Origin: Candidatus Korarchaeum sp. | GTDB taxonomy: Archaea; Korarchaeota; Korarchaeia; Korarchaeales; Korarchaeaceae | Direction: 5' to 3' | Assembly: GCA_038888615.1 (NCBI GenBank) | Contig: JAWAID010000001.1 | Coordinates: 186,001-250,000, forward strand | DNA: 64,000 bases | Shown: one piece after another, positions 1-64,000 of the stretch | Layout: the number at the start of each line of letters is the position of its first letter | Position numbering within the stretch: position 1 is the stretch's first letter | Made by a program: the position numbers and the translations under genes | Notes under the pieces: model-generated | What the model saw: only the letters and a program-made list of their open reading frames with translations | Databases searched by the model: none | Told to the model about the DNA's origin: nothing

Positions 1-2742
1 GTAGACCTCGTCATCCACGTACTTAGGATCCACCCTCGTCACTAGGAGGAGGGGGGCATCTTCCCTTCCTCCCGGCGTGGATGGGAGAAACTCCTTTGAG
101 AAGTTCAGAAGGGCATCTAGTAGGAGCATTATGGAGTCCTCATCCCCATCCACGTTCCTCCTCTTGGCTGCATGGAGGAAGGGGTGCGCGAAGAGGACAT
201 CCGCATCGGTGAAACCTATTATCCTGGCCAAGTTAGCCACGAAGGTGTGGGGGGATATCGTGAGGATCAGCTTCCCAACCAGGTCCTCCTCCCTCTCCAC
301 CCTGTAGAAGGGCTCCAATCGGTAGAACTTGACTAGGAGCTCATCCACGTACTTGGCCACTGATATTAGGTACTTAGCGGCCGCCCTGGGTATTACGACA
401 TCCTGCACTTTCAGCTCCAGGAGCTGATCCTCGCTCCTCAGCTCCCTACCATCGGCATCTAGCTCATAACCTAGTTCCCTGAGCTTATCCAAACTGACGC
501 CTACCTCGGATGGTTTGAAGTGCGTCAGGACCGCGTTAACGGCATCGAACCTAACTGTACCGTCTTTGAAGACGTAGAGCCCGTGCTTAGCCCTCAGTAT
601 CCCTTTCTCGATGGGTTCAGGTATCTTAGATCCGCTAGTCAGCCCCTTAACCCCCTTGACCTTCTGAAGCACCTCCTGACCCTCGTTGAGCCTCCTCAGG
701 GCCCTCTCCACCTCCTCCCTCAGGTTCACCCTCACGCTCCCGTATGGGACTGGCTCCGCTGATGGGTGCTCCTGACACCTCCCGTTCACCTGCTTCCCGC
801 ATATAGGACAGAAGGAGAGCTTGGAAGTTGGGGAGCCGCAGTTCGGACACCTGAATAGGGTCGTCCTAGTGCCGCAGCCCCTACAGAGCCTCAGGGCCAC
901 CTCGACCGTCACCACACCCTTGCCGTAAGCCGCATCCAGGGACCTGGATGACCCCTTCAAGTTCCCCAGGGGGAAGAGCAGGTTCACTGGTGGCTTCATC
1001 TTCCTTGGTTTAGCTTTCTCAGGCCTACCCACCCTCATCCCAATCTTAGTGGGGCCCTTGGGCATCACCTCGACGTCCAGGAAATCGTTGAGCAGCTTGA
1101 GGGTAGCGTAGCTTGGATAGCTTGCGGAATCGGGGAGCCTCTCGGACACGTACTTAAGGAGCTTCCAATCCTCCTCGTTGAGGATCAAGCTCCCATCAGC
1201 CACCTTATGAGGGATACCTAGGAGCTCCAGTATCCTCTTCAAGTCACTGCTGAACTTCAACTTCCCATTTGAGGATCCCCTAACCTCCCTCGCTAGCTCC
1301 AGTAAATCCTCCACCCTCAAGTGCTCCCAGTAGTAGGTGAACTTGGGGTGCAGAGGAACTCCAAGCTCCCTGGATATCCTCAGGGCCTCCTCCAGGTTCG
1401 AGGGCTCCTTGGCTTCAGAGCCCCTGACCAGCCCCGCCCACCACTCCTCGGTCCAAGCCGATGGGAGGAGGGGATGGTTGTTCTCCAGGAACTCGCCGTA
1501 AGCTATGAGCACATCCCCCAAATGTATGATCTCCTCGATCTCACCTAGTAGCTCTAATGCCTCCTTAGGGTCATCGAGCCTGAGCACGCTACCGTCCCTC
1601 AACCTAACGGTTGGCCCCTCTATGGAGTCGACGGGCATCACCACAGCGCTCTTCCCGGGTCTCTCTATCCTGACCTGAGTCCCGACAGCTAAGAAGCTAT
1701 CTATCACGTACATGGTGGCTGGGTTCATCCCTATGGATGCCAGTCCCGTGTTCCTAGCCCTCCCGTACCTCAACCTGAATCCCCCTATCCTGGAGGGGTA
1801 GGAGAGCACCGGCCTCCCCATCACCGCATCCTTCAGGTACTTGTAGGAGGCCTCTACCACCGGACAGCCGCTGGCCTCCCGCTCTACCCTCTCCTCCCCA
1901 CCTCTCTCGATCCAGCTCCAGCATGAGTCATCGAAGTCCACTAATTCCCTTATCTGATCAATTATCTTCCTTAGCTTCTTCGCTTTCTGTAGTATGCAGT
2001 CGTTTATGACAAGCACAGCACCTCCCCTAACCCTGTTGGTCTCGACCCTGGGTAGGTTCCTGAAGGAGGATACCTCCTCCTTCTCAGTGGGAGGCCCCGT
2101 TATCTCAACAGGTAGGTTCATCACGACCTTCCTCACTTCCTCAGGATCTGAGTTGTACTGCAAGTGAGCTATCCTCTTGTAGAGGAAGACCTCCTCGACG
2201 TACCTCTCCACCTCCTCGTGCGTGGGAAGGTACCTATTCAAGCCGAGCCTCTGCCTTATGTAGTCAGCCATTATGACGCTCATAGCTCCCTCAGTCCCTC
2301 CAGCAGTCCTTATAGGTCCGTTGTAGTGAACTGAGAGGTAGCTGTTACCCCCTGATCCCCTCACCTCTACCTTGCTTATCCCCTCTATGGGTGCTGAGAC
2401 GGTGGCGTCCGTTATTATGGCCATCCCCACCCTTAGGGCTAGCTCGGCCCTCTCCCTCTCGCTTAGTCTGACTTCTACCTTGCTCTCCTCACCCTTCCTC
2501 GGTACTACCTCGCTTATCACCATGAAAGCGGTCTCCACCTTACTGCCAGTTGCCTCGAGCCAGTACCTCACCCTCTCGCCTATCGACTTGCTCCCGAAGA
2601 GGGCTGTTATCCTCTCATGGAGCTCGTTCGCTATTCCTATCTCAACGTCCTCCTTAGGATCTAAGCCGAGCGATCTAGCAGCTCTGGCTACTGAGAGCGC
2701 TTCCTCTAGCCCCCTCCTCAGGGATTCGAAGTAATCCCTCAT
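1..2742 (-). CDS. polC: DNA polymerase D large subunit DP2 (3' part beyond window)
   Basis: This is the catalytic large subunit of the archaeal family D replicative DNA polymerase. The frame is open from ATG 2742 to base 1, giving 914 residues, and the C-terminal part lies outside the window. Around residues 125-150 there is a conserved HYNGPIRTAGGTEG stretch. Near residues 615-655 there is a cluster of cysteines (CRGCG, CPNCG, CPICG) typical of the DP2 zinc module. At residues 863-869 there is NVDGDED, carrying the conserved Asp pair of the double-psi beta-barrel active site, followed by LLNFSKEFLP. I saw no intein in the visible part. The start is supported by a TATA box 24-30 bases upstream, which fits a leaderless transcript. 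PolD is absent from Crenarchaeota, so its presence helps place the organism. Confidence 0.95.
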   Translation of the reverse strand, partial: MRDYFESLRRGLEEALSVARAARSLGLDPKEDVEIGIANELHERITALFGSKSIGERVRYWLEATGSKVETAFMVISEVVPRKGEESKVEVRLSERERAELALRVGMAIITDATVSAPIEGISKVEVRGSGGNSYLSVHYNGPIRTAGGTEGAMSVIMADYIRQRLGLNRYLPTHEEVERYVEEVFLYKRIAHLQYNSDPEEVRKVVMNLPVEITGPPTEKEEVSSFRNLPRVETNRVRGGAVLVINDCILQKAKKLRKIIDQIRELVDFDDSCWSWIERGGEERVEREASGCPVVEASYKYLKDAVMGRPVLSYPSRIGGFRLRYGRARNTGLASIGMNPATMYVIDSFLAVGTQVRIERPGKSAVVMPVDSIEGPTVRLRDGSVLRLDDPKEALELLGEIEEIIHLGDVLIAYGEFLENNHPLLPSAWTEEWWAGLVRGSEAKEPSNLEEALRISRELGVPLHPKFTYYWEHLRVEDLLELAREVRGSSNGKLKFSSDLKRILELLGIPHKVADGSLILNEEDWKLLKYVSERLPDSASYPSYATLKLLNDFLDVEVMPKGPTKIGMRVGRPEKAKPRKMKPPVNLLFPLGNLKGSSRSLDAAYGKGVVTVEVALRLCRGCGTRTTLFRCPNCGSPTSKLSFCPICGKQVNGRCQEHPSAEPVPYGSVRVNLREEVERALRRLNEGQEVLQKVKGVKGLTSGSKIPEPIEKGILRAKHGLYVFKDGTVRFDAVNAVLTHFKPSEVGVSLDKLRELGYELDADGRELRSEDQLLELKVQDVVIPRAAAKYLISVAKYVDELLVKFYRLEPFYRVEREEDLVGKLILTISPHTFVANLARIIGFTDADVLFAHPFLHAAKRRNVDGDEDSIMLLLDALLNFSKEFLPSTPGGREDAPLLLVTRVDPKYVDDEVY

Positions 2743-2765
2743 CGAGCGCTCGGGGCCGGAGGGGG

Positions 2766-2804
2766 TATAAATCAGCACCCCCCTCCATCACCTCCGCTTT
2801 TATA
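2766..2804. promoter_or_regulatory. Divergent promoters for polC (-) and elf1 (+)
   Basis: Two separate TATA-like boxes lie in this short divergent gap. TATAAAT at 2766-2772, read on the minus strand as ATTTATA, is 24-30 bases ahead of the polC ATG. TTTATAC at 2798-2804 is about 30 bases ahead of the elf1 ATG at 2833. Both spacings imply very short or absent leaders. Confidence 0.6.
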
Positions 2805-2832
2805 CTGAGCTCTCGTTAACGCGTGTGGTAGC

Positions 2833-3072
2833 ATGGGGAGGAGGAAGAGGAGGACGATAACCCGAGTCAGGAGGAGAAAGAAGTCGGCCTTCCTCAGGTG
2901 TCCCTCCTGTCAACACAACTCGATAACCGTGGAGATAAGCAAGAAGGACGCTAAGGCCGTGATAAAATGCTTCAACTGCGGTCTAGTCAGGGAGATGGAG
3001 CTCAAGCCCGGTGAGGGGAAGGTCGATGTCTACACAAGGTTCTTCGATGCTTTCGTTGAGAGTCAGCCGTGA
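2833..3072 (+). CDS. elf1: Elf1-like transcription elongation factor
   Basis: This 79-residue protein has the layout of eukaryotic Elf1/Elof1. A very basic N-terminus (MGRRKRRTITRVRRRKK) is followed by a four-cysteine zinc ribbon (CPSCQ at about residues 24-28 and CFNCG at about 46-50) and an acidic C-terminal helix containing VDVYTRFFDAF. Elf1 binds RNA polymerase and helps elongation through obstacles; orthologues are known in some archaea, mainly outside Euryarchaeota. It lies about 670 bases upstream of the rpoH-rpoB-rpoA operon on the same strand, with one minus-strand gene between. Its last 10 bases overlap the 3' end of that convergent gene. Confidence 0.88.
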   Translation: MGRRKRRTITRVRRRKKSAFLRCPSCQHNSITVEISKKDAKAVIKCFNCGLVREMELKPGEGKVDVYTRFFDAFVESQP

Positions 3073-3647
3073 ACAGGAGATTCCCTGAGGAACTTAGGCT
3101 CATTAACTACCTTCGTTCTCTCATAAGCATCCCTCAGGGCTTCCACGTTTATGTCAGCCGCCCTCCTCAGTATGTTCCTCACGGACCTCTCGGCGCTCTC
3201 GAGTGAGAAGAGCCCTGTTCCCTTAACCAGGGCCCCCACCATCGCTGAGTTCGGCACCGGGAGCCCCGCTACCTTGAGCCCGAGCTCCATGCTTATGGCC
3301 GTAGCGTCCACGAAAGCCAGCTTGCTCACCCTAGCTGGTAGCTCGCTTATATCGTGAGATGCATTCACCACGACCACGGTGCTGGGCTTAACTCCCCTCC
3401 AGGCTGACTCCATCCTCAGGAACATCGGGTCCATGAGGACGAGCACGTCGGGCTCATATATCTGGCTCCTAAGCCTTATCGGGGAGCTCCCTATCCTGGT
3501 GAAAGCCGTCACCGGAGCGCCCCTCCTCTCAGCTCCGAAGAAGGGGAAAGCCTGAGACCACTTCCCCTCTAGGAAAGCGGCTCCTGCAGCTATCCTAGAT
3601 GCTAAAACAGCGCCCTGCCCACCTCTCCCGTGCCACCTTATCTCCAC
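3063..3647 (-). CDS. 2-oxoacid:ferredoxin oxidoreductase, gamma subunit
   Basis: This protein of about 194 residues is a pyruvate/ketoisovalerate/2-oxoglutarate:ferredoxin oxidoreductase gamma-type subunit. The N-terminal IRWHGRGGQGAVLAS is the family signature, and AFPFFGAERRGAPV and PNSAMVGAL are further conserved blocks. The enzyme oxidatively decarboxylates a 2-oxoacid to acyl-CoA and reduces ferredoxin. The alpha, beta and delta subunits are not nearby, so the substrate cannot be told. I favour GTG 3647 because GGAGG lies 5 bases ahead of it; TTG 3659 and GTG 3650 are alternatives. Its tail overlaps elf1 by 10 bases. Confidence 0.88.
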   Translation of the reverse strand: MEIRWHGRGGQGAVLASRIAAGAAFLEGKWSQAFPFFGAERRGAPVTAFTRIGSSPIRLRSQIYEPDVLVLMDPMFLRMESAWRGVKPSTVVVVNASHDISELPARVSKLAFVDATAISMELGLKVAGLPVPNSAMVGALVKGTGLFSLESAERSVRNILRRAADINVEALRDAYERTKVVNEPKFLRESPVHG

Positions 3648-3686
3648 CACTTCCTCCAAGGGGATCCCCGTAGTAGTGCAGTGTAA

Positions 3687-3697
3687 ACTTTAAAAAC
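3687..3697. promoter_or_regulatory. Single near-symmetric TATA box shared by divergent genes
   Basis: ACTTTAAAAAC sits between the oxidoreductase gamma gene (minus, start 3647) and the rpoH operon (plus, start 3746). It reads as a TATA element on either strand, and no second candidate is visible in the gap. Downstream of it on the plus strand is a leader of roughly 25-30 bases containing GGGGGTG ahead of rpoH. Confidence 0.5.
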
Positions 3698-3745
3698 GGT
3701 GATCCCGGGGTTGAAGGGAAGAGCGTTCCCTATGGGGGTGCCTAC

Positions 3746-4090
3746 TTGGTAGAGTCGGAAGATGAGGGTACTATCCTAAGGGGGGAAGGAACCCCCCTGG
3801 AATTCGATGAGGAGGAAGCTCCGATCGAGGAGGAGAGGAGGGAGAGGAGGGCTAGGAGGCCCCTTAAGATAAACGTCGAGGAGAGCTTGATGGTTCCGAA
3901 GCATGAGATAGTGAGCGAGGAGGAGAAAGCTGAACTAGTGAGGAGGTATGGACCCTTAGATCTTTTCCCGAAGATATTGGCCAGCGATCCCATGGTGGAG
4001 AGGCTTGGGGCGAAGCCGGGGGATCTGATAAGGATCCACAGGGAGGAGGGGATTTACTACAGGTACGTGGTCGGTGAGAGGAGATACTAG
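3746..4090 (+). CDS. rpoH: RNA polymerase subunit RpoH (Rpb5-like) with N-terminal extension
   Basis: The C-terminal part (from about residue 48) is archaeal RpoH: MVPKHEIVSEEEKAEL, then DLFPKILASDP, GAKPGDLIRI and a final YYRYVV. It is the small subunit that contacts downstream DNA in the jaw. The TTG start at 3746 is chosen because GGGGGTG lies 5 bases ahead and no in-frame ATG or GTG precedes it. This gives 114 residues, longer than the usual 75-85, with a charged extension rich in Glu and Arg. An internal ATG at 3890 would give a short version but has no evident ribosome site. The loop before YYR is shorter than in most archaeal RpoH. First gene of the RNA polymerase operon. Confidence 0.88.
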   Translation: MVESEDEGTILRGEGTPLEFDEEEAPIEEERRERRARRPLKINVEESLMVPKHEIVSEEEKAELVRRYGPLDLFPKILASDPMVERLGAKPGDLIRIHREEGIYYRYVVGERRY

Positions 4091-4092
4091 GG

Positions 4093-7000
4093 GTGATCTA
4101 TTTGCTTTCAAAACGGAACAGCAATATAGATTTTTACCCCATCGTCAGGGCGTACTTCAGGGAGAGGGGCCTAGCTGATGTGCAGATAGAGTCCTTCAAC
4201 AGGTTCCTGGATAGGGGAATACAGGAGGTAGTCGATGCCTTTAAGGAGATAGAGCTCGTCGAGAACTACAAGCTCGTCTTAAGCAAGGTTCACGTTGGAA
4301 GGCCTGAGATAGATGAGTACGATGGCTCCTCCCTTCCAGCGATGCCGAGTGAGATAAGGCTCAGGAACGCTGACTACATAGCCCCCATCGAGCTCGAAGT
4401 GAAGGTCTACGCTGGGGGTATGGAGCTGAAGACGGAGAGGGTCAGGATAGGTCACCTACCGATAATGGTGAAATCGAAGGGTTGTTACCTCTACGGACTC
4501 GATGAGAGGAAGCTGATAAGCAAGAGGGAGGATCCCAGGGACCCCGGGGGTTACTTCATAATAAACGGGTCCGAGAGGGTCCTCGTGATGAGGGATGACA
4601 TAGCTCCGAACAAGGTGATAGTTGAGCAGACCGTGGCCGAGAACAAACCCTACTCTCACGTAGCTCAGATAGTCTCAGCTAGGGCTGGTCTGAGGACCAG
4701 GCTCTACTTGGAGTACTACATGAGGGACGGCACGATAAAGGCCTCCACAGGTGCTCTGAGGGGTATACCCGTCGCGATGCTCCTGAAGGCCCTGGGGTTG
4801 GAGAGGGACGAGGACATAGTGGATGCCATATCCTCGGTGGATGAGGAGATAAGGAACGAGTTCCTCTACAGCCTGGACGATGTGCAAAGGAGGGCTGAGG
4901 AGGAAGGGGCCTCTGGGATGATAAATCAGGAAGAGGCGCTTGATTACATAGGAAGGAGACTCGTTCAAGCGGTTCCAAGGGCTGATAGGATCAGGTACGC
5001 TAAGGAGTACCTGAAGAACAACTTCCTCCCTCACATAGGCACTAGTGAGGAGGACTTCTTGGTCAAGGCATACTTCTTGGCCAAGATGATAGAGAAGCTC
5101 CTGAAGGTAGTTAGGGGGAAGTTGGAGCCCGACGATAAGGATCACTTCTCGAACAAGAGGCTCAGGTTAGCTGGGACCCTGATGCAGGAGGTCTTCAGGG
5201 ACTCCTTCTATCAGCTCGTCAGGAGACTCAAGGAGAAGGCCGATGAACAGTTGAGCAGCGGGGTCTACGATCTGGACATAAGGAGGATAATTCAGAGTCA
5301 AAAGCTGGTCACTCAGAGGATACTCAGGGCTGTAGCGACAGGTGCTTGGCCCGGAGGTGATCTAGGGGTCAGTCAGAACCTGGAGAGGACGAATTACATA
5401 GCCACGCTCCACCACCTCAGGAGGGTGAACTCGCCCCTGCCCGCTGGGCTCCCGCTCCACGAGGTGAGGCAGATACACGGGACGAGCGTAGGTAGGCTCT
5501 GCCCCCTGGAGACCCCTGAGGGGACCAACGTCGGGCTGGTTAGGAGCCTCGCCATATTCTGCGATGTCACCTTCGGGACGGATCCCGAGCCCATAGTGGA
5601 GCTCGTACTGGACTGGGGAGCCAAGCCGGCTAGGAACGCTAAGCCAAAGGAAGTGGGGAGCCTGACGCCCGTTTACGTTAACGGTAGGCTGGTAGCTTTC
5701 ACGGATAAGCCCGAGGATTTAGTGAGGTTCCTGAGGGAGAGGAGGGGTGAGCTGAGCACAGAGGTCAACTTCATATACAACAAGGAGGAGAACGCTGTCT
5801 TCGTGAACGCTGATGCCGGAAGAATGAGGAGACCCCTGATCCCGGTGAGCAGGTTGAGGGAAGCCGTGGAGCTGCTCCCGAAGGTGGAATCCGGGGAGCT
5901 GAGCTTCACGGATCTCGTTAAGATGGGAGTAGTTGAGCTACTTGATGCGGATGAGGAGGAGTACGCTATCGTAGCCCAGAGCTTGGACGAGGTAGGTGAG
6001 CACCACACTCACCTGGACTTCGCTCCCTACGCCATGTTCGGCGTAGCTGCCTCCCAGATACCCTACGCTGAGCACAACAACATACCCAGGGACATAATAG
6101 GGGCTAACATGGTGAGACAGGGCTTAGGTGAATACCTAGCGAATTGGAGGCTCAGGTTCGACAGCAGGGCTTTCCTCATGTTCTATCCGCAGAGGCCCAT
6201 CGTCGAGACCAGGGGAGCTGAGATAACCGGGTATAACTACAGGCCCTCGGGTCAGAACTTAGTCGTCGCTCTCCTCCCCATGGACGGCTACAACATGGAT
6301 GACGCGTTGGTCATGTCGAGGGGGGCCATAGATAGGGGAGCAGCCAGGGCCGTCTTCTTCAGGACCTACGAGTCGGAAGCTAGGAGGCACGCGATAATAG
6401 AGGGGGATAAGTTCGAGAACCCGGCCATGCTGAAGAAGGTATCAGGCAAGAAGGAGGAGCAGTACTACCAGAAGCTAGGGGAGGACGGTATAGTCGATCC
6501 CGAGACTTACGTTGAGGGAGGAGATGTCCTAATAGGGAAGACGAGCCCTCCGAGGTTCTCCCCTGAGCTCACAGTCGGTACTGGCTACCCTCAGTACACT
6601 TTCGAGAGGAGGGATACTTCGGTGTCGATGAGGGCCTGGGAGAGAGGAGTGGTGAGCGACGTGCTCCTAGTGACCAAGACGGGAGGGGAGAAGCTGGTCA
6701 GGGTTAACGTCAGGGAGACGAGACCTCCTGAACTGGGAGATAAGTTCGCGACTAGGCACGGGCAGAAGGGAGTCCTGGGCATGATATACAGGCATGAGGA
6801 CATGCCCTTCACGAGCGAGGGGATAGTGCCGGATATAGTGCTGGACCCGCACACAATACCGTCTAGGATGACCGTAGGCCAGCTCTACGAGATAATAGCT
6901 GGGAAAGTGGGTGCCCTCGAGGGGAGATTCGTGGATGGAACTCCATTCATGTCGGAGCCCGTGGAGGACTTGATGGAGGCTTTAGTGAAGCTGGGCTTCG

Positions 7001-7473
7001 AGTACAGTGGGGAGGAGGTGATGTACGATGGGAGGACCGGGAGGATGATAAAGGCGCCTGTCTTCATCGGGATAAGCTACTATCAGAGGCTGAAGCACAT
7101 GGTTAGGGATAAGATACACGCTAGGTCCAGGGGACAGATGCAGCTCCTCACCAGACAACCCGTTGAGGGGAGGGCCAGGGGAGGAGGGCTGAGGCTCGGT
7201 GAGATGGAGGGGGAGGTGCTGATATCTCACGGGGCCGCTTCCGTGATGAAGGACAGGTACGTGGATCAGTCAGATAAGACGATAGTTTACGTCTGTAAGG
7301 AGTGCGGCACCATCGCTTTCTTCAACCAGAAGACGAACGAGTTCTTCTGTCCGAGGTGCCAATCATCAGTGGAGGTTAAGCCCCTGATCACGAGCTACGC
7401 GTCGAAGCTGTTCATAGAGGAGCTGATGAGCGGGAACATAGACGTCAGGCTGAGCGTGAGGGAATGGACTTGA
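4093..7473 (+). CDS. rpoB: DNA-directed RNA polymerase subunit B, unsplit
   Basis: This is the full-length second-largest RNA polymerase subunit, about 1,126 residues, in one piece as in crenarchaea rather than split into B'' and B'. Conserved blocks include GYNMDDALVMSRGA, GDKFATRHGQKGV (about residue 880), RDKIHARSRGQMQLLTRQPV and, near residues 1066-1090, a C-terminal zinc ribbon (CKECG and CPRCQ). It forms the active-site cleft together with RpoA. GTG 4093 is the longest start; GGTGATC there could instead serve as the ribosome site for TTG 4102, which would shorten it by three residues. Two bases follow the rpoH stop. Confidence 0.97.
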   Translation: MIYLLSKRNSNIDFYPIVRAYFRERGLADVQIESFNRFLDRGIQEVVDAFKEIELVENYKLVLSKVHVGRPEIDEYDGSSLPAMPSEIRLRNADYIAPIELEVKVYAGGMELKTERVRIGHLPIMVKSKGCYLYGLDERKLISKREDPRDPGGYFIINGSERVLVMRDDIAPNKVIVEQTVAENKPYSHVAQIVSARAGLRTRLYLEYYMRDGTIKASTGALRGIPVAMLLKALGLERDEDIVDAISSVDEEIRNEFLYSLDDVQRRAEEEGASGMINQEEALDYIGRRLVQAVPRADRIRYAKEYLKNNFLPHIGTSEEDFLVKAYFLAKMIEKLLKVVRGKLEPDDKDHFSNKRLRLAGTLMQEVFRDSFYQLVRRLKEKADEQLSSGVYDLDIRRIIQSQKLVTQRILRAVATGAWPGGDLGVSQNLERTNYIATLHHLRRVNSPLPAGLPLHEVRQIHGTSVGRLCPLETPEGTNVGLVRSLAIFCDVTFGTDPEPIVELVLDWGAKPARNAKPKEVGSLTPVYVNGRLVAFTDKPEDLVRFLRERRGELSTEVNFIYNKEENAVFVNADAGRMRRPLIPVSRLREAVELLPKVESGELSFTDLVKMGVVELLDADEEEYAIVAQSLDEVGEHHTHLDFAPYAMFGVAASQIPYAEHNNIPRDIIGANMVRQGLGEYLANWRLRFDSRAFLMFYPQRPIVETRGAEITGYNYRPSGQNLVVALLPMDGYNMDDALVMSRGAIDRGAARAVFFRTYESEARRHAIIEGDKFENPAMLKKVSGKKEEQYYQKLGEDGIVDPETYVEGGDVLIGKTSPPRFSPELTVGTGYPQYTFERRDTSVSMRAWERGVVSDVLLVTKTGGEKLVRVNVRETRPPELGDKFATRHGQKGVLGMIYRHEDMPFTSEGIVPDIVLDPHTIPSRMTVGQLYEIIAGKVGALEGRFVDGTPFMSEPVEDLMEALVKLGFEYSGEEVMYDGRTGRMIKAPVFIGISYYQRLKHMVRDKIHARSRGQMQLLTRQPVEGRARGGGLRLGEMEGEVLISHGAASVMKDRYVDQSDKTIVYVCKECGTIAFFNQKTNEFFCPRCQSSVEVKPLITSYASKLFIEELMSGNIDVRLSVREWT

Positions 7474-7483
7474 GGTGGTGGGG

Positions 7484-10400
7484 ATGGCCCTGATATGGGA
7501 ACCGGTTCCTGAGGAGGAGGTGCTTCCCTACAAGCTCGATAAAGTGATATTCGGGCTTATCTCCCCAACTGACGCGAGGAAGATAGGCTTCATAGAGATA
7601 ACGGAACCGACGGCTTACGATGAGGGAGGCCTCCCCGTACAGGGAGGTGTTCTGGATCCGAGGCTCGGCACGATCAACCCTAGGCAGAGGTGCCCTGTCT
7701 GCGGGAACCTCCCTAAGAACTGCCCGGGGCACTTCGGTAGGATAGAGTTAGCTATGCCCGTGGTCCACATAGGTTACGTTAAGAGGATAAAGGATGCCCT
7801 GAACACCGTCTGCCATAAGTGCGGTAAGGTACTCCTTCCCCAGGATAGGAGAGCCCAGTTCATAGAGAGAGCTCTGGAATACGCTAAGGATAATCCTGAG
7901 AAGGTCGTGGACGATGAGTTAGTCAGGGCCGTGAGGGACTACGTGAAGATCTACACGAAGAAGCACAGGAAGTGCCCTCACTGCGGGGCCCCCATCCACA
8001 GGGTCGAACTGGAGGAGGTTTACAAGTTCATAGTGAAGGAACCTGAGCCCAGGAGGCTCTGGCCTAACGAGATAAGGGACATCCTGGAGAGGGTTAGTAA
8101 TGAGGATTCCCTCCTCATAGGGTTTGACCCTGAGAGAGCCAGACCGGAGTGGGCTGTCCTAACCGTGCTTCTGGTCCCCCCGCTCACCACCAGACCCTCG
8201 ATATACCTCGAGACAGGTGAGAGGTCCGAGGACGATCTGACCCACATACTGGTTGAGCTCCTAAAGGCTAACAGGAAGCTGAGTAATTCTAAGAAGATGG
8301 GAGCACCTGTCAGCATGGTAGAAAGTGAGTGGGATCACCTGCAGTACTGGGTAAGCGTCTTCTTCAACAACGCTACTGCTAACATGCCTGTAGCCATGCA
8401 GAAGGGGACGAAGAGACCGCTGAAGTCACTCTTCCAGAGGCTCAGTGGGAAGGAGGGAAGGCTCAGGAAGAACTTAATAGGGAAGAGGGTCAACTTCTCA
8501 GCTAGGACTGTGATCTCCCCTGATCCCATGATAGATATAGATGAGGTGGGAGTTCCCGTTGAGATAGCCATGGTCCTCACGGTCCCGGAGTACGTGAACG
8601 AGAGCAACATAGAGAGGATGAAGGAGCTCGTGATCAGGGGACCTGATGAGTACCCAGGAGCCAACGCCATAAGGAAGGGAGGGGTTACACCGATAAGCTT
8701 GAAGATACTCCAGAGGAAGGGTAAGGACGCACTGAAGGAGGCAGCTGAGCAGCTCGAACCAGGGGACATAGTTGAGAGACACCTCATGGACGGTGATTAC
8801 GTGATATTCAACAGACAACCATCCCTGCACAAGTTGTCCATGCTGGGTCACAGGGTGAAGGTACTCCCCGGAGCCACTTTCAGGCTTCACCCAGCTGTCT
8901 GCGTCCCTTACAACGCTGACTTTGACGGGGATGAGATGAACCTTCACGTCCCCCAGATACTCGATGGGAGCATCGAGGTGAGGGAGCTGATGGGCGTCAA
9001 GTACAACATGCTCTCCCCTAGGACCGGAGGCTCGATAATAGGGGCTAGGCAGGACTTCATAACGGCCCTCTACATGATAACTAAGAAGGACTCCTTTTTC
9101 GATAAGAAGGAAGCTGCTAGGATACTCTCAAGAGCTGGAATAACCGAGCTTCCAGAACCAGCTATAAAGAGACCCAGAAGACTGTGGACCGGCAAGCAAC
9201 TCATATCGGTACTCCTACCGAAGGACCTCAACTTCGAGGGTATAGCTAAGTCAGCTGCCAAAGCGTCCGATTGCAAGGATCCCTCTTGCCCCGGTGATGG
9301 TTACGTTCTGATAAGGGGTGGGAACCTTCTCTCAGGCGTCCTAGACGATAACATAGTTGGTACCCTCGTCAAGGGTAAGCTCACGCTCACTGATGTGCTC
9401 ATCCGGGACTACGGTGAGGACGTAGCCATGGAGTTCCTGAACAAGCTGCTCAAGATAGCGGCTAAGGAAGTTCTCCTCTACGGTGTATCGAACTCGCCCA
9501 AGGAGCTCATGATACCCGAGGAAGCTAAGAGGGAAATAGAGGACATTTACTCGAACATGAAGGATGAAGTGATGAAGCTGATAAGGAGCAGGCCTATAAC
9601 AAGGAAGATCGCCATATATAGGACTAAGGAGGAGCTCCTCAGGCTCATGAGGGAGGAGCAGATGCTTGAGTTCGATATAGTGCAAACCATAGATAGCTTC
9701 TGGGGTAAGGTAAGCAACGTGATCTCTAAGTACATAGATCCGAAGGCTAACGTGAGCGTGATGGCTAAGACGGGAGCTAGAGGATCTATGGCCAACCTAG
9801 CTCAGATAGTGGGGCAGGTAGGTCAGCAGAAGGTCAAGACCAGGATAGGGTTCGTCCTGACGAGTGGTAGGCCCAGGAAGGGTTATAGAGATAGGGTGCT
9901 CTCCTACTTCCAGAGGGGAGACCTGAGCCCTGAGGCGAGGGGTTTCGTCAAGAACAGTTATGTGACTGGGCTCAATCCAGCTGAGTTCGTCTTTCACGCT
10001 ATGTCGAGTAGGGAGTCCCTGATAGATAAGGGTAGGAGGACTGAGGACAGCGGCTACTTCTACAGGAGGGTCGCTAACTCTCTGAAGGACGTTTACGTCT
10101 CCTACGATGAGACCGTGAGGGACTCCATGGGACACATAATACAGTTCAAGTTCGGTGGGGATGGCTACGACCCGACGAAGCTCTTCAGGGGAGATCCCAT
10201 CGACGTGGAGAGGGTGATAGGGAAGCACGTGAAGGGAGAGAGGAAGAGGGGAGTAGCTAAGGAGAGGATAGAGGAAGCTCTGAAGGAGGCGGATCTCCCA
10301 ACTTCACTGGCCGAGAAGATATTCGAAGCGAAGCCCAGGGAGAACGAGCTTGAGGCGATAATAGAGGAGCTTAAGGAGGGATTCGAGAGGGCCAAGGTGG

Positions 10401-11458
10401 AGGTGCTCACACCGATAGGTCTGATAAGCGCTCAGAGCATAGCTGAGCCCACTACCCAGATGGTCCTCAGGACCTTCCATGCCCCCGGGCTTCTAGCCAT
10501 GGACGTAACGCACGGTGTAGAGAGGTTCAAGGAGCTGGTCTTCTACGCATCGACCAGCACACCTACCATGAAGATATACCTGAAGCCCAAGTGTCAGGAG
10601 GACCTATCGAACCTCAGGAAGATACTGAGGAACTTGAGGGAGCTGAGGGTTAGGGATCTGATAGAGGAGTACGCCATAGATAACTTCAACTACCAGCTGA
10701 TACTCAAGCCCGATAGGAGAGCTCTAGAGAGCAATAAGATACCTATGGAGAGGCTTATCAACTTAATAAAGAGCACTGCGAAGAGCATGAAGGGGGAAGT
10801 CTCACTAGAGGGTGACACGATAGTAGTGGAGCTCTATGAGGCAGCTAGTAAGGAGAAGCCCCTTCAGACGCTCAGATCCTGGTCCTACAGGATACTCGAT
10901 AAGACCATCTCCGGTGTGAGGGGGATAAAGAGAGCCTGGGTCGAGACCGTGGAGACGGATGGGAGGAAGGAGTACATCATAAGGACATCTGGGTCTAATC
11001 TAGCTGCTGTCCTCAGTATGGGCTGCGTAGATATATCGAGAACGATCACAAACGATTGTAAGGAAGTTGAGAGGGTTCTAGGGATCGAGGCCGCGAGGAA
11101 CTGCATATTCAATGAGTTGGCGAGCATACTAGAGGAGCAGGGTCTTGAAGTCGATAGGAGGTACATATCGCTCGTCGCTGATACCATGACCTACTCAGGG
11201 ACGATTGAGGCAATAAGGTTACAGGCAGCGGGCGTGTCATCAGGGTTCTTCAGTGAGATGAAGACTCCTCTGAGTAAGATGGCCTTCGAGTGGACCACTC
11301 ACGTCATACTGAACACAGCTAGGAGGGGTGAGGTGAACAGGATCCTGGGTCCACTGGATGCTTTAATAATGGGGCAGACACCACCTATAGGTACGGGTAA
11401 GGTATCCGTGCTATGGGATCTGGGCGGTAAACAGAAGGAGGTGTTGGGTAATGGGTGA
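7484..11458 (+). CDS. rpoA: DNA-directed RNA polymerase subunit A, A' and A'' fused in one gene
   Basis: This is a single 1,324-residue largest subunit. Zinc motifs near the N-terminus (CPVCGNLPKNCPGH, then CHKCG and CPHCG) are followed by the catalytic NADFDGDEMN at about residue 477 that holds the active-site magnesium. The funnel/bridge region SVMAKTGARGSMANLAQIVG lies near residue 760. The A''-type block IGLISAQSIAEPTTQMVLRT begins near residue 972 with no stop or restart between. Most archaea encode A' and A'' separately. ATG 7484 is preferred over GTG 7475 because GAGGTG sits 6 bases ahead of it. Its 3' end overlaps rpl30e by 8 bases. Confidence 0.97.
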   Translation: MALIWEPVPEEEVLPYKLDKVIFGLISPTDARKIGFIEITEPTAYDEGGLPVQGGVLDPRLGTINPRQRCPVCGNLPKNCPGHFGRIELAMPVVHIGYVKRIKDALNTVCHKCGKVLLPQDRRAQFIERALEYAKDNPEKVVDDELVRAVRDYVKIYTKKHRKCPHCGAPIHRVELEEVYKFIVKEPEPRRLWPNEIRDILERVSNEDSLLIGFDPERARPEWAVLTVLLVPPLTTRPSIYLETGERSEDDLTHILVELLKANRKLSNSKKMGAPVSMVESEWDHLQYWVSVFFNNATANMPVAMQKGTKRPLKSLFQRLSGKEGRLRKNLIGKRVNFSARTVISPDPMIDIDEVGVPVEIAMVLTVPEYVNESNIERMKELVIRGPDEYPGANAIRKGGVTPISLKILQRKGKDALKEAAEQLEPGDIVERHLMDGDYVIFNRQPSLHKLSMLGHRVKVLPGATFRLHPAVCVPYNADFDGDEMNLHVPQILDGSIEVRELMGVKYNMLSPRTGGSIIGARQDFITALYMITKKDSFFDKKEAARILSRAGITELPEPAIKRPRRLWTGKQLISVLLPKDLNFEGIAKSAAKASDCKDPSCPGDGYVLIRGGNLLSGVLDDNIVGTLVKGKLTLTDVLIRDYGEDVAMEFLNKLLKIAAKEVLLYGVSNSPKELMIPEEAKREIEDIYSNMKDEVMKLIRSRPITRKIAIYRTKEELLRLMREEQMLEFDIVQTIDSFWGKVSNVISKYIDPKANVSVMAKTGARGSMANLAQIVGQVGQQKVKTRIGFVLTSGRPRKGYRDRVLSYFQRGDLSPEARGFVKNSYVTGLNPAEFVFHAMSSRESLIDKGRRTEDSGYFYRRVANSLKDVYVSYDETVRDSMGHIIQFKFGGDGYDPTKLFRGDPIDVERVIGKHVKGERKRGVAKERIEEALKEADLPTSLAEKIFEAKPRENELEAIIEELKEGFERAKVEVLTPIGLISAQSIAEPTTQMVLRTFHAPGLLAMDVTHGVERFKELVFYASTSTPTMKIYLKPKCQEDLSNLRKILRNLRELRVRDLIEEYAIDNFNYQLILKPDRRALESNKIPMERLINLIKSTAKSMKGEVSLEGDTIVVELYEAASKEKPLQTLRSWSYRILDKTISGVRGIKRAWVETVETDGRKEYIIRTSGSNLAAVLSMGCVDISRTITNDCKEVERVLGIEAARNCIFNELASILEEQGLEVDRRYISLVADTMTYSGTIEAIRLQAAGVSSGFFSEMKTPLSKMAFEWTTHVILNTARRGEVNRILGPLDALIMGQTPPIGTGKVSVLWDLGGKQKEVLGNG

Positions 11459-11768
11459 CGACGTGGAATCAGAGCTCTACCTGGCTCTCAAATCGGGTAA
11501 AGTGCTAATCGGAGCGAGGAAGGTCATAAAGAGGTTAAAATCAGGTGAGAACCCTAAGTTAGTGGTTATCGCGAGCAACACACCGGAGCAGCTTAAGAAG
11601 GAGATTGAGTACCTCTCCAAGCTCTCCGGGGTACCTCTTTACAGGTATCAGGGTAAGTCGCTGGATCTTGGGAGAGCCTTCAAGAAGCCCTTCTTCGTAG
11701 CAGCTGCAGCCATCGTGGAGGAGGGAGAGTCGAGGATACTCGACCTGATAGGTAAGGAGGTGCGATGA
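11451..11768 (+). CDS. rpl30e: Ribosomal protein L30e
   Basis: This 105-residue protein is a member of the L7Ae/L30e RNA-binding fold. The run GKVLIGARKVIKRLKSG, VVIASNTPEQLKKEIEYL and GVPLYRYQGKSLDLGRA match archaeal L30e. It starts inside the last codons of rpoA (ATGGGTGA overlap) and its end overlaps nusA by 4 bases, so translation is probably coupled. Position between rpoA and nusA is the usual archaeal order. Confidence 0.95.
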   Translation: MGDDVESELYLALKSGKVLIGARKVIKRLKSGENPKLVVIASNTPEQLKKEIEYLSKLSGVPLYRYQGKSLDLGRAFKKPFFVAAAAIVEEGESRILDLIGKEVR

Positions 11769-12238
11769 TTTCGAAGAGGAAGGTAATAATATCGCCTGAA
11801 CAACTCAGGTACATAAAGCTCTTCCAAGATATGCTAGGAGTCAATCCGAGGGATGTGGTTGAGGATAAGGATGAGAACAGGCTTATATTCGTAGTTGAGA
11901 AGGGAGATTTAGGAAGAGCCGTTGGAAGAGGGGGGAGGAAGCTCAAGATGATGAAGAGGTTCTTAAGAGGGGACTTAGATTACGATATAGAGGTCGTTGA
12001 GTTCGATGATAGTCCTGAGGGTTTCATAACGAACCTCTTGAGTCCAGCTAGGGTGCAGAAGGTGAAGATAGTCCACCAGAGCGATGGGATAACAGCTATA
12101 GCTTACGTTCTAGACGAGGATAGGAGTATAGCCATCGGAAGGAACGGTAGGAGGATAAAGAGGGCCAAGCTCCTCGCGAAGAGGTGGTACGATATAGACA
12201 ATGTTAAAATAGCGACATGGTTACCGAGTAATCCCTGA
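11765..12238 (+). CDS. nusA: NusA-like KH-domain transcription factor
   Basis: This 157-residue archaeal NusA homologue has only the two KH domains; the N-terminal RNA-polymerase-binding and S1 domains of bacterial NusA are absent, as is normal for archaea. GRAVGRGGRKLKMMKR (about residues 45-60) and SIAIGRNGRRIKRAKLLAK (about 122-141) are the two GXXG loops that bind RNA. It starts with an ATGA overlap with rpl30e and lies ten bases ahead of rps12. Confidence 0.95.
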   Translation: MISKRKVIISPEQLRYIKLFQDMLGVNPRDVVEDKDENRLIFVVEKGDLGRAVGRGGRKLKMMKRFLRGDLDYDIEVVEFDDSPEGFITNLLSPARVQKVKIVHQSDGITAIAYVLDEDRSIAIGRNGRRIKRAKLLAKRWYDIDNVKIATWLPSNP

Positions 12239-12247
12239 GGTGGTGCC

Positions 12248-12688
12248 ATGGGTAAGAAATCCCCGATGGGTCTTTACGCTGCTAGGATACTTGAGGAGAA
12301 GTACAAGGAGAAGAGGCTCTACAGCTGGAGGATAAGGAGGAGGCTCTACAAGTTGAAGGAGAAATTCGACCCTCTGGAGGGAGCTCCGATGGCTAGGGGC
12401 ATAGTCCTGGAGAAAGTGGGTCTAGAAGCTAGGCAGCCGCACTCAGGCCTTAGGAAGGCGGTTAAAGTCCAATTATCTAAGAACGGTGTGATAATAACGG
12501 CTTTCGCACCGGGAGATGGTGCTCTTAACGTGATAAACGAGCACGATGAGGTCGTGGTCGAGGGGATAGGAGGATCCAGAGGCAGGTCCATGGGTGATAT
12601 CCCCGGAGTTAGGTTCAAGGTGATAAAGGTCAACGGGGTATCGCTCGAAGCGATACTTCGGGGGAAGAAGGAGAAGCCGAGCAGGTGA
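12248..12688 (+). CDS. rps12: Ribosomal protein S12 (uS12)
   Basis: This 146-residue decoding-centre protein of the small subunit has the archaeal/eukaryotic N-terminal extension. Conserved stretches are [24 protein letters not shown]-like [12 protein letters not shown] and [22 protein letters not shown] precedes the ATG by a few bases. It follows nusA by 9 bases and overlaps the region that carries the rps7 ribosome site. Confidence 0.97.
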
Positions 12689-12693
12689 TCCTG

Positions 12694-13338
12694 ATGAGCG
12701 AGAGGGACCCTCAGAGTGGAACATCCGAATCGAAGCCGGAGATAAAGTTGTTCGGTAAGTGGAGCTACGAAGGTCTGAGGATAGAGAATGCAGCGCTCAA
12801 GAACGTTATCTCACTCAAACCAGTTTACTTACCGCACACGGGGGGGAGACATGAGCATAAGAGGTTCGGGAAACTCGAGTTACCCATTGTCGAGAGGCTG
12901 GTGAACAGGTTGATGGGGCAGGCTATGAACGCCGGTAGCAGGAAGGATCACGTGAACAGTAAGAATCAGGGGAAGAAACTGAAGGCTATGAGGACTGTGA
13001 AATACGCCTTCGAGATAATAGAACTGAGGACGGGTAAGAACCCTATACAGGTCTTCCTAGATGCTATAGATAACTCGATAATAAGGGAGGAGGTCACTAG
13101 GATCATGTACGGAGGGATAAGTTACTTCCATGCCGTTGATACATCCCCCAGCAGGATGGTGGATCTCGCTATAAGGCATATCGCTCAAGGAGCTGCTATG
13201 AAAGCTTTTAGAAGTCCTAGAAGCTTAGCTGAGGCTCTGGCTGAGGAGATAATGGCCGCAGCTGAGTACGATAGGAACAGGAGTTTCGCCATAAGGAGGA
13301 AGGAGGAGCTGGAGAGGATAGCCCTGAGCAGTAGATGA
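12694..13338 (+). CDS. rps7: Ribosomal protein S7 (uS7)
   Basis: This small-subunit assembly protein is about 214 residues. It contains [24 protein letters not shown]-type [14 protein letters not shown] and [11 protein letters not shown] near the end. ATG 12694 is preferred over GTG 12685 because GGTGATC at 12684-12690 is positioned as its ribosome site and overlaps the rps12 stop. In many archaea S7 is followed by EF-2 or EF-1alpha and S10; here an Sm-like gene follows and EF-1alpha/S10 lie about 22 kb away. Confidence 0.96.
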
Positions 13339-13375
13339 TCGTAACGAATTTATCGGACTCATGGGTGATGTCCCT

Positions 13376-13615
13376 ATGAATAGCTCGAGTAAGGATCTCC
13401 CCTTATCGCACCTCAAGAAATCCCATGGAGCCGAGGTTACGGTTAGATTGAAGAACGGAAGTCAGATAATGGGCAAGCTCATAGTGTACGATGAGATGAT
13501 GAACTTGGTTCTGGACTCCGCTAGGGAGATCGATCCGGTATCCGGTGAAGTGAGGAGGAGCGTTGGAACACTCTTCATAAGAGGTAACAATGTCCTTTTC
13601 GTGACTCTAGAGTGA
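13376..13615 (+). CDS. Sm-like archaeal RNA-binding protein (LSm)
   Basis: This Sm-fold protein of about 79 residues is expected to form a ring that binds U-rich RNA. The Sm1 motif is VTVRLKNGSQIMGKLIVYDEMMNLVL and the Sm2 motif is TLFIRGNNVLFVTL, both complete. A TATA-like AATTTATC at 13347-13354 lies about 26 bases ahead of ATG 13376, which suits a leaderless message; ATG 13361 in the same frame would add five residues. It runs tail to tail into glmS with no gap, so it probably ends the upstream transcription unit or has its own. Confidence 0.9.
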   Translation: MNSSSKDLPLSHLKKSHGAEVTVRLKNGSQIMGKLIVYDEMMNLVLDSAREIDPVSGEVRRSVGTLFIRGNNVLFVTLE

Positions 13616-15412
13616 TCACTCTACGGTCACGCTCTTAGCTAGGTTCCTCGGCTTATCCGGATCTCTCCCTAGCTCTACCGCCGTGTAGTATGCGATGAGC
13701 TGGAGGGGAATTGCGTAAGCTATCGGTGATGTTAGCTCACTGGTCGCTTCGATGCGGATTCCGATATCGGATGGTAAGCTCACCTCAGGTGGCTGAACGG
13801 TCACCGTGAGAGCGCCCCTCGCCTTCACCTCCATCAAGTTGTACACTATCTTATTCACCAGGGCTCCCTCCGTCGGGATCAAAGCTACTACGGGGACCCC
13901 CTCCTCAATGAGCGCGAGCGGTCCGTGCTTGTACTCACCCGCTGCGTAACCCTCAGCGTGGATGTAACTTATCTCCTTAAGCTTCAGAGCTCCCTCAAGA
14001 GCCGTTGGATAGTTTATCCCTCTACCCAGGAAGAAAGCGTGCTTTTTCTCCTTCATCAGCTTAGATAAGCCCTTAGCCTCCTCCTTGAGCTTGTCCATGC
14101 TGTTGAGGATGACTTCAGAGACCTCCCCCAAGTCCCTCACTAAATTACCTCTGGAATCCGTATCGGAGATCAGGGATGAGACTACGTAGAGGACCGCTAC
14201 CTGAGCCGTGAAGGTCTTAGTAGCCGCCACACCGATCTCCGGCCCTGCTTGTATGAAAGCGTAATCCTCTGAGAGTCTAGTTAGCGTGCTTCCGGGGACG
14301 TTAACTACTGAGAAAACCCTTACTCCCTTACTCTTAGCGATCCTAACTGCTTCCAGGACATCAGCAGTCTCCCCCGATTGGCTTATAGCTAGAACGACAT
14401 CCCCCTTGCTTAAGTGGTGCGACCACTCCGGGAACTCCGATGCTACCAGGACATCTGACTTCAGCCCCGTGATCCTCGAGAGGTAGTACTTCCCTACCAT
14501 ACCCGCATGCAGGGAAGTACCTGCAGCCACTATAGATAGCCATCCATCTTTCAGAGCTAACTTCAGCCTCTCTGAGAACTTCCTGTAGTACTCTATAGTC
14601 TCAGCTATCTTCCTCAATATGTAGGGTTGCTCGCATATCTCCTTAATCATGAAGTGCTCGTAGTTCCCCTTCTCCATTTGCTGTGGAGCCCATTCCACCT
14701 TCTCCGGAGTTCTATTCACGCTTTCAAGCTTCCCTCTCTCTACCCTCCATATCTTAACGCTCCCAGGGCTTATCTCAGCGAGCTCACCGTCCTCTAAGAA
14801 TATGAATTCATTGGTCAGGTGAAGGAGGGCTGCTACATCTGAAGCGCAGTAATTCTCCCCCTTCCCAATCCCTATGACTAAGGGGCTCTTGAATCTAGCT
14901 AGGAATATGGAGTCCATTCCCGCTACTATCATCGCTACCGCATAGCTACCGCTCAGCTCACTTAGAGCTCGGGATAGTGAGCTAATCGGATCTAACCCCT
15001 CTTCGATACCCTCCTCCACCAGGTGCACTATCACCTCGGTATCGGTATCGGACTTGAAGACGTGCCCTCTCGCCTTGAGCTCCTCCCTCAACCTCTCGAA
15101 TCCATCCAGGGTACCGTTGTGTACTAGAGCTATCTTCCCATCGCACGATGTGTGAGGGTGAGCGTTCTCCAGGCTAACTCCACCGTGAGTCGCCCACCTA
15201 GTGTGCCCTATCCCCACCCTACCGTCCTCAAGCGTTCCTCCCTTGAGCACCTGATCTATCGTCCCAACGCCCTTCCTCACGAATAACCTGTGGTCTAGAG
15301 ATATAGCGACTCCTGCGGAGTCGTAACCCCTGTACTCAAGGTTCCTCAAGGCCCTCAGTAAGTCCGATAGTACCCCCTCCCTCCGTCTGACGATTCCAGC
15401 TATACCGCACAT
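13616..15412 (-). CDS. glmS: Glucosamine-fructose-6-phosphate aminotransferase (isomerizing)
   Basis: This 598-residue GlmS makes glucosamine-6-phosphate from fructose-6-phosphate and glutamine, the entry to UDP-GlcNAc. The N-terminal MCGIAGIV supplies the Cys nucleophile of the class II glutaminase domain, which also shows RGYDSAGVA and GIGHTRWATHG. Two SIS sugar-isomerase domains follow (AAGTSLHAGMVGKYYL and SQSGETADVLEA; then GRGINYPTALEGALKLKE). The C-terminus ends PRNLAKSVTVE as in family members. The start is fixed by the catalytic Cys. It begins 3 bases after the stop of the upstream surface-protein gene. Confidence 0.97.
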   Translation of the reverse strand: MCGIAGIVRRREGVLSDLLRALRNLEYRGYDSAGVAISLDHRLFVRKGVGTIDQVLKGGTLEDGRVGIGHTRWATHGGVSLENAHPHTSCDGKIALVHNGTLDGFERLREELKARGHVFKSDTDTEVIVHLVEEGIEEGLDPISSLSRALSELSGSYAVAMIVAGMDSIFLARFKSPLVIGIGKGENYCASDVAALLHLTNEFIFLEDGELAEISPGSVKIWRVERGKLESVNRTPEKVEWAPQQMEKGNYEHFMIKEICEQPYILRKIAETIEYYRKFSERLKLALKDGWLSIVAAGTSLHAGMVGKYYLSRITGLKSDVLVASEFPEWSHHLSKGDVVLAISQSGETADVLEAVRIAKSKGVRVFSVVNVPGSTLTRLSEDYAFIQAGPEIGVAATKTFTAQVAVLYVVSSLISDTDSRGNLVRDLGEVSEVILNSMDKLKEEAKGLSKLMKEKKHAFFLGRGINYPTALEGALKLKEISYIHAEGYAAGEYKHGPLALIEEGVPVVALIPTEGALVNKIVYNLMEVKARGALTVTVQPPEVSLPSDIGIRIEATSELTSPIAYAIPLQLIAYYTAVELGRDPDKPRNLAKSVTVE

Positions 15413-15415
15413 CCG

Positions 15416-16720
15416 CTAGGACACCTCTCCCTTCGCAACCCTCCTCCACCTCCTCAAGATAAGTGTTGTCATAGAAACGATTGAAACGAAGATTATAACT
15501 GTTAGAACGGCTGCCATCATTAAACTATCAGCTATAAGTCTCTCCTTCCTGGACCTAATGAGCTCTCTGACTCCCTCTATCTCTCCTGAGATTTCCCTAT
15601 ACATCTTAGGAGCATCATCGCTAGAAATGGATCTAATATCTTCCTCAATGCTCTCTAATTTGAAGCTTATGTTACGGTAAGTACCCTCGTCCATCCTCTC
15701 CATCGGGAGGAGCTCCTCCCTCAGCTCTGAGATATCGGATAGGAGCTTCCTCCTGTAAGACTCAGTTATGGTGCTCAAGCTGATTGAGATAAGCTCCTTA
15801 GATCTGCTTAAGAGCTCTCCTACCCTCACCGCATCGTACGACAGGTTGCCGCTGAGCCTAGCCTCAGCCTCCGCCAGAAGGGAATCTATGGCCGATATAT
15901 TGGATAGGATGCTTTGGGGGACGGGTATCAAGTCGTTAACAGCATTCCTATAGAGCGTCAGGACAAGCTGAAAATTCCTCTTCGTTGAGTTCAGTTCCAT
16001 GAATAGATCTTCCTTACTGTAACTCCCGGGGGGGCTGCTCACGACTACGGTGAAGACCTTGGACTCCTGACCTACACCGTACAAGAGACTTAGGTTTACC
16101 TCATGAACTCCAGGAAGACCTATGGGTACCGATACTGAGAACAGCCCGTGGGTGGAGTTCATCACCTTCTCCACCAGTGGGGTCCCGTTGACGTAAACCA
16201 GCAGGGTAGGCCTGAACTCCTTGGGAGCTCCCTCTATCCTATAGCTCCCCTCTAGGATGAGGGGCTCGCCCAAGTTAACGTTGTAGCTCAAGGGGGACGC
16301 TAAGAGAGTCACGCTGATCCTGGGTCTCTGGATGAGTATGGATGTGGAGTTCCCGGTAGAGCTCCTGAGACCTACTCCGCCCTTAACGAAGTACGTGAGC
16401 TCGGGTCTCATGAAGTTCGGGCCCTCTAATGAATCAATACTCACGTTGATTGAGACAGATGTCCTTAAAGTTTCACCTCCCTTAAGCTCTCTTAACCCTA
16501 GATCTTTCACGAAAATTCCCCAAGGAGTTGTTAATTTTAACTTATTTAGTAGGATCGTCCCATCGGAGTTCCCGATTGAAACGCTTACCTCACACGGGAA
16601 TCCGGCTATACAGGGATCTCTAGGCTCTACCTGAACGTAAACTCCCTCCTGGGAGGAGAGAGGTAGTGTGATGGATTGGATCGTACAGAGGAGCGCGATG
16701 ACCACGAGCTTCGTCCTCAT
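15416..16720 (-). CDS. Membrane-anchored extracytoplasmic protein, function unknown
   Basis: I do not recognise this 434-residue protein. It has an N-terminal signal peptide (VVIALLCTIQSITLPLSS), then about 240 residues of beta-rich sequence that looks like two or three Ig-like repeats with many N-glycosylation sequons. A helical, charged stalk covers about residues 240-395, and one transmembrane helix near residues 400-422 is followed by RRWRR, which should keep the C-terminus inside. It is therefore a type I surface protein. It is immediately upstream of glmS (3 bases), suggesting cotranscription with amino-sugar synthesis. A TATA element at 16741-16750 places its ATG for a nearly leaderless message. 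Confidence 0.75.
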   Translation of the reverse strand: MRTKLVVIALLCTIQSITLPLSSQEGVYVQVEPRDPCIAGFPCEVSVSIGNSDGTILLNKLKLTTPWGIFVKDLGLRELKGGETLRTSVSINVSIDSLEGPNFMRPELTYFVKGGVGLRSSTGNSTSILIQRPRISVTLLASPLSYNVNLGEPLILEGSYRIEGAPKEFRPTLLVYVNGTPLVEKVMNSTHGLFSVSVPIGLPGVHEVNLSLLYGVGQESKVFTVVVSSPPGSYSKEDLFMELNSTKRNFQLVLTLYRNAVNDLIPVPQSILSNISAIDSLLAEAEARLSGNLSYDAVRVGELLSRSKELISISLSTITESYRRKLLSDISELREELLPMERMDEGTYRNISFKLESIEEDIRSISSDDAPKMYREISGEIEGVRELIRSRKERLIADSLMMAAVLTVIIFVSIVSMTTLILRRWRRVAKGEVS

Positions 16721-16740
16721 CCCGCTCCACTGACAGGAAA

Positions 16741-16750
16741 CTTTAATAAA
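16741..16750. promoter_or_regulatory. Shared divergent TATA box
   Basis: CTTTAATAAA lies midway between the surface-protein gene (minus, ATG 16720) and the DUF460 gene (plus, ATG 16774). It is 24-28 bases from both start codons and reads as a TATA box in both orientations. No other candidate is present in the 53-base gap. Confidence 0.5.
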
Positions 16751-16773
16751 TCATCCATACGACCCTGATTTGA

Positions 16774-18780
16774 ATGAGCGATTTGATAGTCGCCGGGGTG
16801 GACATAAGGTCAGGATCACCGAGATCTAGGGAAAAACCCATTTACTCAATTTCCATCCAGAAGGAGAAGGAGATAGTATTTGAGGCTGAGGAGGTCACTT
16901 TGGATGAGTTGTTCGAGCTCCTCAGGAGGTACGATGTTAGCGTGCTGGCGACCGATAACGTCTTCGAGATAGCTCGTAACTCTGATGAGCTGAGGAAGGT
17001 TATTAGCTCACTTCCCCCGAAGTGCAAGCTCATTCAAGTTACCGGGTCGCCCCAGGGGATCAGACCCCTCTCATCCGTAGCTAGGGAGGCTGGAATACAA
17101 CTGCCTCACTCAGACCCCCTCAGTACGGCTAGGGTAGTGGCGCAGTTAGCGCTCAGGGGAGTGGGGATGGAGGCGATTGCGATATACCCTGAGACCAGGA
17201 TCCTGGTGACTAGGAACAGGAGCGTGAAGCAGGGCGGTTCTGGGAGCGATAGATGGAGGAGGTCGATAGAGGCTAGTATACTCAGCGAAGCTAATAGGAT
17301 AGCTACAGAGCTCGATAAAGCCAATCTGGATTACGATTTGTACGTTGAGAGGGCTTCAGGAGGCCTAAGGAGAGCAGAGTTCATAGTCTACGCGGACCCG
17401 GATGAAGTGAGGAGGATAATCAAGGAGAGCAGCTCTTGGTCTCCCTTCAGGATAATGATCTCCCACTCCTGGAGGAGCAAGGTGAAGTTCCCCGGGGAGC
17501 AGTTCTCGACGATCCCTAAATCAAGACCTCTCATAGTAGGTATAGACCCGGGAATGTCCATCGGTCTCGCGATAATCGACCTCAATGGGGAGCTTCTATC
17601 CTTGAAGACAATGAGGAGAGCTTCTAGGTCTGAGATAATCGAGGAGATATTGAACCACGGCTACCCTATCATAATAGCTACGGATGTGAACCCACCACCT
17701 AAGAGCGTCATCAGGATAGCTAGCATGTTCGACGCCAAGTTAGTGGTCTCGAAGTACGATATGAAGGCTGAGGAGAAGAAGAAAATAGTGTCCGAGTATG
17801 AGGAGAGGAAAGGGGTGAGGGTTGAGAGTTCCCATGAGAGGGATTCCTTAGCAGCTGCCCTGAAGGTTTACTATAGGGCTAAGAACCTCATAGCTAGGGC
17901 TAGAGCTAAGGCTGAGGAGGCGGGCCTCGGTAAGGATGCGGACCTCATAGTAAGCAGGGTCCTTAAGGGAACTCCGATCTCAGTAGCGATAGAGGAGGCC
18001 TCTTCAAAGTTAGAGAGGGATGTTAGGGAATCAAAATATCTTGAGCTGAGAAACGAACTTAAGAAGGCTGATGATTACGTCAGAAAGCTGATCCTGAGGA
18101 TAGAGGGACTTAAGGAGGAGATAAGGAGGTATAGGGAGGCCCTCAGGAGGAAGGATGAGGAGATAGCTGAGTTGAGGAGGAGGGTGGAGTACCTGGAGGA
18201 TGTTAGGAACCTGGAGATAGAGATCGATAGGAGGGTCTCCCTCAGGGATGCTAGGATAAGGGAGCTGGAGAGAGAGCTAGAGAGGGAGAAGTGGCAAAAC
18301 GAACTCCTCAGATCGCAGATCAGGAGCATCATGGAGGGGAGAGGTGAGATCCCCGGGATAAAGCTCAAGGTATTCCCCTCCCTATCTAGGGAGAGGGTGG
18401 ACTGCCTCTCCGAGGGAGGAAGGGCTGAAGCGATCTTAGTGCTCGATGCATCCGGTGCTAGCAGCAACGTCGTGAGGAAACTGAAGAACGCGGGTGTGAG
18501 GATCGTACTCTACAAGGGGACCCCCCCTCCATCGGACTTCCTGAAGGCAGCTTCTGATGAGGGGATCTTCGTGGATTCGGGGGAAAACTACAGGATAGCT
18601 TGGGATGGGATAACTCCGGTAGTACCGGTGGAGGAGGCCTTCAAGTTAGTCGCTAGGAGCGAGGATGAGGGGAAGCGCAAGAAAGCCGAGGGCGAGTTAG
18701 ATATAATGAGGATAGTTCTAGACTACAGACAGTCGGTGACGAAGAGGGAAGAGGAGAGCAGGACATCTGAAATAACCTGA
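16774..18780 (+). CDS. DUF460 family RNase H-fold protein with coiled coil
   Basis: This 668-residue protein belongs to the archaeal DUF460 family, predicted to hold a RuvC/YqgF-like RNase H fold. The core is LIVGIDPGMSIGLAIIDLNG near residues 250-270, with later acidic positions (IIATDVNPPP, ESSHERDSLAAAL) that fit the family's putative active site. An N-terminal VAGVDIRSG repeat-like segment precedes it. Residues about 425-530 are a long Arg/Glu-rich coiled coil, and a small alpha/beta domain ends the protein. Its substrate is not known. It stands alone on its strand with a leaderless-type promoter, and a 268-base gap follows. Confidence 0.85.
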   Translation: MSDLIVAGVDIRSGSPRSREKPIYSISIQKEKEIVFEAEEVTLDELFELLRRYDVSVLATDNVFEIARNSDELRKVISSLPPKCKLIQVTGSPQGIRPLSSVAREAGIQLPHSDPLSTARVVAQLALRGVGMEAIAIYPETRILVTRNRSVKQGGSGSDRWRRSIEASILSEANRIATELDKANLDYDLYVERASGGLRRAEFIVYADPDEVRRIIKESSSWSPFRIMISHSWRSKVKFPGEQFSTIPKSRPLIVGIDPGMSIGLAIIDLNGELLSLKTMRRASRSEIIEEILNHGYPIIIATDVNPPPKSVIRIASMFDAKLVVSKYDMKAEEKKKIVSEYEERKGVRVESSHERDSLAAALKVYYRAKNLIARARAKAEEAGLGKDADLIVSRVLKGTPISVAIEEASSKLERDVRESKYLELRNELKKADDYVRKLILRIEGLKEEIRRYREALRRKDEEIAELRRRVEYLEDVRNLEIEIDRRVSLRDARIRELERELEREKWQNELLRSQIRSIMEGRGEIPGIKLKVFPSLSRERVDCLSEGGRAEAILVLDASGASSNVVRKLKNAGVRIVLYKGTPPPSDFLKAASDEGIFVDSGENYRIAWDGITPVVPVEEAFKLVARSEDEGKRKKAEGELDIMRIVLDYRQSVTKREEESRTSEIT

Positions 18781-19048
18781 GTGAGGGGGCTTTACTTGGG
18801 ATCGTCTACTGCATGAGGGATCCATCCTCAACAGAATTCGAGCGGTTATGAGGGAATAAGGGGTACTACTGGACCGTAGAGACTAAGTAGGGGCTCAGTG
18901 ATCCTCTCGATCTCGAACGCATGAGCTAGGGGTGTTCGAGATCCCCACGATAACTTGCTGAAGCCCTCTAGAGGATAAGGGTTCCACCTCAACTAGCCGA
19001 TGGTAACGTATATTAATGGCGGCTGATCGAATAACCGGAGGTGAGGGA
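18781..19048. other. Intergenic region with inverted repeats and the rps30e promoter
   Basis: No convincing ORF is seen here. GATCTCGAAC at 18909-18918 and GTTCGAGATC at 18934-18943 form a perfect 10-bp inverted repeat with a 15-base loop. A shorter palindrome, CCTCTAGAGG, lies at 18965-18974, and an imperfect GAGGGAT/ATCCTC hairpin near 18815-18829. GTATATTAA at 19008-19016 is the likely TATA box of rps30e. The repeats could be a small structured RNA or a terminator for the upstream gene; I could not assign a known RNA family. Confidence 0.4.
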
Positions 19049-19216
19049 ATGCCTAGGGGAACGCATGGTGCCCTGAATAAGGCGGGCAAAGTGAGATCAC
19101 TGACACCGAAGGTCGAGGCTAGGGAGAGGGTGAGCCCTCCTCCCAGGGTTAGGGTCAAGACGCTGTACCGCAAGAGGTACGTGCTCGGTAGGAAGCCGGG
19201 TCAGCACCCGATCTAA
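19049..19216 (+). CDS. rps30e: Ribosomal protein S30e
   Basis: This 55-residue, strongly basic small-subunit protein has the S30e signature: GTHGALNKAGKVRSLTPKVE followed by RVRVKTLYRKR and GRKPGQHP. ATG 19049 is chosen over ATG 19016 because GGAGGTGAGG sits directly ahead of it and the protein then begins MPRGTHG as in the family. It lacks the ubiquitin-like fusion of eukaryotic Fau. It is 17 bases ahead of nop5. Confidence 0.93.
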   Translation: MPRGTHGALNKAGKVRSLTPKVEARERVSPPPRVRVKTLYRKRYVLGRKPGQHPI

Positions 19217-19233
19217 AGCAGGTAGGGGTTGAG

Positions 19234-20376
19234 TTGAGGCTATTCGTAGCTATGCAGCCCTACGGTATCCTAGTCCTCGACGAGAAAGGGAGCATCGTGG
19301 ATAAATTTCCCTTCCCTAAGGACGCCAAAGCTATCTCAGACATCGTCGGTGGAGGGAGTTCGCTGAGGGAAATCCTGAGGGAGTTGATATCGAGAATCAG
19401 GGCTGATGAGATAGTCGTAAACGATGCGGCCCTCAAGGGAATTTTAGCAGACATGGGAATTAACGCAACACTTTCTCCCGAGGAGAGAGTCTTTTTAGAG
19501 GTCAGAAGATCTCCCTTGAGGTACGCTTCCCAGCTTTGGGGAGATCTAAAGCAAAAGGAGTACCTCTATCTGCTGAATGAGATAGGTATCCTCTTAACTA
19601 AATCTAAAGTGAAGGAACGCCTTAGTTCGCTTGACCAACAGATCATTAAAGCTGTTGACTTCGTAGATCACTCAAACAAGGCTTTGAACATAATAGCACC
19701 GACCATCAGGGAGTGGTATTCCGTACACTTCCCTGAGTTGGATGAACTGCTGGAGGACCATTACGAGTTCATCAAGCTAGTTTCCATCGAGCCTAACAGG
19801 AAGAAGATGAGGGAGGATATCCTCAGGAGTGTTGGCTTTAGTGAGAGGATGGCAGAAAAGATAATTGAATCTTCCAGGAATTCAATGGGGGCTGAGTTGA
19901 GCGATTCTGATCTAGAAGCTATAAGGAACATTGCATCCAGCTGGATAAATCTTTATGAGGCGAAGAGAGGTATGGAGCTCTATATAGAGGAGCTTATGAG
20001 GAGGGCTGCCCCTAACCTCTCAGCTGTAGTGCACCCCCTTGTAGGAGCTAGGTTAATAGCTATTGCAGGTAGCTTAGAGAGGCTCGCTAACCTTCCAGCT
20101 AGCTCTATACAGATCTTGGGAGCCCATAGAGCTATCTTCATGCACCTGACCAAGGGGACGAAGCCTCCGAAGCACGGTGTCATCTTCCAAGCGAAGGAAG
20201 TGAGGAACTCCCCTAAGAGCTTAAGGGGGAAGATAGCGAGGTTACTAGCTACGAAGATAGCGATAGCTGCTAAAGTTGATGTTTACGGAGGAGGTAAGTA
20301 CGTAGGAGATGAGTTGAGGAGGGAGATCGATGAGAAGATCAGGAAGTACATGGAGGCGGTGAGGAGTGAGGGTTAA
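19234..20376 (+). CDS. nop5: Nop5 (Nop56/58-like) C/D RNP core protein
   Basis: This 380-residue scaffold protein of archaeal box C/D ribonucleoprotein particles bridges L7Ae on the guide RNA to fibrillarin. An N-terminal domain precedes a helical coiled region and the Nop domain near residues 245-335, which contains LSAVVHPLVGARLIAIAGSL, LPASSIQILGA and HGVIFQ. The C-terminal basic tail is short. The start is TTG 19234 with a purine-rich GGTAGGGG ahead. It overlaps the fibrillarin gene by 11 bases, the usual archaeal gene pair. Confidence 0.95.
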   Translation: MRLFVAMQPYGILVLDEKGSIVDKFPFPKDAKAISDIVGGGSSLREILRELISRIRADEIVVNDAALKGILADMGINATLSPEERVFLEVRRSPLRYASQLWGDLKQKEYLYLLNEIGILLTKSKVKERLSSLDQQIIKAVDFVDHSNKALNIIAPTIREWYSVHFPELDELLEDHYEFIKLVSIEPNRKKMREDILRSVGFSERMAEKIIESSRNSMGAELSDSDLEAIRNIASSWINLYEAKRGMELYIEELMRRAAPNLSAVVHPLVGARLIAIAGSLERLANLPASSIQILGAHRAIFMHLTKGTKPPKHGVIFQAKEVRNSPKSLRGKIARLLATKIAIAAKVDVYGGGKYVGDELRREIDEKIRKYMEAVRSEG

Positions 20377-21049
20377 GGAGGATCAGAACTTCAGGAACGT
20401 TTACTGGATATTGGACGGTAAGAAGCAACTAGCGACGAGGAACTTGACCCCCGGAGTGAGGGCTTACGATGAGACCCTCAAGGAGATTCAGGGAGTCGAG
20501 TACAGGATATGGAATCCAAAGAGATCGAAGCTCGCTGCAGCTATTCACAATGGGTTGAGGAACTTCCCCTTCAAGAGGGGCTCTAAGGTCCTGTACCTCG
20601 GGATAGCCTCGGGCACGACAGCGTCGCATATAAGCGATGTGATAGGTGAGAGCGGTATTATATTCGGAGTTGAGGTGGCTCATTGGGTGATCAGGGACCT
20701 CCTGAAGCTGGCTGAGTTCAGGAAGAACATAATTCCAATATTGGAGAGTGCCAGAAGGCCTCAGAACTACAGTTGGCTTGTGACAGAGGTTGATATCGTT
20801 TATGAAGATGTAGCACAACCTGATCAGGTCGATATACTCATTAGGAATTCGGATCTCTTCCTCAGGAGCGGGGGGGTCGCTATGATCGCTGTGAAGGCCA
20901 GTAGCATAGACGTCACACTCCCTCCTAAGAGGATCTACAGGAGGGTTGAGGAGGAGGTCCTGGGAACGGGTAGGTATGAGCTCCTCGAGACACTGGATCT
21001 CTCGCCTTACGATCCTAAGCACGCTATGATCGTCTTCAAGAGGAGATGA
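20366..21049 (+). CDS. flpA: Fibrillarin-like rRNA/tRNA 2'-O-methyltransferase
   Basis: This 227-residue catalytic subunit of C/D RNPs transfers methyl from S-adenosylmethionine to the 2'-hydroxyl of the target nucleotide. The motifs are VLYLGIASGTTASHISD (SAM-binding), IFGVEVAHWVIRDLL, DIVYEDVAQPDQVDIL and AMIAVKASSID with the catalytic Lys. The GTG start overlaps the end of nop5. The gene converges on trm1, overlapping it by 14 bases. Confidence 0.96.
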   Translation: MRVKEDQNFRNVYWILDGKKQLATRNLTPGVRAYDETLKEIQGVEYRIWNPKRSKLAAAIHNGLRNFPFKRGSKVLYLGIASGTTASHISDVIGESGIIFGVEVAHWVIRDLLKLAEFRKNIIPILESARRPQNYSWLVTEVDIVYEDVAQPDQVDILIRNSDLFLRSGGVAMIAVKASSIDVTLPPKRIYRRVEEEVLGTGRYELLETLDLSPYDPKHAMIVFKRR

Positions 21050-22163
21050 GTCTTCTCAGAAGATCTTCTAACTCCTTTCTACTCGCTGTTGTCTTCACAC
21101 CTGAAGGATCGAGATGCGATCTAGCTGCGAAATACCCCATTTCCCTCAATGAGTCTATTAAATCGCTCAGCTTAGGCATCCTAATCCTCAGTTCCGAGCA
21201 GATCTCATCTAGCTTGTAGTAGAAAGGGGGTCCATTTACCTCCTCTCTGAGCTTACTCACCAGCTTTCTCACATCTTCGTTAATGGGTTTCAGTCTATCT
21301 AGGAGATCGGGATCAGCGAGCCTCCCCAACCAGATTGGTCCCATGGCCCCGGTGACGCTAGGTAACTCATCAGCTCTCTTGATAATCTCGAAAGTCCCTT
21401 CGTCGTAATTCAACCAGCCGAGTTCATCGAACAGCCTCTGAGCTCTAGTAGCTCCTCTATCCACTCTGAAGTATGCCCTCACGTAATGCCCTTCACCGTA
21501 GGAGAGGAGGGGTTCGGCCGCTAAGTCCAGCCTAGCAGCTGACCTTATCACGAAGGATACCAATGCCCTTATCCCAAACTCCTTACAAGATGGTAATTTT
21601 TTTCCCCATATTCCATAATATCTAAAAAGTTTTTTAGGATGTATCCCGAAGAGGGGGGGCTCATCCGTCGCCGTGACGCCCAGTATCCCGCCCCTCCTCA
21701 CGGCCCTCAGGAACGAGTCCACGAATGGAGCAGGTGACCCGAATGGATCCAAGTCAACATAATCGACCCTTTCCCCCTCCCATGCCATTCTCTCCGCCTC
21801 TAATCTGGCATCAGAACACTTCACCTTGATCCCAACCGCTTTATTCAACCTAGCGTTGATCCTCATGATCTGCACGGAGAGACAGTTCGAATCGCAGGCC
21901 ACTACTTCCTTAGCGCCGCCCTCCAATTCTAACCTCAGTGCTCTGACCCCGGAAGCTGCCATTAGGTCGGCTGCGCTCCTTAGATTCAGGGAGGAAAATA
22001 CCGTTACCGCGAGATCCCTATTCAGCTTCATCCGAGGGTTATAGAATACAGGGGCCTTCGTGTAAGGTATTCCCCTTTTTTCCAACTCCTCGAGGTCAGT
22101 AGAGTAGAACGAGACCTTACCCTCCCTATATAAGCGTAGGTTCAACGCTATCTTAGAGCTCAC
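21036..22163 (-). CDS. trm1: tRNA (guanine(26)-N2)-dimethyltransferase Trm1
   Basis: This enzyme of about 375 residues methylates G26 of tRNA to m2,2G. It starts with YREGKVSFYSTD and VFYNPRMKLNRDLAV, has the Rossmann-fold SAM site AASGVRALRLELEGG, and the DLDPFGSPAPFVD motif with its catalytic Asp, followed by VTATDEPPLFG. The continuous open frame extends to 22697 in this strand, but that upstream part is antisense to an NTPase gene and resembles nothing. GTG 22163 or TTG 22145 is the realistic start. The first base of the divergent NTPase gene is only 2 bases away, so its promoter would lie inside that gene. Confidence 0.92.
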   Translation of the reverse strand: MSSKIALNLRLYREGKVSFYSTDLEELEKRGIPYTKAPVFYNPRMKLNRDLAVTVFSSLNLRSAADLMAASGVRALRLELEGGAKEVVACDSNCLSVQIMRINARLNKAVGIKVKCSDARLEAERMAWEGERVDYVDLDPFGSPAPFVDSFLRAVRRGGILGVTATDEPPLFGIHPKKLFRYYGIWGKKLPSCKEFGIRALVSFVIRSAARLDLAAEPLLSYGEGHYVRAYFRVDRGATRAQRLFDELGWLNYDEGTFEIIKRADELPSVTGAMGPIWLGRLADPDLLDRLKPINEDVRKLVSKLREEVNGPPFYYKLDEICSELRIRMPKLSDLIDSLREMGYFAARSHLDPSGVKTTASRKELEDLLRRLISS

Positions 22164-22164
22164 A

Positions 22165-22707
22165 ATGGTGAGGGAAGGGAAGTTCATTATAACTGGTAGG
22201 CCGGGCTCCGGTAAGTCGACTTGCGTAGCTATTCTGATGGAGGGGCTTAGGAGTAAGGGCATCGGGTTCGGGGGGATAAGGACTCCGGAGGTAAGGGAAG
22301 GAGGGATCAGGACCGGCTTCATCGTCGAGGACTTACTCACGGGAGATAGAGATTTATTCGCGTCTGTTAAGTTCAGCGGAGGTCCCTCCGTATCGAAGTA
22401 CGTCATCGACCTGAGGAGGTTCGAGTCCATAGCGATACCCGCTCTAACTAGAGCTGCTAAGGAATGCAAAGTCATCATTATCGATGAGATAGGGAAAATG
22501 GAGCTTCTTTCAAGTAAGTTCGTTGAAATAGTTAGGGAGGTGTGGAGGTCAAATTCCATCGTTGTAGCAACAGCCCCTCTAGCTAAGATAAGCGAGGTGG
22601 AGGAGTTGAAAAGGTCCTCCGAGGTGATCTGCATGAAGAGAGGGGAAGCCGAGAGGGTAGCTGGATACCTACTCAGTAGAATATGCAGGCAGCTCAACGC
22701 TCTATGA
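22165..22707 (+). CDS. THEP1-type nucleoside-triphosphatase
   Basis: This 180-residue P-loop NTPase belongs to the archaeal THEP1/NTPase_1 family. The Walker A motif GRPGSGKST is near residues 10-18, and the Walker B VIIIDEIGKMEL is typical of the family; VVATAP follows. Family members hydrolyse nucleoside triphosphates broadly, and the physiological role is unsettled. A TATA box (TATATAAG, 22127-22134) lies about 35 bases upstream. Its 3' end converges on gar1 with a 14-base overlap. Confidence 0.88.
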   Translation: MVREGKFIITGRPGSGKSTCVAILMEGLRSKGIGFGGIRTPEVREGGIRTGFIVEDLLTGDRDLFASVKFSGGPSVSKYVIDLRRFESIAIPALTRAAKECKVIIIDEIGKMELLSSKFVEIVREVWRSNSIVVATAPLAKISEVEELKRSSEVICMKRGEAERVAGYLLSRICRQLNAL

Positions 22708-22960
22708 ACCTCTCGTCCCCCTTCTCCACCAGGTAAACCCTCCTCCCGACCACCTCCCCCGCCTTATCGAGGGGAAGCAGCACCTTAACTAGAGCGTATG
22801 GTTCGTGTACCGGACCTATTACGTCGCTGATGATACCTATGAGCGTTAAATCTTCGAGAACCACCTTTAGATCCTTGAGATCTCCTTTTATAGGCGGTCT
22901 TAGCTTCACTAAGAAGTTCCTAGACCTAGTTACCCTTACCACTTCCCCTAGAAACCTCAA
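22694..22960 (-). CDS. gar1: H/ACA RNP protein Gar1
   Basis: This 88-residue beta-barrel protein of box H/ACA particles works with Cbf5 in RNA-guided pseudouridylation. The central GIISDVIGPVHEPYALVKV is the diagnostic stretch, flanked by a RFLGEVV start. The Gly-Arg tails of eukaryotic Gar1 are absent, as expected for archaea. It overlaps the srp19 gene by 35 bases and is the last gene of a minus-strand run that starts at the thermosome. Confidence 0.9.
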   Translation of the reverse strand: MRFLGEVVRVTRSRNFLVKLRPPIKGDLKDLKVVLEDLTLIGIISDVIGPVHEPYALVKVLLPLDKAGEVVGRRVYLVEKGDERFIER

Positions 22961-23240
22961 CCCTCTGCCTCACCATCTCGGCAGCTACTAGCCTGAGAAG
23001 CTCCTCCTTCCTCCCTTTATAATCCACTAAAACCCTTCCTTCAAACTTATACCATCTTGATGGCCTTCCCTTATCCTTCTCAACATCGAAACCTATTGAG
23101 AGGGATTTCAGGGCGTTAATGACATCTTGAAGGGTTGGTCCCCTCGTTGAGAGGCTCTTAGGGACTCTTCTACCATCCTTCCTGCTCAACCTGGAATCGA
23201 AGTAAGAGGGGTAGATTACCTTCCTCCCCCTAAGATGCAA
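22926..23240 (-). CDS. srp19: Signal recognition particle 19 kDa protein
   Basis: This 104-residue SRP19 binds the tips of helices 6 and 8 of SRP RNA and promotes SRP54 loading. VIYPSYFDSRLSRKDGRRVP is the family N-terminus, and RPSRWYKFEGRVLVDYKGRK follows. The tail is basic and overlaps gar1 by 35 bases; the head overlaps rps8e by 11 bases. The SRP RNA gene was not found in this window. Confidence 0.93.
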   Translation of the reverse strand: MHLRGRKVIYPSYFDSRLSRKDGRRVPKSLSTRGPTLQDVINALKSLSIGFDVEKDKGRPSRWYKFEGRVLVDYKGRKEELLRLVAAEMVRQRVEVSRGSGKGN

Positions 23241-23634
23241 CCTCCTCCCTCACTAGCACTCCGTTCAGGATACCGTGCTGACCCGCCCTAGAGGTTATCC
23301 TCACTACACCGAGCTCCGTTCTCACCAGAGCACCCCTCGTTATCATCCCTCTCCTGCTGAGCACCTTATCAGAGGGGTTCTCGATGAACCCCACTATCCT
23401 AGCCCTCTTCGTGATCCCCCCACCCACGGCTACGTTGACCTGGTTCCCTGATACGAGTCTCAGCTTAATACCCCCTCCCCTGATCCTCACGAACTTGAGC
23501 CTTCTCTCCCCTATCGTTGTGAAAGCCGGTGGTCTTCCTGCTTCACTCTTCCTCTTACCCCTACTCACTCTTATCTTACCACCAGTGGGCTTCCTACCGC
23601 CTGGCATCACGGGACCGTGGTAGTAGTACGGCAT
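23230..23634 (-). CDS. rps8e: Ribosomal protein S8e
   Basis: This 134-residue small-subunit protein is restricted to archaea and eukaryotes. RKPTGGKIRVSRGKRKSEAGRP near the start and the later ITRGALVRTELGVVRITSR and GQHGILNGVLV are typical. The start at 23634 is preferred over the internal ATG because the family keeps a short aromatic-Gly segment ahead of KPTGG. It overlaps the 3' end of the upstream membrane-protein gene by 28 bases and is directly followed by srp19. Confidence 0.94.
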   Translation of the reverse strand: MPYYYHGPVMPGGRKPTGGKIRVSRGKRKSEAGRPPAFTTIGERRLKFVRIRGGGIKLRLVSGNQVNVAVGGGITKRARIVGFIENPSDKVLSRRGMITRGALVRTELGVVRITSRAGQHGILNGVLVREEVAS

Positions 23635-24797
23635 GCTTTACCCCTGATCGTGACATCCGGGAGCCCATTAAAAAAGTTGAGTATTAGGGAGAACACCACT
23701 GAACCGCATATCAAGGCGAGATCCAGTTGAGTCATCCCTATCTCAGCCCTTGTTATCAGGAGGGGCCATATGAGGGGATATGAGAACGCATCCCTCCCTT
23801 CCATGAACTTGCCGTGAGAGTAGCCTGAGATCAACCCCAAGAGGGCTGATAAGAGGAGCATCCCGAGGAAACCGAGATCTATTAGCATACCTACGAAGAT
23901 CGTAGGTGTTATCCCAAAGCTCTTACCGAAGATCCCCCTCCCTATTGTTTGAGATGGATGAAGGGGTACTGAGGTGAGCCAGAATGGCTCCACCGGAAGC
24001 AGCCTCAGGAACGATGAAGCCAGCTCTTTGGAGTAGTAGTAGGTGGTGCTAAGGCGGAAGAAGGGTCTCTCCAGAACCGGTACTTTGAGCTCAGTTCTAA
24101 TAACATCTACCCCCATATAAAGGAAAAATATTGATAATAAAACTAAATAAGATAATTTTTTATTCCTTTTTGAGAGGAGAAGGAACGTAGAGAGTATTAT
24201 CAGGATGGCGTCAGCCCTGAACCCGTGGAGCAGCATCAGTGTTACGCTGATGAGTGAGAATGAAGCTGGAAGCACTCTGTTACCGAGACCCAGTGACCAA
24301 TCGAGGATACTGGGGTACGATATGAAGATCAGGAACATACCGAAAGCCCCTTCGAGAGGCGTGCTGGGGGAAGATCTCAGCTCACTGATGTTGGGAACCG
24401 TCAGACGGGAGTGGATGACGAGCGCTGATCCCATGAGGAACGTGAATAGGGAATATACTGGGGTTCTCATCTCCTTGAGACGTATCAGGAGAGGTGACAC
24501 GTTCGCTACAGCCAGCCAAGCTGAGGATATGAGGAGGGAGAGGGGACCGGCTATCCTGGAGAAGGAGAAGAATACCACTAAAAACACGATGATTTCCGAA
24601 GTAATGAGAATATAGATAGGGTTTCTCTCGAGTGATTTCGATAAAAAGGATCCTGCAGTGAATGCTAACATTCCAGAGAGTGAAACTATGAACCACTCTA
24701 TCGATAAACCGAACTTCACCGCACCGGACAGTAAGATCACTGCGAGCACACCCGCTACACCTGTGGACGGGTGTATGAGGATCTCATGGAGTTTCAT
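23607..24797 (-). CDS. Polytopic membrane protein, possible polysaccharide polymerase
   Basis: This 396-residue integral membrane protein has about ten hydrophobic segments. A larger extracytoplasmic loop lies near residues 245-305 (STTYYYSKELASSFLRLLP, PLHPSQTIGRGIFGKSFG) and is followed by a final group of helices. This layout, and the Gly-rich IGRGIFGKSFGITPTI stretch, resemble Wzy-type/oligosaccharide repeat-unit polymerases, but no catalytic residue can be pinned down. It overlaps its upstream neighbour, a similar membrane protein, by 4 bases and rps8e by 28 bases, so it is translated within a run of housekeeping genes. Confidence 0.45.
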   Translation of the reverse strand: MKLHEILIHPSTGVAGVLAVILLSGAVKFGLSIEWFIVSLSGMLAFTAGSFLSKSLERNPIYILITSEIIVFLVVFFSFSRIAGPLSLLISSAWLAVANVSPLLIRLKEMRTPVYSLFTFLMGSALVIHSRLTVPNISELRSSPSTPLEGAFGMFLIFISYPSILDWSLGLGNRVLPASFSLISVTLMLLHGFRADAILIILSTFLLLSKRNKKLSYLVLLSIFFLYMGVDVIRTELKVPVLERPFFRLSTTYYYSKELASSFLRLLPVEPFWLTSVPLHPSQTIGRGIFGKSFGITPTIFVGMLIDLGFLGMLLLSALLGLISGYSHGKFMEGRDAFSYPLIWPLLITRAEIGMTQLDLALICGSVVFSLILNFFNGLPDVTIRGKACRTTTTVP

Positions 24798-26104
24798 CGT
24801 TCTCCCGGCCTCAGCGAGAAAACCACTATCAGGGCTGAGAGGATGAGGTATATGTACACATTGAGGTCCAGTATCCCGGTCTCTATGCCCACTATCGTGT
24901 AGGAGTAGATCACGGCATAAGGGCCTAGGAGAGCATCACACTTCCCCGCGAACCTATGGGAGAGAGCGAGCATATATGAGTACATTAAACTCACGCCAAG
25001 AGCTCCGATCAACCCCCAGTCTAGGAGAGGCCCCCCTATTAGGGTAGCTGTCGTCGATACATCGGTCCTCCCCATCGTATATCTACCGATCAGATTCCTA
25101 GGACCGTATCTCGGGCCGCTTATCAGCCCTAGAGAGGAGATCGCTGCTAAGTGAATGTAACCGTTCGTTACAGGCCTCATCCCGTAGATCCTAACTATAG
25201 TATCTAGGGCCGCAACTGTTATGGTGGGTCTGTAGAGCACTGAGAGGAGGGGGTTCTGAACCAACCCCGTTGCTATCGACCTGAGGGCCCCGATGCCGAG
25301 GAAAGATATTACTGCTAGGAGGAGGGCCGGTATCATGAAGCCCAGGCCGATCATCCTCCTCTTATATAGGACCAGTGTTACGGCGAGCAGATAAGCTATC
25401 ATTTCCGTCCTGAAAGCCAGGAAGAGGGAAGGTATGAATCCCAGGAGGGAGAAAGCTATAGCATCGCACTTCCTCAAGTTCGAGGATGAGAGGATGAAAG
25501 CGGCTCCGGGAACCGTGGTCCAGGAGAGGTAATTGAGGATCACGGAGAGCCTCCTCCTCACCTGTTCGTCGAGTAGGGGAATACCACCGGTGTTCGCTAG
25601 TTGAACTATGAATGAAGCGTAGCCTATCAGGAACATAGCGACGCCGAGAAGCAGCACTACTCCCCTGGCATCCCTCACTCCCAGATCCTCCTCCGCTCTC
25701 GCGAGGGCGATTCCTAGGATCATAGCGACTATTGTGAGGAGGAGGAGTAGGATTGTGTTTTCGGAGATCCTCACTAAGGAGAGCATGAAGAACGTCAAGA
25801 GCCCTATAGGAAGTGCGAAAGGTGAGAAGAGAAGTTCAAATAACCGCTTAATTACGGCATTATCCCCTCTCACCGGAGGTTTACGGAAGCTGAGTGCCCT
25901 TCCGAGTGAGCTGCATGCCCCCCTCAGTAATCTGGCAGCGCATGAGCTCTCATAGGACCGGCTCAGGATCTCATAGACCGAGTGTACGAATCTATAGGTG
26001 ATGCTACTCCTTATGAGCTCTGGGAACTTAGCTCTATTGAGTCTCCTTCCTAGGAAGGAGCTCCCGATCGATCTTATCAGCATCGATAGTAGCAATCGAG
26101 ACAC
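24794..26104 (-). CDS. Polytopic membrane protein, possible polysaccharide polymerase
   Basis: This 436-residue protein starts with about 85 soluble, basic residues and continues with roughly ten transmembrane segments. The loop containing SGPRYGPRNLIGRYTMGR and then TLIGGPLLDWGLIGALGVSL resembles oligosaccharide repeat-unit polymerases that assemble surface polysaccharide. It and the next gene have the same plan and overlap by 4 bases, so they may be diverged paralogues. Function is inferred from topology only. A 1-base gap separates it from the upstream DUF4330-like gene. Confidence 0.45.
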   Translation of the reverse strand: MSRLLLSMLIRSIGSSFLGRRLNRAKFPELIRSSITYRFVHSVYEILSRSYESSCAARLLRGACSSLGRALSFRKPPVRGDNAVIKRLFELLFSPFALPIGLLTFFMLSLVRISENTILLLLLTIVAMILGIALARAEEDLGVRDARGVVLLLGVAMFLIGYASFIVQLANTGGIPLLDEQVRRRLSVILNYLSWTTVPGAAFILSSSNLRKCDAIAFSLLGFIPSLFLAFRTEMIAYLLAVTLVLYKRRMIGLGFMIPALLLAVISFLGIGALRSIATGLVQNPLLSVLYRPTITVAALDTIVRIYGMRPVTNGYIHLAAISSLGLISGPRYGPRNLIGRYTMGRTDVSTTATLIGGPLLDWGLIGALGVSLMYSYMLALSHRFAGKCDALLGPYAVIYSYTIVGIETGILDLNVYIYLILSALIVVFSLRPGER

Positions 26105-26105
26105 C

Positions 26106-26990
26106 CTAGGGCTTAACAGTATAAGTGAGTTTTGACAGGTCCAGTAAGTTAGAGTACCTCCTCGCGTTGCTCAAGAGCTCAGCATAAACGGATACTCCGG
26201 TCAGAGGCCTCTCGGTACCTATGAACACATAGCCCTCATTTAGGATAACCCGTTCGTAAGTTACGTTGAGCTCCCTGAGTATGGAATCTATCTTCCTAAG
26301 ATCATCGGTCGTGAGGAAGTTCCTCTGGGTATAGTCGAATATCATCGTGATGTAGGAATCACCGAGCGAGAAGTAGGGGTAGCCCCATGGTATCCTGTTG
26401 TATATCGCGTTCCTGAGCGTGTTGTATATGAAAGCGTTCGGCTTCATCCCAGGAACGCTGAGAACTAGGGAGGATCTGATCAGCACGTTCCCGATCCCAT
26501 AGTTCCCCGCGATATCACTGCAAATGCTTTCTAATTTGTCAGATATCTCAGACAAGCTGCTCCCGTTAATCTGGTATAGGTAGATCCTTATCACTGAGGG
26601 TGTCGCTGTCTTGAAAGTTATCTTGGTTGCGGCTATGTCTTCCACGTAGGCGTTAGGCCCACCTATGGTTACCCTGCTTCCCTTATACCAGCCTATCAGC
26701 TTAGTCTCGTAAGCCCATGTTATCAGGACTTGATCGTGGAACTCCGTCGCGTTGATGGTCCAAGTCCCATCTACCCTAGCATAAACTAAGTAGCCGAGGC
26801 CTGAGAGCCTGCTGAACTCCAGAGCTGCGTTCCTTATGTTCAGTCCTGAGAAAGCGCTTACCTCCTGAGGGGGAGGAATTAGGTTCTCATATACGTAATA
26901 ACCACCTAACGATAAGATCAGCATCAATAAAAAAAGATCGAAAGCATTGATTCCTAGTATCTTTCCGGATCTTCTATCGACCCATTTCAT
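26106..26990 (-). CDS. DUF4330-like single-pass membrane protein
   Basis: This 294-residue protein begins GKILGINAFDLFLLMLILSLGGYYVY, a basic stretch then one transmembrane helix at about residues 17-37 that resembles DUF4330 proteins. The remaining 250 residues should lie outside the membrane and contain several Tyr- and Thr-rich beta segments and N-glycosylation sequons. DUF4330 has no known activity. It starts 15 bases after the thermosome stop and is followed after 1 base by the membrane-protein pair, so the three look like one envelope module carried behind the chaperonin gene. Confidence 0.55.
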   Translation of the reverse strand: MKWVDRRSGKILGINAFDLFLLMLILSLGGYYVYENLIPPPQEVSAFSGLNIRNAALEFSRLSGLGYLVYARVDGTWTINATEFHDQVLITWAYETKLIGWYKGSRVTIGGPNAYVEDIAATKITFKTATPSVIRIYLYQINGSSLSEISDKLESICSDIAGNYGIGNVLIRSSLVLSVPGMKPNAFIYNTLRNAIYNRIPWGYPYFSLGDSYITMIFDYTQRNFLTTDDLRKIDSILRELNVTYERVILNEGYVFIGTERPLTGVSVYAELLSNARRYSNLLDLSKLTYTVKP

Positions 26991-27005
26991 CAGTATCCAG
27001 TGCCT

Positions 27006-28670
27006 TCAGTCGAATTCAGATTTAAACTCACCGCCGCCCTCCTCTTCCTCTCCACCCTTACCCTTCTCCTTACCCTTCTCCTCGTAGGGCTTAGCGGCGA
27101 TTATATCATCGGTCTTTATTATCAATATCGCGGTCTCCGTGGCCGCAGCTATGGCGTTCTTGACTCCCCTGTAGGTATCCACTACGCCGATCTCGGTCAT
27201 GTCCCCTACCTTACCGTTGAGCACATCTATACCAAAGGAGATCTTCCCCGCTTTGTGAGCGTTTCTCAGCTCTACTATAGCATCGACAGCATCCATCCCA
27301 GCGTTCTCAGCTAATATCCTAGGTATGCTCTCCAGCGCATCGGCGAAAGCCTCCATGGCGAGCTGTTCCTTCCCCTTCTCCGTATGAGCGTAATCCCTGA
27401 GCCTTATAGCCAGCTCCTCCTGTATGGAACCTCCTCCGTAGAATATCTTCCCGTCCTCTATCACATTCCTGACGACGTAAAGCGCATCCTTGAGACCCCT
27501 CTCAGCTTCATCAAGTATCGTATCAGCTCCAGCCCTCAGAAGTATCGTGACGGCCCTCGGGTTCTCACATTCCTCTATGAATATCATCTTATCATCTCCT
27601 ATCTTCCTCTCCTCAACCAGTCCTGCCTTTCCAAGTTCTTTCTCAGTTAGATCATCTAGATTGTTCACTATCTTACCTCCAGTAGCCTTCTCCAGTCTTT
27701 GCATGTCCTTCTCACTCACCCTCCTGACTGCCATTATGCCGTACTTGGCTAGGAAGTGCTGAGCTACCTCATCTATCCCCTTCTGGCAGAAGACCACGTT
27801 AGCTCCTACGGAGTGGATCTTCTCCACTTTCTCCCTCAGTATCCTCGTCTCCTGCTCTATGAACTCCCTCAGTTCCTGAGGAGATGATATCTGAACTTCT
27901 ACGTCTATCTCGGGCTTCTTTATCTCCAGTGGAACGTTCAGTATCGCTATCCTAGCGTTCCTCACCCTCTTCGGCATGTCACCGTGGACTACCTCCTTGT
28001 CCAGTATTATCCCCCTTATGAACTCCGTCTCAGCGAGGCTCTTACCCTTCTTCTTCACGATCTTCACGTTATCGATATCGACGTACCTCTTGTCTCCTTT
28101 CATCTCCTCAACAGCTTTCACAGCTTTTACAGCTATCTCCGCGAGTTTCTTCTTCTCAGCACTCACGAGTTTGCTGCTCATAGCTGTCTCAGCGACCTTT
28201 ATCAGCCATTCCTCGTTTTCAGGATCTACCTTCACTGCGAGCTTCTCTAACTCGCTCTCGACGAACTTGAGAGCCCTCTCGTAACCCTCCACTATTACCG
28301 TTGGATGGATGTCCTTCTGTAAGAGGGACTCGGCCTCTACGAGGAGCTCTCCTGCGAGAACAACGCTCGTAGTTGTCCCATCGCCAACCTCCTTGTCTTG
28401 AGCCTTAGCTAAGTTCACCATGAGCTTAGCTGCAGGGTGGGCCACCTCCATCTCCTGGAGTATCGTGGCGCCATCGTTGCTCACAGTTATGTCACCGAGG
28501 GAATCAACTATCATCTTGTCCATTCCCTTAGGACCCAAGGTCGTCTTCACAGCGTCAGCTATAGCTCTAGCAGCCATTATGTTTATTCTCCTCGCCTCAT
28601 CTCCTCTAGTCCTCGTGGTCCCCTCCTTCAATATCAGGACTGGCCTTCCACCGACTGTAGCTAGGGCCAT
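27006..28670 (-). CDS. ths: Thermosome subunit (group II chaperonin)
   Basis: This 554-residue CCT/thermosome subunit folds proteins inside a double ring with a built-in lid. It shows KTTLGPKGMDKMIVD, TVSNDGATIL, GDGTTSVVLAG and GAGADTILDEAERGLKDAL of the equatorial ATPase and apical domains, and ends in a Gly/Glu-rich tail. ATG 28670 is preceded by GGGGGTGATC. Palindromes near its likely transcription start (28685-28722) may take part in heat-shock control. It is the first gene of a close-packed minus-strand series running to gar1. Only one thermosome gene is in the window. Confidence 0.97.
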   Translation of the reverse strand: MALATVGGRPVLILKEGTTRTRGDEARRINIMAARAIADAVKTTLGPKGMDKMIVDSLGDITVSNDGATILQEMEVAHPAAKLMVNLAKAQDKEVGDGTTTSVVLAGELLVEAESLLQKDIHPTVIVEGYERALKFVESELEKLAVKVDPENEEWLIKVAETAMSSKLVSAEKKKLAEIAVKAVKAVEEMKGDKRYVDIDNVKIVKKKGKSLAETEFIRGIILDKEVVHGDMPKRVRNARIAILNVPLEIKKPEIDVEVQISSPQELREFIEQETRILREKVEKIHSVGANVVFCQKGIDEVAQHFLAKYGIMAVRRVSEKDMQRLEKATGGKIVNNLDDLTEKELGKAGLVEERKIGDDKMIFIEECENPRAVTILLRAGADTILDEAERGLKDALYVVRNVIEDGKIFYGGGSIQEELAIRLRDYAHTEKGKEQLAMEAFADALESIPRILAENAGMDAVDAIVELRNAHKAGKISFGIDVLNGKVGDMTEIGVVDTYRGVKNAIAAATETAILIIKTDDIIAAKPYEEKGKEKGKGGEEEEGGGEFKSEFD

Positions 28671-28684
28671 CGCTCGATCACCCC

Positions 28685-28738
28685 CAATATCAGATATTGT
28701 TCAGGCGCGGTTACCTACGCGCATGAGTTATAAAAATT
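28685..28738. promoter_or_regulatory. Thermosome/mtnP divergent promoter with palindromes
   Basis: TTATAAAAATT at 28728-28738 can act as the TATA box for both the thermosome gene (minus) and mtnP (plus). On the thermosome side, GCGCG (28705-28709) and CGCGC (28718-28722) form an inverted repeat between TATA and the expected start site. CAATATC-A-GATATTG at 28685-28699 is a perfect 15-base palindrome just downstream of that expected start. The positions match operators of archaeal repressors that block initiation or promoter escape. Confidence 0.5.
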
Positions 28739-28772
28739 ACCCTCATGACTAGGAGCATTAGAGGTGGCCGTA

Positions 28773-29585
28773 ATGGTGAGAGTAGCTATAATAGGAGGAA
28801 GTGGTCTCTATAAACTCTTAGAAAATCCCAAAATACTGAAATTAGACACTCCTTTTGGTTCATGCGATGTGCACCTAGGGGAGTTCGCTGGTGAGGAGGT
28901 GGCGTTCATACCCAGGCACGGTGCTTCGCACGAGCTGCCTCCTCTCAGGGTTAACTATAAGGCCAATCTATACGCTCTGAACATGTTGGAAGTTGAGAGG
29001 GTGATCGCTACCAATGCTGTGGGTGCGATAAACCCTGACTTAGAACCGGGGACTATTTTGATACCTCACGACTTCATAGACATGACTAAGTGTAGGGAAG
29101 TGACGTTTTATGATGGGAAGACGAGGATCAGGGTTAGGGGAAAGGAGTTAAGTGGCGTTATACACGTCTCCATGACACCACACACTTACTGCCCTGAGAT
29201 AAGGTCCTCTATAATCGAAGCCGCTGGAAGCATGGGGATTAGCGTTAGAGATGGAGGGGTTTACGTCTGTACTGAAGGCAACAGATTTGAGACGCCTGCT
29301 GAGATTAGGGCCTTCTTCATCTTGGGAGGGGATGTCGTAGGGATGACCGGATGTCCCGAGGCCTCCCTCGCTAGGGAGCTAGCTCTTTGCTATGCGAGCA
29401 TCTCTATAGTCACGAATTACGCTGCTGGTGTCAGCGGAAGAGTGAAGTTAACTCATAAGGAGGTCTTAGATATCTTCTCGAGGAGGTTAAATGATTTAGC
29501 TGCCCTCCTAGAGGGGACGATCAGGAGGATCCCTAGGCAGAGATCGTGCGCCTGCAAGGATGCGCTCTCCGAGTTCCTCAAGTAA
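28773..29585 (+). CDS. mtnP: S-methyl-5'-thioadenosine phosphorylase
   Basis: This purine nucleoside phosphorylase-fold enzyme of about 270 residues splits methylthioadenosine to adenine and methylthioribose-1-phosphate. IIGGSGLYKLL, PRHGASHELPPLRVNY, NAVGAINPDLEPG, GMTGCPEASLARE and IVTNYAAG are the family blocks. The C-terminus carries a CAC pair, similar to the CXC motif that stabilises hyperthermophilic MTAP II enzymes. ATG 28773 is chosen because GAGGTGG lies 5 bases ahead; GTG 28764 would overlap that site. Confidence 0.92.
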   Translation: MVRVAIIGGSGLYKLLENPKILKLDTPFGSCDVHLGEFAGEEVAFIPRHGASHELPPLRVNYKANLYALNMLEVERVIATNAVGAINPDLEPGTILIPHDFIDMTKCREVTFYDGKTRIRVRGKELSGVIHVSMTPHTYCPEIRSSIIEAAGSMGISVRDGGVYVCTEGNRFETPAEIRAFFILGGDVVGMTGCPEASLARELALCYASISIVTNYAAGVSGRVKLTHKEVLDIFSRRLNDLAALLEGTIRRIPRQRSCACKDALSEFLK

Positions 29586-29589
29586 GTGT

Positions 29590-29648
29590 AAATATTTTTA
29601 ACAGCTTAAGTGACCACCTCACCGCCAGTAGAATAAAACTTTAATTTT
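29590..29648 (+). promoter_or_regulatory. mtnP terminator-like T run and pgk promoter
   Basis: AAATATTTTTAAC at about 29590-29602 follows the mtnP stop and looks like an archaeal T-rich terminator. ACTTTAATTTT at 29638-29648 is the probable TATA box of pgk, about 30 bases ahead of its start, with GGTGATG as ribosome site. Confidence 0.45.
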
Positions 29649-29675
29649 TCATGCGACTCAGCACGTGGTGATGTG

Positions 29676-30881
29676 ATGAAGACCAGGAGGGTGCCCACCC
29701 TCGATGATCTTTACGTTGAGAACAAGAAGGTCTTTTTGAGAGCCGATATGAACGTCCCTGTGGGAGATAATGGGGAAATAATGGATAATGAGAAGATAAA
29801 ACAAGCCGCGAAGACACTAAAGGAGCTCATTGAGAGAGGAGCCGCTGTGGTCGTGGGGACCCATCAGGGGAGGCCTGGGAGCAACGATTTCATAACCACG
29901 GAACCTCATGCCGCCGAGCTATCTAAGGAGCTCGGGGTGGAGGTGGAGTACGTCGATGGGGTCTTCTCGGGTGAGGTGAGGAGTAGGATAAAGGGGATGA
30001 AGAGGGGGGAGGTATTGATGCTCGAGAACCTCAGGTTCATGGCTGAGGAGAACATCGAAGGGGACCCTAAGGACCTGATAAAAACGCATCTAGTCCAGAG
30101 ACTTGCTCCTCTGTTTGATTCCTACGTTAACGATGCCTTCCAAGCTGCTCATAGGAGCCAGCCCTCATTAGTCGCTTTCCCATACCTCCTGCCCTCGGCT
30201 GCCGGTAGGAACATGCAGAAGATGCTGAACGAGATGCTCGAGCTCGATTCGGTGAGGGGTAGGAGGGTCCTGATACTCGGAGGAGCGAAGGTCCCGGACA
30301 AACTGAAAGTGATGGTCCATTCCATAAGGAACGGGAAGGCTGCTGAGGTCCTCACGGGAGGACTCATCGGTATGCTGCTAGCTGCAGCAGCTGGCCATAA
30401 AATCGACGGAAAATTGAGGAAGATGAAGGACTTGGATCTGCTCACCCCAGCAGCCAAGGAGATACTGAGCGAGGCATCCGGCAGGGTCCTTTATCCGGTG
30501 GATTTCCTGGTGAAACGTGAGGACGGTAGCCTTGAGAACCACCCCGTTTACGCTATCCCCGAGAACAGTGAGATCGTGGATATAGGTGTCGGGACCATCG
30601 AGCTCTACAAGGAAAGGCTTAAGGACGCGGATATAGCGATAGCAAATGGGCCCATGGGTATTTTCGAGAAACCGGAATCTAGGAGAGGTACTCTTGAGAT
30701 CGTGAATGCTATGGAGAAGTTCGCCAAGATATCGGTACTATGCGGAGGTCATTTGAGCGCAGCCGCTGACATGGTTGGTGCTAGGGGAAGCAGAATATAC
30801 ACAGCTGGGGGTGCTGTCATGTACGGTCTTGCGGGCCTCCCCTTGCCCGCTGTAGATGCTTTGAGGGAGAGCGTAGCTTAG
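29676..30881 (+). CDS. pgk: Phosphoglycerate kinase
   Basis: This enzyme of about 401 residues interconverts 1,3-bisphosphoglycerate and 3-phosphoglycerate with ADP/ATP. Substrate and nucleotide blocks are visible: FLRADMNVPVGDNG, GTHQGRPGSNDF, MLENLRFMAEEN, VNDAFQAAHRSQPS, LGGAKVPDKLKVM and VLCGGHLSAAADMVG. ATG 29676 and GTG 29673 are both possible starts. The next gene, a decayed GAPDH-like protein, begins right at its stop codon, so the two are probably cotranscribed. Confidence 0.96.
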   Translation: MKTRRVPTLDDLYVENKKVFLRADMNVPVGDNGEIMDNEKIKQAAKTLKELIERGAAVVVGTHQGRPGSNDFITTEPHAAELSKELGVEVEYVDGVFSGEVRSRIKGMKRGEVLMLENLRFMAEENIEGDPKDLIKTHLVQRLAPLFDSYVNDAFQAAHRSQPSLVAFPYLLPSAAGRNMQKMLNEMLELDSVRGRRVLILGGAKVPDKLKVMVHSIRNGKAAEVLTGGLIGMLLAAAAGHKIDGKLRKMKDLDLLTPAAKEILSEASGRVLYPVDFLVKREDGSLENHPVYAIPENSEIVDIGVGTIELYKERLKDADIAIANGPMGIFEKPESRRGTLEIVNAMEKFAKISVLCGGHLSAAADMVGARGSRIYTAGGAVMYGLAGLPLPAVDALRESVA

Positions 30882-31637
30882 ATGATAAGGGTCGGGGTTC
30901 TGGGACACGATCCCTATGTCCCTCATATAGCGAGTGCTCTGAGGAGTCAGCCCGACGTGAAGGTCGTGGGATTCTACTACCATCAGCCTACTTTGCTCTC
31001 CAGGGACCTAGCTAGCATCGGTGGGTTATTCTGTAGTAAGTCACAGTTCGAGTACTTCAAGGAGAGGGGGATTAAGGTAAGCGGCTTTCTGGAGGACTTC
31101 CTTGAGAATGTAGACTTCCTTCTGGAGTACGATCCCAACGATCTGAGTACTAAGCTAACCTTCGAGGGGACCGGGGTTCAGCTGAACCCTAAGGAAGTCA
31201 CATCATCCAGGCTAAGGGAACTGCCGCTAGCGGAGGTATCTATCAGGTGGATCTCGGACTCCCTTTACTGCTGCCCCTTCTTCAAACCTGCTGTGCTTGA
31301 GCTGAAGCTCTCTCAGGAGGAAAGCTACGAGTTCATCATCGACTCCCTCCTCTCAGCGAGGAGGATGAGCTCTGTTAATGAGGAAGTTGACTTGAATTAC
31401 TTCTGTATTTACTATCCGTTCTTTAGGAATTACACGCTCTTTTCAATAATAGTATTCCTCAAATCCCTACAGTTATCTAGGGATGGGAGATCATTGAGTA
31501 TCTTTTCGCTCTACGGAATTTTTTCCACACTCCCGGAGGCCATAGACATGATGAGAGAATCTACTGGCATGGTTAAAGAGCTCTCCTCCTCTATCACGGA
31601 TCATCACTTAAATATAAAAAGCGGGCTACTTCACTGA
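30882..31637 (+). CDS. GAPDH-like protein with lost NAD and catalytic motifs
   Basis: The first 100 residues align by eye with archaeal type II glyceraldehyde-3-phosphate dehydrogenase. MIRVGVLGH stands for the first Rossmann strand, then DVKVVGFYYHQPTLLSRDLA, YFKERGIKVSGFLEDFLENV and DFLLEYDPND match the family order. The NAD-binding glycine loop (usually GYGTIGKRV) is replaced by GHDPYVPHI. The catalytic SCNTT is not found; SLYCCPFF stands in that area. At 251 residues it is some 85 shorter than GAPDH, and the C-terminal half is hard to align. It starts directly after the pgk stop and stays open, so it is a retained gene rather than an obvious pseudogene. Enzyme activity is unlikely. Confidence 0.6.
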   Translation: MIRVGVLGHDPYVPHIASALRSQPDVKVVGFYYHQPTLLSRDLASIGGLFCSKSQFEYFKERGIKVSGFLEDFLENVDFLLEYDPNDLSTKLTFEGTGVQLNPKEVTSSRLRELPLAEVSIRWISDSLYCCPFFKPAVLELKLSQEESYEFIIDSLLSARRMSSVNEEVDLNYFCIYYPFFRNYTLFSIIVFLKSLQLSRDGRSLSIFSLYGIFSTLPEAIDMMRESTGMVKELSSSITDHHLNIKSGLLH

Positions 31638-31650
31638 GCTAGGTGGTCCC

Positions 31651-33627
31651 TTGGAGGAACCTCGAGAGGCTTCCTTCACTCCGAGAGCGGTGCTCCTATC
31701 GATGGCCTTCGGTCTCCTGGTGCTATTCGGGCAGGCCGTGATAAGGGGGGCCGGTGGTTACAGCTGGACTGGGGAGGCAGCGCTCGTCGTCGTAGTATTA
31801 TCCTACGCCCTCTCAAGCTTGAGCAGGAAACCGCTATCCTTAGGCGAGATAGGCGTTATCTTCGGATCTGTGGAGGTGATCACTGTGCTCTTCATAGGAT
31901 GGCAGTACATATTGCCTTCTTGGGCCATAGCTGCTCTCGCTAAGGACTTCCCGCTGAAGCAGATACTCCCTAGCTTCCTAGTTCCGAAGGACGAAGATGC
32001 CTTAAGGAGTCTCCTACTGGCTGGTGAACTGAATTGGGGCGCCTGGGCCCTTCCCCTAGTCTACGCGATGTTATTCGCTATATCGCTTTCATTGTTCTCT
32101 TACTTCAACGTGATACCCTTGAGGAGGTTTTACATAGAGAGGGAGAGGCTCGTGTTCCCCGTGGCTACCGTGTCTGCTAGCTTCTCCAGGATAGTGAGGG
32201 ACAAGGGGAGAGAGCTCAGATTTCTATGGCTAGGCCTTCTCTCAGGCTTCACGATATCTCTCTTCCAGAAAGGGCACCTATTAGAGACTATATGGGAGGA
32301 ATTCCCAGCTGCTGATCTCAGGTTCGACTTAACACCTCAACTTCAGGGCTCCTTCCCTGGAGGAGCTTTCGGGATGGATAGCGCGACTCAGATAACTCCT
32401 GATCTGATTGCTTGGTCCTTCTTGATACCCTTGGGAATACAGGTATCTATATGGGTGACCGCTGTAGTCGCTTATCTACTGATACCACCCGTGCTAGTTA
32501 GGATGGGTCTACTCCCCTACGAGGAAGGCCACGATTTCTCTTTTTACGTCTCAAACTCCGCTTTGAACGGCCCGATACCTTGGTACCATTTGAGCACAGG
32601 TCTTTACGTCGCTGTAGGCCTCATTCCCATCTTGCTAGGGAGCAAGTACATAATCGGGAACCTCAGGGAGTGGAGAGATGAACCCCTGGCCAGGAAGTGG
32701 GTCCTGGTGGGTTGGATCCTCACCCTCATCACCAGTGTTCTGCTCCTATCCTCTTTAGGGATGAGTCCCGTCATAGCGCTAGCGATACTGGCTTTGCAGC
32801 TGATCTACTGGCAGGGTTACATATGGACCCTCGGTATGGGTAATTGGATAATACCCATCAACTTGGGTGTGAGGGGGATCATAGACAGCGTCTTCCTCTC
32901 GTCCGGAGCCTTCAGTAGAGCGTCATCTGATGCCTTCTTCTCAGGTGCAGCGAATGCCATGATAACTGATTCCATATCGGCTCAGCCGACAGCCTCAGCA
33001 GAGGGGTTCAAGTTCTCATCTGATACCGGAATGAGAGCAAGGACTATGTTCAAAGCTCAAGTTCTCGGGATGCTCTTCGGGGTCATGGTAGGTGGTTTGC
33101 TGCTCCTCATCTCCTTCCATACCTGGGGGGCTGCTAAGAAGCCCCTTGAGATGGCGGAAACTACCTACCCTGAGGAAGGGCTCTTAACCGTGATGGGGCA
33201 GTTGATGGGCTGGAGACTTGATTACTTCCTGGAGGGGTTTTCTGTAGGTGCTCTGGCCTTCTTGATAAGGGGTCTCTTCCCGGTGTTTGGGATAAGTGCG
33301 ATAGGCATACTCCTAGGCCTTCTTCTCCCACAATACGCAGCCCTCTACATGATGACCAGCCTCCTCAGGTACCTCGCCGAGAGGTACGGAGGGAGCGGGT
33401 TCATGCGCACGAGAGCGCTACCCTTCCTCGCCGGCTTCGCGGTGGGCGGTGTCCTAAACGCGATAGGTACTAGTGTAGTCCTGATCGTCAAGTCCAGCCC
33501 CCTATCTCCTATTTCTGGAGTATTAGGCTTCCTGATAATACTAGGAGTAATGCTCCCAGTTGTGAGGTCTTATGCGAAATCCGGGAGGGTTCCAGGTGAA
33601 CCTGATATTCACACCCCTGGGGGTTAG
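31651..33627 (+). CDS. Oligopeptide-transporter-like (OPT-type) membrane protein
   Basis: This 658-residue polytopic protein has about 14-16 hydrophobic segments. FNVIPLRRFYIERERLVFPVATVSA and GFMRTRALPFLAGFAVGG are typical of the archaeal DUF6784/DUF6785 membrane proteins, which resemble the OPT oligopeptide/metal-chelate transporters. Substrate is unknown. The start is TTG 31651 with GGTGG ahead. It is 13 bases behind the GAPDH-like gene and overlaps the following phosphohexomutase gene by 32 bases, so pgk, the GAPDH-like gene, this gene and glmM may be one operon. Confidence 0.6.
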   Translation: MEEPREASFTPRAVLLSMAFGLLVLFGQAVIRGAGGYSWTGEAALVVVVLSYALSSLSRKPLSLGEIGVIFGSVEVITVLFIGWQYILPSWAIAALAKDFPLKQILPSFLVPKDEDALRSLLLAGELNWGAWALPLVYAMLFAISLSLFSYFNVIPLRRFYIERERLVFPVATVSASFSRIVRDKGRELRFLWLGLLSGFTISLFQKGHLLETIWEEFPAADLRFDLTPQLQGSFPGGAFGMDSATQITPDLIAWSFLIPLGIQVSIWVTAVVAYLLIPPVLVRMGLLPYEEGHDFSFYVSNSALNGPIPWYHLSTGLYVAVGLIPILLGSKYIIGNLREWRDEPLARKWVLVGWILTLITSVLLLSSLGMSPVIALAILALQLIYWQGYIWTLGMGNWIIPINLGVRGIIDSVFLSSGAFSRASSDAFFSGAANAMITDSISAQPTASAEGFKFSSDTGMRARTMFKAQVLGMLFGVMVGGLLLLISFHTWGAAKKPLEMAETTYPEEGLLTVMGQLMGWRLDYFLEGFSVGALAFLIRGLFPVFGISAIGILLGLLLPQYAALYMMTSLLRYLAERYGGSGFMRTRALPFLAGFAVGGVLNAIGTSVVLIVKSSPLSPISGVLGFLIILGVMLPVVRSYAKSGRVPGEPDIHTPGG

Positions 33628-34936
33628 AGGAGTCTTCGGGCAAGGTTTCGATGCTAACGCAGCCATGCTGCTCGCGAACATATTCGGGAGGAGACTGGGT
33701 AGAGGATCTCTAGTCATAGTAGGGAGGGACACTAGGCCAAGCGGTGAGGTTATAGAGAGAGCTGTCATCGCTGGTCTCGTATCAGCAGGTGTAAACGTAC
33801 TTAACATAGGTATAGCTCCCACACCTACCATAGAGTGGGCCACAGATAGGTACGGCGCTGACGGAGGTGTCATCATCTCAGCTAGTCACAACCCACCTGA
33901 ATGGAACGCTTTGAAGCTCCTGGGTAGGGAGGGCATCCTCCTCCATCCTGATGAGGCGGAGTCCCTGAGGGAGGAGTTCGAGAGGGGTTCCTTTGAATCT
34001 GTACCGTGGAACGAGCTGGGGAGAGAGGAGAGCTACGATGTCACAGCTGAGTACCTCGAGGACCTGATGAGGTTCGTTGAGGTCGATAAAGTTAGGGAGG
34101 GAAAGCTGAGGGTATGTTTAGATGTTAACGGAGGAGCCGGAGCTTACGTAACCCCTTATCTCCTTAACGAGCTTGGAGTAAAGGCAATAACGATAAACTC
34201 AGCTCCGGGGATATTCGTCAGGGAGTTAGAGCCGAGACCGGATACTCTAGAGGACCTCTCCAAGATAGTAGTAGCTACAGGGTCTCACCTAGGTCTAGCT
34301 CACGATACAGATGCTGATAGGCTAACTCTGGTCACTGAGAGAGGGGACGTGCTACCTGAGGATATGACCCTCGCTCTAGTCGTCGACTACGTGTTGGGGA
34401 AGAGAGGTGGTGGAAAGCTAGTGGTCAACGTAGCTTCCTCGAGGATATTCGACTACATAGCGAAGAGGAGGAACGCTGAGATATACAGGACGCCCGTGGG
34501 GGAGGCTTACGTCGCACATAAGATGAAGGAAGTAGGAGCTACAGTGGGTGGTGAGGGGAGCTGCGGTGGCGTGATACTACCTGAGTTCCACCTAGGCAGG
34601 GATGGCCCTCTCGCTGCCTCCCTCATCCTGGAACTCATGGCCTCCAGGGGATCCAGTTTGAGCGACATACTGGAGGAGTTCCCAAAGTACCACGTCCTGA
34701 GGAGGAACTTCCCACCCGCCAAGGAGTGGAGAGATATAGAAAGGGAGCTCATCAGAATGGCTGGGATGAGGGGAATGGATGTAGACCTAACGGACGGTGT
34801 TAGGATCTCTTCTGAGGAGCTATGGGCTTTAGTGAGGCTATCTAAGACGGAGCTCAAGGTGAGGGTTCTGGTGGAGGGAAGGGAAAGGAGAGAAGCTGAG
34901 ATTTTAATGGATGAGATAAGCAAAATTTTAAGCTAG
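33596..34936 (+). CDS. glmM: Phosphoglucosamine mutase / phosphomannomutase family
   Basis: This alpha-D-phosphohexomutase is about 446 residues. VGRDTRPSGEV opens domain 1, the active Ser lies in IISASHNPPEWNALK, the metal loop is DTDADRLTL, and GGEGSCGGVILPEF is the sugar-binding loop. The family interconverts hexose-6- and -1-phosphates; archaeal members include phosphoglucosamine mutases, which would follow GlmS in UDP-GlcNAc synthesis, but phosphomannomutase or phosphoglucomutase activity cannot be excluded. GTG 33596 is favoured because GGGAGGG precedes it, and it starts inside the previous gene. Confidence 0.85.
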   Translation: MNLIFTPLGVRGVFGQGFDANAAMLLANIFGRRLGRGSLVIVGRDTRPSGEVIERAVIAGLVSAGVNVLNIGIAPTPTIEWATDRYGADGGVIISASHNPPEWNALKLLGREGILLHPDEAESLREEFERGSFESVPWNELGREESYDVTAEYLEDLMRFVEVDKVREGKLRVCLDVNGGAGAYVTPYLLNELGVKAITINSAPGIFVRELEPRPDTLEDLSKIVVATGSHLGLAHDTDADRLTLVTERGDVLPEDMTLALVVDYVLGKRGGGKLVVNVASSRIFDYIAKRRNAEIYRTPVGEAYVAHKMKEVGATVGGEGSCGGVILPEFHLGRDGPLAASLILELMASRGSSLSDILEEFPKYHVLRRNFPPAKEWRDIERELIRMAGMRGMDVDLTDGVRISSEELWALVRLSKTELKVRVLVEGRERREAEILMDEISKILS

Positions 34937-34937
34937 T

Positions 34938-35402
34938 TCACTTCTTTTTCGTGGGTTTCTCCCTCTCAGGGGGCAATATTACCACACCGGTCAGTTTATC
35001 GTGGAACCTCTTCCAAGCGGAACCGAGCCCGCTTAAGGATATCGCCGTGAATGATAAGGAGGTCAGTGGGGCATCCGGGTAGCCTACTGCCAGCGTCGAG
35101 AGGAACCCTAAAGCGGGTATCACCGCACCCAACAGTAGCATCGCTCTCCTGTATAGCATTGCTGCATGGGACCTGTCCTCTACTCTCGGCGATATGAGGA
35201 TCCTCACGTACCTATCCGCCGTTATGAATATGAACATCGCTGTTATCATGAGCACTATGCTTATCCTAGCACCGAGATCCCTATCGAATATGCGGAGCTC
35301 TAAGGAGAGATATCCAGATATCAGAGCTACGAGAGGGGGTATTGTGAGCATCCAAGCGGTGATTTCCTTATATCTAAGCCTTAAGGCATCATCCTCCTGC
35401 AT
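34938..35402 (-). CDS. Small membrane protein, function unknown
   Basis: I do not recognise this 154-residue protein. It has a short charged N-terminus and four hydrophobic segments (about residues 16-33, 45-64, 86-107 and 112-128), then a basic tail ending EREKPTKKK, probably cytoplasmic. It converges on glmM with a 1-base gap. A TATA-like CTTTAAAAAGA at 35424-35434 is 22-32 bases ahead of its ATG, suggesting a leaderless message. Confidence 0.6.
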   Translation of the reverse strand: MQEDDALRLRYKEITAWMLTIPPLVALISGYLSLELRIFDRDLGARISIVLMITAMFIFITADRYVRILISPRVEDRSHAAMLYRRAMLLLGAVIPALGFLSTLAVGYPDAPLTSLSFTAISLSGLGSAWKRFHDKLTGVVILPPEREKPTKKK

Positions 35403-35729
35403 TAAGAGTAGGCTGAGATAAGGCTTTAAAAAGATTCGCTTAGGTGGAACTGAAACCTGATGCGGTCGATTACCCGCTCCTCGAGGCCCAAGCTCTTGCT
35501 CAACCCTTAGCAGAAGATTTCCATAATAATTGAAATTTAAGGAGTTCTACATTCACAATAATGTTATTATTTGCCCAACTAGGATATATTTATCCATAAC
35601 TATCGATGGGAGTGAGAATAGATTTACCCATTAATGGGGGTCTCGCACGAGGTGAGGACGTTTCCATATCATATTTAAAAATGCGTAACTCACCGGAAGC
35701 GATGGTGTCGATCGTACCAGCAGGGTGAT
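35403..35729 (+). promoter_or_regulatory. Long leader/promoter region of EF-1alpha
   Basis: This is 327 bases without a credible ORF. The left end holds the TATA box of the divergent membrane-protein gene (35424-35434). The centre is AT-rich (for example AATAATGTTATTATTTG). ATATTTAAAAA at 35671-35681 is the likely TATA box of EF-1alpha, and GGTGAT at 35724-35729 its ribosome site. The rest of the spacer is unexplained. Confidence 0.5.
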
Positions 35730-37001
35730 ATGATGCCTGAGAAGGAGCACGTGAACCTGATATTCGTAGGCCACGTGGATCACGGGAAATCCACACTAAT
35801 CGGGAGGCTCTTCTACGATCTTAAGTTAGTAGAGGAGCTCCCTCCTGAGGAACTAGCTGCTGACGCAAGATTCGCGTGGGTCGTGGATAGACTCAAGGAG
35901 GAACGAGAGAGGGGAATGACAATAGACCTATTCCACACCAAGGTGGAGACCCCTCATAAGATGATCACTGTAATAGATGCCCCCGGGCACAGGGACTTCG
36001 TTAAGAACATGATAACCGGCGCTAGCCAAGCTGACGCCGCGATACTGGTGGTCTCGGCGAAGTCCGGAGAGGGAGTTCAGGCTCAAACGATAGAGCACGT
36101 CTTCCTGATAAAGACCCTCGGAGTTAATCAGCTAGCTGTCGCCATAAACAAGATGGATGACCCAACTGTAGGGTACAAGAAGGAGAGGTATGAGGAGCTG
36201 AAAACTCAGGTCTCAGACCTCCTGAAGAGAGTAGGCTACGATCCCTCTAAGATCCACTTCATACCGACGAGCGGTCTCCAGGGAGATAACGTAGCTAGTA
36301 GGAGCAACAATATGCCTTGGTACAATGGGCCCACGCTCTACGAGGTCCTTGATACCTTCTCAGCACCACCCAAGCCGATAGACAAGCCCCTGAGGATACC
36401 CATACAGGATGTGTTCTCCATAACTGGTGTCGGTACCGTGATCGTCGGCAGGGTGGAGACCGGAGTCCTTAAGCCGGGGGATACTATAGTGATAGAGCCT
36501 CTGGGTAAGACGGCTGAGGTTAAGAGCATCGAGATGCACCACGAGAGGCTTGATAAAGCTGAACCAGGGGACAACATAGGGATAAACATAAAGGGGATAG
36601 ATAAGAAGGAGATAAAGAGAGGGGATGTCATAGGACACCCGAACAATCCACCGACAGTAGTTAAGGAGTTTACCGCTCAAATAGTCGTCCTCCAGCACCC
36701 GACAGCGATAGCTCCTGGTTACACACCGGTAATTCACGCTCACACCGGCCACATGGCCTGCAAGATGGTTTCCATAGAGAAGAAGATAGACCCCAGGAGC
36801 GGCCAGGTTCTGGAGGAGAAACCGAGTTTCATAAGGAGAGGGGATGCTGCTATAGTGAAGTTTGAGCCTCTTAAGCCCTTCGTCATCGAGAAGTACAGCG
36901 AGTTCCCGCAGCTTGGGAGATTCGCGGTTAGAGATATGGGGATAACTGTAGCTGCAGGCATAGTGCTAGACGTGGTCCCCTTAGAGAGGAAGAAGAAGTG
37001 A
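35730..37001 (+). CDS. tuf: Translation elongation factor 1-alpha (aEF1A)
   Basis: This 423-residue GTPase delivers aminoacyl-tRNA to the ribosome. All GTPase motifs are complete: GHVDHGKST (G1), RGMTIDLF (G2), DAPGHRDF (G3), NKMD (G4) and SGLQG (G5). Domains 2 and 3 follow and the C-terminus is basic (LERKKK). Two ATGs, 35730 and 35733, can start it. S10 follows 43 bases downstream on the same strand, a conserved archaeal pairing, though a T-rich stretch and TATA-like box between them may give S10 its own promoter. Confidence 0.97.
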
Positions 37002-37044
37002 ATTCTCACCTAATTTTTATTCCCACTGGGGAGAGGGTGGCAGG

Positions 37045-37356
37045 ATGACGGAGGTGTTGAGGATAGAGCTCGTCAGCACGAACCCAGAGAGCTTAGAGAG
37101 GGTCAGCAAGATGTTCAAGGATATAGCTGAGAAGATGGGGGTGAGGGTGAAGGGACCCATACCTTTGCCGACTAAGAGATTGAAGGTGACCGCTTTGAGG
37201 AACCCCTCTGGGGAGGGGACGAATAGGTACGACAAATATGAATTGAGGATTCACAAGAGGATCCTAGACATCCCAAATCCTGATGAGAGGTACATAAGGA
37301 GCATAATGGGGATCTCCCTTCCGGAGGACGTGAAGATAAGCATAGTGCTCATGTGA
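37045..37356 (+). CDS. rps10: Ribosomal protein S10 (uS10)
   Basis: This 103-residue small-subunit protein has the diagnostic GPIPLPTKRLKVT and YELRIHKRILDI stretches. GAGGGTGG lies 4 bases ahead of ATG 37045, and AATTTTTATT at 37012-37021 could be a TATA box for a short leader or the terminator of EF-1alpha. It is separated from S7 by about 24 kb, unlike the compact str-type cluster of many archaea. Confidence 0.96.
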   Translation: MTEVLRIELVSTNPESLERVSKMFKDIAEKMGVRVKGPIPLPTKRLKVTALRNPSGEGTNRYDKYELRIHKRILDIPNPDERYIRSIMGISLPEDVKISIVLM

Positions 37357-37405
37357 AGCTCCCTATTGACGCTATCCCGCCTTTGTTAAGTCCCAGTGAT
37401 GCTTG

Positions 37406-38470
37406 ATGAAGGTCCTTATATTGGCTGATGACTTGACGGGAGCCCTTGACACCACGTGTAAGTTCGGTAGGAATTCGATCGTCCTCCTCTCGGGGGAGGG
37501 TGATGCCGATTTCGTCGGAATCACCACAGATAGTAGGTTGCTGAAGCATGAGGAGGCCGTGTCACGTGTTAGGGAGACCCTGCTGAAGTTTCCATCTTGG
37601 CAGTACCTATATAAGAAGGCGGACTCCACCATGAGGGGAAACGTGGGAGCCGAGCTCGGTGAGATATGTAGGCTGCTTAACGCCAAGGTTCCCTTCACAC
37701 CGGCCTACCCGGAGCAGGGAAGGATCGTGGTAGATGGGAGGCTCTACGTTCGGGGGAAACGGCTTGAGGAGACCCCTTACGTCAGTGAACTCCCTATAAG
37801 ATCCTCCAGTATTCTGGAGATCTTGAGGGCGACTACTAGCTTGAGGGTTGGGTATTGGGGAGGAGATCACGACATAATCACGTTCAGGAACGTCAGAAGT
37901 AGGCGAGACCTCTCCGAGGCCATTAAGCAAATCCTTGAGAACGGGTTCAAGGTGATGGGAGGAAGTGCTGGTCTCGCGATGGAGCTCTCCCGAATCCTAG
38001 GATGCGAGAGAGGTGAGGAAATCATAGCGAAAGGTCCGCTACTCTTCCTCTCCGGATCGGAGAACGAGGTGACCAAGAGGCAGTTCTCACTCCTAGCTAA
38101 GGAAGTACCGGTTGTTGGTCACTCTGATGAGGAGATCAAGCTAGTTGGGGAGATGTTGAAGAGTGGAAAGGACGTTGCTATTTCGTTTAACCTAAGGGAG
38201 GTCCTCAAGGACATCGCCAGAATTGCGGAAGTCATCGTGGAATCGAAACCAGGCGCCCTCGTGGTGGTGGGTGGCGAGACCCTGAGGGTTCTACTAAAGC
38301 ACCTTGAAGCCTCGGCCATAAGGGTGGGTGACTGTCCTGAGGAGGGGGTGGCCGCTGGCTGGATATTGGGTGGTCCACTGGACGGAACTCCGTTGGTGTC
38401 GAAAGCTGGGGGATTCGGGAATCCTAGGACCTTGCTGAGGATCCTAAATTTCCTGAGAACTCGACGTTAG
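37406..38470 (+). CDS. Four-carbon acid sugar kinase family protein (DUF1537)
   Basis: This kinase of about 354 residues is related to OtnK/DtnK, which phosphorylate threonate or erythronate at C4. The N-terminal LILADDLTGALDT and KKADSTMRGNVG line the substrate site. The C-terminal domain has VVGGETLRVLL and GWILGGPLDGTPLVSKAGGFG, the nucleotide-binding blocks. It is shorter than the usual 420-440 residues. It leads an operon with a PdxA2-type dehydrogenase and a LarA-family enzyme, spaced 13 and 4 bases apart, so the three probably act on one substrate series. Confidence 0.82.
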   Translation: MKVLILADDLTGALDTTCKFGRNSIVLLSGEGDADFVGITTDSRLLKHEEAVSRVRETLLKFPSWQYLYKKADSTMRGNVGAELGEICRLLNAKVPFTPAYPEQGRIVVDGRLYVRGKRLEETPYVSELPIRSSSILEILRATTSLRVGYWGGDHDIITFRNVRSRRDLSEAIKQILENGFKVMGGSAGLAMELSRILGCERGEEIIAKGPLLFLSGSENEVTKRQFSLLAKEVPVVGHSDEEIKLVGEMLKSGKDVAISFNLREVLKDIARIAEVIVESKPGALVVVGGETLRVLLKHLEASAIRVGDCPEEGVAAGWILGGPLDGTPLVSKAGGFGNPRTLLRILNFLRTRR

Positions 38471-38483
38471 GAGGTGTTCTCGA

Positions 38484-39425
38484 GTGATACTGATCACGGT
38501 AGGGGATCCCGGAGGAGTGGGTCCTGAGGTCACAGTGAAGGCCCTCAGGAGGGTCAAATATCCGGTTACGGTGATAGGGAGCATTGGGATCCTAAAGAGA
38601 GCCCGTGATGTCTGTGGAATCGACATGGAATTCACTTCCGTTGATGAACCGGTGGAGTTGAGTGACTCAATCCCGGTCATAGATTTAGGGGGCTCAGAGA
38701 CCTACCAGGCTAGGCCAACGCCGGAGGGAGGGCTCTTCTCTTACCTCTGCATAAAGAGGGCCTCTGATATCATCCTAGGGGGGAAGGCCGACGCTCTGGT
38801 GACGGGACCCGTCAGTAAGGAAGCGATTAATCTAGCCGGCATACCTTTCAGGGGACATACGGAGCTATTAGCCGAGCTCGCGGGTGTGAGAAGGACCAAG
38901 ATGCTGCTCTACCTGGATGAGCTGAGAGTGTCTCATGTCACCACGCATGTGTCCCTGAGGGAGGTCCCAAGCTTGATCTCAGAGGAGGAGATAGTGTTCA
39001 CCACGGAGCAGACCTTCTCCTTCCTGAGGAAACTCGGAGAACGTGGAAAGGTCGGTATAGCTTCCCTGAACCCTCATGCGGGTGAGGGCGGACTGTTCGG
39101 GAGTGAGGAAATCTCCGTGATAGGACCGGCTATTAGAAGGCTCAGGGAGTTGGGTTACGATGTCGAGGGGCCAATCCCGGCCGATACCATATTCCTAAGG
39201 GCATTGAGGGGGGAGTTCCGCGCGATCGTGGCCATGTATCATGACCAGGGGCATATCCCCGTGAAGCTATTGGGTTTTAACAGGGCCGTTAACGTGACTC
39301 TCGGGCTGCCCTATGTCAGGACCTCGGTGGATCACGGTACCGCTTACGACATAGCTGGTAGCTGCTCAGCCGATGAGGGTAGCATGGTAAACGCTATAAG
39401 CTTGGCCCATAGGTTATCTAGGTAG
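38484..39425 (+). CDS. pdxA: PdxA2-type 4-phospho-threonate/erythronate dehydrogenase
   Basis: This 313-residue PdxA-family metal-dependent NAD dehydrogenase decarboxylates its 3-oxo product. Signature residues are in VGDPGGVGPEV, GPVSKEAIN, FRGHTELLAEL, LNPHAGEGGLFG, MYHDQGHIPVKLLG and SVDHGTAYDIAG; the three metal-binding His are kept. Next to a DUF1537 kinase it is more likely a PdxA2 acting on 4-phosphothreonate or 4-phosphoerythronate, giving dihydroxyacetone phosphate and CO2, than the vitamin B6 enzyme. No other pyridoxine genes are nearby. The start is GTG 38484. Confidence 0.85.
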   Translation: MILITVGDPGGVGPEVTVKALRRVKYPVTVIGSIGILKRARDVCGIDMEFTSVDEPVELSDSIPVIDLGGSETYQARPTPEGGLFSYLCIKRASDIILGGKADALVTGPVSKEAINLAGIPFRGHTELLAELAGVRRTKMLLYLDELRVSHVTTHVSLREVPSLISEEEIVFTTEQTFSFLRKLGERGKVGIASLNPHAGEGGLFGSEEISVIGPAIRRLRELGYDVEGPIPADTIFLRALRGEFRAIVAMYHDQGHIPVKLLGFNRAVNVTLGLPYVRTSVDHGTAYDIAGSCSADEGSMVNAISLAHRLSR

Positions 39426-39429
39426 GGAC

Positions 39430-40692
39430 ATGCCCGAGTTTTCCCTGCCTTACGGGAGCTCTGAAGTTCGCTTCAACCTACCGAGCAATTTGAAGGTATA
39501 TCTAATAGAACCAAGGGAGGTTAAGCCCTTAGAAGATCTAGAAAGTGAACTCAGGAACTCTATCAGGAATCTATCCGATATAGTGAAGCCAGGGAGGAGG
39601 GTAGCGGTGGTAGCTGACGATATAACTAGACCAACACCTACTGCACGTGTGCTCCCCATCCTCCTGGACCAACTGAACGATCTCGGGATAAGGGATGAGC
39701 TGATATCTCTTGTAGTCGCTTTAGGGACCCACAGGCCGATGACACAACCCGAACTCGAGTTGAAGTACGGGGAGGCTGTTGAGAGAATCGAGGTAATTCA
39801 GCCGGACTTCAGGGATCCTGAGAAGCAGGTGAAGATCGGTTTAATGCCGAGCGGTGCTCCGATAGAGGTAACTAGGGAACTTTCCAAGGTGGATCTCTCC
39901 ATAGGCATCGGTTGCGTCACACCTCATCACGTCTCGGGTTTCTCCGGAGGCTCCAAGATAATACTGCCGGGTGTTTCAGGGGAGAGAACCGTCGGGGAAA
40001 TGCACCTGATGAGCGCGAGGTTAAGGAGATCCTTCTTGGGTATTGAGAGAAATGAAGTTAGGGATCTCATGGATTTAGTTGCTGAGAAGGCTTATTTGAG
40101 GGGGTTGATCGATCTAGTTGTCGATGGTGTGGGAAGGCCTACGTGGATCGGGTGCGGAGAGTTCAAGGATGTCTTCAGGGAGGCCGTAGTGGAGTCCAGG
40201 AAGGTTTACGAGGTTGATGCCCCAAAGGAGCTAGATCTCGTCATAACAACGAGTTATCCCGCTGATATCGATTTCTGGCAGGCGCACAAAGCGCTATATC
40301 CTGCCGATATGGTGCTCAGGGAGGGAGGTACGCTCATACTCGCGACACCCTGTCCAGAAGGAGTTTCCAAGACGCATCCCGATGTGATAGAGCTGGCCGG
40401 ATTGTCTCCAGAGGAGATAGATAGAAGGATTGAGGCCAAAATCGTTAAAGACCTGATAGGTGCTGCTAATTCAATGGTATGGTCGAAGATAAGGTCTAGG
40501 ATAAGGGTCGTGATAGTCTCGGACGGTTTAGATGAGTGGGAAGTTAGATCCATGGGTTTCGAGTGGTACGGGGACCTCGAGGAAGCTATAAATAAGGAGT
40601 TAGCGAGATTCCATGAAAAGCCGAGAGTTGGTGTGATGAAAAACTCCCCGGAGCTATTGCCAAGGGTGAATTACGCCGGGGGAGGGATTTGA
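39430..40692 (+). CDS. larA: LarA-family nickel-pincer racemase/epimerase homologue
   Basis: This 420-residue protein belongs to the lactate racemase LarA (DUF2088) family, which carries a nickel pincer nucleotide tethered to Lys. DDITRPTP (about 63-70), GTHRPMTQPEL with H101, HHVSGFSGGSKIILPG with H166/H167 and K176, and H192 match the spacing of the catalytic and cofactor residues of Lactiplantibacillus LarA. It follows pdxA by 4 bases. In this operon a 2-hydroxyacid epimerase for threonate/erythronate is a better guess than lactate racemase. Its last six codons and stop lie antisense to the tRNA-Ser gene. The cofactor-making LarB, LarC and LarE are not in the window. Confidence 0.85.
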   Translation: MPEFSLPYGSSEVRFNLPSNLKVYLIEPREVKPLEDLESELRNSIRNLSDIVKPGRRVAVVADDITRPTPTARVLPILLDQLNDLGIRDELISLVVALGTHRPMTQPELELKYGEAVERIEVIQPDFRDPEKQVKIGLMPSGAPIEVTRELSKVDLSIGIGCVTPHHVSGFSGGSKIILPGVSGERTVGEMHLMSARLRRSFLGIERNEVRDLMDLVAEKAYLRGLIDLVVDGVGRPTWIGCGEFKDVFREAVVESRKVYEVDAPKELDLVITTSYPADIDFWQAHKALYPADMVLREGGTLILATPCPEGVSKTHPDVIELAGLSPEEIDRRIEAKIVKDLIGAANSMVWSKIRSRIRVVIVSDGLDEWEVRSMGFEWYGDLEEAINKELARFHEKPRVGVMKNSPELLPRVNYAGGGI

Positions 40693-40760
40693 ACCCTCGT
40701 GGCCCGGAGGGCCACCCGCTCTCAAGGCGGGCACCTTGGTCCTGGCTCGGCCACCCCGGC
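40674..40760 (-). tRNA. tRNA-Ser (anticodon UGA)
   Basis: Read on the minus strand this folds as an 87-base class II tRNA including discriminator G. The acceptor stem is GCCGGGG/CCCCGGC, the anticodon stem-loop is CCCGC-CTTGAGA-GCGGG with anticodon TGA, the long variable arm is GTGGCCC-TCCG-GGGCCAC, and the T arm is GAGGG-TTCAAAT-CCCTC. G73 is the serine identity base. CCA is not encoded. No intron is present. Its 3' end overlaps the end of larA on the other strand. Confidence 0.95.
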
Positions 40761-40784
40761 TAGCTTGAGTAATTTGATAGAGAA

Positions 40785-40796
40785 GATAAAAATATT
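40785..40796 (-). promoter_or_regulatory. TATA box of tRNA-Ser
   Basis: GATAAAAATATT, read on the minus strand as AATATTTTTATC, is 25-36 bases upstream of the tRNA-Ser 5' end and just after the rps19 stop. The spacing fits an archaeal promoter that starts transcription at or near the mature tRNA end. Confidence 0.55.
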
Positions 40797-40803
40797 CCCC
40801 AGA

Positions 40804-41211
40804 TCACTTGAGTGGTACGAACTTACTCGATCTCGTGGCTCCCTTCCCGGGTTTTCCATGCCTCACTATCTTATTGGTCATCGCGAATTCCCCTAGGTAA
40901 TGCCCTATCATCTCGGGTACTATCGTCACTTCAACGAAATCCTTGCCGTTATGCACAGCTACCTTAGAGCCTACCATCTCCGGTAAAACGGGCATATCTC
41001 TTCTGTGTGTTCTTATGACCTTATCTACTCCCATCGCTTTATATTTCCTGATCTTATCCAGCAACTTCTTGTTCTCGGGAGATAATCCTCTCCTCAGCGT
41101 CCTCCTGATCCTAGCTGGCATCACGCTAGCTAACTCATCCAGGGTCATTGCCTGGAGCTGCTCCAACGTATACCCACGGTACCTGAACTCCCTCGATGAC
41201 ATCCCTCTCAT
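40804..41211 (-). CDS. rps19: Ribosomal protein S19 (uS19)
   Basis: This 135-residue small-subunit protein contains [12 protein letters not shown] at the start and [31 protein letters not shown] and [10 protein letters not shown], the conserved core. It ends the L3-L4-L23-L2-S19 series: L22, S3 and the rest of the S10/spc operon do not follow, and a tRNA gene and a convergent catabolic operon lie beyond. Confidence 0.96.
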
Positions 41212-41233
41212 CCCCCCTATGGAGTTATTAAGG

Positions 41234-41971
41234 TTACTTCCTAGTCGCGATCCTCCTCTTAGCCCTCCCTGTCTTCCTAGCGGCTATGTGACCGACCTTC
41301 TGTCCAGGAGGAGCTGTCCTCGCTACGGTAGTCGGTTTGCCCGGCCTCTTATGAGACCCTCCTCCATGTGGATGGCTTACAGGGTTCATCGCTACCCCTC
41401 TGACCACAGGCCACCTCTTAGGATGAGTCCTCTCGCGGTAGTACTTGATCCCCGCCTTCATAAAGGGCTTCTCTATCCTACCGCTAGCAGCAACAATACC
41501 TATGGTCGCCCTACACCTGGCGTCAACGAACTTCTCCTTCCTGGAGGGTAGCCTGAGGATGACCCTATCCCCCTCATGTGAGAAGACTATAGCATATGTT
41601 CCACTTCTCCTAGCGATTTTTCCACCGTCTCCGGGTCTTATCTCAACGTTGCAAACGAGAGTGCCGTCCGGTATATCGGATAGGGGAAGGATGTTTCCCG
41701 TCTTGACCTCTGCTCCAGGGCCTATCTGGATCTCCTGACCTACGTGAACACCCTCAGGAGGTATGTAATAGAACTCCTGCCCGTTCTCGAGTTCCACCAG
41801 GGATATGGGCGTGTGCCTCCCCGGCTCATGTATGAACTCCTTTATTTTCCCCCTCAGGAGCTCGTCCATACCATCCTGAGGATAGCGGACCGGTGCCACC
41901 TTCAGGTGATCCTTAGCCCTGAACTGTATTCCTCCTCTACCCTTCCTCTGAACCAGTATCCTCTTACCCAT
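41234..41971 (-). CDS. rpl2: Ribosomal protein L2 (uL2)
   Basis: This 245-residue peptidyl-transferase-centre protein contains GMVCNVE-like [29 protein letters not shown] and the C-terminal [15 protein letters not shown], which includes the conserved His loop. It is followed by rps19 after 22 bases and preceded by rpl23 with a 4-base gap. Confidence 0.97.
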
Positions 41972-41975
41972 GAGA

Positions 41976-42251
41976 TCACCCTATTACCCCAAGCTTAGAA
42001 GCTACATCCGAGGCCTTAAACTCAGGAGATAGTTTTACATAAGCCTTTTTTCTTCCAGTAGGAGTTATAAGAGTCCTAACACTCACTACCTTGACTTCGA
42101 AGGCCTCCTCAACTGCCCTCTTTATCTCAGCCTTGGTCGCTTTGATATCGACATAGAAAGCGAGTTTGTTCTCCTCGTTCACCATTCTAACTACCTTCTC
42201 AGTCGATATGGGAGCCTTGAGTACCTTGAATGGATTGAAGATCTTAGACAA
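41976..42251 (-). CDS. rpl23: Ribosomal protein L23 (uL23)
   Basis: This 91-residue protein sits at the exit tunnel and docks SRP and chaperones. APISTEKVVRMVNEENKLAF and FEVKVVSVRTLITPTGRKKAYVKL are conserved. It overlaps rpl4 by 8 bases, showing coupled translation. Confidence 0.95.
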   Translation of the reverse strand: MSKIFNPFKVLKAPISTEKVVRMVNEENKLAFYVDIKATKAEIKRAVEEAFEVKVVSVRTLITPTGRKKAYVKLSPEFKASDVASKLGVIG

Positions 42252-43032
42252 TTACCTTCACCTCCTCCAAGGCTTTTATCGATGACTCACTCCAGATCGT
42301 TAGCCTACCGGGAACCCCTCCAGGAGCTAGGTGCATCACGGTAAGGTTCCTCAGGGAGACGGCATCCACACCCGGTATGTTCCTGGATGCTAGCTTGAGA
42401 GGTGATCCCTCGTTCAAGTAGACTATCAGGGGACCTCTCGCCCTCTGCCTCACCCTACCTCTCATCTTCCCCCTTCCGGCCCTTATCTTCCTGAATCTCC
42501 TCTTGCACCTGTCTAGCTCCTCGCCGAGACCCATATCCTGAAGGAACCTGTAGAATTCTGATGTTTTCCCTATGGACTCTATCTCGTCGATTACAACTAT
42601 CGGGACCATCATACCGTTGGGTATCCTGTGCCTGGCCCTCACGAGATCTATTGAGTGAGTAGCAGCTATTGCCGATGCTATAGCTGCTCTCCTCTCCTTC
42701 CTATTCACCCTCTCCCAAACGACCTTCCAAGACCTGGGGGCCTTAGTCTTGACCCCACCTACTGCCATGACGGCCCTCGCCGCCCTACCCGCGGCCGGGT
42801 ATCCCCTGCCCTTCACCCTCGGGACCCTGGCCACACCGTGCCCGGCCCCCCAGGACTCGGCCGATGTCCTGAGGCCGGCCAGGGGATCCCTACCCTGTGG
42901 CTGGATCCTAGCTGTGAGCTGCGAGAGGTATACTCTCCTTATGACATCTGGCCTTACCTCGAAGGAGAAGACCGTTGGTAGCTCTATGTTTCTCACGACC
43001 TTCCCCCTCAGATCGTAGACCGGGACCTCCAT
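42244..43032 (-). CDS. rpl4: Ribosomal protein L4 (uL4)
   Basis: This large-subunit tunnel protein is about 262 residues. RGYPAAGRAARAVMAVGG and RKERRAAIASAIAATHS belong to the extended loop and core, and RGRVRQRARGPLIVY follows. The start is set at ATG 43032 because GAGGTGA, which overlaps the rpl3 stop, lies just ahead; TTG 43053 would give seven more residues and lie inside rpl3. Confidence 0.95.
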   Translation of the reverse strand: MEVPVYDLRGKVVRNIELPTVFSFEVRPDVIRRVYLSQLTARIQPQGRDPLAGLRTSAESWGAGHGVARVPRVKGRGYPAAGRAARAVMAVGGVKTKAPRSWKVVWERVNRKERRAAIASAIAATHSIDLVRARHRIPNGMMVPIVVIDEIESIGKTSEFYRFLQDMGLGEELDRCKRRFRKIRAGRGKMRGRVRQRARGPLIVYLNEGSPLKLASRNIPGVDAVSLRNLTVMHLAPGGVPGRLTIWSESSIKALEEVKVIV

Positions 43033-43037
43033 TCCAT

Positions 43038-44042
43038 TCACCTCTTCAACCAACCTACGGAGCTGACGTAGTATATCTCCGGTACCGGTAGCTCCTCGTA
43101 CTTCGGCCTTATCGGGTGCCTCAAGAACACGAAACGCTTAGCCGGTCCTGGAACCGATCCCGATACCAATATGTACTGGCTCCTCAGAACCCCGTAACTC
43201 TTGAATCCTCCCTTAGGCGTCACGTCAGTCCCGCCGTCCATCAGGTCCTCTAACATGAGTATCCTCTTGTTGTACTCTGTCCTCTTGTGGTAACCAGTCT
43301 GCCCAGCTCTTGGGACCCTCCAGGTCACGTAAGGTGGATGCCTCGACCCCAGGCTACCGACCCTCCACCTCCCCTTCCCCGCCTTGTGCCTGAGGAGCTC
43401 TATCCCGAACCTCCTCACGACACCCTGCCACCCGTGACCCTTCGTTACAGCGGTGAGATCGACCAGTTGGCCTACCTTGAAGACGCTACTCACCTTTACC
43501 TGGGAGCCTACTAAGGAAATAGCCAAGTCTATTCTATCACCCATTTCCCCGCCCTTCAACGGTATTTCCAGGAACTCAGGTTTCTTCTTGTGGATGCCAG
43601 CTAAATCAGGCCTAGTATAAGCTAGAACCCTGATCTCACTGACCTGGTTTCTACTGCTCTCTAGCTTAGGGAGGGCACTCTCAATATTGTTTACTCCCTT
43701 CCCCACGGTCAAGGTCCTTGAGATCAGATCATTGTTCTCTATCTTAACTGCCGTGACGAGTGGTTTCAATCCGTAGATGTCCTCCTTGTAAGCTCTGAAT
43801 CCCACCACCTCTATAGGAGGTGTTTCTATCACGGTAGACGCCAACATCACCTGCTGACCTAGGTTCAGTTTACCCGGTCTATCCTCCTTCATCAGGACGT
43901 GAACCATCCCTGCTTTATAGCCTGGAAAGGCGACTAGAGTCGGTTTATCGAGCAAGAGTTCAGGGTAAGATCTGAACACCGCTTTCTGGGTAGCAGCTCT
44001 CTTCCTAGGGTAGTACTGAAGTGAACCATGCCTTCTCGGCAT
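43038..44042 (-). CDS. rpl3: Ribosomal protein L3 (uL3)
   Basis: This 334-residue large-subunit assembly-initiator protein shows the archaeal start MPRRHGSLQYYPRKRA, the central AVTKGHGWQGVVRRFG, and GRWRVGSLGSRHPPYVTWRVPRAGQ-type sequence (written in part), then GQTGYHKRTEYNKRI. It is the first gene of the L3-L4-L23-L2-S19 operon. TATA-like TTTATAAAATT lies 42-52 bases upstream of its ATG. Confidence 0.97.
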   Translation of the reverse strand: MPRRHGSLQYYPRKRAATQKAVFRSYPELLLDKPTLVAFPGYKAGMVHVLMKEDRPGKLNLGQQVMLASTVIETPPIEVVGFRAYKEDIYGLKPLVTAVKIENNDLISRTLTVGKGVNNIESALPKLESSRNQVSEIRVLAYTRPDLAGIHKKKPEFLEIPLKGGEMGDRIDLAISLVGSQVKVSSVFKVGQLVDLTAVTKGHGWQGVVRRFGIELLRHKAGKGRWRVGSLGSRHPPYVTWRVPRAGQTGYHKRTEYNKRILMLEDLMDGGTDVTPKGGFKSYGVLRSQYILVSGSVPGPAKRFVFLRHPIRPKYEELPVPEIYYVSSVGWLKR

Positions 44043-44083
44043 AACGGCACCTCTTTCCGATCAGAGGGGAGACACTCTCCCAG

Positions 44084-44094
44084 TTTATAAAATT
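44084..44094 (-). promoter_or_regulatory. TATA box of the L3 ribosomal operon
   Basis: TTTATAAAATT reads on the minus strand as AATTTTATAAA and is 42-52 bases from the rpl3 ATG, giving a leader of about 20 bases with GAAAGAGGTG as ribosome site. Confidence 0.55.
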
Positions 44095-44600
44095 AGGTGC
44101 TAGGGAAACCCACTTCAATGGATGATGAATATACTGTACCTAACATCATTGCGCTCCGGGGGTCACGGTACTCCCCTTCGGAGTGAAGTTCGGGCAAAGG
44201 TCCCAGGCGATTTCTCCAAGTCAAATAACCAACGATCTTAGCTTTGAATAGAATATAGATTACCTTCGAGCTAATTAAAGAATTCAGATTCTACTCTAAG
44301 TCTATGGAGCTTCACAATGGGGGAATTGTATGAAGTAAGGGATTCCTCAACTCGAGTGCAGCTTCATTAGACTGCTAGAGATGATTTCAGAGATTCCCAG
44401 GAGCATTAAGAGGAGTGAAAAGGCATTGAAGAGGTTGTATCAGTACGTTACCCCTCCAAGGTAACTACACTAACGCCTCTTCTCCTCCCCAATAAGCTCT
44501 ACTCCTTTTGAGATAAGTTCGGTAAATTTTTAATATTCGTTGTGGAAATAGTGTAACAATATCTGAGAAAACGGACCCATCTAATAATTTTTTATTGAGT
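44095..44600. other. 506-base gap with no intact gene
   Basis: No intact gene was found. A 22-codon reading frame at 44118-44186 and a 27-codon frame at 44381-44464 (MISEIPRSIKRSEKALKRLY and seven more residues) are too short to support. ACTCC at 44170-44174 and GGAGT at 44180-44184 form a small hairpin. The base composition is AT-rich toward 44520-44600. The region may hold debris of a lost gene or an unrecognised RNA. Confidence 0.35.
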
Positions 44601-45014
44601 TCATATGTCAAGCACCACAGTGCACTTCCAGAGGTCTCCCTCCTTAACGACACTTAGTCTGTGATAGGTAACGGCCTTCACCTCGGTTCTGGGATCGTGT
44701 CTCTCGGGATCTATGAAGTCACCTAAGGCCCTCCCGCTCAGATAGCCCTCACCCCCTACCGAAACCTCGAACTTCGAGAAAACCAGCTTCTCGACCTCTG
44801 TGATGAAGAGTAACTCGGAGAGCCAGCGTTGGAGGAGCATCTCCAGGTTCGGTGCGCTCAACTCGATGCACCTCTCCACATTAGGATCCACTTTCCCCAC
44901 ATCCACCATTACCTCGTACATGGCTAAAGCGGCCTCCTCGAAGAGGGAGTTCAGATCCTCCGACCACACCTCGAAACCTACATCAGCTTCTAAGTCTAGG
45001 AACCTCCTCCCCAT
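44601..45014 (-). CDS. Archease
   Basis: This 137-residue archease-fold protein speeds guanylylation and turnover of the RNA ligase RtcB in tRNA splicing. SLFEEAALAMYEVMVDV, KAVTYHRLSVVKEGDLWKC and a final VVLDI match the family, including the acidic C-terminus that binds metal. The N-terminal signature, usually DHTADIG or EHTADVG, reads DLEADVG, so the His is missing while the Asp remains. GGGTGATG precedes the ATG. It starts 3 bases after the stop of the membrane protein upstream. RtcB itself is not in the window. Confidence 0.82.
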   Translation of the reverse strand: MGRRFLDLEADVGFEVWSEDLNSLFEEAALAMYEVMVDVGKVDPNVERCIELSAPNLEMLLQRWLSELLFITEVEKLVFSKFEVSVGGEGYLSGRALGDFIDPERHDPRTEVKAVTYHRLSVVKEGDLWKCTVVLDI

Positions 45015-45017
45015 ACA

Positions 45018-45887
45018 TCACCCCTCTGTGAGGACCACCACGTAGTACCTATCCCTCACGTTGAAGCTCCTCCTCCCTATCTTGATATCTTTAGCGTCAA
45101 AAAAGCATAATTGAGAATTCTTCTCCAAAACCTCGCTCAGGAAAATATTTACCGGAAACTCCTGTCGAGATCTGAGAGCGGATCTTAGTTCTAGGCTCAG
45201 TTCAGGGAACCTTCGATAGGTTAAAGATACATTGGATGTGCCGAGCTTCAACTTCCTCGTGGTGTTCGGGGGTAAGCTCAGGTTCCCTAGGGCCAAGGTC
45301 CCGTTCCTGTATATGGTGAGGTTCCCGAACATCCTCCTAAGGAAATCCCTATTCTCACCATTGGAGATATTAAAATGAGTCCTTAACACGAGTTCATCCC
45401 CTCTCAGAGTTAGATTATAATCGCCAATCCTCAATGAGAGTTCCTCCCTTTTCTCTATGCATGCGCCGATCCTGACGCGATTCACGGTGCTGTTGGAGAG
45501 AGTTAGGAAGACTGCGTTGTAACCGAATAGGTCCTCATTGTTGGGAGGGAGCATCCTACCGTCCAGCGTCTCTATGGGATAGATTCCACTTCCATTAGCT
45601 TTAACGACGTATATCGCTATACCGTAACCGGTTAAGCTCATTGAAAGTGACCATGTAAGTATCAAGGCCAATATGGAGGCTCCTATAGCCTCTTTGTAAA
45701 TCTCCATCAGCCCGATCACCTTAAGCTCCTCTCTCCATACCCTCAAGGATATCGGAGTTACCAGGAAGTACGCGAAGATGAAAGCGAGGATCCCTATGGA
45801 AGGGTCAAGTCTTAGGGATCCATTTAAGAGTCCCACGAGCGATGAAACCAGCAGTCTGAAGCCATAGACTTTGTACTTGGGTCTCAT
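45018..45887 (-). CDS. Membrane protein with EMC6-like N-terminus and external domain
   Basis: This protein of about 289 residues has three hydrophobic segments near residues 8-24, 29-47 and 66-92, then roughly 190 residues predicted outside the membrane with several N-glycosylation sequons. The first hairpin (LVSSLVGLLNGSLRLDPSIG, then a Tyr-containing helix) resembles EMC6/Rab5-interacting proteins; this is a tentative pattern match. ATG 45887 is used because a TATA box lies 19-31 bases upstream; the longer frame reaching 46013 would overlap the divergent RqcH gene. It is upstream of archease by 3 bases. Confidence 0.55.
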   Translation of the reverse strand: MRPKYKVYGFRLLVSSLVGLLNGSLRLDPSIGILAFIFAYFLVTPISLRVWREELKVIGLMEIYKEAIGASILALILTWSLSMSLTGYGIAIYVVKANGSGIYPIETLDGRMLPPNNEDLFGYNAVFLTLSNSTVNRVRIGACIEKREELSLRIGDYNLTLRGDELVLRTHFNISNGENRDFLRRMFGNLTIYRNGTLALGNLSLPPNTTRKLKLGTSNVSLTYRRFPELSLELRSALRSRQEFPVNIFLSEVLEKNSQLCFFDAKDIKIGRRSFNVRDRYYVVVLTEG

Positions 45888-45905
45888 CGAGCAGTCGTCC
45901 GCTGT

Positions 45906-45918
45906 GAATATAATAAAC
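45906..45918. promoter_or_regulatory. Shared divergent TATA box
   Basis: GAATATAATAAAC is centred 25 bases from both the membrane-protein ATG (45887, minus) and the rqcH ATG (45937, plus). Both messages would be leaderless or nearly so. It is the only TATA-like element in the 49-base gap. Confidence 0.5.
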
Positions 45919-45936
45919 GTTGGGTGATACTCATCG

Positions 45937-47832
45937 ATGCCATCCCCAGAGGGGAGAATCAGAGGTATGACTGGCTTAGATTTGCTCCACATGACTAGAG
46001 AGCTGAGGCTCATCGAGGGTAGCTTCGTAAAGAAATTCTACAGTATAGATGAGAACACCCTCTCCCTGGTCTTTCACCCCGAGAGGGAGGGGAGGAGGGA
46101 GTTGATAATAGATACGAGAGGTGCGGTCTTCCTGACGAAGCTCAAGTGGAGCAAACCCCAAACCCCTTCTCCATTCGCGATGATCCTCAGGAAGCGGCTG
46201 GAGAACTCGAGAATAGAGAAGGTTTACCAGATGGGTTTAGAGAGGATACTCGTTCTTGAGTTCTCTAGAGATGATCTCAAGCTTATAATTGAGCTTTTCG
46301 GTGCTGGAAACGCGATACTACTCTCGGGTAATGAGATATCAGCTGCCCTCCGTAAAGCCGAGTACAGGGATAGGGAGATAAGGGTGGGGGTTCCTTACAA
46401 GCCACCACCTGGCGGAGTACACTTGGATGATCTCTCCAAAGACAGCTTGTCCAAAGCGATCAGAGGACTTCCTGCAGATGAGAGAGTCTCCAGGGTGATG
46501 GTCTCATTTGGGCTAGGTCCTCCCTACTTAGATGAGGCACTGCTGATGGTGGGAGTAAGAGCCGATTCTAAGCTTTCAGATGTGGATGTAGATGCGTTAA
46601 TCCATTCTATATCGGAGTTCTTGAACAGGAAAGCCGAACCGACTGTTTACATGGAGGGTGAGGATGTGGTCGAGTACTCAGCCTTCCCATTAACGCATTT
46701 AACTTTCGAGAGGAGGTATGCTGAGACATTCTCAGATGCTGTGGAGGTGTATTATACATCTAAGAGATCTTTTGCTGAGGATAGGAGGGTTCTTTCCTTA
46801 GAGAAAGAGATAGAGAGACAATTATCCTTGAGAAGGGAGTATGAAGAGTCCTATGAGCGTTTTAAGAGGCTTGGGGATCTGCTGATATCAAACCTCCATG
46901 AGGTCGATGAGGTCCTGAGGATCGCGAGGCTTGGAGGGTCCTCTGAACTCATCAGATCATTGGATAGGAGGTCCGGTAGAGTTGTCGCCCTGATAGATGG
47001 TGAGGTGATCGAGCTGGACCTGAGGAGATCAGCTTCGGAGAATGCTGCTGAATACTACAGCAAGGCTAAGAAGATGAGGGAGAAAGCTGCTAGAGTGAAC
47101 CAAGCGATATCCCAGTTAGAGGAGAAGCTTAGATCGATCAGATCCTCAGTGGAGAGGGAGATCTCGGAGTTGAAGCCGAGACCCAGGAGAAGGATGAGGT
47201 GGTATGAGAGGTTCAGGTGGTTCTACACGTCCTCCAAACTACTAGTGCTGTGCGGTAGGGATGCCCAGACTAACTCGGAGATAGTGGATAGGTACATGGA
47301 GAGGGATGACCTCTTCTTTCACGTCGATATGCCAGGAGGGGCTGTAGTGATCCTCAAGACGGGTGGTGTTGAGCCCGATCAGGAGTCAATAGAACAAGCG
47401 GCTGTAGCTGCAGCATCTTTCTCGAGGGCCTGGAGGGAAGGGTTCTCCTACGCGGATGTCTACTATGTGAGAGGGGATCAGGTCTCTAAGCATGCCCCTT
47501 CAGGGATGTACCTACCCAAGGGGAGCTTCTACATAACCGGGAAGAGGAACTACTTGAGAGTTAAGCTAGAACTTGCTATCGGTTTTCAAGAAACCATTGA
47601 CGGCTTGAAGTTAACGGCAGCCCCGCCGAATTCTCCCTTCATCTGCTCAGCGAGGATAAGACCCGGTTCTATGAGGAAGGAGGAAGCCGCAATAAGGATA
47701 AAAAATAAACTAGCCGAGTGCCTGGAACGTAACGTTAAAATAATCGGGTTCCCCGAATCATCGGTCGATGAGTTAACGGTGGATGGGATAGTGAGGTTGA
47801 TGCCCCCCGGGAGAGTGGAGTTAGAGGAGTGA
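45937..47832 (+). CDS. rqcH: RqcH/NEMF (Rqc2) ribosome quality control factor
   Basis: This 631-residue NFACT-family protein binds obstructed large ribosomal subunits and recruits tRNA-Ala to add C-terminal tails. MTGLDLLHMTRELRLIEG, LELFGAGNAIL-like IIELFGAGNAILLSG and MILRKRLENSRI form the NFACT-N domain. A coiled-coil (about 280-420) follows, and NFACT-R is seen as WYERFRWFYTSSKLLVLCGR, FFHVDMPGGAVVILK and MYLPKGSFYITGKRNY. ATG 45937 fits the TATA spacing and has GGGTGAT ahead; ATG 45967 is an alternative. It is followed by CBS-domain genes with a 1-base overlap. Confidence 0.92.
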   Translation: MPSPEGRIRGMTGLDLLHMTRELRLIEGSFVKKFYSIDENTLSLVFHPEREGRRELIIDTRGAVFLTKLKWSKPQTPSPFAMILRKRLENSRIEKVYQMGLERILVLEFSRDDLKLIIELFGAGNAILLSGNEISAALRKAEYRDREIRVGVPYKPPPGGVHLDDLSKDSLSKAIRGLPADERVSRVMVSFGLGPPYLDEALLMVGVRADSKLSDVDVDALIHSISEFLNRKAEPTVYMEGEDVVEYSAFPLTHLTFERRYAETFSDAVEVYYTSKRSFAEDRRVLSLEKEIERQLSLRREYEESYERFKRLGDLLISNLHEVDEVLRIARLGGSSELIRSLDRRSGRVVALIDGEVIELDLRRSASENAAEYYSKAKKMREKAARVNQAISQLEEKLRSIRSSVEREISELKPRPRRRMRWYERFRWFYTSSKLLVLCGRDAQTNSEIVDRYMERDDLFFHVDMPGGAVVILKTGGVEPDQESIEQAAVAAASFSRAWREGFSYADVYYVRGDQVSKHAPSGMYLPKGSFYITGKRNYLRVKLELAIGFQETIDGLKLTAAPPNSPFICSARIRPGSMRKEEAAIRIKNKLAECLERNVKIIGFPESSVDELTVDGIVRLMPPGRVELEE

Positions 47833-48326
47833 TGAGGATGTGGTCGCTGATACCTGAGAGGGAGGAGGAATCGAGGGTAAGGGTCAAGGTATCCGAGATA
47901 ATGAACAGGAACATAATCACGATGAAGCCCGAGGGGACTGTTTACGAAGCCGCTAAACTCATGAAGGAGAACAACATAGGTTCCATAGTCGTTATGGATG
48001 GGGGCGAGTTGAAGGGTATAGTGACCGAAAGGGACCTGATAACTAGGTACATCGCTATGGAAGATGGGAGAAGACCTGAGGAAGTCAAGGTATCCGAGAT
48101 AATGACCAAAAATCCTATAACAATAAGGGATAACACCGACGTAGATGAAGCCGCTAGGATAATGATAGAGAACAACATAAGGAGACTCATAGTCGTGAAC
48201 TACGATGGGAAAGTGGTTGGTATAGTCTCCTCACGGGACATACTGAGGATAGCTCCTCACATATGGTTCCTCCTGATGCAGGAGCTCAGGATCGCTCAAT
48301 CCAGGGGGAAGTGGGGGCTCGTTTGA
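47832..48326 (+). CDS. Two-CBS-domain protein
   Basis: This protein of about 164 residues consists of a CBS pair. VSEIMNRNIITMKPEGTVYE, GIVTERDLITRYIAM and the second copy VSEIMTKNPITIRDNTDVDE, GIVSSRDILRIAP are easily seen, and a short basic tail follows. CBS pairs bind adenosyl nucleotides and often regulate an attached or partner protein. There is no effector domain. It overlaps the rqcH stop (TGATG) and is the first of three CBS genes in a row. Confidence 0.9.
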   Translation: MRMWSLIPEREEESRVRVKVSEIMNRNIITMKPEGTVYEAAKLMKENNIGSIVVMDGGELKGIVTERDLITRYIAMEDGRRPEEVKVSEIMTKNPITIRDNTDVDEAARIMIENNIRRLIVVNYDGKVVGIVSSRDILRIAPHIWFLLMQELRIAQSRGKWGLV

Positions 48327-48336
48327 AGGGGTGTTG

Positions 48337-49167
48337 ATGTTGAGGACTAAGGTCAATGACTATATGAGCCGAGACGTAGCTGTCGTCCTCCCCTCGGATA
48401 CCTTAGGGAAGGCAAGGAACTTAATGCTCGAGAGGAGGGTTAGGAGGCTTGTGGTAGTCGAAGGAGGAAGAGCAGTAGGTGTGATAACTGCTACGGACAT
48501 CGCAAAGGCCTTAGCTAGGAGGGGCGCGCCTTGGAGGTGGAGGGATCCCGAGAACGCGTTAGTTGGGAGGTTCATGACGAGGGACCCGGTGACTGTAGGA
48601 CCGGAGGAATCAGTTCCCTCCGCAGCCAGAGTCATGGCTGAGAGGGGTATAGGAGGCCTACCAGTGGTACGGGATTCGGAGCTCGTTGGGATCCTCTCAG
48701 AGACGGACGTGACTAGGTTCTTTGAGGAGAACATGCGGGGGGTTTACAGGGCTAGGGACCTATTGAGTGAGAGGTACGGGATCGTCAGGCATGATATGAA
48801 CATCAAGAGAGTAGCTAGGATCATCGCCAGCGGTCAGAGGATAGTGCTAGTATCCGGGCCGAATGGAAAGTACGAGGGAATGATATCCGAGGGAGAGCTA
48901 GCTCTCTGGGTCCCGGAGCTCGCGAGGAAGTACGTCCTCATACCCTCCAGGGTCGGAAGGAGGGTTATCTTGGATAGCAAGGTCAGGACAGTAAGCAGCA
49001 TCATGAAGGAGCTGAGGATCAGGGTGACGCCCGAGGATGATGCTAGTAAAGCCGCTAGGTTCATCCTGGAGTGGGGCCTCCCTGCGGTACCTGTCTTCGA
49101 TGAGGAGAGGCTCTTGGGAGTAGTTGACAAGAAGGAGGTAGTGAGGGGGGTATCGCGTGCTTCGTAA
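48337..49167 (+). CDS. Four-CBS-domain protein
   Basis: This protein of about 276 residues contains four CBS repeats with no other domain. VNDYMSRDVAVVLPSDTLG, GRFMTRDPVTVGPEESVP with GILSETDVTRFFE, a third, weaker copy around residues 140-195, and SIMKELRIRVTPEDDASKAA with GVVDKKEVVRG. Repeat 3 lacks the usual DLV segment and may not bind a ligand. The start is uncertain among GTG 48331, ATG 48337 and TTG 48340; GGGGTG lies ahead. It overlaps the next CBS gene by 11 bases. Confidence 0.88.
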   Translation: MLRTKVNDYMSRDVAVVLPSDTLGKARNLMLERRVRRLVVVEGGRAVGVITATDIAKALARRGAPWRWRDPENALVGRFMTRDPVTVGPEESVPSAARVMAERGIGGLPVVRDSELVGILSETDVTRFFEENMRGVYRARDLLSERYGIVRHDMNIKRVARIIASGQRIVLVSGPNGKYEGMISEGELALWVPELARKYVLIPSRVGRRVILDSKVRTVSSIMKELRIRVTPEDDASKAARFILEWGLPAVPVFDEERLLGVVDKKEVVRGVSRAS

Positions 49168-49948
49168 CGTGAAGATCTCCGACTTGATAGTAGGGAACCC
49201 CATAACGGTGGATAAAGATGAACCCGTGGGTAAGGCGTTAGAGCTAATGGAGAGGAATAGGATAACCCACCTCCCGGTCACCTCGGCCGATAGGCTCGTG
49301 GGGGTCCTCAGCACGAGGGACCTCATGGAAGGTCTAGGATCCTCACGTTTCGAGAGGATCCCTGCTAGGAGGATCTACGTCAGCGCCTTGATGTCAGAGC
49401 CCCCAATCACAATAGAGCCTGAAGTCAGCGCTTCAGAAGCGATTAAGTTGATGCTAGATAAGGGGATAGGTGCTCTCCCGATACTGAACAACGGGAAGCT
49501 CACTGGGCTGATAACTGAGGTCGATTTCATAAGGCATGCAGATCTTCAAGGGGATTTCTCAGCTTTAATAAAAAGGGATCACCCAAGGATAATGCCCAAT
49601 GAGAGGATAGTACACGCTAGATCGATAATGCTTGAGAGAGGGGCTAGAGTGCTGCCAGTAGTGGATTCAGGGAAACTTGTTGGCTTACTAACCGAGATGA
49701 TCTTAGCAAAAGCCTTCTTCGAGATAAGGGATAGGATAGATACCACTTACATGGATGACGTAGCTAGGAGAGTCATAGTCGAGGACGTGATGATGGAGAC
49801 GCCACCTAAGCTTTCCGTGAACGAAGACCTGAGATCCTTAAGAAACGTTTTCCTGAGCACTGGGCTACCGGCACTGCCCATCACGGATGCCAGTGAGAAG
49901 GTGGTTGGGGTCGTTGATAGGAGAAGCCTGCTGAGACTTCTCCCGTGA
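49157..49948 (+). CDS. Four-CBS-domain protein
   Basis: This 263-residue protein has four CBS repeats. The starts ISDLIVGNPITVDKDEPVG, SALMSEPPITIEPEVSASE, the third near residue 150 (RIVHARSIMLERGARVLPVV) and EDVMMETPPKLSVNEDLRS mark the repeats; GVLSTRDLM and GLITEVDFI are typical ends. The start is GTG 49157, inside the previous gene. With the two genes before it, ten CBS domains are made from one transcript. Confidence 0.88.
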   Translation: MLRNVKISDLIVGNPITVDKDEPVGKALELMERNRITHLPVTSADRLVGVLSTRDLMEGLGSSRFERIPARRIYVSALMSEPPITIEPEVSASEAIKLMLDKGIGALPILNNGKLTGLITEVDFIRHADLQGDFSALIKRDHPRIMPNERIVHARSIMLERGARVLPVVDSGKLVGLLTEMILAKAFFEIRDRIDTTYMDDVARRVIVEDVMMETPPKLSVNEDLRSLRNVFLSTGLPALPITDASEKVVGVVDRRSLLRLLP

Positions 49949-49995
49949 ATTCACCCTCAACTCAGGATAATTTTTCGTTTCCCAAGAGTCCGTCC

Positions 49996-50835
49996 TCACA
50001 GCATCGGATCTATCAGCATCCCCAAGAGCCCTAGGAACATGGATGCCTTTATCAAGTTACTCACGCCCCTAGCCTCCTCCGCGAGAGTCGGCTGAACGCA
50101 CTTGATCGCTGCTAAACCCACTAGAGGTAATGATAGAGCTACGGAGAGCAAGAGGTACGGTAATCCTACTAGTCCCGCGAACACGGGTACTGACGCGAGA
50201 ATCATCACGCATGAGAGTACCATTGCTGTAAGGACTCCGGTCCTCCTGATGCCTATCCTCACTGCTATGGTCCTGATGTCGTTGATACTGTCTCCGGTTA
50301 CGTCTTCAATTGTTTTCACGAATTCTCTAGCGAGGTTCGATGTGAAGGCTACTGAGGAGAACACCAATACCTTCATCGCGAGATTTCCAGCTGCTATCGA
50401 TCCGAATATCAGGGTGAAGGCGACTCCTAAGCTCACGATAATGTTTCCCGGCACTCCAGTTCTCTTCAACCATCTAGCGTAAGCGTACCATGCCGATGAG
50501 AAAACTGCAGCTATGATGAACTCCAGAGGACCTAGTAGGAAGCTTAGGGTTACTCCAGCTAGAGAAAGGATCACGTAGAAAGTTAAAGCTTCCCTTCTAG
50601 ATATCTTGCCCGAGGGTATTGGTCTGTGAGGCTTATTTATTGCGTCCACCGGTGCGTCGAAGTAATCGTTAACCGCATTCCCTGCCATCAAGATCAGAGG
50701 AGGGATTAGGCAGGTGAGAGGGAACTTCCAATCGTAGGTACCTGTTGAGTTGATCCACCCTGTTGCAGCCCCTAAGATTGACATGAACGCGTTCTTAGGT
50801 CTTGAGAGCTCTATGTAAGCCTTGAGTTTCCTCAC
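49996..50835 (-). CDS. UbiA prenyltransferase, probable DGGGP synthase
   Basis: This integral membrane enzyme of about 279 residues probably adds the second geranylgeranyl chain to archaeal glycerol phosphate lipids. GNAVNDYFDAPVDAINKPHRP and EDVTGDSINDIRTIA are the two Asp-rich motifs that bind prenyl diphosphate and magnesium; eight or nine helices surround them. NAVND-to-NKPHRPIPSG spacing matches archaeal DGGGP synthases. GTG 50835 is chosen because a full GGAGGTGATC stands ahead; the ATG at 50850 lies upstream of that site. Confidence 0.85.
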   Translation of the reverse strand: MRKLKAYIELSRPKNAFMSILGAATGWINSTGTYDWKFPLTCLIPPLILMAGNAVNDYFDAPVDAINKPHRPIPSGKISRREALTFYVILSLAGVTLSFLLGPLEFIIAAVFSSAWYAYARWLKRTGVPGNIIVSLGVAFTLIFGSIAAGNLAMKVLVFSSVAFTSNLAREFVKTIEDVTGDSINDIRTIAVRIGIRRTGVLTAMVLSCVMILASVPVFAGLVGLPYLLLSVALSLPLVGLAAIKCVQPTLAEEARGVSNLIKASMFLGLLGMLIDPML

Positions 50836-50866
50836 GGTGATCACCTCCAATGCTTTTAACTCGAGG

Positions 50867-50877
50867 TAAAAATATAA
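50867..50877. promoter_or_regulatory. Shared divergent TATA region
   Basis: TAAAAATATAA lies between the prenyltransferase gene (minus, start 50835) and the oxidoreductase gene (plus, start 50892). It can serve as TATA box in both directions; GGAGGTGATC (minus) and GGAGGGA (plus) lie between it and the two start codons. Confidence 0.45.
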
Positions 50878-50891
50878 CGGAGGGACCTCTG

Positions 50892-51824
50892 TTGGAAGTG
50901 AGAGTCGGAGTGGTAGGATGCGGATGGTTCGGCGCAGCCCATGCCAGAGTCTACAGGACCATAGGGGATGCTAAACTAGTTGCCGTAGCCGATAAAGATG
51001 AGAACTCCGCGAGAAGACTAGCGGAGAGTTACCATGTCAATCATTACACATCAGTTGAGGAGATGATATCTAAGGAGTCCCTGGATGCCGTAAGCATCGT
51101 AGTTACACCACAGCATCTCTTCGAGGTCACTAAAGTGGCGTTAGAGTCAGGGTTGTCTGTCCTAACGGAGAAACCGATAGTTACCAGCAGATCCGAATTA
51201 TCTTCCCTGTCTTCCTTAGCTAATAGAGGAGGCATCTTCATGCCGGGCTTCATAGAGCTCTTCAACCCAGCTGTCATCAAGTTGAAGGAGTTACTCGATG
51301 AGGGAGCCATAGGGAGGATATCCTCCATCTCCTCCAGGAGGGCTGGAAGACTTCCGAAGAAGGTTTTGGGATGGAAGATAGGAGTTACCCTGGACTTAGC
51401 GATCCATGAGATCTACGTCCATCGCTTCCTCATGGGTGAGCGTCCGAAATACGTAAAGGCCTACACAGCTAGACTCCTGAATGAGGGGGATGGCGAGGAT
51501 CTCGCTATACTGATAGCCTCCTACGGGAACGGTGTCGTTACCATCACGGAGGCTAACTGGCTGACCACAGCCGGGATAAGGCAGATGACGATCACCGGAG
51601 GGGATGGGACCATCTCGCTGGATTACGCTGACCAATCCTTGAGGATCGATAAGAAGGAAGATACATATATACCTAGATTGAGGAGGGATGAACCCCTTTA
51701 CAGGGAGCTCTCACACTTCATCAACAGTGTGAAGGAGGATAGGGAACCTTATTTCAACTTCAAATTCGCTGAGGAGGTCCTTGACGTGATCTTCGAAGCC
51801 ATGGAGAGGAGTGAGAGTATATGA
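50892..51824 (+). CDS. Gfo/Idh/MocA family oxidoreductase
   Basis: This NAD(P)-dependent dehydrogenase is about 310 residues. VGVVGCGWFGAAHARVYR is the Rossmann loop, LTEKPIV the conserved Glu-Lys-Pro of the family, and ITGGDGTISLDYA the C-terminal sheet. The substrate is probably a sugar or inositol derivative, but cannot be told from sequence. The start is TTG 50892 with GGAGGGA 7 bases ahead; the open frame extends upstream to 50850 but this part would cross the promoter. It overlaps the splicing endonuclease gene by 4 bases. Confidence 0.82.
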   Translation: MEVRVGVVGCGWFGAAHARVYRTIGDAKLVAVADKDENSARRLAESYHVNHYTSVEEMISKESLDAVSIVVTPQHLFEVTKVALESGLSVLTEKPIVTSRSELSSLSSLANRGGIFMPGFIELFNPAVIKLKELLDEGAIGRISSISSRRAGRLPKKVLGWKIGVTLDLAIHEIYVHRFLMGERPKYVKAYTARLLNEGDGEDLAILIASYGNGVVTITEANWLTTAGIRQMTITGGDGTISLDYADQSLRIDKKEDTYIPRLRRDEPLYRELSHFINSVKEDREPYFNFKFAEEVLDVIFEAMERSESI

Positions 51825-52903
51825 GCAAGACTCTCTACAAGGGGTTTCTGATAGATGGGAAGATTTACGTTAAGGAGGACTTTGAGAAGCTCTACAAACA
51901 AGGTTACGGGGAGATCTCCGGCAATGAGTTAGAGATCCATCCTCTAGAAGCCGCTTATCTAGTTTGGAGTCAGAGGATGGAGGTCCTCGATGATGAGGGA
52001 AGATCTCTAGATTTGAGAGGTTTACTAAGCATGATCTTACCCGATCCAAGTAATTTCCTCAAATACATCGTTTACAGCGACCTCAGGAGGAGGAACAGGG
52101 TGGTCGTCTACGAGAGAGCTACTGAGTTCCTAAGGTTGTACCCGAAGGGGGCATCCATAGGTGAAGCCTCGGCTAAGCAGCTCATCCTCCCCCTTTCCGA
52201 GGACCAACCCGTACCCCATTCCTACCTCCTCGATTCCCTAGAGAGGGCGGTGAGGCTCAGGAAGGAACTCGTTTTAGCTGTCGTCGATGATGAGATGAAC
52301 GTCACCTACTACACCGCTGAGAAGTTCATCCCGAAGTCCAGAGAGAGGGACTTCAACGGTATCTCGCCCAAATATGGGGTGCTGATAGGAGATAGGGTCT
52401 TAGTCTTCGAGGAGCCTGGAGATCTTTACGCTAAGGGTTTCTGGGGCCATCCTATAGGGATAGCTAAACCTGAACCCTTCAAGCTCTACGACTCCCCCCT
52501 CCAGCTGTCCCTAGTAGAAGCCCTCTACCTGGTGTCTAGGGGAAAGATGGAGGTTAGGGAGCCCAAAGGTAATGCTCTAGGGATAGAGGAGTTGAGGAGG
52601 AGGTTCTCCCAAGTTAGGGATAACGCTAGGATCAAGGAGGTCGTTCACACCTACTGGAGAGATTTAGGGTACGTTCCAAAGGCCGGTTCAAAGTACGGAG
52701 TGGATTACATAATTTACGAGAGGGGCCCCGGCCTCGAGCATGCTCCTTACCTCTGTATAGCGGGCCCACTGGATGGGAAGGTAAGACCCGTGGATCTCAT
52801 AAGAGCGGGAAGGCTAGCTACATCGGTCAGGAAGGAACTCGTGGTCTCTCTGGTCTCCGATGATAAGGTCTCCAATTATAAGATAAAGTGGTTCAAGCCC
52901 TGA
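51821..52903 (+). CDS. endA: tRNA-splicing endonuclease, duplicated form
   Basis: This 360-residue archaeal intron endonuclease is built as two fused repeats, the alpha2-dimer type. The C-terminal half carries the catalytic triad in YGVDYIIYE (Tyr), LEHAPYLC (His) and TSVRKELVVSLVSD (Lys). The N-terminal half keeps the related YERATEFLRLYPKG and RLRKELVLAVVDD but lacks the His block, so it is structural. It cuts bulge-helix-bulge introns in tRNA and rRNA precursors. It overlaps the oxidoreductase gene at the start and hjc (convergent) by 11 bases at the end. Confidence 0.9.
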   Translation: MSKTLYKGFLIDGKIYVKEDFEKLYKQGYGEISGNELEIHPLEAAYLVWSQRMEVLDDEGRSLDLRGLLSMILPDPSNFLKYIVYSDLRRRNRVVVYERATEFLRLYPKGASIGEASAKQLILPLSEDQPVPHSYLLDSLERAVRLRKELVLAVVDDEMNVTYYTAEKFIPKSRERDFNGISPKYGVLIGDRVLVFEEPGDLYAKGFWGHPIGIAKPEPFKLYDSPLQLSLVEALYLVSRGKMEVREPKGNALGIEELRRRFSQVRDNARIKEVVHTYWRDLGYVPKAGSKYGVDYIIYERGPGLEHAPYLCIAGPLDGKVRPVDLIRAGRLATSVRKELVVSLVSDDKVSNYKIKWFKP

Positions 52904-53303
52904 GTTTATGTACGAATTCCTCGACTGAGATCCCCTTATCCCTCACTAGATCCGTGTCTATCGCTAAGTATCCGGATCTCAGCTCCCTAGCCTCACTAAG
53001 CCTAAGCATATGGAAACCACCCCTCCTATCCGAGGTGAACTTAACGGCGAACCATGGATCTGCCCCCATAACCTCCGCGAGCAAGCTGAGAGACCTAACC
53101 TCTTCCGGGGGGATGTATATGACCTCCTTCGAGGACACCTTCACCTCTATGACCGCAATCCTTCCCTTGAACCCAGCCACTATGTCAGTCGAGGGGTAGG
53201 TCGAGACACCGCTTCCAGCGACCCTGACAGCGCCCACCCCAAGTTTCCAGAGCTTCTCCAGGAGATCCCTCTCAGCTCTTATGCCCTTCCTCCTGACACC
53301 CAT
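52893..53303 (-). CDS. hjc: Holliday junction resolvase Hjc
   Basis: This 136-residue archaeal junction-cutting nuclease has a restriction-enzyme-like fold. RRKGIRAERDLLEKL has the first Glu, VAGSGVSTYPSTDIVAGF the Asp, and IAVIEVKVSSKEVIYIP the Glu-X-Lys pair. It shares its strand with metAP just upstream (1-base overlap) and converges on endA. Confidence 0.93.
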   Translation of the reverse strand: MGVRRKGIRAERDLLEKLWKLGVGAVRVAGSGVSTYPSTDIVAGFKGRIAVIEVKVSSKEVIYIPPEEVRSLSLLAEVMGADPWFAVKFTSDRRGGFHMLRLSEARELRSGYLAIDTDLVRDKGISVEEFVHKLRA

Positions 53304-54205
53304 TAAAACCCTCCTGTTAGGTTAATCGGACCCTCGGAAGTGACTAGCACCGTATCCTCGTACTGAACGACAAGTCTGCCTGATGCCTCCACGAGCGGTG
53401 GATAGGGTGTCAATGCCCCTTTCCTAGCTAAGCGTAGCAAGACGTCATTCACCCTCGCTCTCGTCTCATTGACGACCCATCTCTCGCAGAACGGAAGCTT
53501 ACTATAGCTCCTCTCTATTAGCTTCATTACCTTCCTCTCCTTCTCGTCCCTTACGCTCACCTTCTTCCTTAAGGAGAATATCAGGGGCTCTTCCAATGGT
53601 ACGACATAAGCCTTGGAGTCGGGTAGTGTTACGAAAGGTTCTATAGCGAAGATATCCCCCTCTCTTATCCTATAATTACCTCTGACTGGGACATTAGGAA
53701 CGTCCACACCAGCATGGAGCTTGTAAACCTCTATCTTGTGTCCAGTGAGGTTGCTTATCGGTTTGTAACCTGAGGACACTATGGTCTCGTATATGACTTC
53801 ACTTACCTCTATCAGCTTACTCCCGGGGAGGATCTTGCTGAGCGATCTCATCACGGCCTCCCTCGCGACATCGACCATCTCCTCATACCTATCATCGAGC
53901 GCGACCGTCCTAGCCGCATCCACTATCAAGCCGTTCCTGTGAGATCCCATATCAAGTTTCACAATTGAACCGCTCGTTACGGTGCCCTCATCACCGGGAA
54001 AGGGCGTATAATGGGCTGCCGTTTGATTTAAAGATATGTTAGTTGGAAAAGCCGGTTCGTAGCCTTCCTCCCTTATCTTGCTCTCTGACTCCTCAGCTAT
54101 GTCAATCAGCTTCGTTCCCTCCCTCACCTTAGTGAGTAGGCCCTCCAGTATGGAGGAGTGAACCTCGCCTAACCTTATCAGGATCTCCACTTCCTCCTCC
54201 CTCAA
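53303..54205 (-). CDS. map: Methionine aminopeptidase, type II
   Basis: This 300-residue enzyme removes N-terminal Met from new proteins. The five metal ligands are in place: VKLDMG and VDAART (two Asp, 11 apart), LTGHKIE (His), FAIEPFVTLP (Glu) and QYEDTVLVT (Glu); AAHYTPFPGDE and LHAGVDVPN hold the further active-site His. The insert between ligands is the type II helical domain. The TTG start at 54205 is the longest; GTG 54190 has GGGAGGAGG just ahead and could be the true start. Confidence 0.94.
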   Translation of the reverse strand: MREEEVEILIRLGEVHSSILEGLLTKVREGTKLIDIAEESESKIREEGYEPAFPTNISLNQTAAHYTPFPGDEGTVTSGSIVKLDMGSHRNGLIVDAARTVALDDRYEEMVDVAREAVMRSLSKILPGSKLIEVSEVIYETIVSSGYKPISNLTGHKIEVYKLHAGVDVPNVPVRGNYRIREGDIFAIEPFVTLPDSKAYVVPLEEPLIFSLRKKVSVRDEKERKVMKLIERSYSKLPFCERWVVNETRARVNDVLLRLARKGALTPYPPLVEASGRLVVQYEDTVLVTSEGPINLTGGF

Positions 54206-54235
54206 GTTCCCGACCTCAATAGGAATTCCGTTGAA

Positions 54236-54247
54236 AAGGATAAAAGG
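54236..54247. promoter_or_regulatory. TATA box of the yrdC-kae1-cmk operon
   Basis: AAGGATAAAAGG lies 23-34 bases ahead of ATG 54270, the right distance for a leaderless yrdC message. On the minus strand it reads CCTTTTATCC, 31-42 bases from the map start, and may serve that gene too. Confidence 0.45.
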
Positions 54248-54269
54248 GAGACTCAGTGTGGTTCACCGT

Positions 54270-54902
54270 ATGAGGAGAATCTACCTGAGAGAACGAAAGA
54301 AGGAGGAGTTCGTTCACGAGGTGATTGAAGTGCTGAGAGGAGGAGGCCTTATTATCTACCCTACAGATACGGTTTACGGTCTAGGGGCCGATGCTGAGAA
54401 AGAGGATGCTATAAGGAAGGTATATGAAGTGAAGGGAAGGCCGGAGGAGAAGAGACTCACCATAGCGGTGAGTGATATGGATATGGCTGAGAGGTACGCT
54501 ATAGTCGATGATATCGCCAGGGAACTCATGGGGAGGTTCTTGCCGGGGAAGGTCACCTTCATACTGAGGAAGACCCCAAGGGTCCCGCGCTTATTGAACC
54601 CCACGGCCATAGGGATCAGGATCCCGAACTTACCCATCGTGCTAGAGATAATAAGGGACTTCGGAAGGGCGATAACAGCTACTAGTGCTAACTTATCAGG
54701 GAGACCTCCTAAACTAGATCCGGATGAAGCTGCCAACGAGATCAGAGCTGATTTGCTTCTTGACTATGGTGTCCTACCGCAGAGCAAGCCATCAACTGTA
54801 GTCGATTTAACTAGGGGAGAGCCCGTACTAGTCAGGGAGGGGGATGTGCCATTCGAGATCATAGTGAGGGAGTACCGGAGGATAAGGAGGTCATCTCATT
54901 AG
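54270..54902 (+). CDS. yrdC: YrdC-type threonylcarbamoyl-AMP synthase (short form)
   Basis: This YrdC-domain protein of about 210 residues makes threonylcarbamoyl-AMP, the donor for t6A37 in ANN-decoding tRNAs. The blocks are GGLIIYPTDTVYGLG, GRPEEKRLTIAVSD, LPGKVTFILRK, AIGIRIPNLP and AITATSANLSGRPP. The C-terminal Sua5 domain is missing, as in E. coli YrdC. ATG 54270 fits the upstream TATA box; TTG 54231 is an alternative. Its stop overlaps the beginning of kae1, the next enzyme of the pathway. Confidence 0.92.
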   Translation: MRRIYLRERKKEEFVHEVIEVLRGGGLIIYPTDTVYGLGADAEKEDAIRKVYEVKGRPEEKRLTIAVSDMDMAERYAIVDDIARELMGRFLPGKVTFILRKTPRVPRLLNPTAIGIRIPNLPIVLEIIRDFGRAITATSANLSGRPPKLDPDEAANEIRADLLLDYGVLPQSKPSTVVDLTRGEPVLVREGDVPFEIIVREYRRIRRSSH

Positions 54903-55867
54903 GCATAGAGTCGACGGCCCACACATTCGGTGTGGGAATCGTTGATTCCAGAGGGAAGGTGCTCTCGAACAACTGGCGCACTTACTCCTCAGGGAGCGGA
55001 GGGATGAGGCCACATGACTTAGCTGAGCATCACTCGAGCATCGCATTAGAAGTATTAGAGGAAGCTCTATCATCAGCTGGAGTAACTCTTAAGGATATCT
55101 CAGTGATAGGGTATTCTAGAGGTCCTGGAATCGGGCAATCTCTTTTAGTTGGAGCTTTCATCGCCAGATCTCTCTCCTTAAAGCTCAATAAGCCGCTAAT
55201 CGGAGTGAACCACCCGATAGCTCACGTGGAGATAGGCAGGATGGTCACGGGTTCCAAGGACCCTGTGGTTCTCTACGTCTCCGGGGGGAACACGCAAGTG
55301 ATCTCTCACAACGGAAGGAGGTACGTTGTTCTTGGAGAGACCCTCGATATAGGGCTCGGTAATGCTCAGGATCGGCTGGGTAGGGAGTTAGGACTGCCCT
55401 TCCCACCCGGTCCCCTAATGGATTCCATCGAGGGAAACTGGATCGAGTTACCGTACACAGTGAAGGGGATGGATCTCTCCTTCAGTGGGTTACTCACAGA
55501 GGCGCTGAGGAAGCTAAGAGCAGGATTTAAGAAGGAGGATGTCATATGGAGCTTCATGGAAGTTGCTTTCTCGATGACCGTTGAGGTCGCTGAGAGGGCT
55601 CTAGCGCTCACCGGAAAGGATGATCTTTTGCTAGTCGGCGGGGTCGCCGCATCCCCTAGGTTCAGGGAGAAGGTGAGGAAGATGTGCGAGGAGAGAGGTG
55701 CCTCCTTGAAGGTACCACCGCCTGACCTAGCCAGGGATAACGGAGCCATGATAGCTTGGACAGCCCTCCTCTGCCACTTGCATAGGATAGTCCCACCTGA
55801 GGATCTCTCGAGGTCCCATATACTCCCCGAATGGAGGGTAGATGATTTGATCTGGCCGTTGATCTGA
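54893..55867 (+). CDS. kae1: KAE1/TsaD t6A synthesis protein with non-standard start
   Basis: This is the ASKHA-fold catalytic subunit of KEOPS, which transfers threonylcarbamoyl to tRNA A37. HPIAHVEIG carries the metal-binding His pair, and SRGPGIGQSLLVGAFIARSL, SGGNTQVISH, DIGLGNAQDRLGR, LLLVGGVAASPRF and ARDNGAMIAWT follow. The conserved N-terminus LGIESTAHTFGVG is encoded from 54899, but the open frame back to the stop at 54812 has no ATG, GTG, TTG or CTG. ATC 54893 gives the family-like spacing (324 residues) and follows GGAGG by only 2 bases; GTG 54932 would delete the first strand of the fold. The gene overlaps yrdC by 10 bases. Bud32 is not fused. Confidence 0.9.
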   Translation: MSLGIESTAHTFGVGIVDSRGKVLSNNWRTYSSGSGGMRPHDLAEHHSSIALEVLEEALSSAGVTLKDISVIGYSRGPGIGQSLLVGAFIARSLSLKLNKPLIGVNHPIAHVEIGRMVTGSKDPVVLYVSGGNTQVISHNGRRYVVLGETLDIGLGNAQDRLGRELGLPFPPGPLMDSIEGNWIELPYTVKGMDLSFSGLLTEALRKLRAGFKKEDVIWSFMEVAFSMTVEVAERALALTGKDDLLLVGGVAASPRFREKVRKMCEERGASLKVPPPDLARDNGAMIAWTALLCHLHRIVPPEDLSRSHILPEWRVDDLIWPLI

Positions 55868-55879
55868 GCGGGTGTCCTC

Positions 55880-56461
55880 ATGAGGGGTAAGAGGTTTAGT
55901 GTATGTCTCTCAGGATTAACCGGAAGCGGGAAGAGCACGCTAGCCAAGAGGCTAGCTGAGAAGTACGGGTTAGAGAGAGTATCGGGAGGAGAGATGCTTA
56001 AGGAGATTCTCGCTGGAAGAGAGAGCTTAAAGGATCAGGGGTGGTGGGAGAGAGATCAAGCTCATGAAGCATTAGAACGCAGATTGGAGGATCCTAGGTA
56101 TGATCTAGAGGTGGATAGGAGGCTAATGGAACTAGCAAGGGAGGGAGGATACGTCCTGGATTCTTGGACTATCGCTTACTTACTAGATTGTGACTCCTGT
56201 ATAAAGATATTCCTCAAAGCGGATTTCGAAGTGAGAGCTTCTAGAGTAGCTAATAGGGACAAGATAAGCATAGAAGAAGCTAAGAATAAGATAAAGATCA
56301 AGGAGGAGAGGACTTATGAGATATACAAGAGGCTCTACGGTTTCGAGTTAGGTAAGGACCTCACACCCTTTCACTTAGTGGTGGATACAACTAAAATGAG
56401 TTCTGAGGAAGTATTTTACCTAATAAGCACTTATATAGATATATTACTGAGTAAAACTTAA
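55880..56461 (+). CDS. cmk: Cytidylate kinase, archaeal type
   Basis: This 193-residue P-loop kinase phosphorylates CMP/dCMP. The N-terminal VCLSGLTGSGKSTLAKRLAE is Walker A, VSGGEMLKEIL the nucleotide-monophosphate site, and YVLDSWTIAYLL and VANRDKISIEEAKNKI the lid region with catalytic Arg. It follows kae1 by 12 bases with GGGTG ahead of ATG. A 121-base AT-rich gap with T runs (56506-56513) after the stop probably terminates the operon. Confidence 0.88.
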   Translation: MRGKRFSVCLSGLTGSGKSTLAKRLAEKYGLERVSGGEMLKEILAGRESLKDQGWWERDQAHEALERRLEDPRYDLEVDRRLMELAREGGYVLDSWTIAYLLDCDSCIKIFLKADFEVRASRVANRDKISIEEAKNKIKIKEERTYEIYKRLYGFELGKDLTPFHLVVDTTKMSSEEVFYLISTYIDILLSKT

Positions 56462-56582
56462 GAAAAAGTATTATTTTATATTAAATATCCGGGGATTTAT
56501 AAGTTATTTTTTTACATCTGGTCCTGAGGGGCAGTTGAAACTTAAAATAGAGTTCCTGCACTATTGAATCGAAGGTAGGTTG

Positions 56583-57470
56583 ATGACAGGACTGCAGAAG
56601 GAAGTTGAGGAGATAAGAAGACGCTTCAAGATAGTCGGAAGGAGAGAAGAGCTGCTGAAGATGTTAATAGCTGTGAGAAGCTCTAAGCACATTTTGTTAG
56701 AAGGACCCGTCGGTGTAGGTAAGACTCTGCTCGCGAGGGCCCTCGCTGAGTATCTATGCAGGGATTTCGTGAGAGTCGATGGGGATGAGAGGTTGGATGA
56801 GAACAAGCTCCTAGGACATTGGGATCCACCGACGGTCCTCAGGATGGGGTACGTTGAGGAGGCGTTCATCCCAGGACCTCTCACTAAAGCCGCGTTGTCA
56901 GGTTCCATCCTCTTCATAAACGAATTGAACAGGCTTCCTGAATCCGCTCAGAATGCATTGCTACCAGCTATGGACGAGGGTATAATACAGATCCCGCACC
57001 TCGGTACGCTGAGGGCTAAGGAGGGATTCCTTATAATAGCCACGCAGAACCCAGAGGAGGACATCGGAGTTTACAGGCTGTCAGAAGCATTAAAGGACAG
57101 GTTCGTCCTGGTGAAGCTCGGATATCCGAGTAGAGAGGAGGAGATCGAGATAGTCAAAACGCATGTCCCCGAGGCAGATGATAAGATCGCTGAGGTGAGT
57201 GTCGATATAGTCAGGAAGACCAGAGAACACCCGCACATAGTGAGAGGATGCTCCATCCGGTCCTCAATAGACTTAGCCAAGATAACTAGTTTGATTGACG
57301 GTGGGGATGAGAAGTGGTACACTTCAGCGTTGATGACACTACCTCAGAGGATCGAGACAAGCGACTCCAGTATCGATAAGGAGAGCCTCGTAAGAGAACT
57401 CGTCAGATCCGTTCTAAACGGACTTAAGCTGGGTTTTCCTACCCAGAGGGACCTTCAAAGGTCCCGATGA
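56583..57470 (+). CDS. MoxR-type AAA ATPase
   Basis: This protein of about 295 residues belongs to the MoxR AAA+ family, chaperone-like ATPases that act on a VWA-domain partner. GPVGVGKTLLARALAE is Walker A. Walker B reads ILFINELNR, with Asn for the usual Asp, and is followed by MDEG, IIATQNPEE (sensor 1), LKDRFVLVKL (Arg finger) and RGCSIRSSIDLAK (sensor 2 area). ATG 56583 or TTG 56580 starts it; CTTAAAATAG at 56541-56550 is a possible TATA box. It overlaps the VWA gene by 4 bases. Confidence 0.85.
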   Translation: MTGLQKEVEEIRRRFKIVGRREELLKMLIAVRSSKHILLEGPVGVGKTLLARALAEYLCRDFVRVDGDERLDENKLLGHWDPPTVLRMGYVEEAFIPGPLTKAALSGSILFINELNRLPESAQNALLPAMDEGIIQIPHLGTLRAKEGFLIIATQNPEEDIGVYRLSEALKDRFVLVKLGYPSREEEIEIVKTHVPEADDKIAEVSVDIVRKTREHPHIVRGCSIRSSIDLAKITSLIDGGDEKWYTSALMTLPQRIETSDSSIDKESLVRELVRSVLNGLKLGFPTQRDLQRSR

Positions 57471-58456
57471 CTCTCAAATTCAATAATTTGAGTTTTCAAA
57501 TACAGAGAGATTTTCAGAGCTTGGATTTCGAGAAGATGAGAAAGCTAGCTAATTATTACTTAGTAGAGGGCGATTTGAAGGGTCTCTTAAACCTATCAAA
57601 TTACAGTCAAATATTGGTAGCTGAGTCCATCTCCGAAGGCGGACTCTCGGAGAAAGCGTTGATCTCGATGGAGAGGGATCCTGAGACGGCTGTGAGGCTT
57701 TACAGGCAGATCAGGTGGAGGCTGAACGAGAGATCAAGGGAGTTATTCAGGAGGCTAGTGTCCAAGGTCGTGATAAAGATCTCCTCAGGGGATATTAAGG
57801 GTCTCCCAACGGATTCCAAGGACTACTCACTACCATACTCACCGGGTATGGAATTCGATCTCGAGAGGACTATCGAGAAGATTGTCGAGGGTTGCAAGAA
57901 GGTCGAGGAAGTTAGTTATGGGGATATAGTCGCTTCAACGAGGGGTAAAAGGAAAAAGTCTATAATAATCATCCTGGACTCGAGCGGTTCTATGACTGGC
58001 AAGAAGATCCTCGTAGCTATGATTATTGCTGCTATAGCCTCGCATAAGCTGAGAGGAGGGAAGTATGGTGTCGTCGGGTTCAACAGTAGCGCTTTCGTTA
58101 TAAAGTCCCCCACGGATAGCAAAGGCTCACTGAGGGTAGTCGAGGAGATCCTAGATCTAGTACCCCTAGGGTACACGAATATATCAGAGGGTCTTAAGAA
58201 GGGGTTGGAACTATCCTACCGCTTGAGGAACACGGAGTTCCTACTCATAACGGATGGTGAGTACAATACTGGGGAGGATCCGAGGAACGTGGCCGGTAGG
58301 TTCAAGAACCTCAACGTGATCTATACTTCCGGGAAGATGAATTCAAAGGGATTCACTCTTTGCAGGAGTATAGCTAAACTTGGAGGAGGTAATTGCTTCG
58401 TTGTAAGCGATTTCAGAGAGATACCCAGCGTAATGAGGAAGATATTTAATAATTAA
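57467..58456 (+). CDS. VWA-domain protein, MoxR partner
   Basis: This 329-residue protein has an all-helical N-terminal half and a von Willebrand A domain from about residue 165. The metal-ion-dependent adhesion site is complete: IIILDSSGSMTG (DXSXS), GYTNISEGLKKG (Thr) and LLITDGEYN (Asp). No signal peptide or membrane segment is seen, so it acts in the cytoplasm. Start overlap with the MoxR gene (ATGA) shows coupled expression; such pairs often remodel or insert a cofactor into a third protein, but no client gene is adjacent. Confidence 0.85.
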   Translation: MTLKFNNLSFQIQRDFQSLDFEKMRKLANYYLVEGDLKGLLNLSNYSQILVAESISEGGLSEKALISMERDPETAVRLYRQIRWRLNERSRELFRRLVSKVVIKISSGDIKGLPTDSKDYSLPYSPGMEFDLERTIEKIVEGCKKVEEVSYGDIVASTRGKRKKSIIIILDSSGSMTGKKILVAMIIAAIASHKLRGGKYGVVGFNSSAFVIKSPTDSKGSLRVVEEILDLVPLGYTNISEGLKKGLELSYRLRNTEFLLITDGEYNTGEDPRNVAGRFKNLNVIYTSGKMNSKGFTLCRSIAKLGGGNCFVVSDFREIPSVMRKIFNN

Positions 58457-58710
58457 TCGAAGTTGCCGTAGCAAGGAGGGAATCCCAGGGGTGAACTGAA
58501 TCAGGGTTTATCCGGATGAGGGAATGTGAACCCCTTAATGTTTCGGGGTTGCATTGGGGTCCTCTCAATTCAATAAGGTTGTATGTCCAAAAATAAGCAT
58601 CTAATGGTGTAGTTTTAATAAGGATATCTTGGGAATCTCGTTAAAGTTATGATACTTCTCTTGATTTTCAGATGTACTATCGAATCCCGATATGCAGGGC
58701 CATGCGAACA
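58457..58710. other. Intergenic region before tRNA-Leu
   Basis: I found no ORF here. AACCCC (58529-58534) and GGGGTT (58545-58550) form a 6-bp hairpin with a 10-base loop, which could terminate the MoxR-VWA transcript. The right half is AT-rich, and TTAAATATT near 58713-58721, just past this block, is the likely tRNA-Leu TATA box. The left part contains short G-rich runs of unknown purpose. Confidence 0.35.
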
Positions 58711-58742
58711 ATTAAATATTGATTTCAACCAAGTAAGGACCG

Positions 58743-58827
58743 GCGGGGGTGGCCGAGAGGTCCAAGGCGCCAGCCTTAGGAGCTGGTGGGCATTAGGCTC
58801 GCGTGGGTTCAAATCCCACCCCCCGCA
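58743..58827 (+). tRNA. tRNA-Leu (anticodon UAG)
   Basis: This 85-base class II tRNA includes discriminator A. The acceptor stem is GCGGGGG/CCCCCGC, the anticodon stem-loop CCAGC-CTTAGGA-GCTGG with anticodon TAG, the variable arm contains GGGC-ATTAG-GCTC, and the T arm is GTGGG-TTCAAAT-CCCAC. CCA is not encoded and no intron is present. A TATA-like TTAAATATT is 22-30 bases upstream. The next gene, on the other strand, ends one base after it. Confidence 0.95.
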
Positions 58828-58828
58828 T

Positions 58829-59935
58829 CTAGCTTGATGAACCCTCCATAACCCTAGAGACAGCTGGATTTAGCTCCACTATCTTCGTCTTCCCTTGAGA
58901 CACCCTTCTCACGAACTTCATGGAGTCTAGCCTCTTCAGCACCCTTGAGACCTTGCTCTTAGAGAACCCGGTCAGTTCTGGTAGGTCTTTCTGCTCAATT
59001 CTACCGTTGTTTCTGTAGATTACTTCCAAAACGCTCCTCTCATCCTTATCCAACTTCTCTAAAGCCTCCCCTATCCTAGAGAGAGTCTCCTCATCTACCT
59101 CATCGCTATCAGGTAGAGTTGTAGGGACTCTCCTGTATCTGAGCTTCCTCACGATCGTGGTGGCGAGCACTGTTATGCCTGCTGTGAGGGCATTAGAGAT
59201 CAGGAGGAGGAAGATAAAGGATGTCGAAAATGTTTGTTGAGAAGGTGTTCCGGTTCTGATGGACTGCTCTGCTAGCTGGCTCATGATCTTGAATTCCAGG
59301 ACAAAATCCCAACCACCCCCCCTAGGGCTGGGGAATGGGAACCAGATGGCAGTTAGTCTCTCCGATAGTGGATCCATGCCCAGAGTACCTTCCTGACCTA
59401 TCTTCGTGACCCCAGCACCTCTAGGTAGAATCACCTCCATCATCGACTTGTTGTAATCTAGAGTGAGGTTAGGTTTGTAGAACCTGTAAGCGAACCTGTA
59501 GCTATCATCGAATTTAGCTAAAGCTGTAGTGGGTGTTAGCATGAAGCTGAAGGATATGTTCTTCGTCTCTCCCGGCTTAAGAGCATCTTTGAAGCCAACT
59601 ACTAAGACGTCACTGAAGGATTGTGTGCTTGTCTTTTGAACGTACACCTCTTGAGACAGGGACTTAAAGCTTGAGACACCCTTCGCTGGGTTCTCCACGG
59701 ATATCCCTATAGGTACCACTGGGAACATAACTGCCTTTAAAGCTCCCGTAGCATTCTTTGGGATTTTGAGCTCTGCGATCACGGTTATCCTTACGGAGGA
59801 GTTCTCGAAAAGTTCCGCTATTACCCCCATCCTTGTTATACTGGCTTCCTGCGGGGGATCAGCGTAGACCTCAAGTAAGCTTAACGTGGTGAGCAGAAGT
59901 ACAATGAATAATATGACCTTTGCTGTCCGTTGCAT
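58829..59935 (-). CDS. Membrane-tethered winged-helix transcription regulator
   Basis: This 368-residue protein couples an outside domain to a DNA-binding domain. A signal peptide (ILFIVLLLTTLSLLEVYA) precedes about 215 residues of beta-rich extracytoplasmic sequence with N-glycosylation sequons. One membrane helix at about 243-268 follows, then about 100 cytoplasmic residues forming a winged helix (VLEVIYRNNGRIEQKDLPEL, FSKSKVSRVLKRLDSM, FVRRVSQGKTKIVEL). Such proteins can act as one-component sensors in archaea. The target is unknown; there is no neighbouring surface gene. Stop is one base past the tRNA-Leu gene. Confidence 0.75.
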   Translation of the reverse strand: MQRTAKVILFIVLLLTTLSLLEVYADPPQEASITRMGVIAELFENSSVRITVIAELKIPKNATGALKAVMFPVVPIGISVENPAKGVSSFKSLSQEVYVQKTSTQSFSDVLVVGFKDALKPGETKNISFSFMLTPTTALAKFDDSYRFAYRFYKPNLTLDYNKSMMEVILPRGAGVTKIGQEGTLGMDPLSERLTAIWFPFPSPRGGGWDFVLEFKIMSQLAEQSIRTGTPSQQTFSTSFIFLLLISNALTAGITVLATTIVRKLRYRRVPTTLPDSDEVDEETLSRIGEALEKLDKDERSVLEVIYRNNGRIEQKDLPELTGFSKSKVSRVLKRLDSMKFVRRVSQGKTKIVELNPAVSRVMEGSSS

Positions 59936-60007
59936 AAACTCCCTCCTTTTCCGAAATTGAGGGATAGCTAGATAAATAACTTTATTAATGTATCTCGGCT
60001 ACGGTCG

Positions 60008-60439
60008 ATGGGTCCTAGATTGAAAGCCAATGAGCTCCTCCTCAGCTTGATCGAGTGGGTGAGTGAGGTGAACAGTAGGACCTCCTCGGATCTAGTTGAG
60101 GTAGTGGTAGAGGGTCCGAGGGACGAGAGGGCGCTCAAGCTCCTGGGGGTTAAGGCCAGCTTCACGCACGTGAGAGACCTCATGATGGAGATAAGGGATG
60201 AAGGAGGGAGTAAAATTAGGGGGAAGTCTTTTATAATAATGACAGATTTTGATAAAGAAGGCATTAATATCTACGATAAGTTAAAAAGCATTATAACTGA
60301 GTGCGGGGGAAGCGTAGATGATAGACCTAGAGTTGAGTATCGGAGGAGGGGTCTCCCACCCCTCATAGAGGAACTCGAGGGGTTCTTAAAGAGGAGGTTT
60401 CCGGATTGGGACATGATCGTAGGCTCTCACTTAGAGTGA
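60008..60439 (+). CDS. TOPRIM-domain protein (UPF0292 type)
   Basis: This 143-residue protein is a stand-alone TOPRIM domain related to RNase M5/DnaG-like small archaeal proteins. VEVVVEGPRDERALKLLG holds the conserved Glu, and FIIMTDFDKEGINIYDKL the DXD pair. The function in archaea is unknown but TOPRIM folds act in nucleic acid cleavage or synthesis. It is coupled to the next gene by a GTGA overlap. Confidence 0.85.
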   Translation: MGPRLKANELLLSLIEWVSEVNSRTSSDLVEVVVEGPRDERALKLLGVKASFTHVRDLMMEIRDEGGSKIRGKSFIIMTDFDKEGINIYDKLKSIITECGGSVDDRPRVEYRRRGLPPLIEELEGFLKRRFPDWDMIVGSHLE

Positions 60440-60897
60440 CCTTAGAAGCCGAGGTCTACCCTACCGAGGATGAGAGGAAGGTGATACAAGCGATGAAGTC
60501 GATAGTACCCTTCAATGAGGAGATAGATGAGGTGGAAGTAGTTCATGAGGGACTCATTAAAGTGATCAGAGTAAGGAAGGAGGGTTACGATTCCTTATCT
60601 AAATTGAGGAATTCTCTTAGGAGTAACAGAATATTAGATACTGCGAGAAGCTTACTCCTTTCAAAAAAGGGAACTATTAAGCCTCTGAGGTTTCATAAAC
60701 AAGCTGCTATGGTGGGAAGAGTCAATTTGGTTGATGATGAGGAGTTCTCCCCCCTAGGCGTTATAGTGCTGAGGATAGATTACGAGGGAGATCCCACGGT
60801 CCTAGCCGATTGGCTAGCACCTAGGACAGAGAGGGGTAGACCTGTGTGCGAAGTCACTTTGCAGGAGCTCCTCTACGGTAGAAGAGACGAGTCCTAG
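60436..60897 (+). CDS. UPF0201 family protein
   Basis: This protein of about 153 residues is from the archaeal UPF0201 family (COG1931), of unknown function and possibly RNA-related. VYPTEDERKVIQAMKSI, ILDTARSLLLS, FHKQAAMVGRVNLVDDE and DWLAPRTERGRPV match the family throughout. GTG 60436, overlapping the TOPRIM stop, is preferred to ATG 60406, which lies further inside that gene. The tail overlaps the convergent RNase Z gene by 4 bases. Confidence 0.82.
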   Translation: MTLEAEVYPTEDERKVIQAMKSIVPFNEEIDEVEVVHEGLIKVIRVRKEGYDSLSKLRNSLRSNRILDTARSLLLSKKGTIKPLRFHKQAAMVGRVNLVDDEEFSPLGVIVLRIDYEGDPTVLADWLAPRTERGRPVCEVTLQELLYGRRDES

Positions 60898-61802
60898 ATA
60901 TCTATCGTCGAGAAATCCCTCGCTATAATCACATCGCCTCCGTAAACTCTAGATGCCTCCTCTTGGAACTTCAGTAAATCCTCATCGGAGTACCTAGCGC
61001 TGAAGTGCGTTAGAACAAGCTTCTTAACACCCGATGCCTCGGCGACCTCACCGGCCTCTAGCGCAGTACTGTGTCCCGTGGACACAGCTCTCTCCTTGAG
61101 CTCATCTAAGTAGGTAGCTTCGTGTATCAGTAGATCGGCTTCCCTAGAAGCTTCTATAACGGATTTAGTCGGTCTAGTGTCTGAGGAGTAAACCACCACA
61201 GGACCCCTCCTAGGGGGTCCCATGACATCGCTAGGGCTCACGAGCCTACCGTCGGGTAATTTTACCGTGAAACCCCTCTGTAGGAATCCTCTCATGAAGA
61301 TCGGAACCCCAAGCTCATCGGCTTTCTTCGGATCGAACTCCCCGGGTCTATCCTTCTCCCTCAGTTTAACACCATAGGTCTCGAAGTCATTGTGATCGAC
61401 CTTGAAGAACTCCAGCCTGAATTTCCCAAACTCTATCTCCTTACCTACCTCTATCTCAGAGAAGATCACCCTAAACTGTGGTTTAGATCCCGTTCTCTCT
61501 AAGATCGAGCTAAGGAGGGGCTCGAGTCCTTTAGGCCCTATCACATTGAGCTCGGAGCTCCTCCTGAGTATGCCCAGCGTTTGTATTAGGGGGAACAGAC
61601 CGAAGAAGTGATCCCCATGTAGGTGCGTGATCACGATCTTATTTATGTTCATGATGCTCTCTCTTCCTCTTATCATCTGTCTCTGTGTTCCCTCACCACA
61701 ATCCAGCAATATGGAATCTCCTGCTGTCTTCACTAGAATAGCAGGCAACCCCCTATCATTCGTGGGAACCGCTGAGCTCGTCCCTAGGAACTTTACCCTC
61801 AC
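60894..61802 (-). CDS. rnz: Ribonuclease Z (tRNA 3'-endonuclease)
   Basis: This metallo-beta-lactamase-fold nuclease of about 302 residues trims tRNA 3' trailers; both tRNAs here lack encoded CCA, so its action is needed. RVKFLGTSSAVPTNDRG opens the protein, ITHLHGDHFFGLFP is the zinc-binding HXHXDH, and VYSSDTRPT, LIHEATY and STGHSTALEAGEVA supply the other ligands. GTG 61802 is preferred to the longer frame reaching 62003, because a TATA-like TTTTAACC lies about 26 bases upstream and the family begins here. Confidence 0.93.
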   Translation of the reverse strand: MRVKFLGTSSAVPTNDRGLPAILVKTAGDSILLDCGEGTQRQMIRGRESIMNINKIVITHLHGDHFFGLFPLIQTLGILRRSSELNVIGPKGLEPLLSSILERTGSKPQFRVIFSEIEVGKEIEFGKFRLEFFKVDHNDFETYGVKLREKDRPGEFDPKKADELGVPIFMRGFLQRGFTVKLPDGRLVSPSDVMGPPRRGPVVVYSSDTRPTKSVIEASREADLLIHEATYLDELKERAVSTGHSTALEAGEVAEASGVKKLVLTHFSARYSDEDLLKFQEEASRVYGGDVIIARDFSTIDI

Positions 61803-62119
61803 ATGCCAAGAGTCGTTGTGTAGGTTAAAAGCTCTTACGTAGGATTCGGAGAAGACCGTTGCCTTAACTGCGGGACAACGTCGATAGACTAAATAAGATG
61901 CTGATAACGCTTCGAGTATACCTAAGCTCCGCTGAGACGAGGTCAATGGTGTGGCGATGCACCTCCTTGCTTCTGAGGATAGATGAAAAGAGAGCTGAGA
62001 CATCTTGAAGGGAGGGTGATGGAAACCTCAGAAGAAGGCTTCTAGCCAGACAGCGGGGGAGTCAACTAAGTTTCTGTGAACTCCAATTAGGAGTAGATGT
62101 GGAAGTATGGGAATAGGGT
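61803..62119. other. Intergenic region, possible small RNA
   Basis: This is 317 bases with no credible gene. The right edge is the stop of the tRNA methyltransferase gene, and TTTTAACC on the minus strand at about 61823-61833 is the rnz promoter. Between 61951 and 62000 there is a pattern reminiscent of a box C/D sRNA: GGCGATG, then CTGA (61973-61976), GATAGATGA and CTGA (61995-61998). The C-box matches are weak. I see nothing else definite. Confidence 0.3.
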
Positions 62120-63151
62120 TCACTTCAATCTCCCCACCCAGATCCTCCTAGTTAAGGATTTGTGCTCTCTCAGGTCAAACCAGTTAACGATGAAAATTCC
62201 GACCTCCTCGAAATCCCTGGGGCTGAGGAAATTGGAGGGTACGGATATCGTAAACCATCCGCCGCTCTTCAGGTATTCGGGGATCTTGTGGACGAACTCC
62301 TTCGCTAGCTCCTTCGGTGTGTAACTACGAGAGCCGCTCATTCTCCCGTACGGAGGGTCTGTGACTATCCTATCAACTTTATCAGCAAGTTCAAGCTTGA
62401 GAGCGTCCCCGACGTAGAGACGATAACCGTCCAAGAAACCGTACGAAATTATGTTGTTATTGGCTTGTATAACGATCTTTTCCTCTATATCAACACCGAT
62501 GAGTTTCGCTCCTACGGAGAGGATCTCTAAAGCAATACCGCCTACCCCTAAGAAGGGGTCAAGTACCTCATCGCCCCTCCTAGTCCTAGCTAAGTTCACC
62601 ATGGCTCTCGCTAGAGTAGGCCTCATCGAAGCTGGATGAACGTAGGGTCTAGCGGCCACCTCCTTGACCTTGAACATGGACCTGTCGACCTCACCCTCCT
62701 TCAAGTAAACCACTATGTGGTCCGATGTGAGGACAGCAATCACCTCAATATCCGGATTCCTGAGGTCTACTTTAGCTCCTTCATTGACCTTTAAGATCCA
62801 TTCCCCGAGCTTCGACTCAACCTCGTGTCTCTTGATATGCCCACAGTAACCTCCGATCCTAGTACTACTAACTCTGAACCTCCCAGTCAGATTTGGTGGC
62901 TCGAGTCCGCTCAAGGCTCGGGGAAACTCCGAAGCGTGAATTATAGTGAGAACTCTGCCGAAGCTTCTAGTGAAGGCGAGCCTCCCGGATAGGTCCTTGA
63001 TAAGATCTCCAGATAGCTTCATATCCAATATTAAGCACGATACCATCTCCCTAACGGTTGAGTAAGGTGCACCTAGAGCTTCCAGCGTCGCCTTCACCTC
63101 TTCCTTTGGAATCTCCGGGTGCTCCCCAGATAGAAGGAACGCTACCTCCAT
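62120..63151 (-). CDS. trmG10: tRNA (guanine(10)-N2)-methyltransferase, THUMP type
   Basis: This 343-residue methyltransferase modifies G10 of tRNA. The N-terminal third is a THUMP-type RNA-binding domain. From about residue 180 there is a Rossmann SAM site (VLDPFLGVGGIALEILSVG), GVDIEEKIVIQANNNI, and the catalytic TDPPYGRMSG. ATG 63151 overlaps the stop of the upstream GTPase gene by 10 bases. Confidence 0.87.
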   Translation of the reverse strand: MEVAFLLSGEHPEIPKEEVKATLEALGAPYSTVREMVSCLILDMKLSGDLIKDLSGRLAFTRSFGRVLTIIHASEFPRALSGLEPPNLTGRFRVSSTRIGGYCGHIKRHEVESKLGEWILKVNEGAKVDLRNPDIEVIAVLTSDHIVVYLKEGEVDRSMFKVKEVAARPYVHPASMRPTLARAMVNLARTRRGDEVLDPFLGVGGIALEILSVGAKLIGVDIEEKIVIQANNNIISYGFLDGYRLYVGDALKLELADKVDRIVTDPPYGRMSGSRSYTPKELAKEFVHKIPEYLKSGGWFTISVPSNFLSPRDFEEVGIFIVNWFDLREHKSLTRRIWVGRLK

Positions 63152-64000
63152 CCGAACTCTCCCCTGAGGATCTCTTCTATATTTCTCATCAGTTCCTCCA
63201 AACCCTCGCCCCTCTCCGCTGATATCCTTAAGCTCTTGACTCCTATCCTCTCCAGCTCATCCTCAGCTCTCATGAAGTTCCCTCTGAAGTCCTCGGATAA
63301 ATCACACTTGTTCAGAACAGCGAGATACCGTTTCTCAAGAGTTTCGATCAGCTCCCTCAGTAAGGACAGCTGCTGAGTCAAGCTGTAGCCACAGGTCTCA
63401 GTCGGATCGAGGAGGTAAAGCACAGGACCTCTGAAATGTCTTAGAGCAGCTATTGCTTGTAACTCCATCTTATTCCTCTCCGTGAGAGGTCTATCAAGTA
63501 AACCGGGTGTATCGACGAACTGGACCGTGCCTAGAGAGTACATCTCCCTGTGACCTATAATTAGACCCTTCGTCGTGAAGGGGTACGGAGCTATCTCAGG
63601 CTTCTTAGTCGTCACCTTGGATAACAGCGTGCTCTTCCCGGTGTTCGGCATCCCGGCTATTATCACAGTAGGAGATGCCATATTGAGATCCGGGAGTTCC
63701 TTGAGCTTGGGGATCAATTCCCTCAGGAACTCGATCTCCTCTCTGATCCTCCTCAGGATAGAGACTGTTCTCCCTAGGAACTCCCTCCTAAGCTCGGCTA
63801 TCCTCTCAGGATCGTCCTCACTCCTTATCCTTGAGGAGTAAAGTCTAAGGAACCTTTTTACCATTCGAGAAGCCCAGAGTATGGCTCCTAAGGAATGCCT
63901 AACCTTATCAATCCCCCCTATTACCTCCAACAGTTCCCTGTAAAGGGGATCTAGTTCCTCTATTCTCGGAAAATTTTTTATTACTTCATCGAGTTTTGAT
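63142..64000 (-). CDS. Nog1-like GTPase (5' end beyond window)
   Basis: This circularly normal GTPase is related to Nog1, which acts in large-subunit assembly. The frame is open to the edge of the window, and the visible part (285 codons with the stop) includes an N-terminal helical stretch of Nog1 type (DPLYRELLEVIGGIDKVRHS). GTPase motifs are GMPNTGKSTLL (G1), TTKGLIIG (G2), VDTPGLLDRP (G3) and NKCD (G4). The TTG at 63930 is not the real start because conserved sequence continues before it. The eukaryotic C-terminal extensions are missing. Confidence 0.85.
   Translation of the reverse strand, partial: SKLDEVIKNFPRIEELDPLYRELLEVIGGIDKVRHSLGAILWASRMVKRFLRLYSSRIRSEDDPERIAELRREFLGRTVSILRRIREEIEFLRELIPKLKELPDLNMASPTVIIAGMPNTGKSTLLSKVTTKKPEIAPYPFTTKGLIIGHREMYSLGTVQFVDTPGLLDRPLTERNKMELQAIAALRHFRGPVLYLLDPTETCGYSLTQQLSLLRELIETLEKRYLAVLNKCDLSEDFRGNFMRAEDELERIGVKSLRISAERGEGLEELMRNIEEILRGEFGWR

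Follow-up and report, generated by a model that had tools for sequence, protein, structure and literature searches.

A cluster of three genes in Candidatus Korarchaeum sp. encodes a DUF1537 kinase, a PdxA2-type dehydrogenase and a homologue of the nickel-pincer enzyme LarA, and is conserved among the congeners of this archaeon (Table 1). There is firm evidence for the operon and for its conservation. The proposal that the trio handles a four-carbon acid sugar, with C2 epimerisation by LarA, phosphorylation by the DUF1537 kinase and a PdxA2 step to dihydroxyacetone phosphate, is more tentative and falls a little short of being probable; a nickel-dependent C2-epimerase is nevertheless the best available reading of the LarA homologue, though not a proven one. 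The most surprising part for specialists is likely to be the contrast between LarA genes that are constrained and genes for the nickel-pincer cofactor (NPN) that are missing from the same genome.

Table 1. The three-gene cluster and its flanking features (positions in the 64,000-nucleotide window)
Feature	Position	Strand	Remarks
EF1A	35730..37001	+	Upstream context, outside the pathway
Ribosomal protein S10	37045..37356	+	Upstream context, outside the pathway; 49 bases 5' of the DUF1537 ATG
DUF1537 (four-carbon acid sugar kinase) gene	37406..38470	+	354-355 aa; assigned by Pfam, PDB and motifs
PdxA2-type dehydrogenase gene (D-threonate 4-phosphate dehydrogenase-like)	38484..39425	+	Assigned by Pfam, PDB and motif
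LarA homologue gene (putative nickel-pincer-dependent 2-hydroxyacid epimerase)	39430..40692	+	Assigned by Pfam, residues and tree
tRNA-Ser(TGA)	40674..40760	-	Opposite in strand to the LarA gene and overlapping its final 19 bases; end of the cluster

The window is the whole 64,000-nucleotide stretch that was analysed, and belongs to an archaeal genome of 1.67 Mb in two contigs that is 99.85% complete (here G000). All three open reading frames were recovered where the original prediction had placed them, and their Pfam families were all assigned with scores above cut-off. They lie on one strand, with 13 bases between the DUF1537 and PdxA genes and only 4 between PdxA and LarA. The ATG that starts the DUF1537 gene is preceded by a TTG at 37403, and co-transcription of the trio with S10 is possible. 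The cluster contains no acid-sugar transporter. Elsewhere in the window, a gene at 31651-33627 (+) encodes a large membrane protein that matches DUF6785 and, weakly, the OPT oligopeptide transporters; it overlaps the start of a phosphoglucomutase/phosphomannomutase gene. Two neighbouring matches to PF01901 (putative O-antigen polymerase) are found at 23607-26104 (-), beside a chaperonin gene.

The comparison drew on 26 class genomes and 29 phylum genomes. Every congener with a contig that spans the locus (G007, G006, G017, G013, G012, G015 and G019) keeps the order EF1A-S10-DUF1537-PdxA-LarA, and in these an open reading frame resembling protein S19 converges on the trio from the other side. 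Portions of the same order are seen at contig ends in G020, G011 and G008. Since the DUF1537-PdxA-LarA order recurs in relatives of divergent sequence, it is not due to chance. In G026, from another family of the phylum, the three genes are again on one strand but are arranged as LarA-DUF1537-PdxA at a different location, with 40% identity for LarA and 47% for PdxA. That the trio occurs in two different arrangements favours a functional link over simple persistence next to ribosomal genes. The lack of conserved linkage in relatives that the original prediction named as refuting it is not what is seen, the trio being conserved in the congeners and rearranged in G026. PdxA was detected in 11 of the 29 phylum genomes, always together with an operon-type LarA, and was not detected in the other 18; the LarA of G008 is a C-terminal fragment at a contig end, so that its PdxA cannot be judged.

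Two further observations concern the LarA genes of these relatives. The operonic LarA of G019 (L046:5263-6500) is broken at about residue 337 into two reading frames, through sequencing error or decay, and G026 carries four LarA homologues, on contigs C29, C87, C2 and C97. The linkage was not found in the bacterial neighbourhoods that were read: LarA matches on plasmids had neither DUF1537 nor PdxA alongside in the five neighbourhoods examined, and neither was present among the open reading frames around the LarA of Adiutrix (36% identity, L053). No open paper was found that joins DUF1537, PdxA and LarA, or LarA and Korarchaeum.

The kinase has both domains of the DUF1537 four-carbon acid sugar kinases above cut-off (Pfam SBD_N, E 2.5e-29; NBD_C, E 1.2e-11) and keeps their motifs ADDLTGAxD, KKxDSTMRGN, GGET and KAGGFG. 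Its best structure matches are to D-threonate kinase (4xfm/4xgj), and the D-threonate kinase equivalog NF047819 is its best NCBIfam model, yet the score of 138 bits is well below the cut-off of 450, and the protein is some 65-75 aa shorter than the bacterial D-threonate kinases. On these comparisons the family-level assignment holds, while specificity for D-threonate is not established. The dehydrogenase carries a PdxA domain (Pfam E 3.9e-96), and its identification as the PdxA2 kind agrees with its best PDB matches, Salmonella PdxA2 (2hi1, 260 bits) and D-threonate-4-phosphate dehydrogenase (6e85, 259 bits). E. coli PdxA, of the B6 pathway, scores about 204 bits, placing the protein some 56 bits nearer to PdxA2, and it has the motif YHDQGHIPxKLLGF in common with PdxA2.

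The LarA homologue matches both Pfam domains of its superfamily (Lar_N, E 5.7e-51; LarA_C, E 4.4e-09). Alignment to LarA1 bears out the prediction that the His and Lys residues of the nickel-pincer site are kept, since all cofactor and catalytic residues (R75, H108, H174, K184, H200, Q295 and K298 in LarA1 numbering) are present in the full-length operonic LarAs. The substrate pocket is more particular. Positions 175/176/358/359 are H/V/A/N, invariant in the congeners that have those residues, although the linked LarA of G026 has H/I/S/L, so that the linked LarAs do not all have one and the same pocket. Positions 358/359 of malate racemases hold H or Q and then K; over the four positions, lactate racemases have F/F/W/E-Q and D-gluconate epimerases have E/V/A/H (PMC11770544). 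Judged by these signatures, the operonic LarA does not have a lactate- or malate-racemase pocket. The malate racemases (Mar1/Mar2 and LarAH5/6) are its closest characterised relatives by whole sequence (best Mar2, PDB 6d6z, E 1.7e-42) and share its cofactor and catalytic residues, but it has A/N in place of the H-Q/K pair of LarAH5/6 and scores 272 bits with the NCBIfam malate racemase model, under the cut-off of 500. The D-gluconate 2-epimerases (GntE) perform the C2 epimerisation of a sugar acid that is proposed here, and V176 and A358 are in common with them, which is suggestive only. The other two of the four positions, H175 and N359, are E and H in GntE; the hexonate epimerase model gives 80 bits, and the predicted substrate has four carbons.

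A second LarA of G000 is encoded on contig C2 (C2:387220-388443; L008:9212-10441). Its pocket, Y/F/H/K, has the malate-racemase signature, so that it is probably a malate racemase, whereas by the same signatures (PMC11770544) the operonic protein would not be one. In a tree, the congener LarAs group with those of G026 and Adiutrix (local support 0.78), apart from the malate-type paralogues.

D-Erythronate and D-threonate differ solely at C2, the carbon inverted by LarA enzymes. In the proposed pathway, LarA would interconvert the two acids, the DUF1537 kinase would phosphorylate D-threonate at O4, and the PdxA2-type enzyme would carry out an NAD-dependent oxidation at C3 with loss of CO2, yielding dihydroxyacetone phosphate. 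The epimerase would thereby open the D-threonate branch to D-erythronate, without the dehydrogenase and isomerase of known bacteria. We infer the substrate, its stereochemistry, the direction, epimerisation before phosphorylation and the loading of LarA with NPN. The proposed epimerisation has chemical precedent, since LarA relatives epimerise 4-deoxythreonate/4-deoxyerythronate at C2 (PMC11770544).

The nearest known system is the bacterial D-threonate pathway, for which a DUF1537 D-threonate kinase and PdxA2 are described in the accounts given by later papers (Zhang et al. 2016, via PMC9997740/PMC7954711). The korarchaeal cluster has the same kinase and PdxA2-type families, adjacent to each other, with the same predicted product; it differs in being archaeal, in the addition of a LarA homologue and in having no C2 dehydrogenase or isomerase alongside. 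The L-threonate and D-erythronate pathways (LtnD or DenD, OtnI, OtnK, OtnC; PMC12540250, PMC10580937) also use a DUF1537 kinase and lead to dihydroxyacetone phosphate. However, these start with C2 oxidation, by LtnD in the known bacterial L-threonate routes (PMC12540250), in place of the C2 inversion proposed here, and no such genes are nearby. The original prediction that the usual oxidation and isomerisation genes are absent stands for the neighbourhood of the trio only.

The cofactor genes present the main difficulty. Across the G000 genome there are no candidates for LarC, nothing over threshold for LarB and only weak sub-threshold matches for LarE (best 38 bits, cut-off 150). This is not a lack of sensitivity, because the same models find the genes in relatives: among the 26 class genomes, LarC in 9, LarE above cut-off in 11 and LarB in 10 (two partial). 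LarBCE genes are present in G006, G010, G011, G012, G014, G015, G018, G005 and G001; G013 has LarE and, where a contig ends, part of a LarB, and in G019 LarE is the sole NPN gene detected. G007, which is 96% complete, yielded none of these genes, and neither did G003 or G004, each with a single malate-type LarA. They were also not found in G020, G017 and G008, but this is weak evidence because these genomes are only 63-86% complete. The genome-wide loss of cofactor synthesis that the original prediction named as refuting it is thus what is seen in G000, though several relatives have the genes. Nickel dependence accordingly fits relatives such as G006, which has both the operon and LarBCE, and is unproven in G000. 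Similarly, C2 inversion of a four-carbon acid by LarA draws support from the linkage, the conserved residues and the non-lactate, non-malate pocket, and is weakened by the missing genes.

In G006, LarB-LarC-LarE lie directly upstream of an ABC-UbiD-UbiA-phosphoesterase-DMT block. The ABC-UbiD-UbiA block is syntenic in G000, in mid-contig, without LarBCE. At the corresponding position, G000 has an ECF transporter (EcfT, a riboflavin-family S component and a double EcfA; L096:10284-13501, contig C2), which is also upstream of the block in G020. As a dedicated NPN importer this transporter was rejected, since G006 has close orthologues of it in addition to LarBCE, and G009 and G023 have them although they lack LarA. 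The block's ABC transporter is not favoured for this role either, as the UbiD of the block is missing from G007, where LarA is present and LarBCE went undetected. The LarBCE genes themselves come in two forms, about 40-45% identical (L064:5375-8133 versus L067 and L071), one arranged as a single block in G006 and G010 and the other with LarE set apart in G012 and G015; separate acquisition of the two forms is possible. Genomes with larBCE but without larA have been described (PMC11796402), while no discussion of the reverse case, larA without larBCE, was found in the literature examined.

Selection on the LarA genes was estimated by pairwise dN/dS (NG86). Between G000 and either G020 or G007, genomes in which NPN genes were not detected, the operonic LarA gives about 0.09-0.10 and the malate-type paralogue 0.06-0.09, the G007 values being rough because dS is near or above 1. 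The operonic LarAs of G012, G013 and G015 give 0.07-0.10 among themselves, G012 and G015 being genomes with LarB, LarC and LarE. A pairwise value is an average since divergence, in which constraint after a very recent loss of LarBCE in each lineage would be invisible; it is simpler, though, to read the absence in G000 and G007 as a shared loss than as recent separate losses. Both LarAs of G000 thus seem to be under normal purifying constraint without detected NPN genes, which implies that the cofactor is scavenged, that it is made in another way, or that LarA works without NPN.

The last of these possibilities would make the operonic LarA an apoprotein with another role, an enzyme with another cofactor or a gene on the way to loss. 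The lack of LarB, LarC and LarE in G000 and their non-detection in G007 would be explained directly, and the split LarA of G019, where only LarE was detected, would fit as well. However, G000 and G007 both retain every residue for NPN binding and catalysis, the cofactor lysine among them, and dN/dS there is close to that among G012, G013 and G015, making such a change of function unlikely. It is slightly easier to imagine, though still improbable, that LarA retains its chemistry but acts on some other 2-hydroxyacid (malate-like, tartrate-like or glycerate, for example) and shares no pathway with the kinase and PdxA. Its kinship with the malate racemases favours this, as does the caution that the activity of a LarA cannot always be read from its genomic context (PMC7583248); the linkage in two arrangements, the complete co-occurrence with PdxA and the separate malate-signature LarA in G000 all weigh against it.

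Other readings keep the enzymes and change the metabolite. 4-Phospho-D-erythronate is a side product of erythrose-4-phosphate oxidation and inhibits sugar-phosphate enzymes. LarA could act in repair at the phosphate level, turning this compound into 4-phospho-D-threonate for conversion by PdxA2 to dihydroxyacetone phosphate, with the kinase recycling the dephosphorylated acid. The same enzyme set would serve, the lack of an uptake gene in the cluster would be natural, and the housekeeping setting beside EF1A-S10 would be appropriate. However, we know of no LarA homologue that acts on a phosphorylated acid, and there is only a small chance that repair is the function. Inhibition by the metabolite 4-phosphoerythronate is treated in PMC7954711. 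A role for the kinase and PdxA in vitamin B6 synthesis, taking 4-hydroxythreonine to its phosphate and on, with LarA as a passenger, is the most improbable of these alternatives. Members of the DUF1537 family are able to phosphorylate 4-hydroxythreonine (PMC7954711) and PdxA2 is able to perform the PdxA reaction (PMC9997740), but the PdxA2-type motif, the best match to D-threonate 4-phosphate dehydrogenase and the many phylum genomes (18/29) without detected PdxA all point away from it.

Epimerisation of a four-carbon acid by an NPN-carrying LarA thus remains the preferred reading, and G000 would then need to obtain the cofactor externally or through a route yet to be recognised. It is a doubtful but conceivable extension that some Korarchaeia combine a LarA-based C2-epimerase pathway for four-carbon acid sugars with no NPN synthesis of their own, NPN being a nutrient traded in the community (or the product of an undiscovered route). 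If the operon works as proposed, it would let one epimer of a four-carbon acid sugar enter a known route in a redox-free way, and would supply an uncharacterised group of LarA enzymes with a natural substrate. The conservation of LarA in genomes without LarB, LarC and LarE makes NPN uptake or alternative synthesis a testable question.
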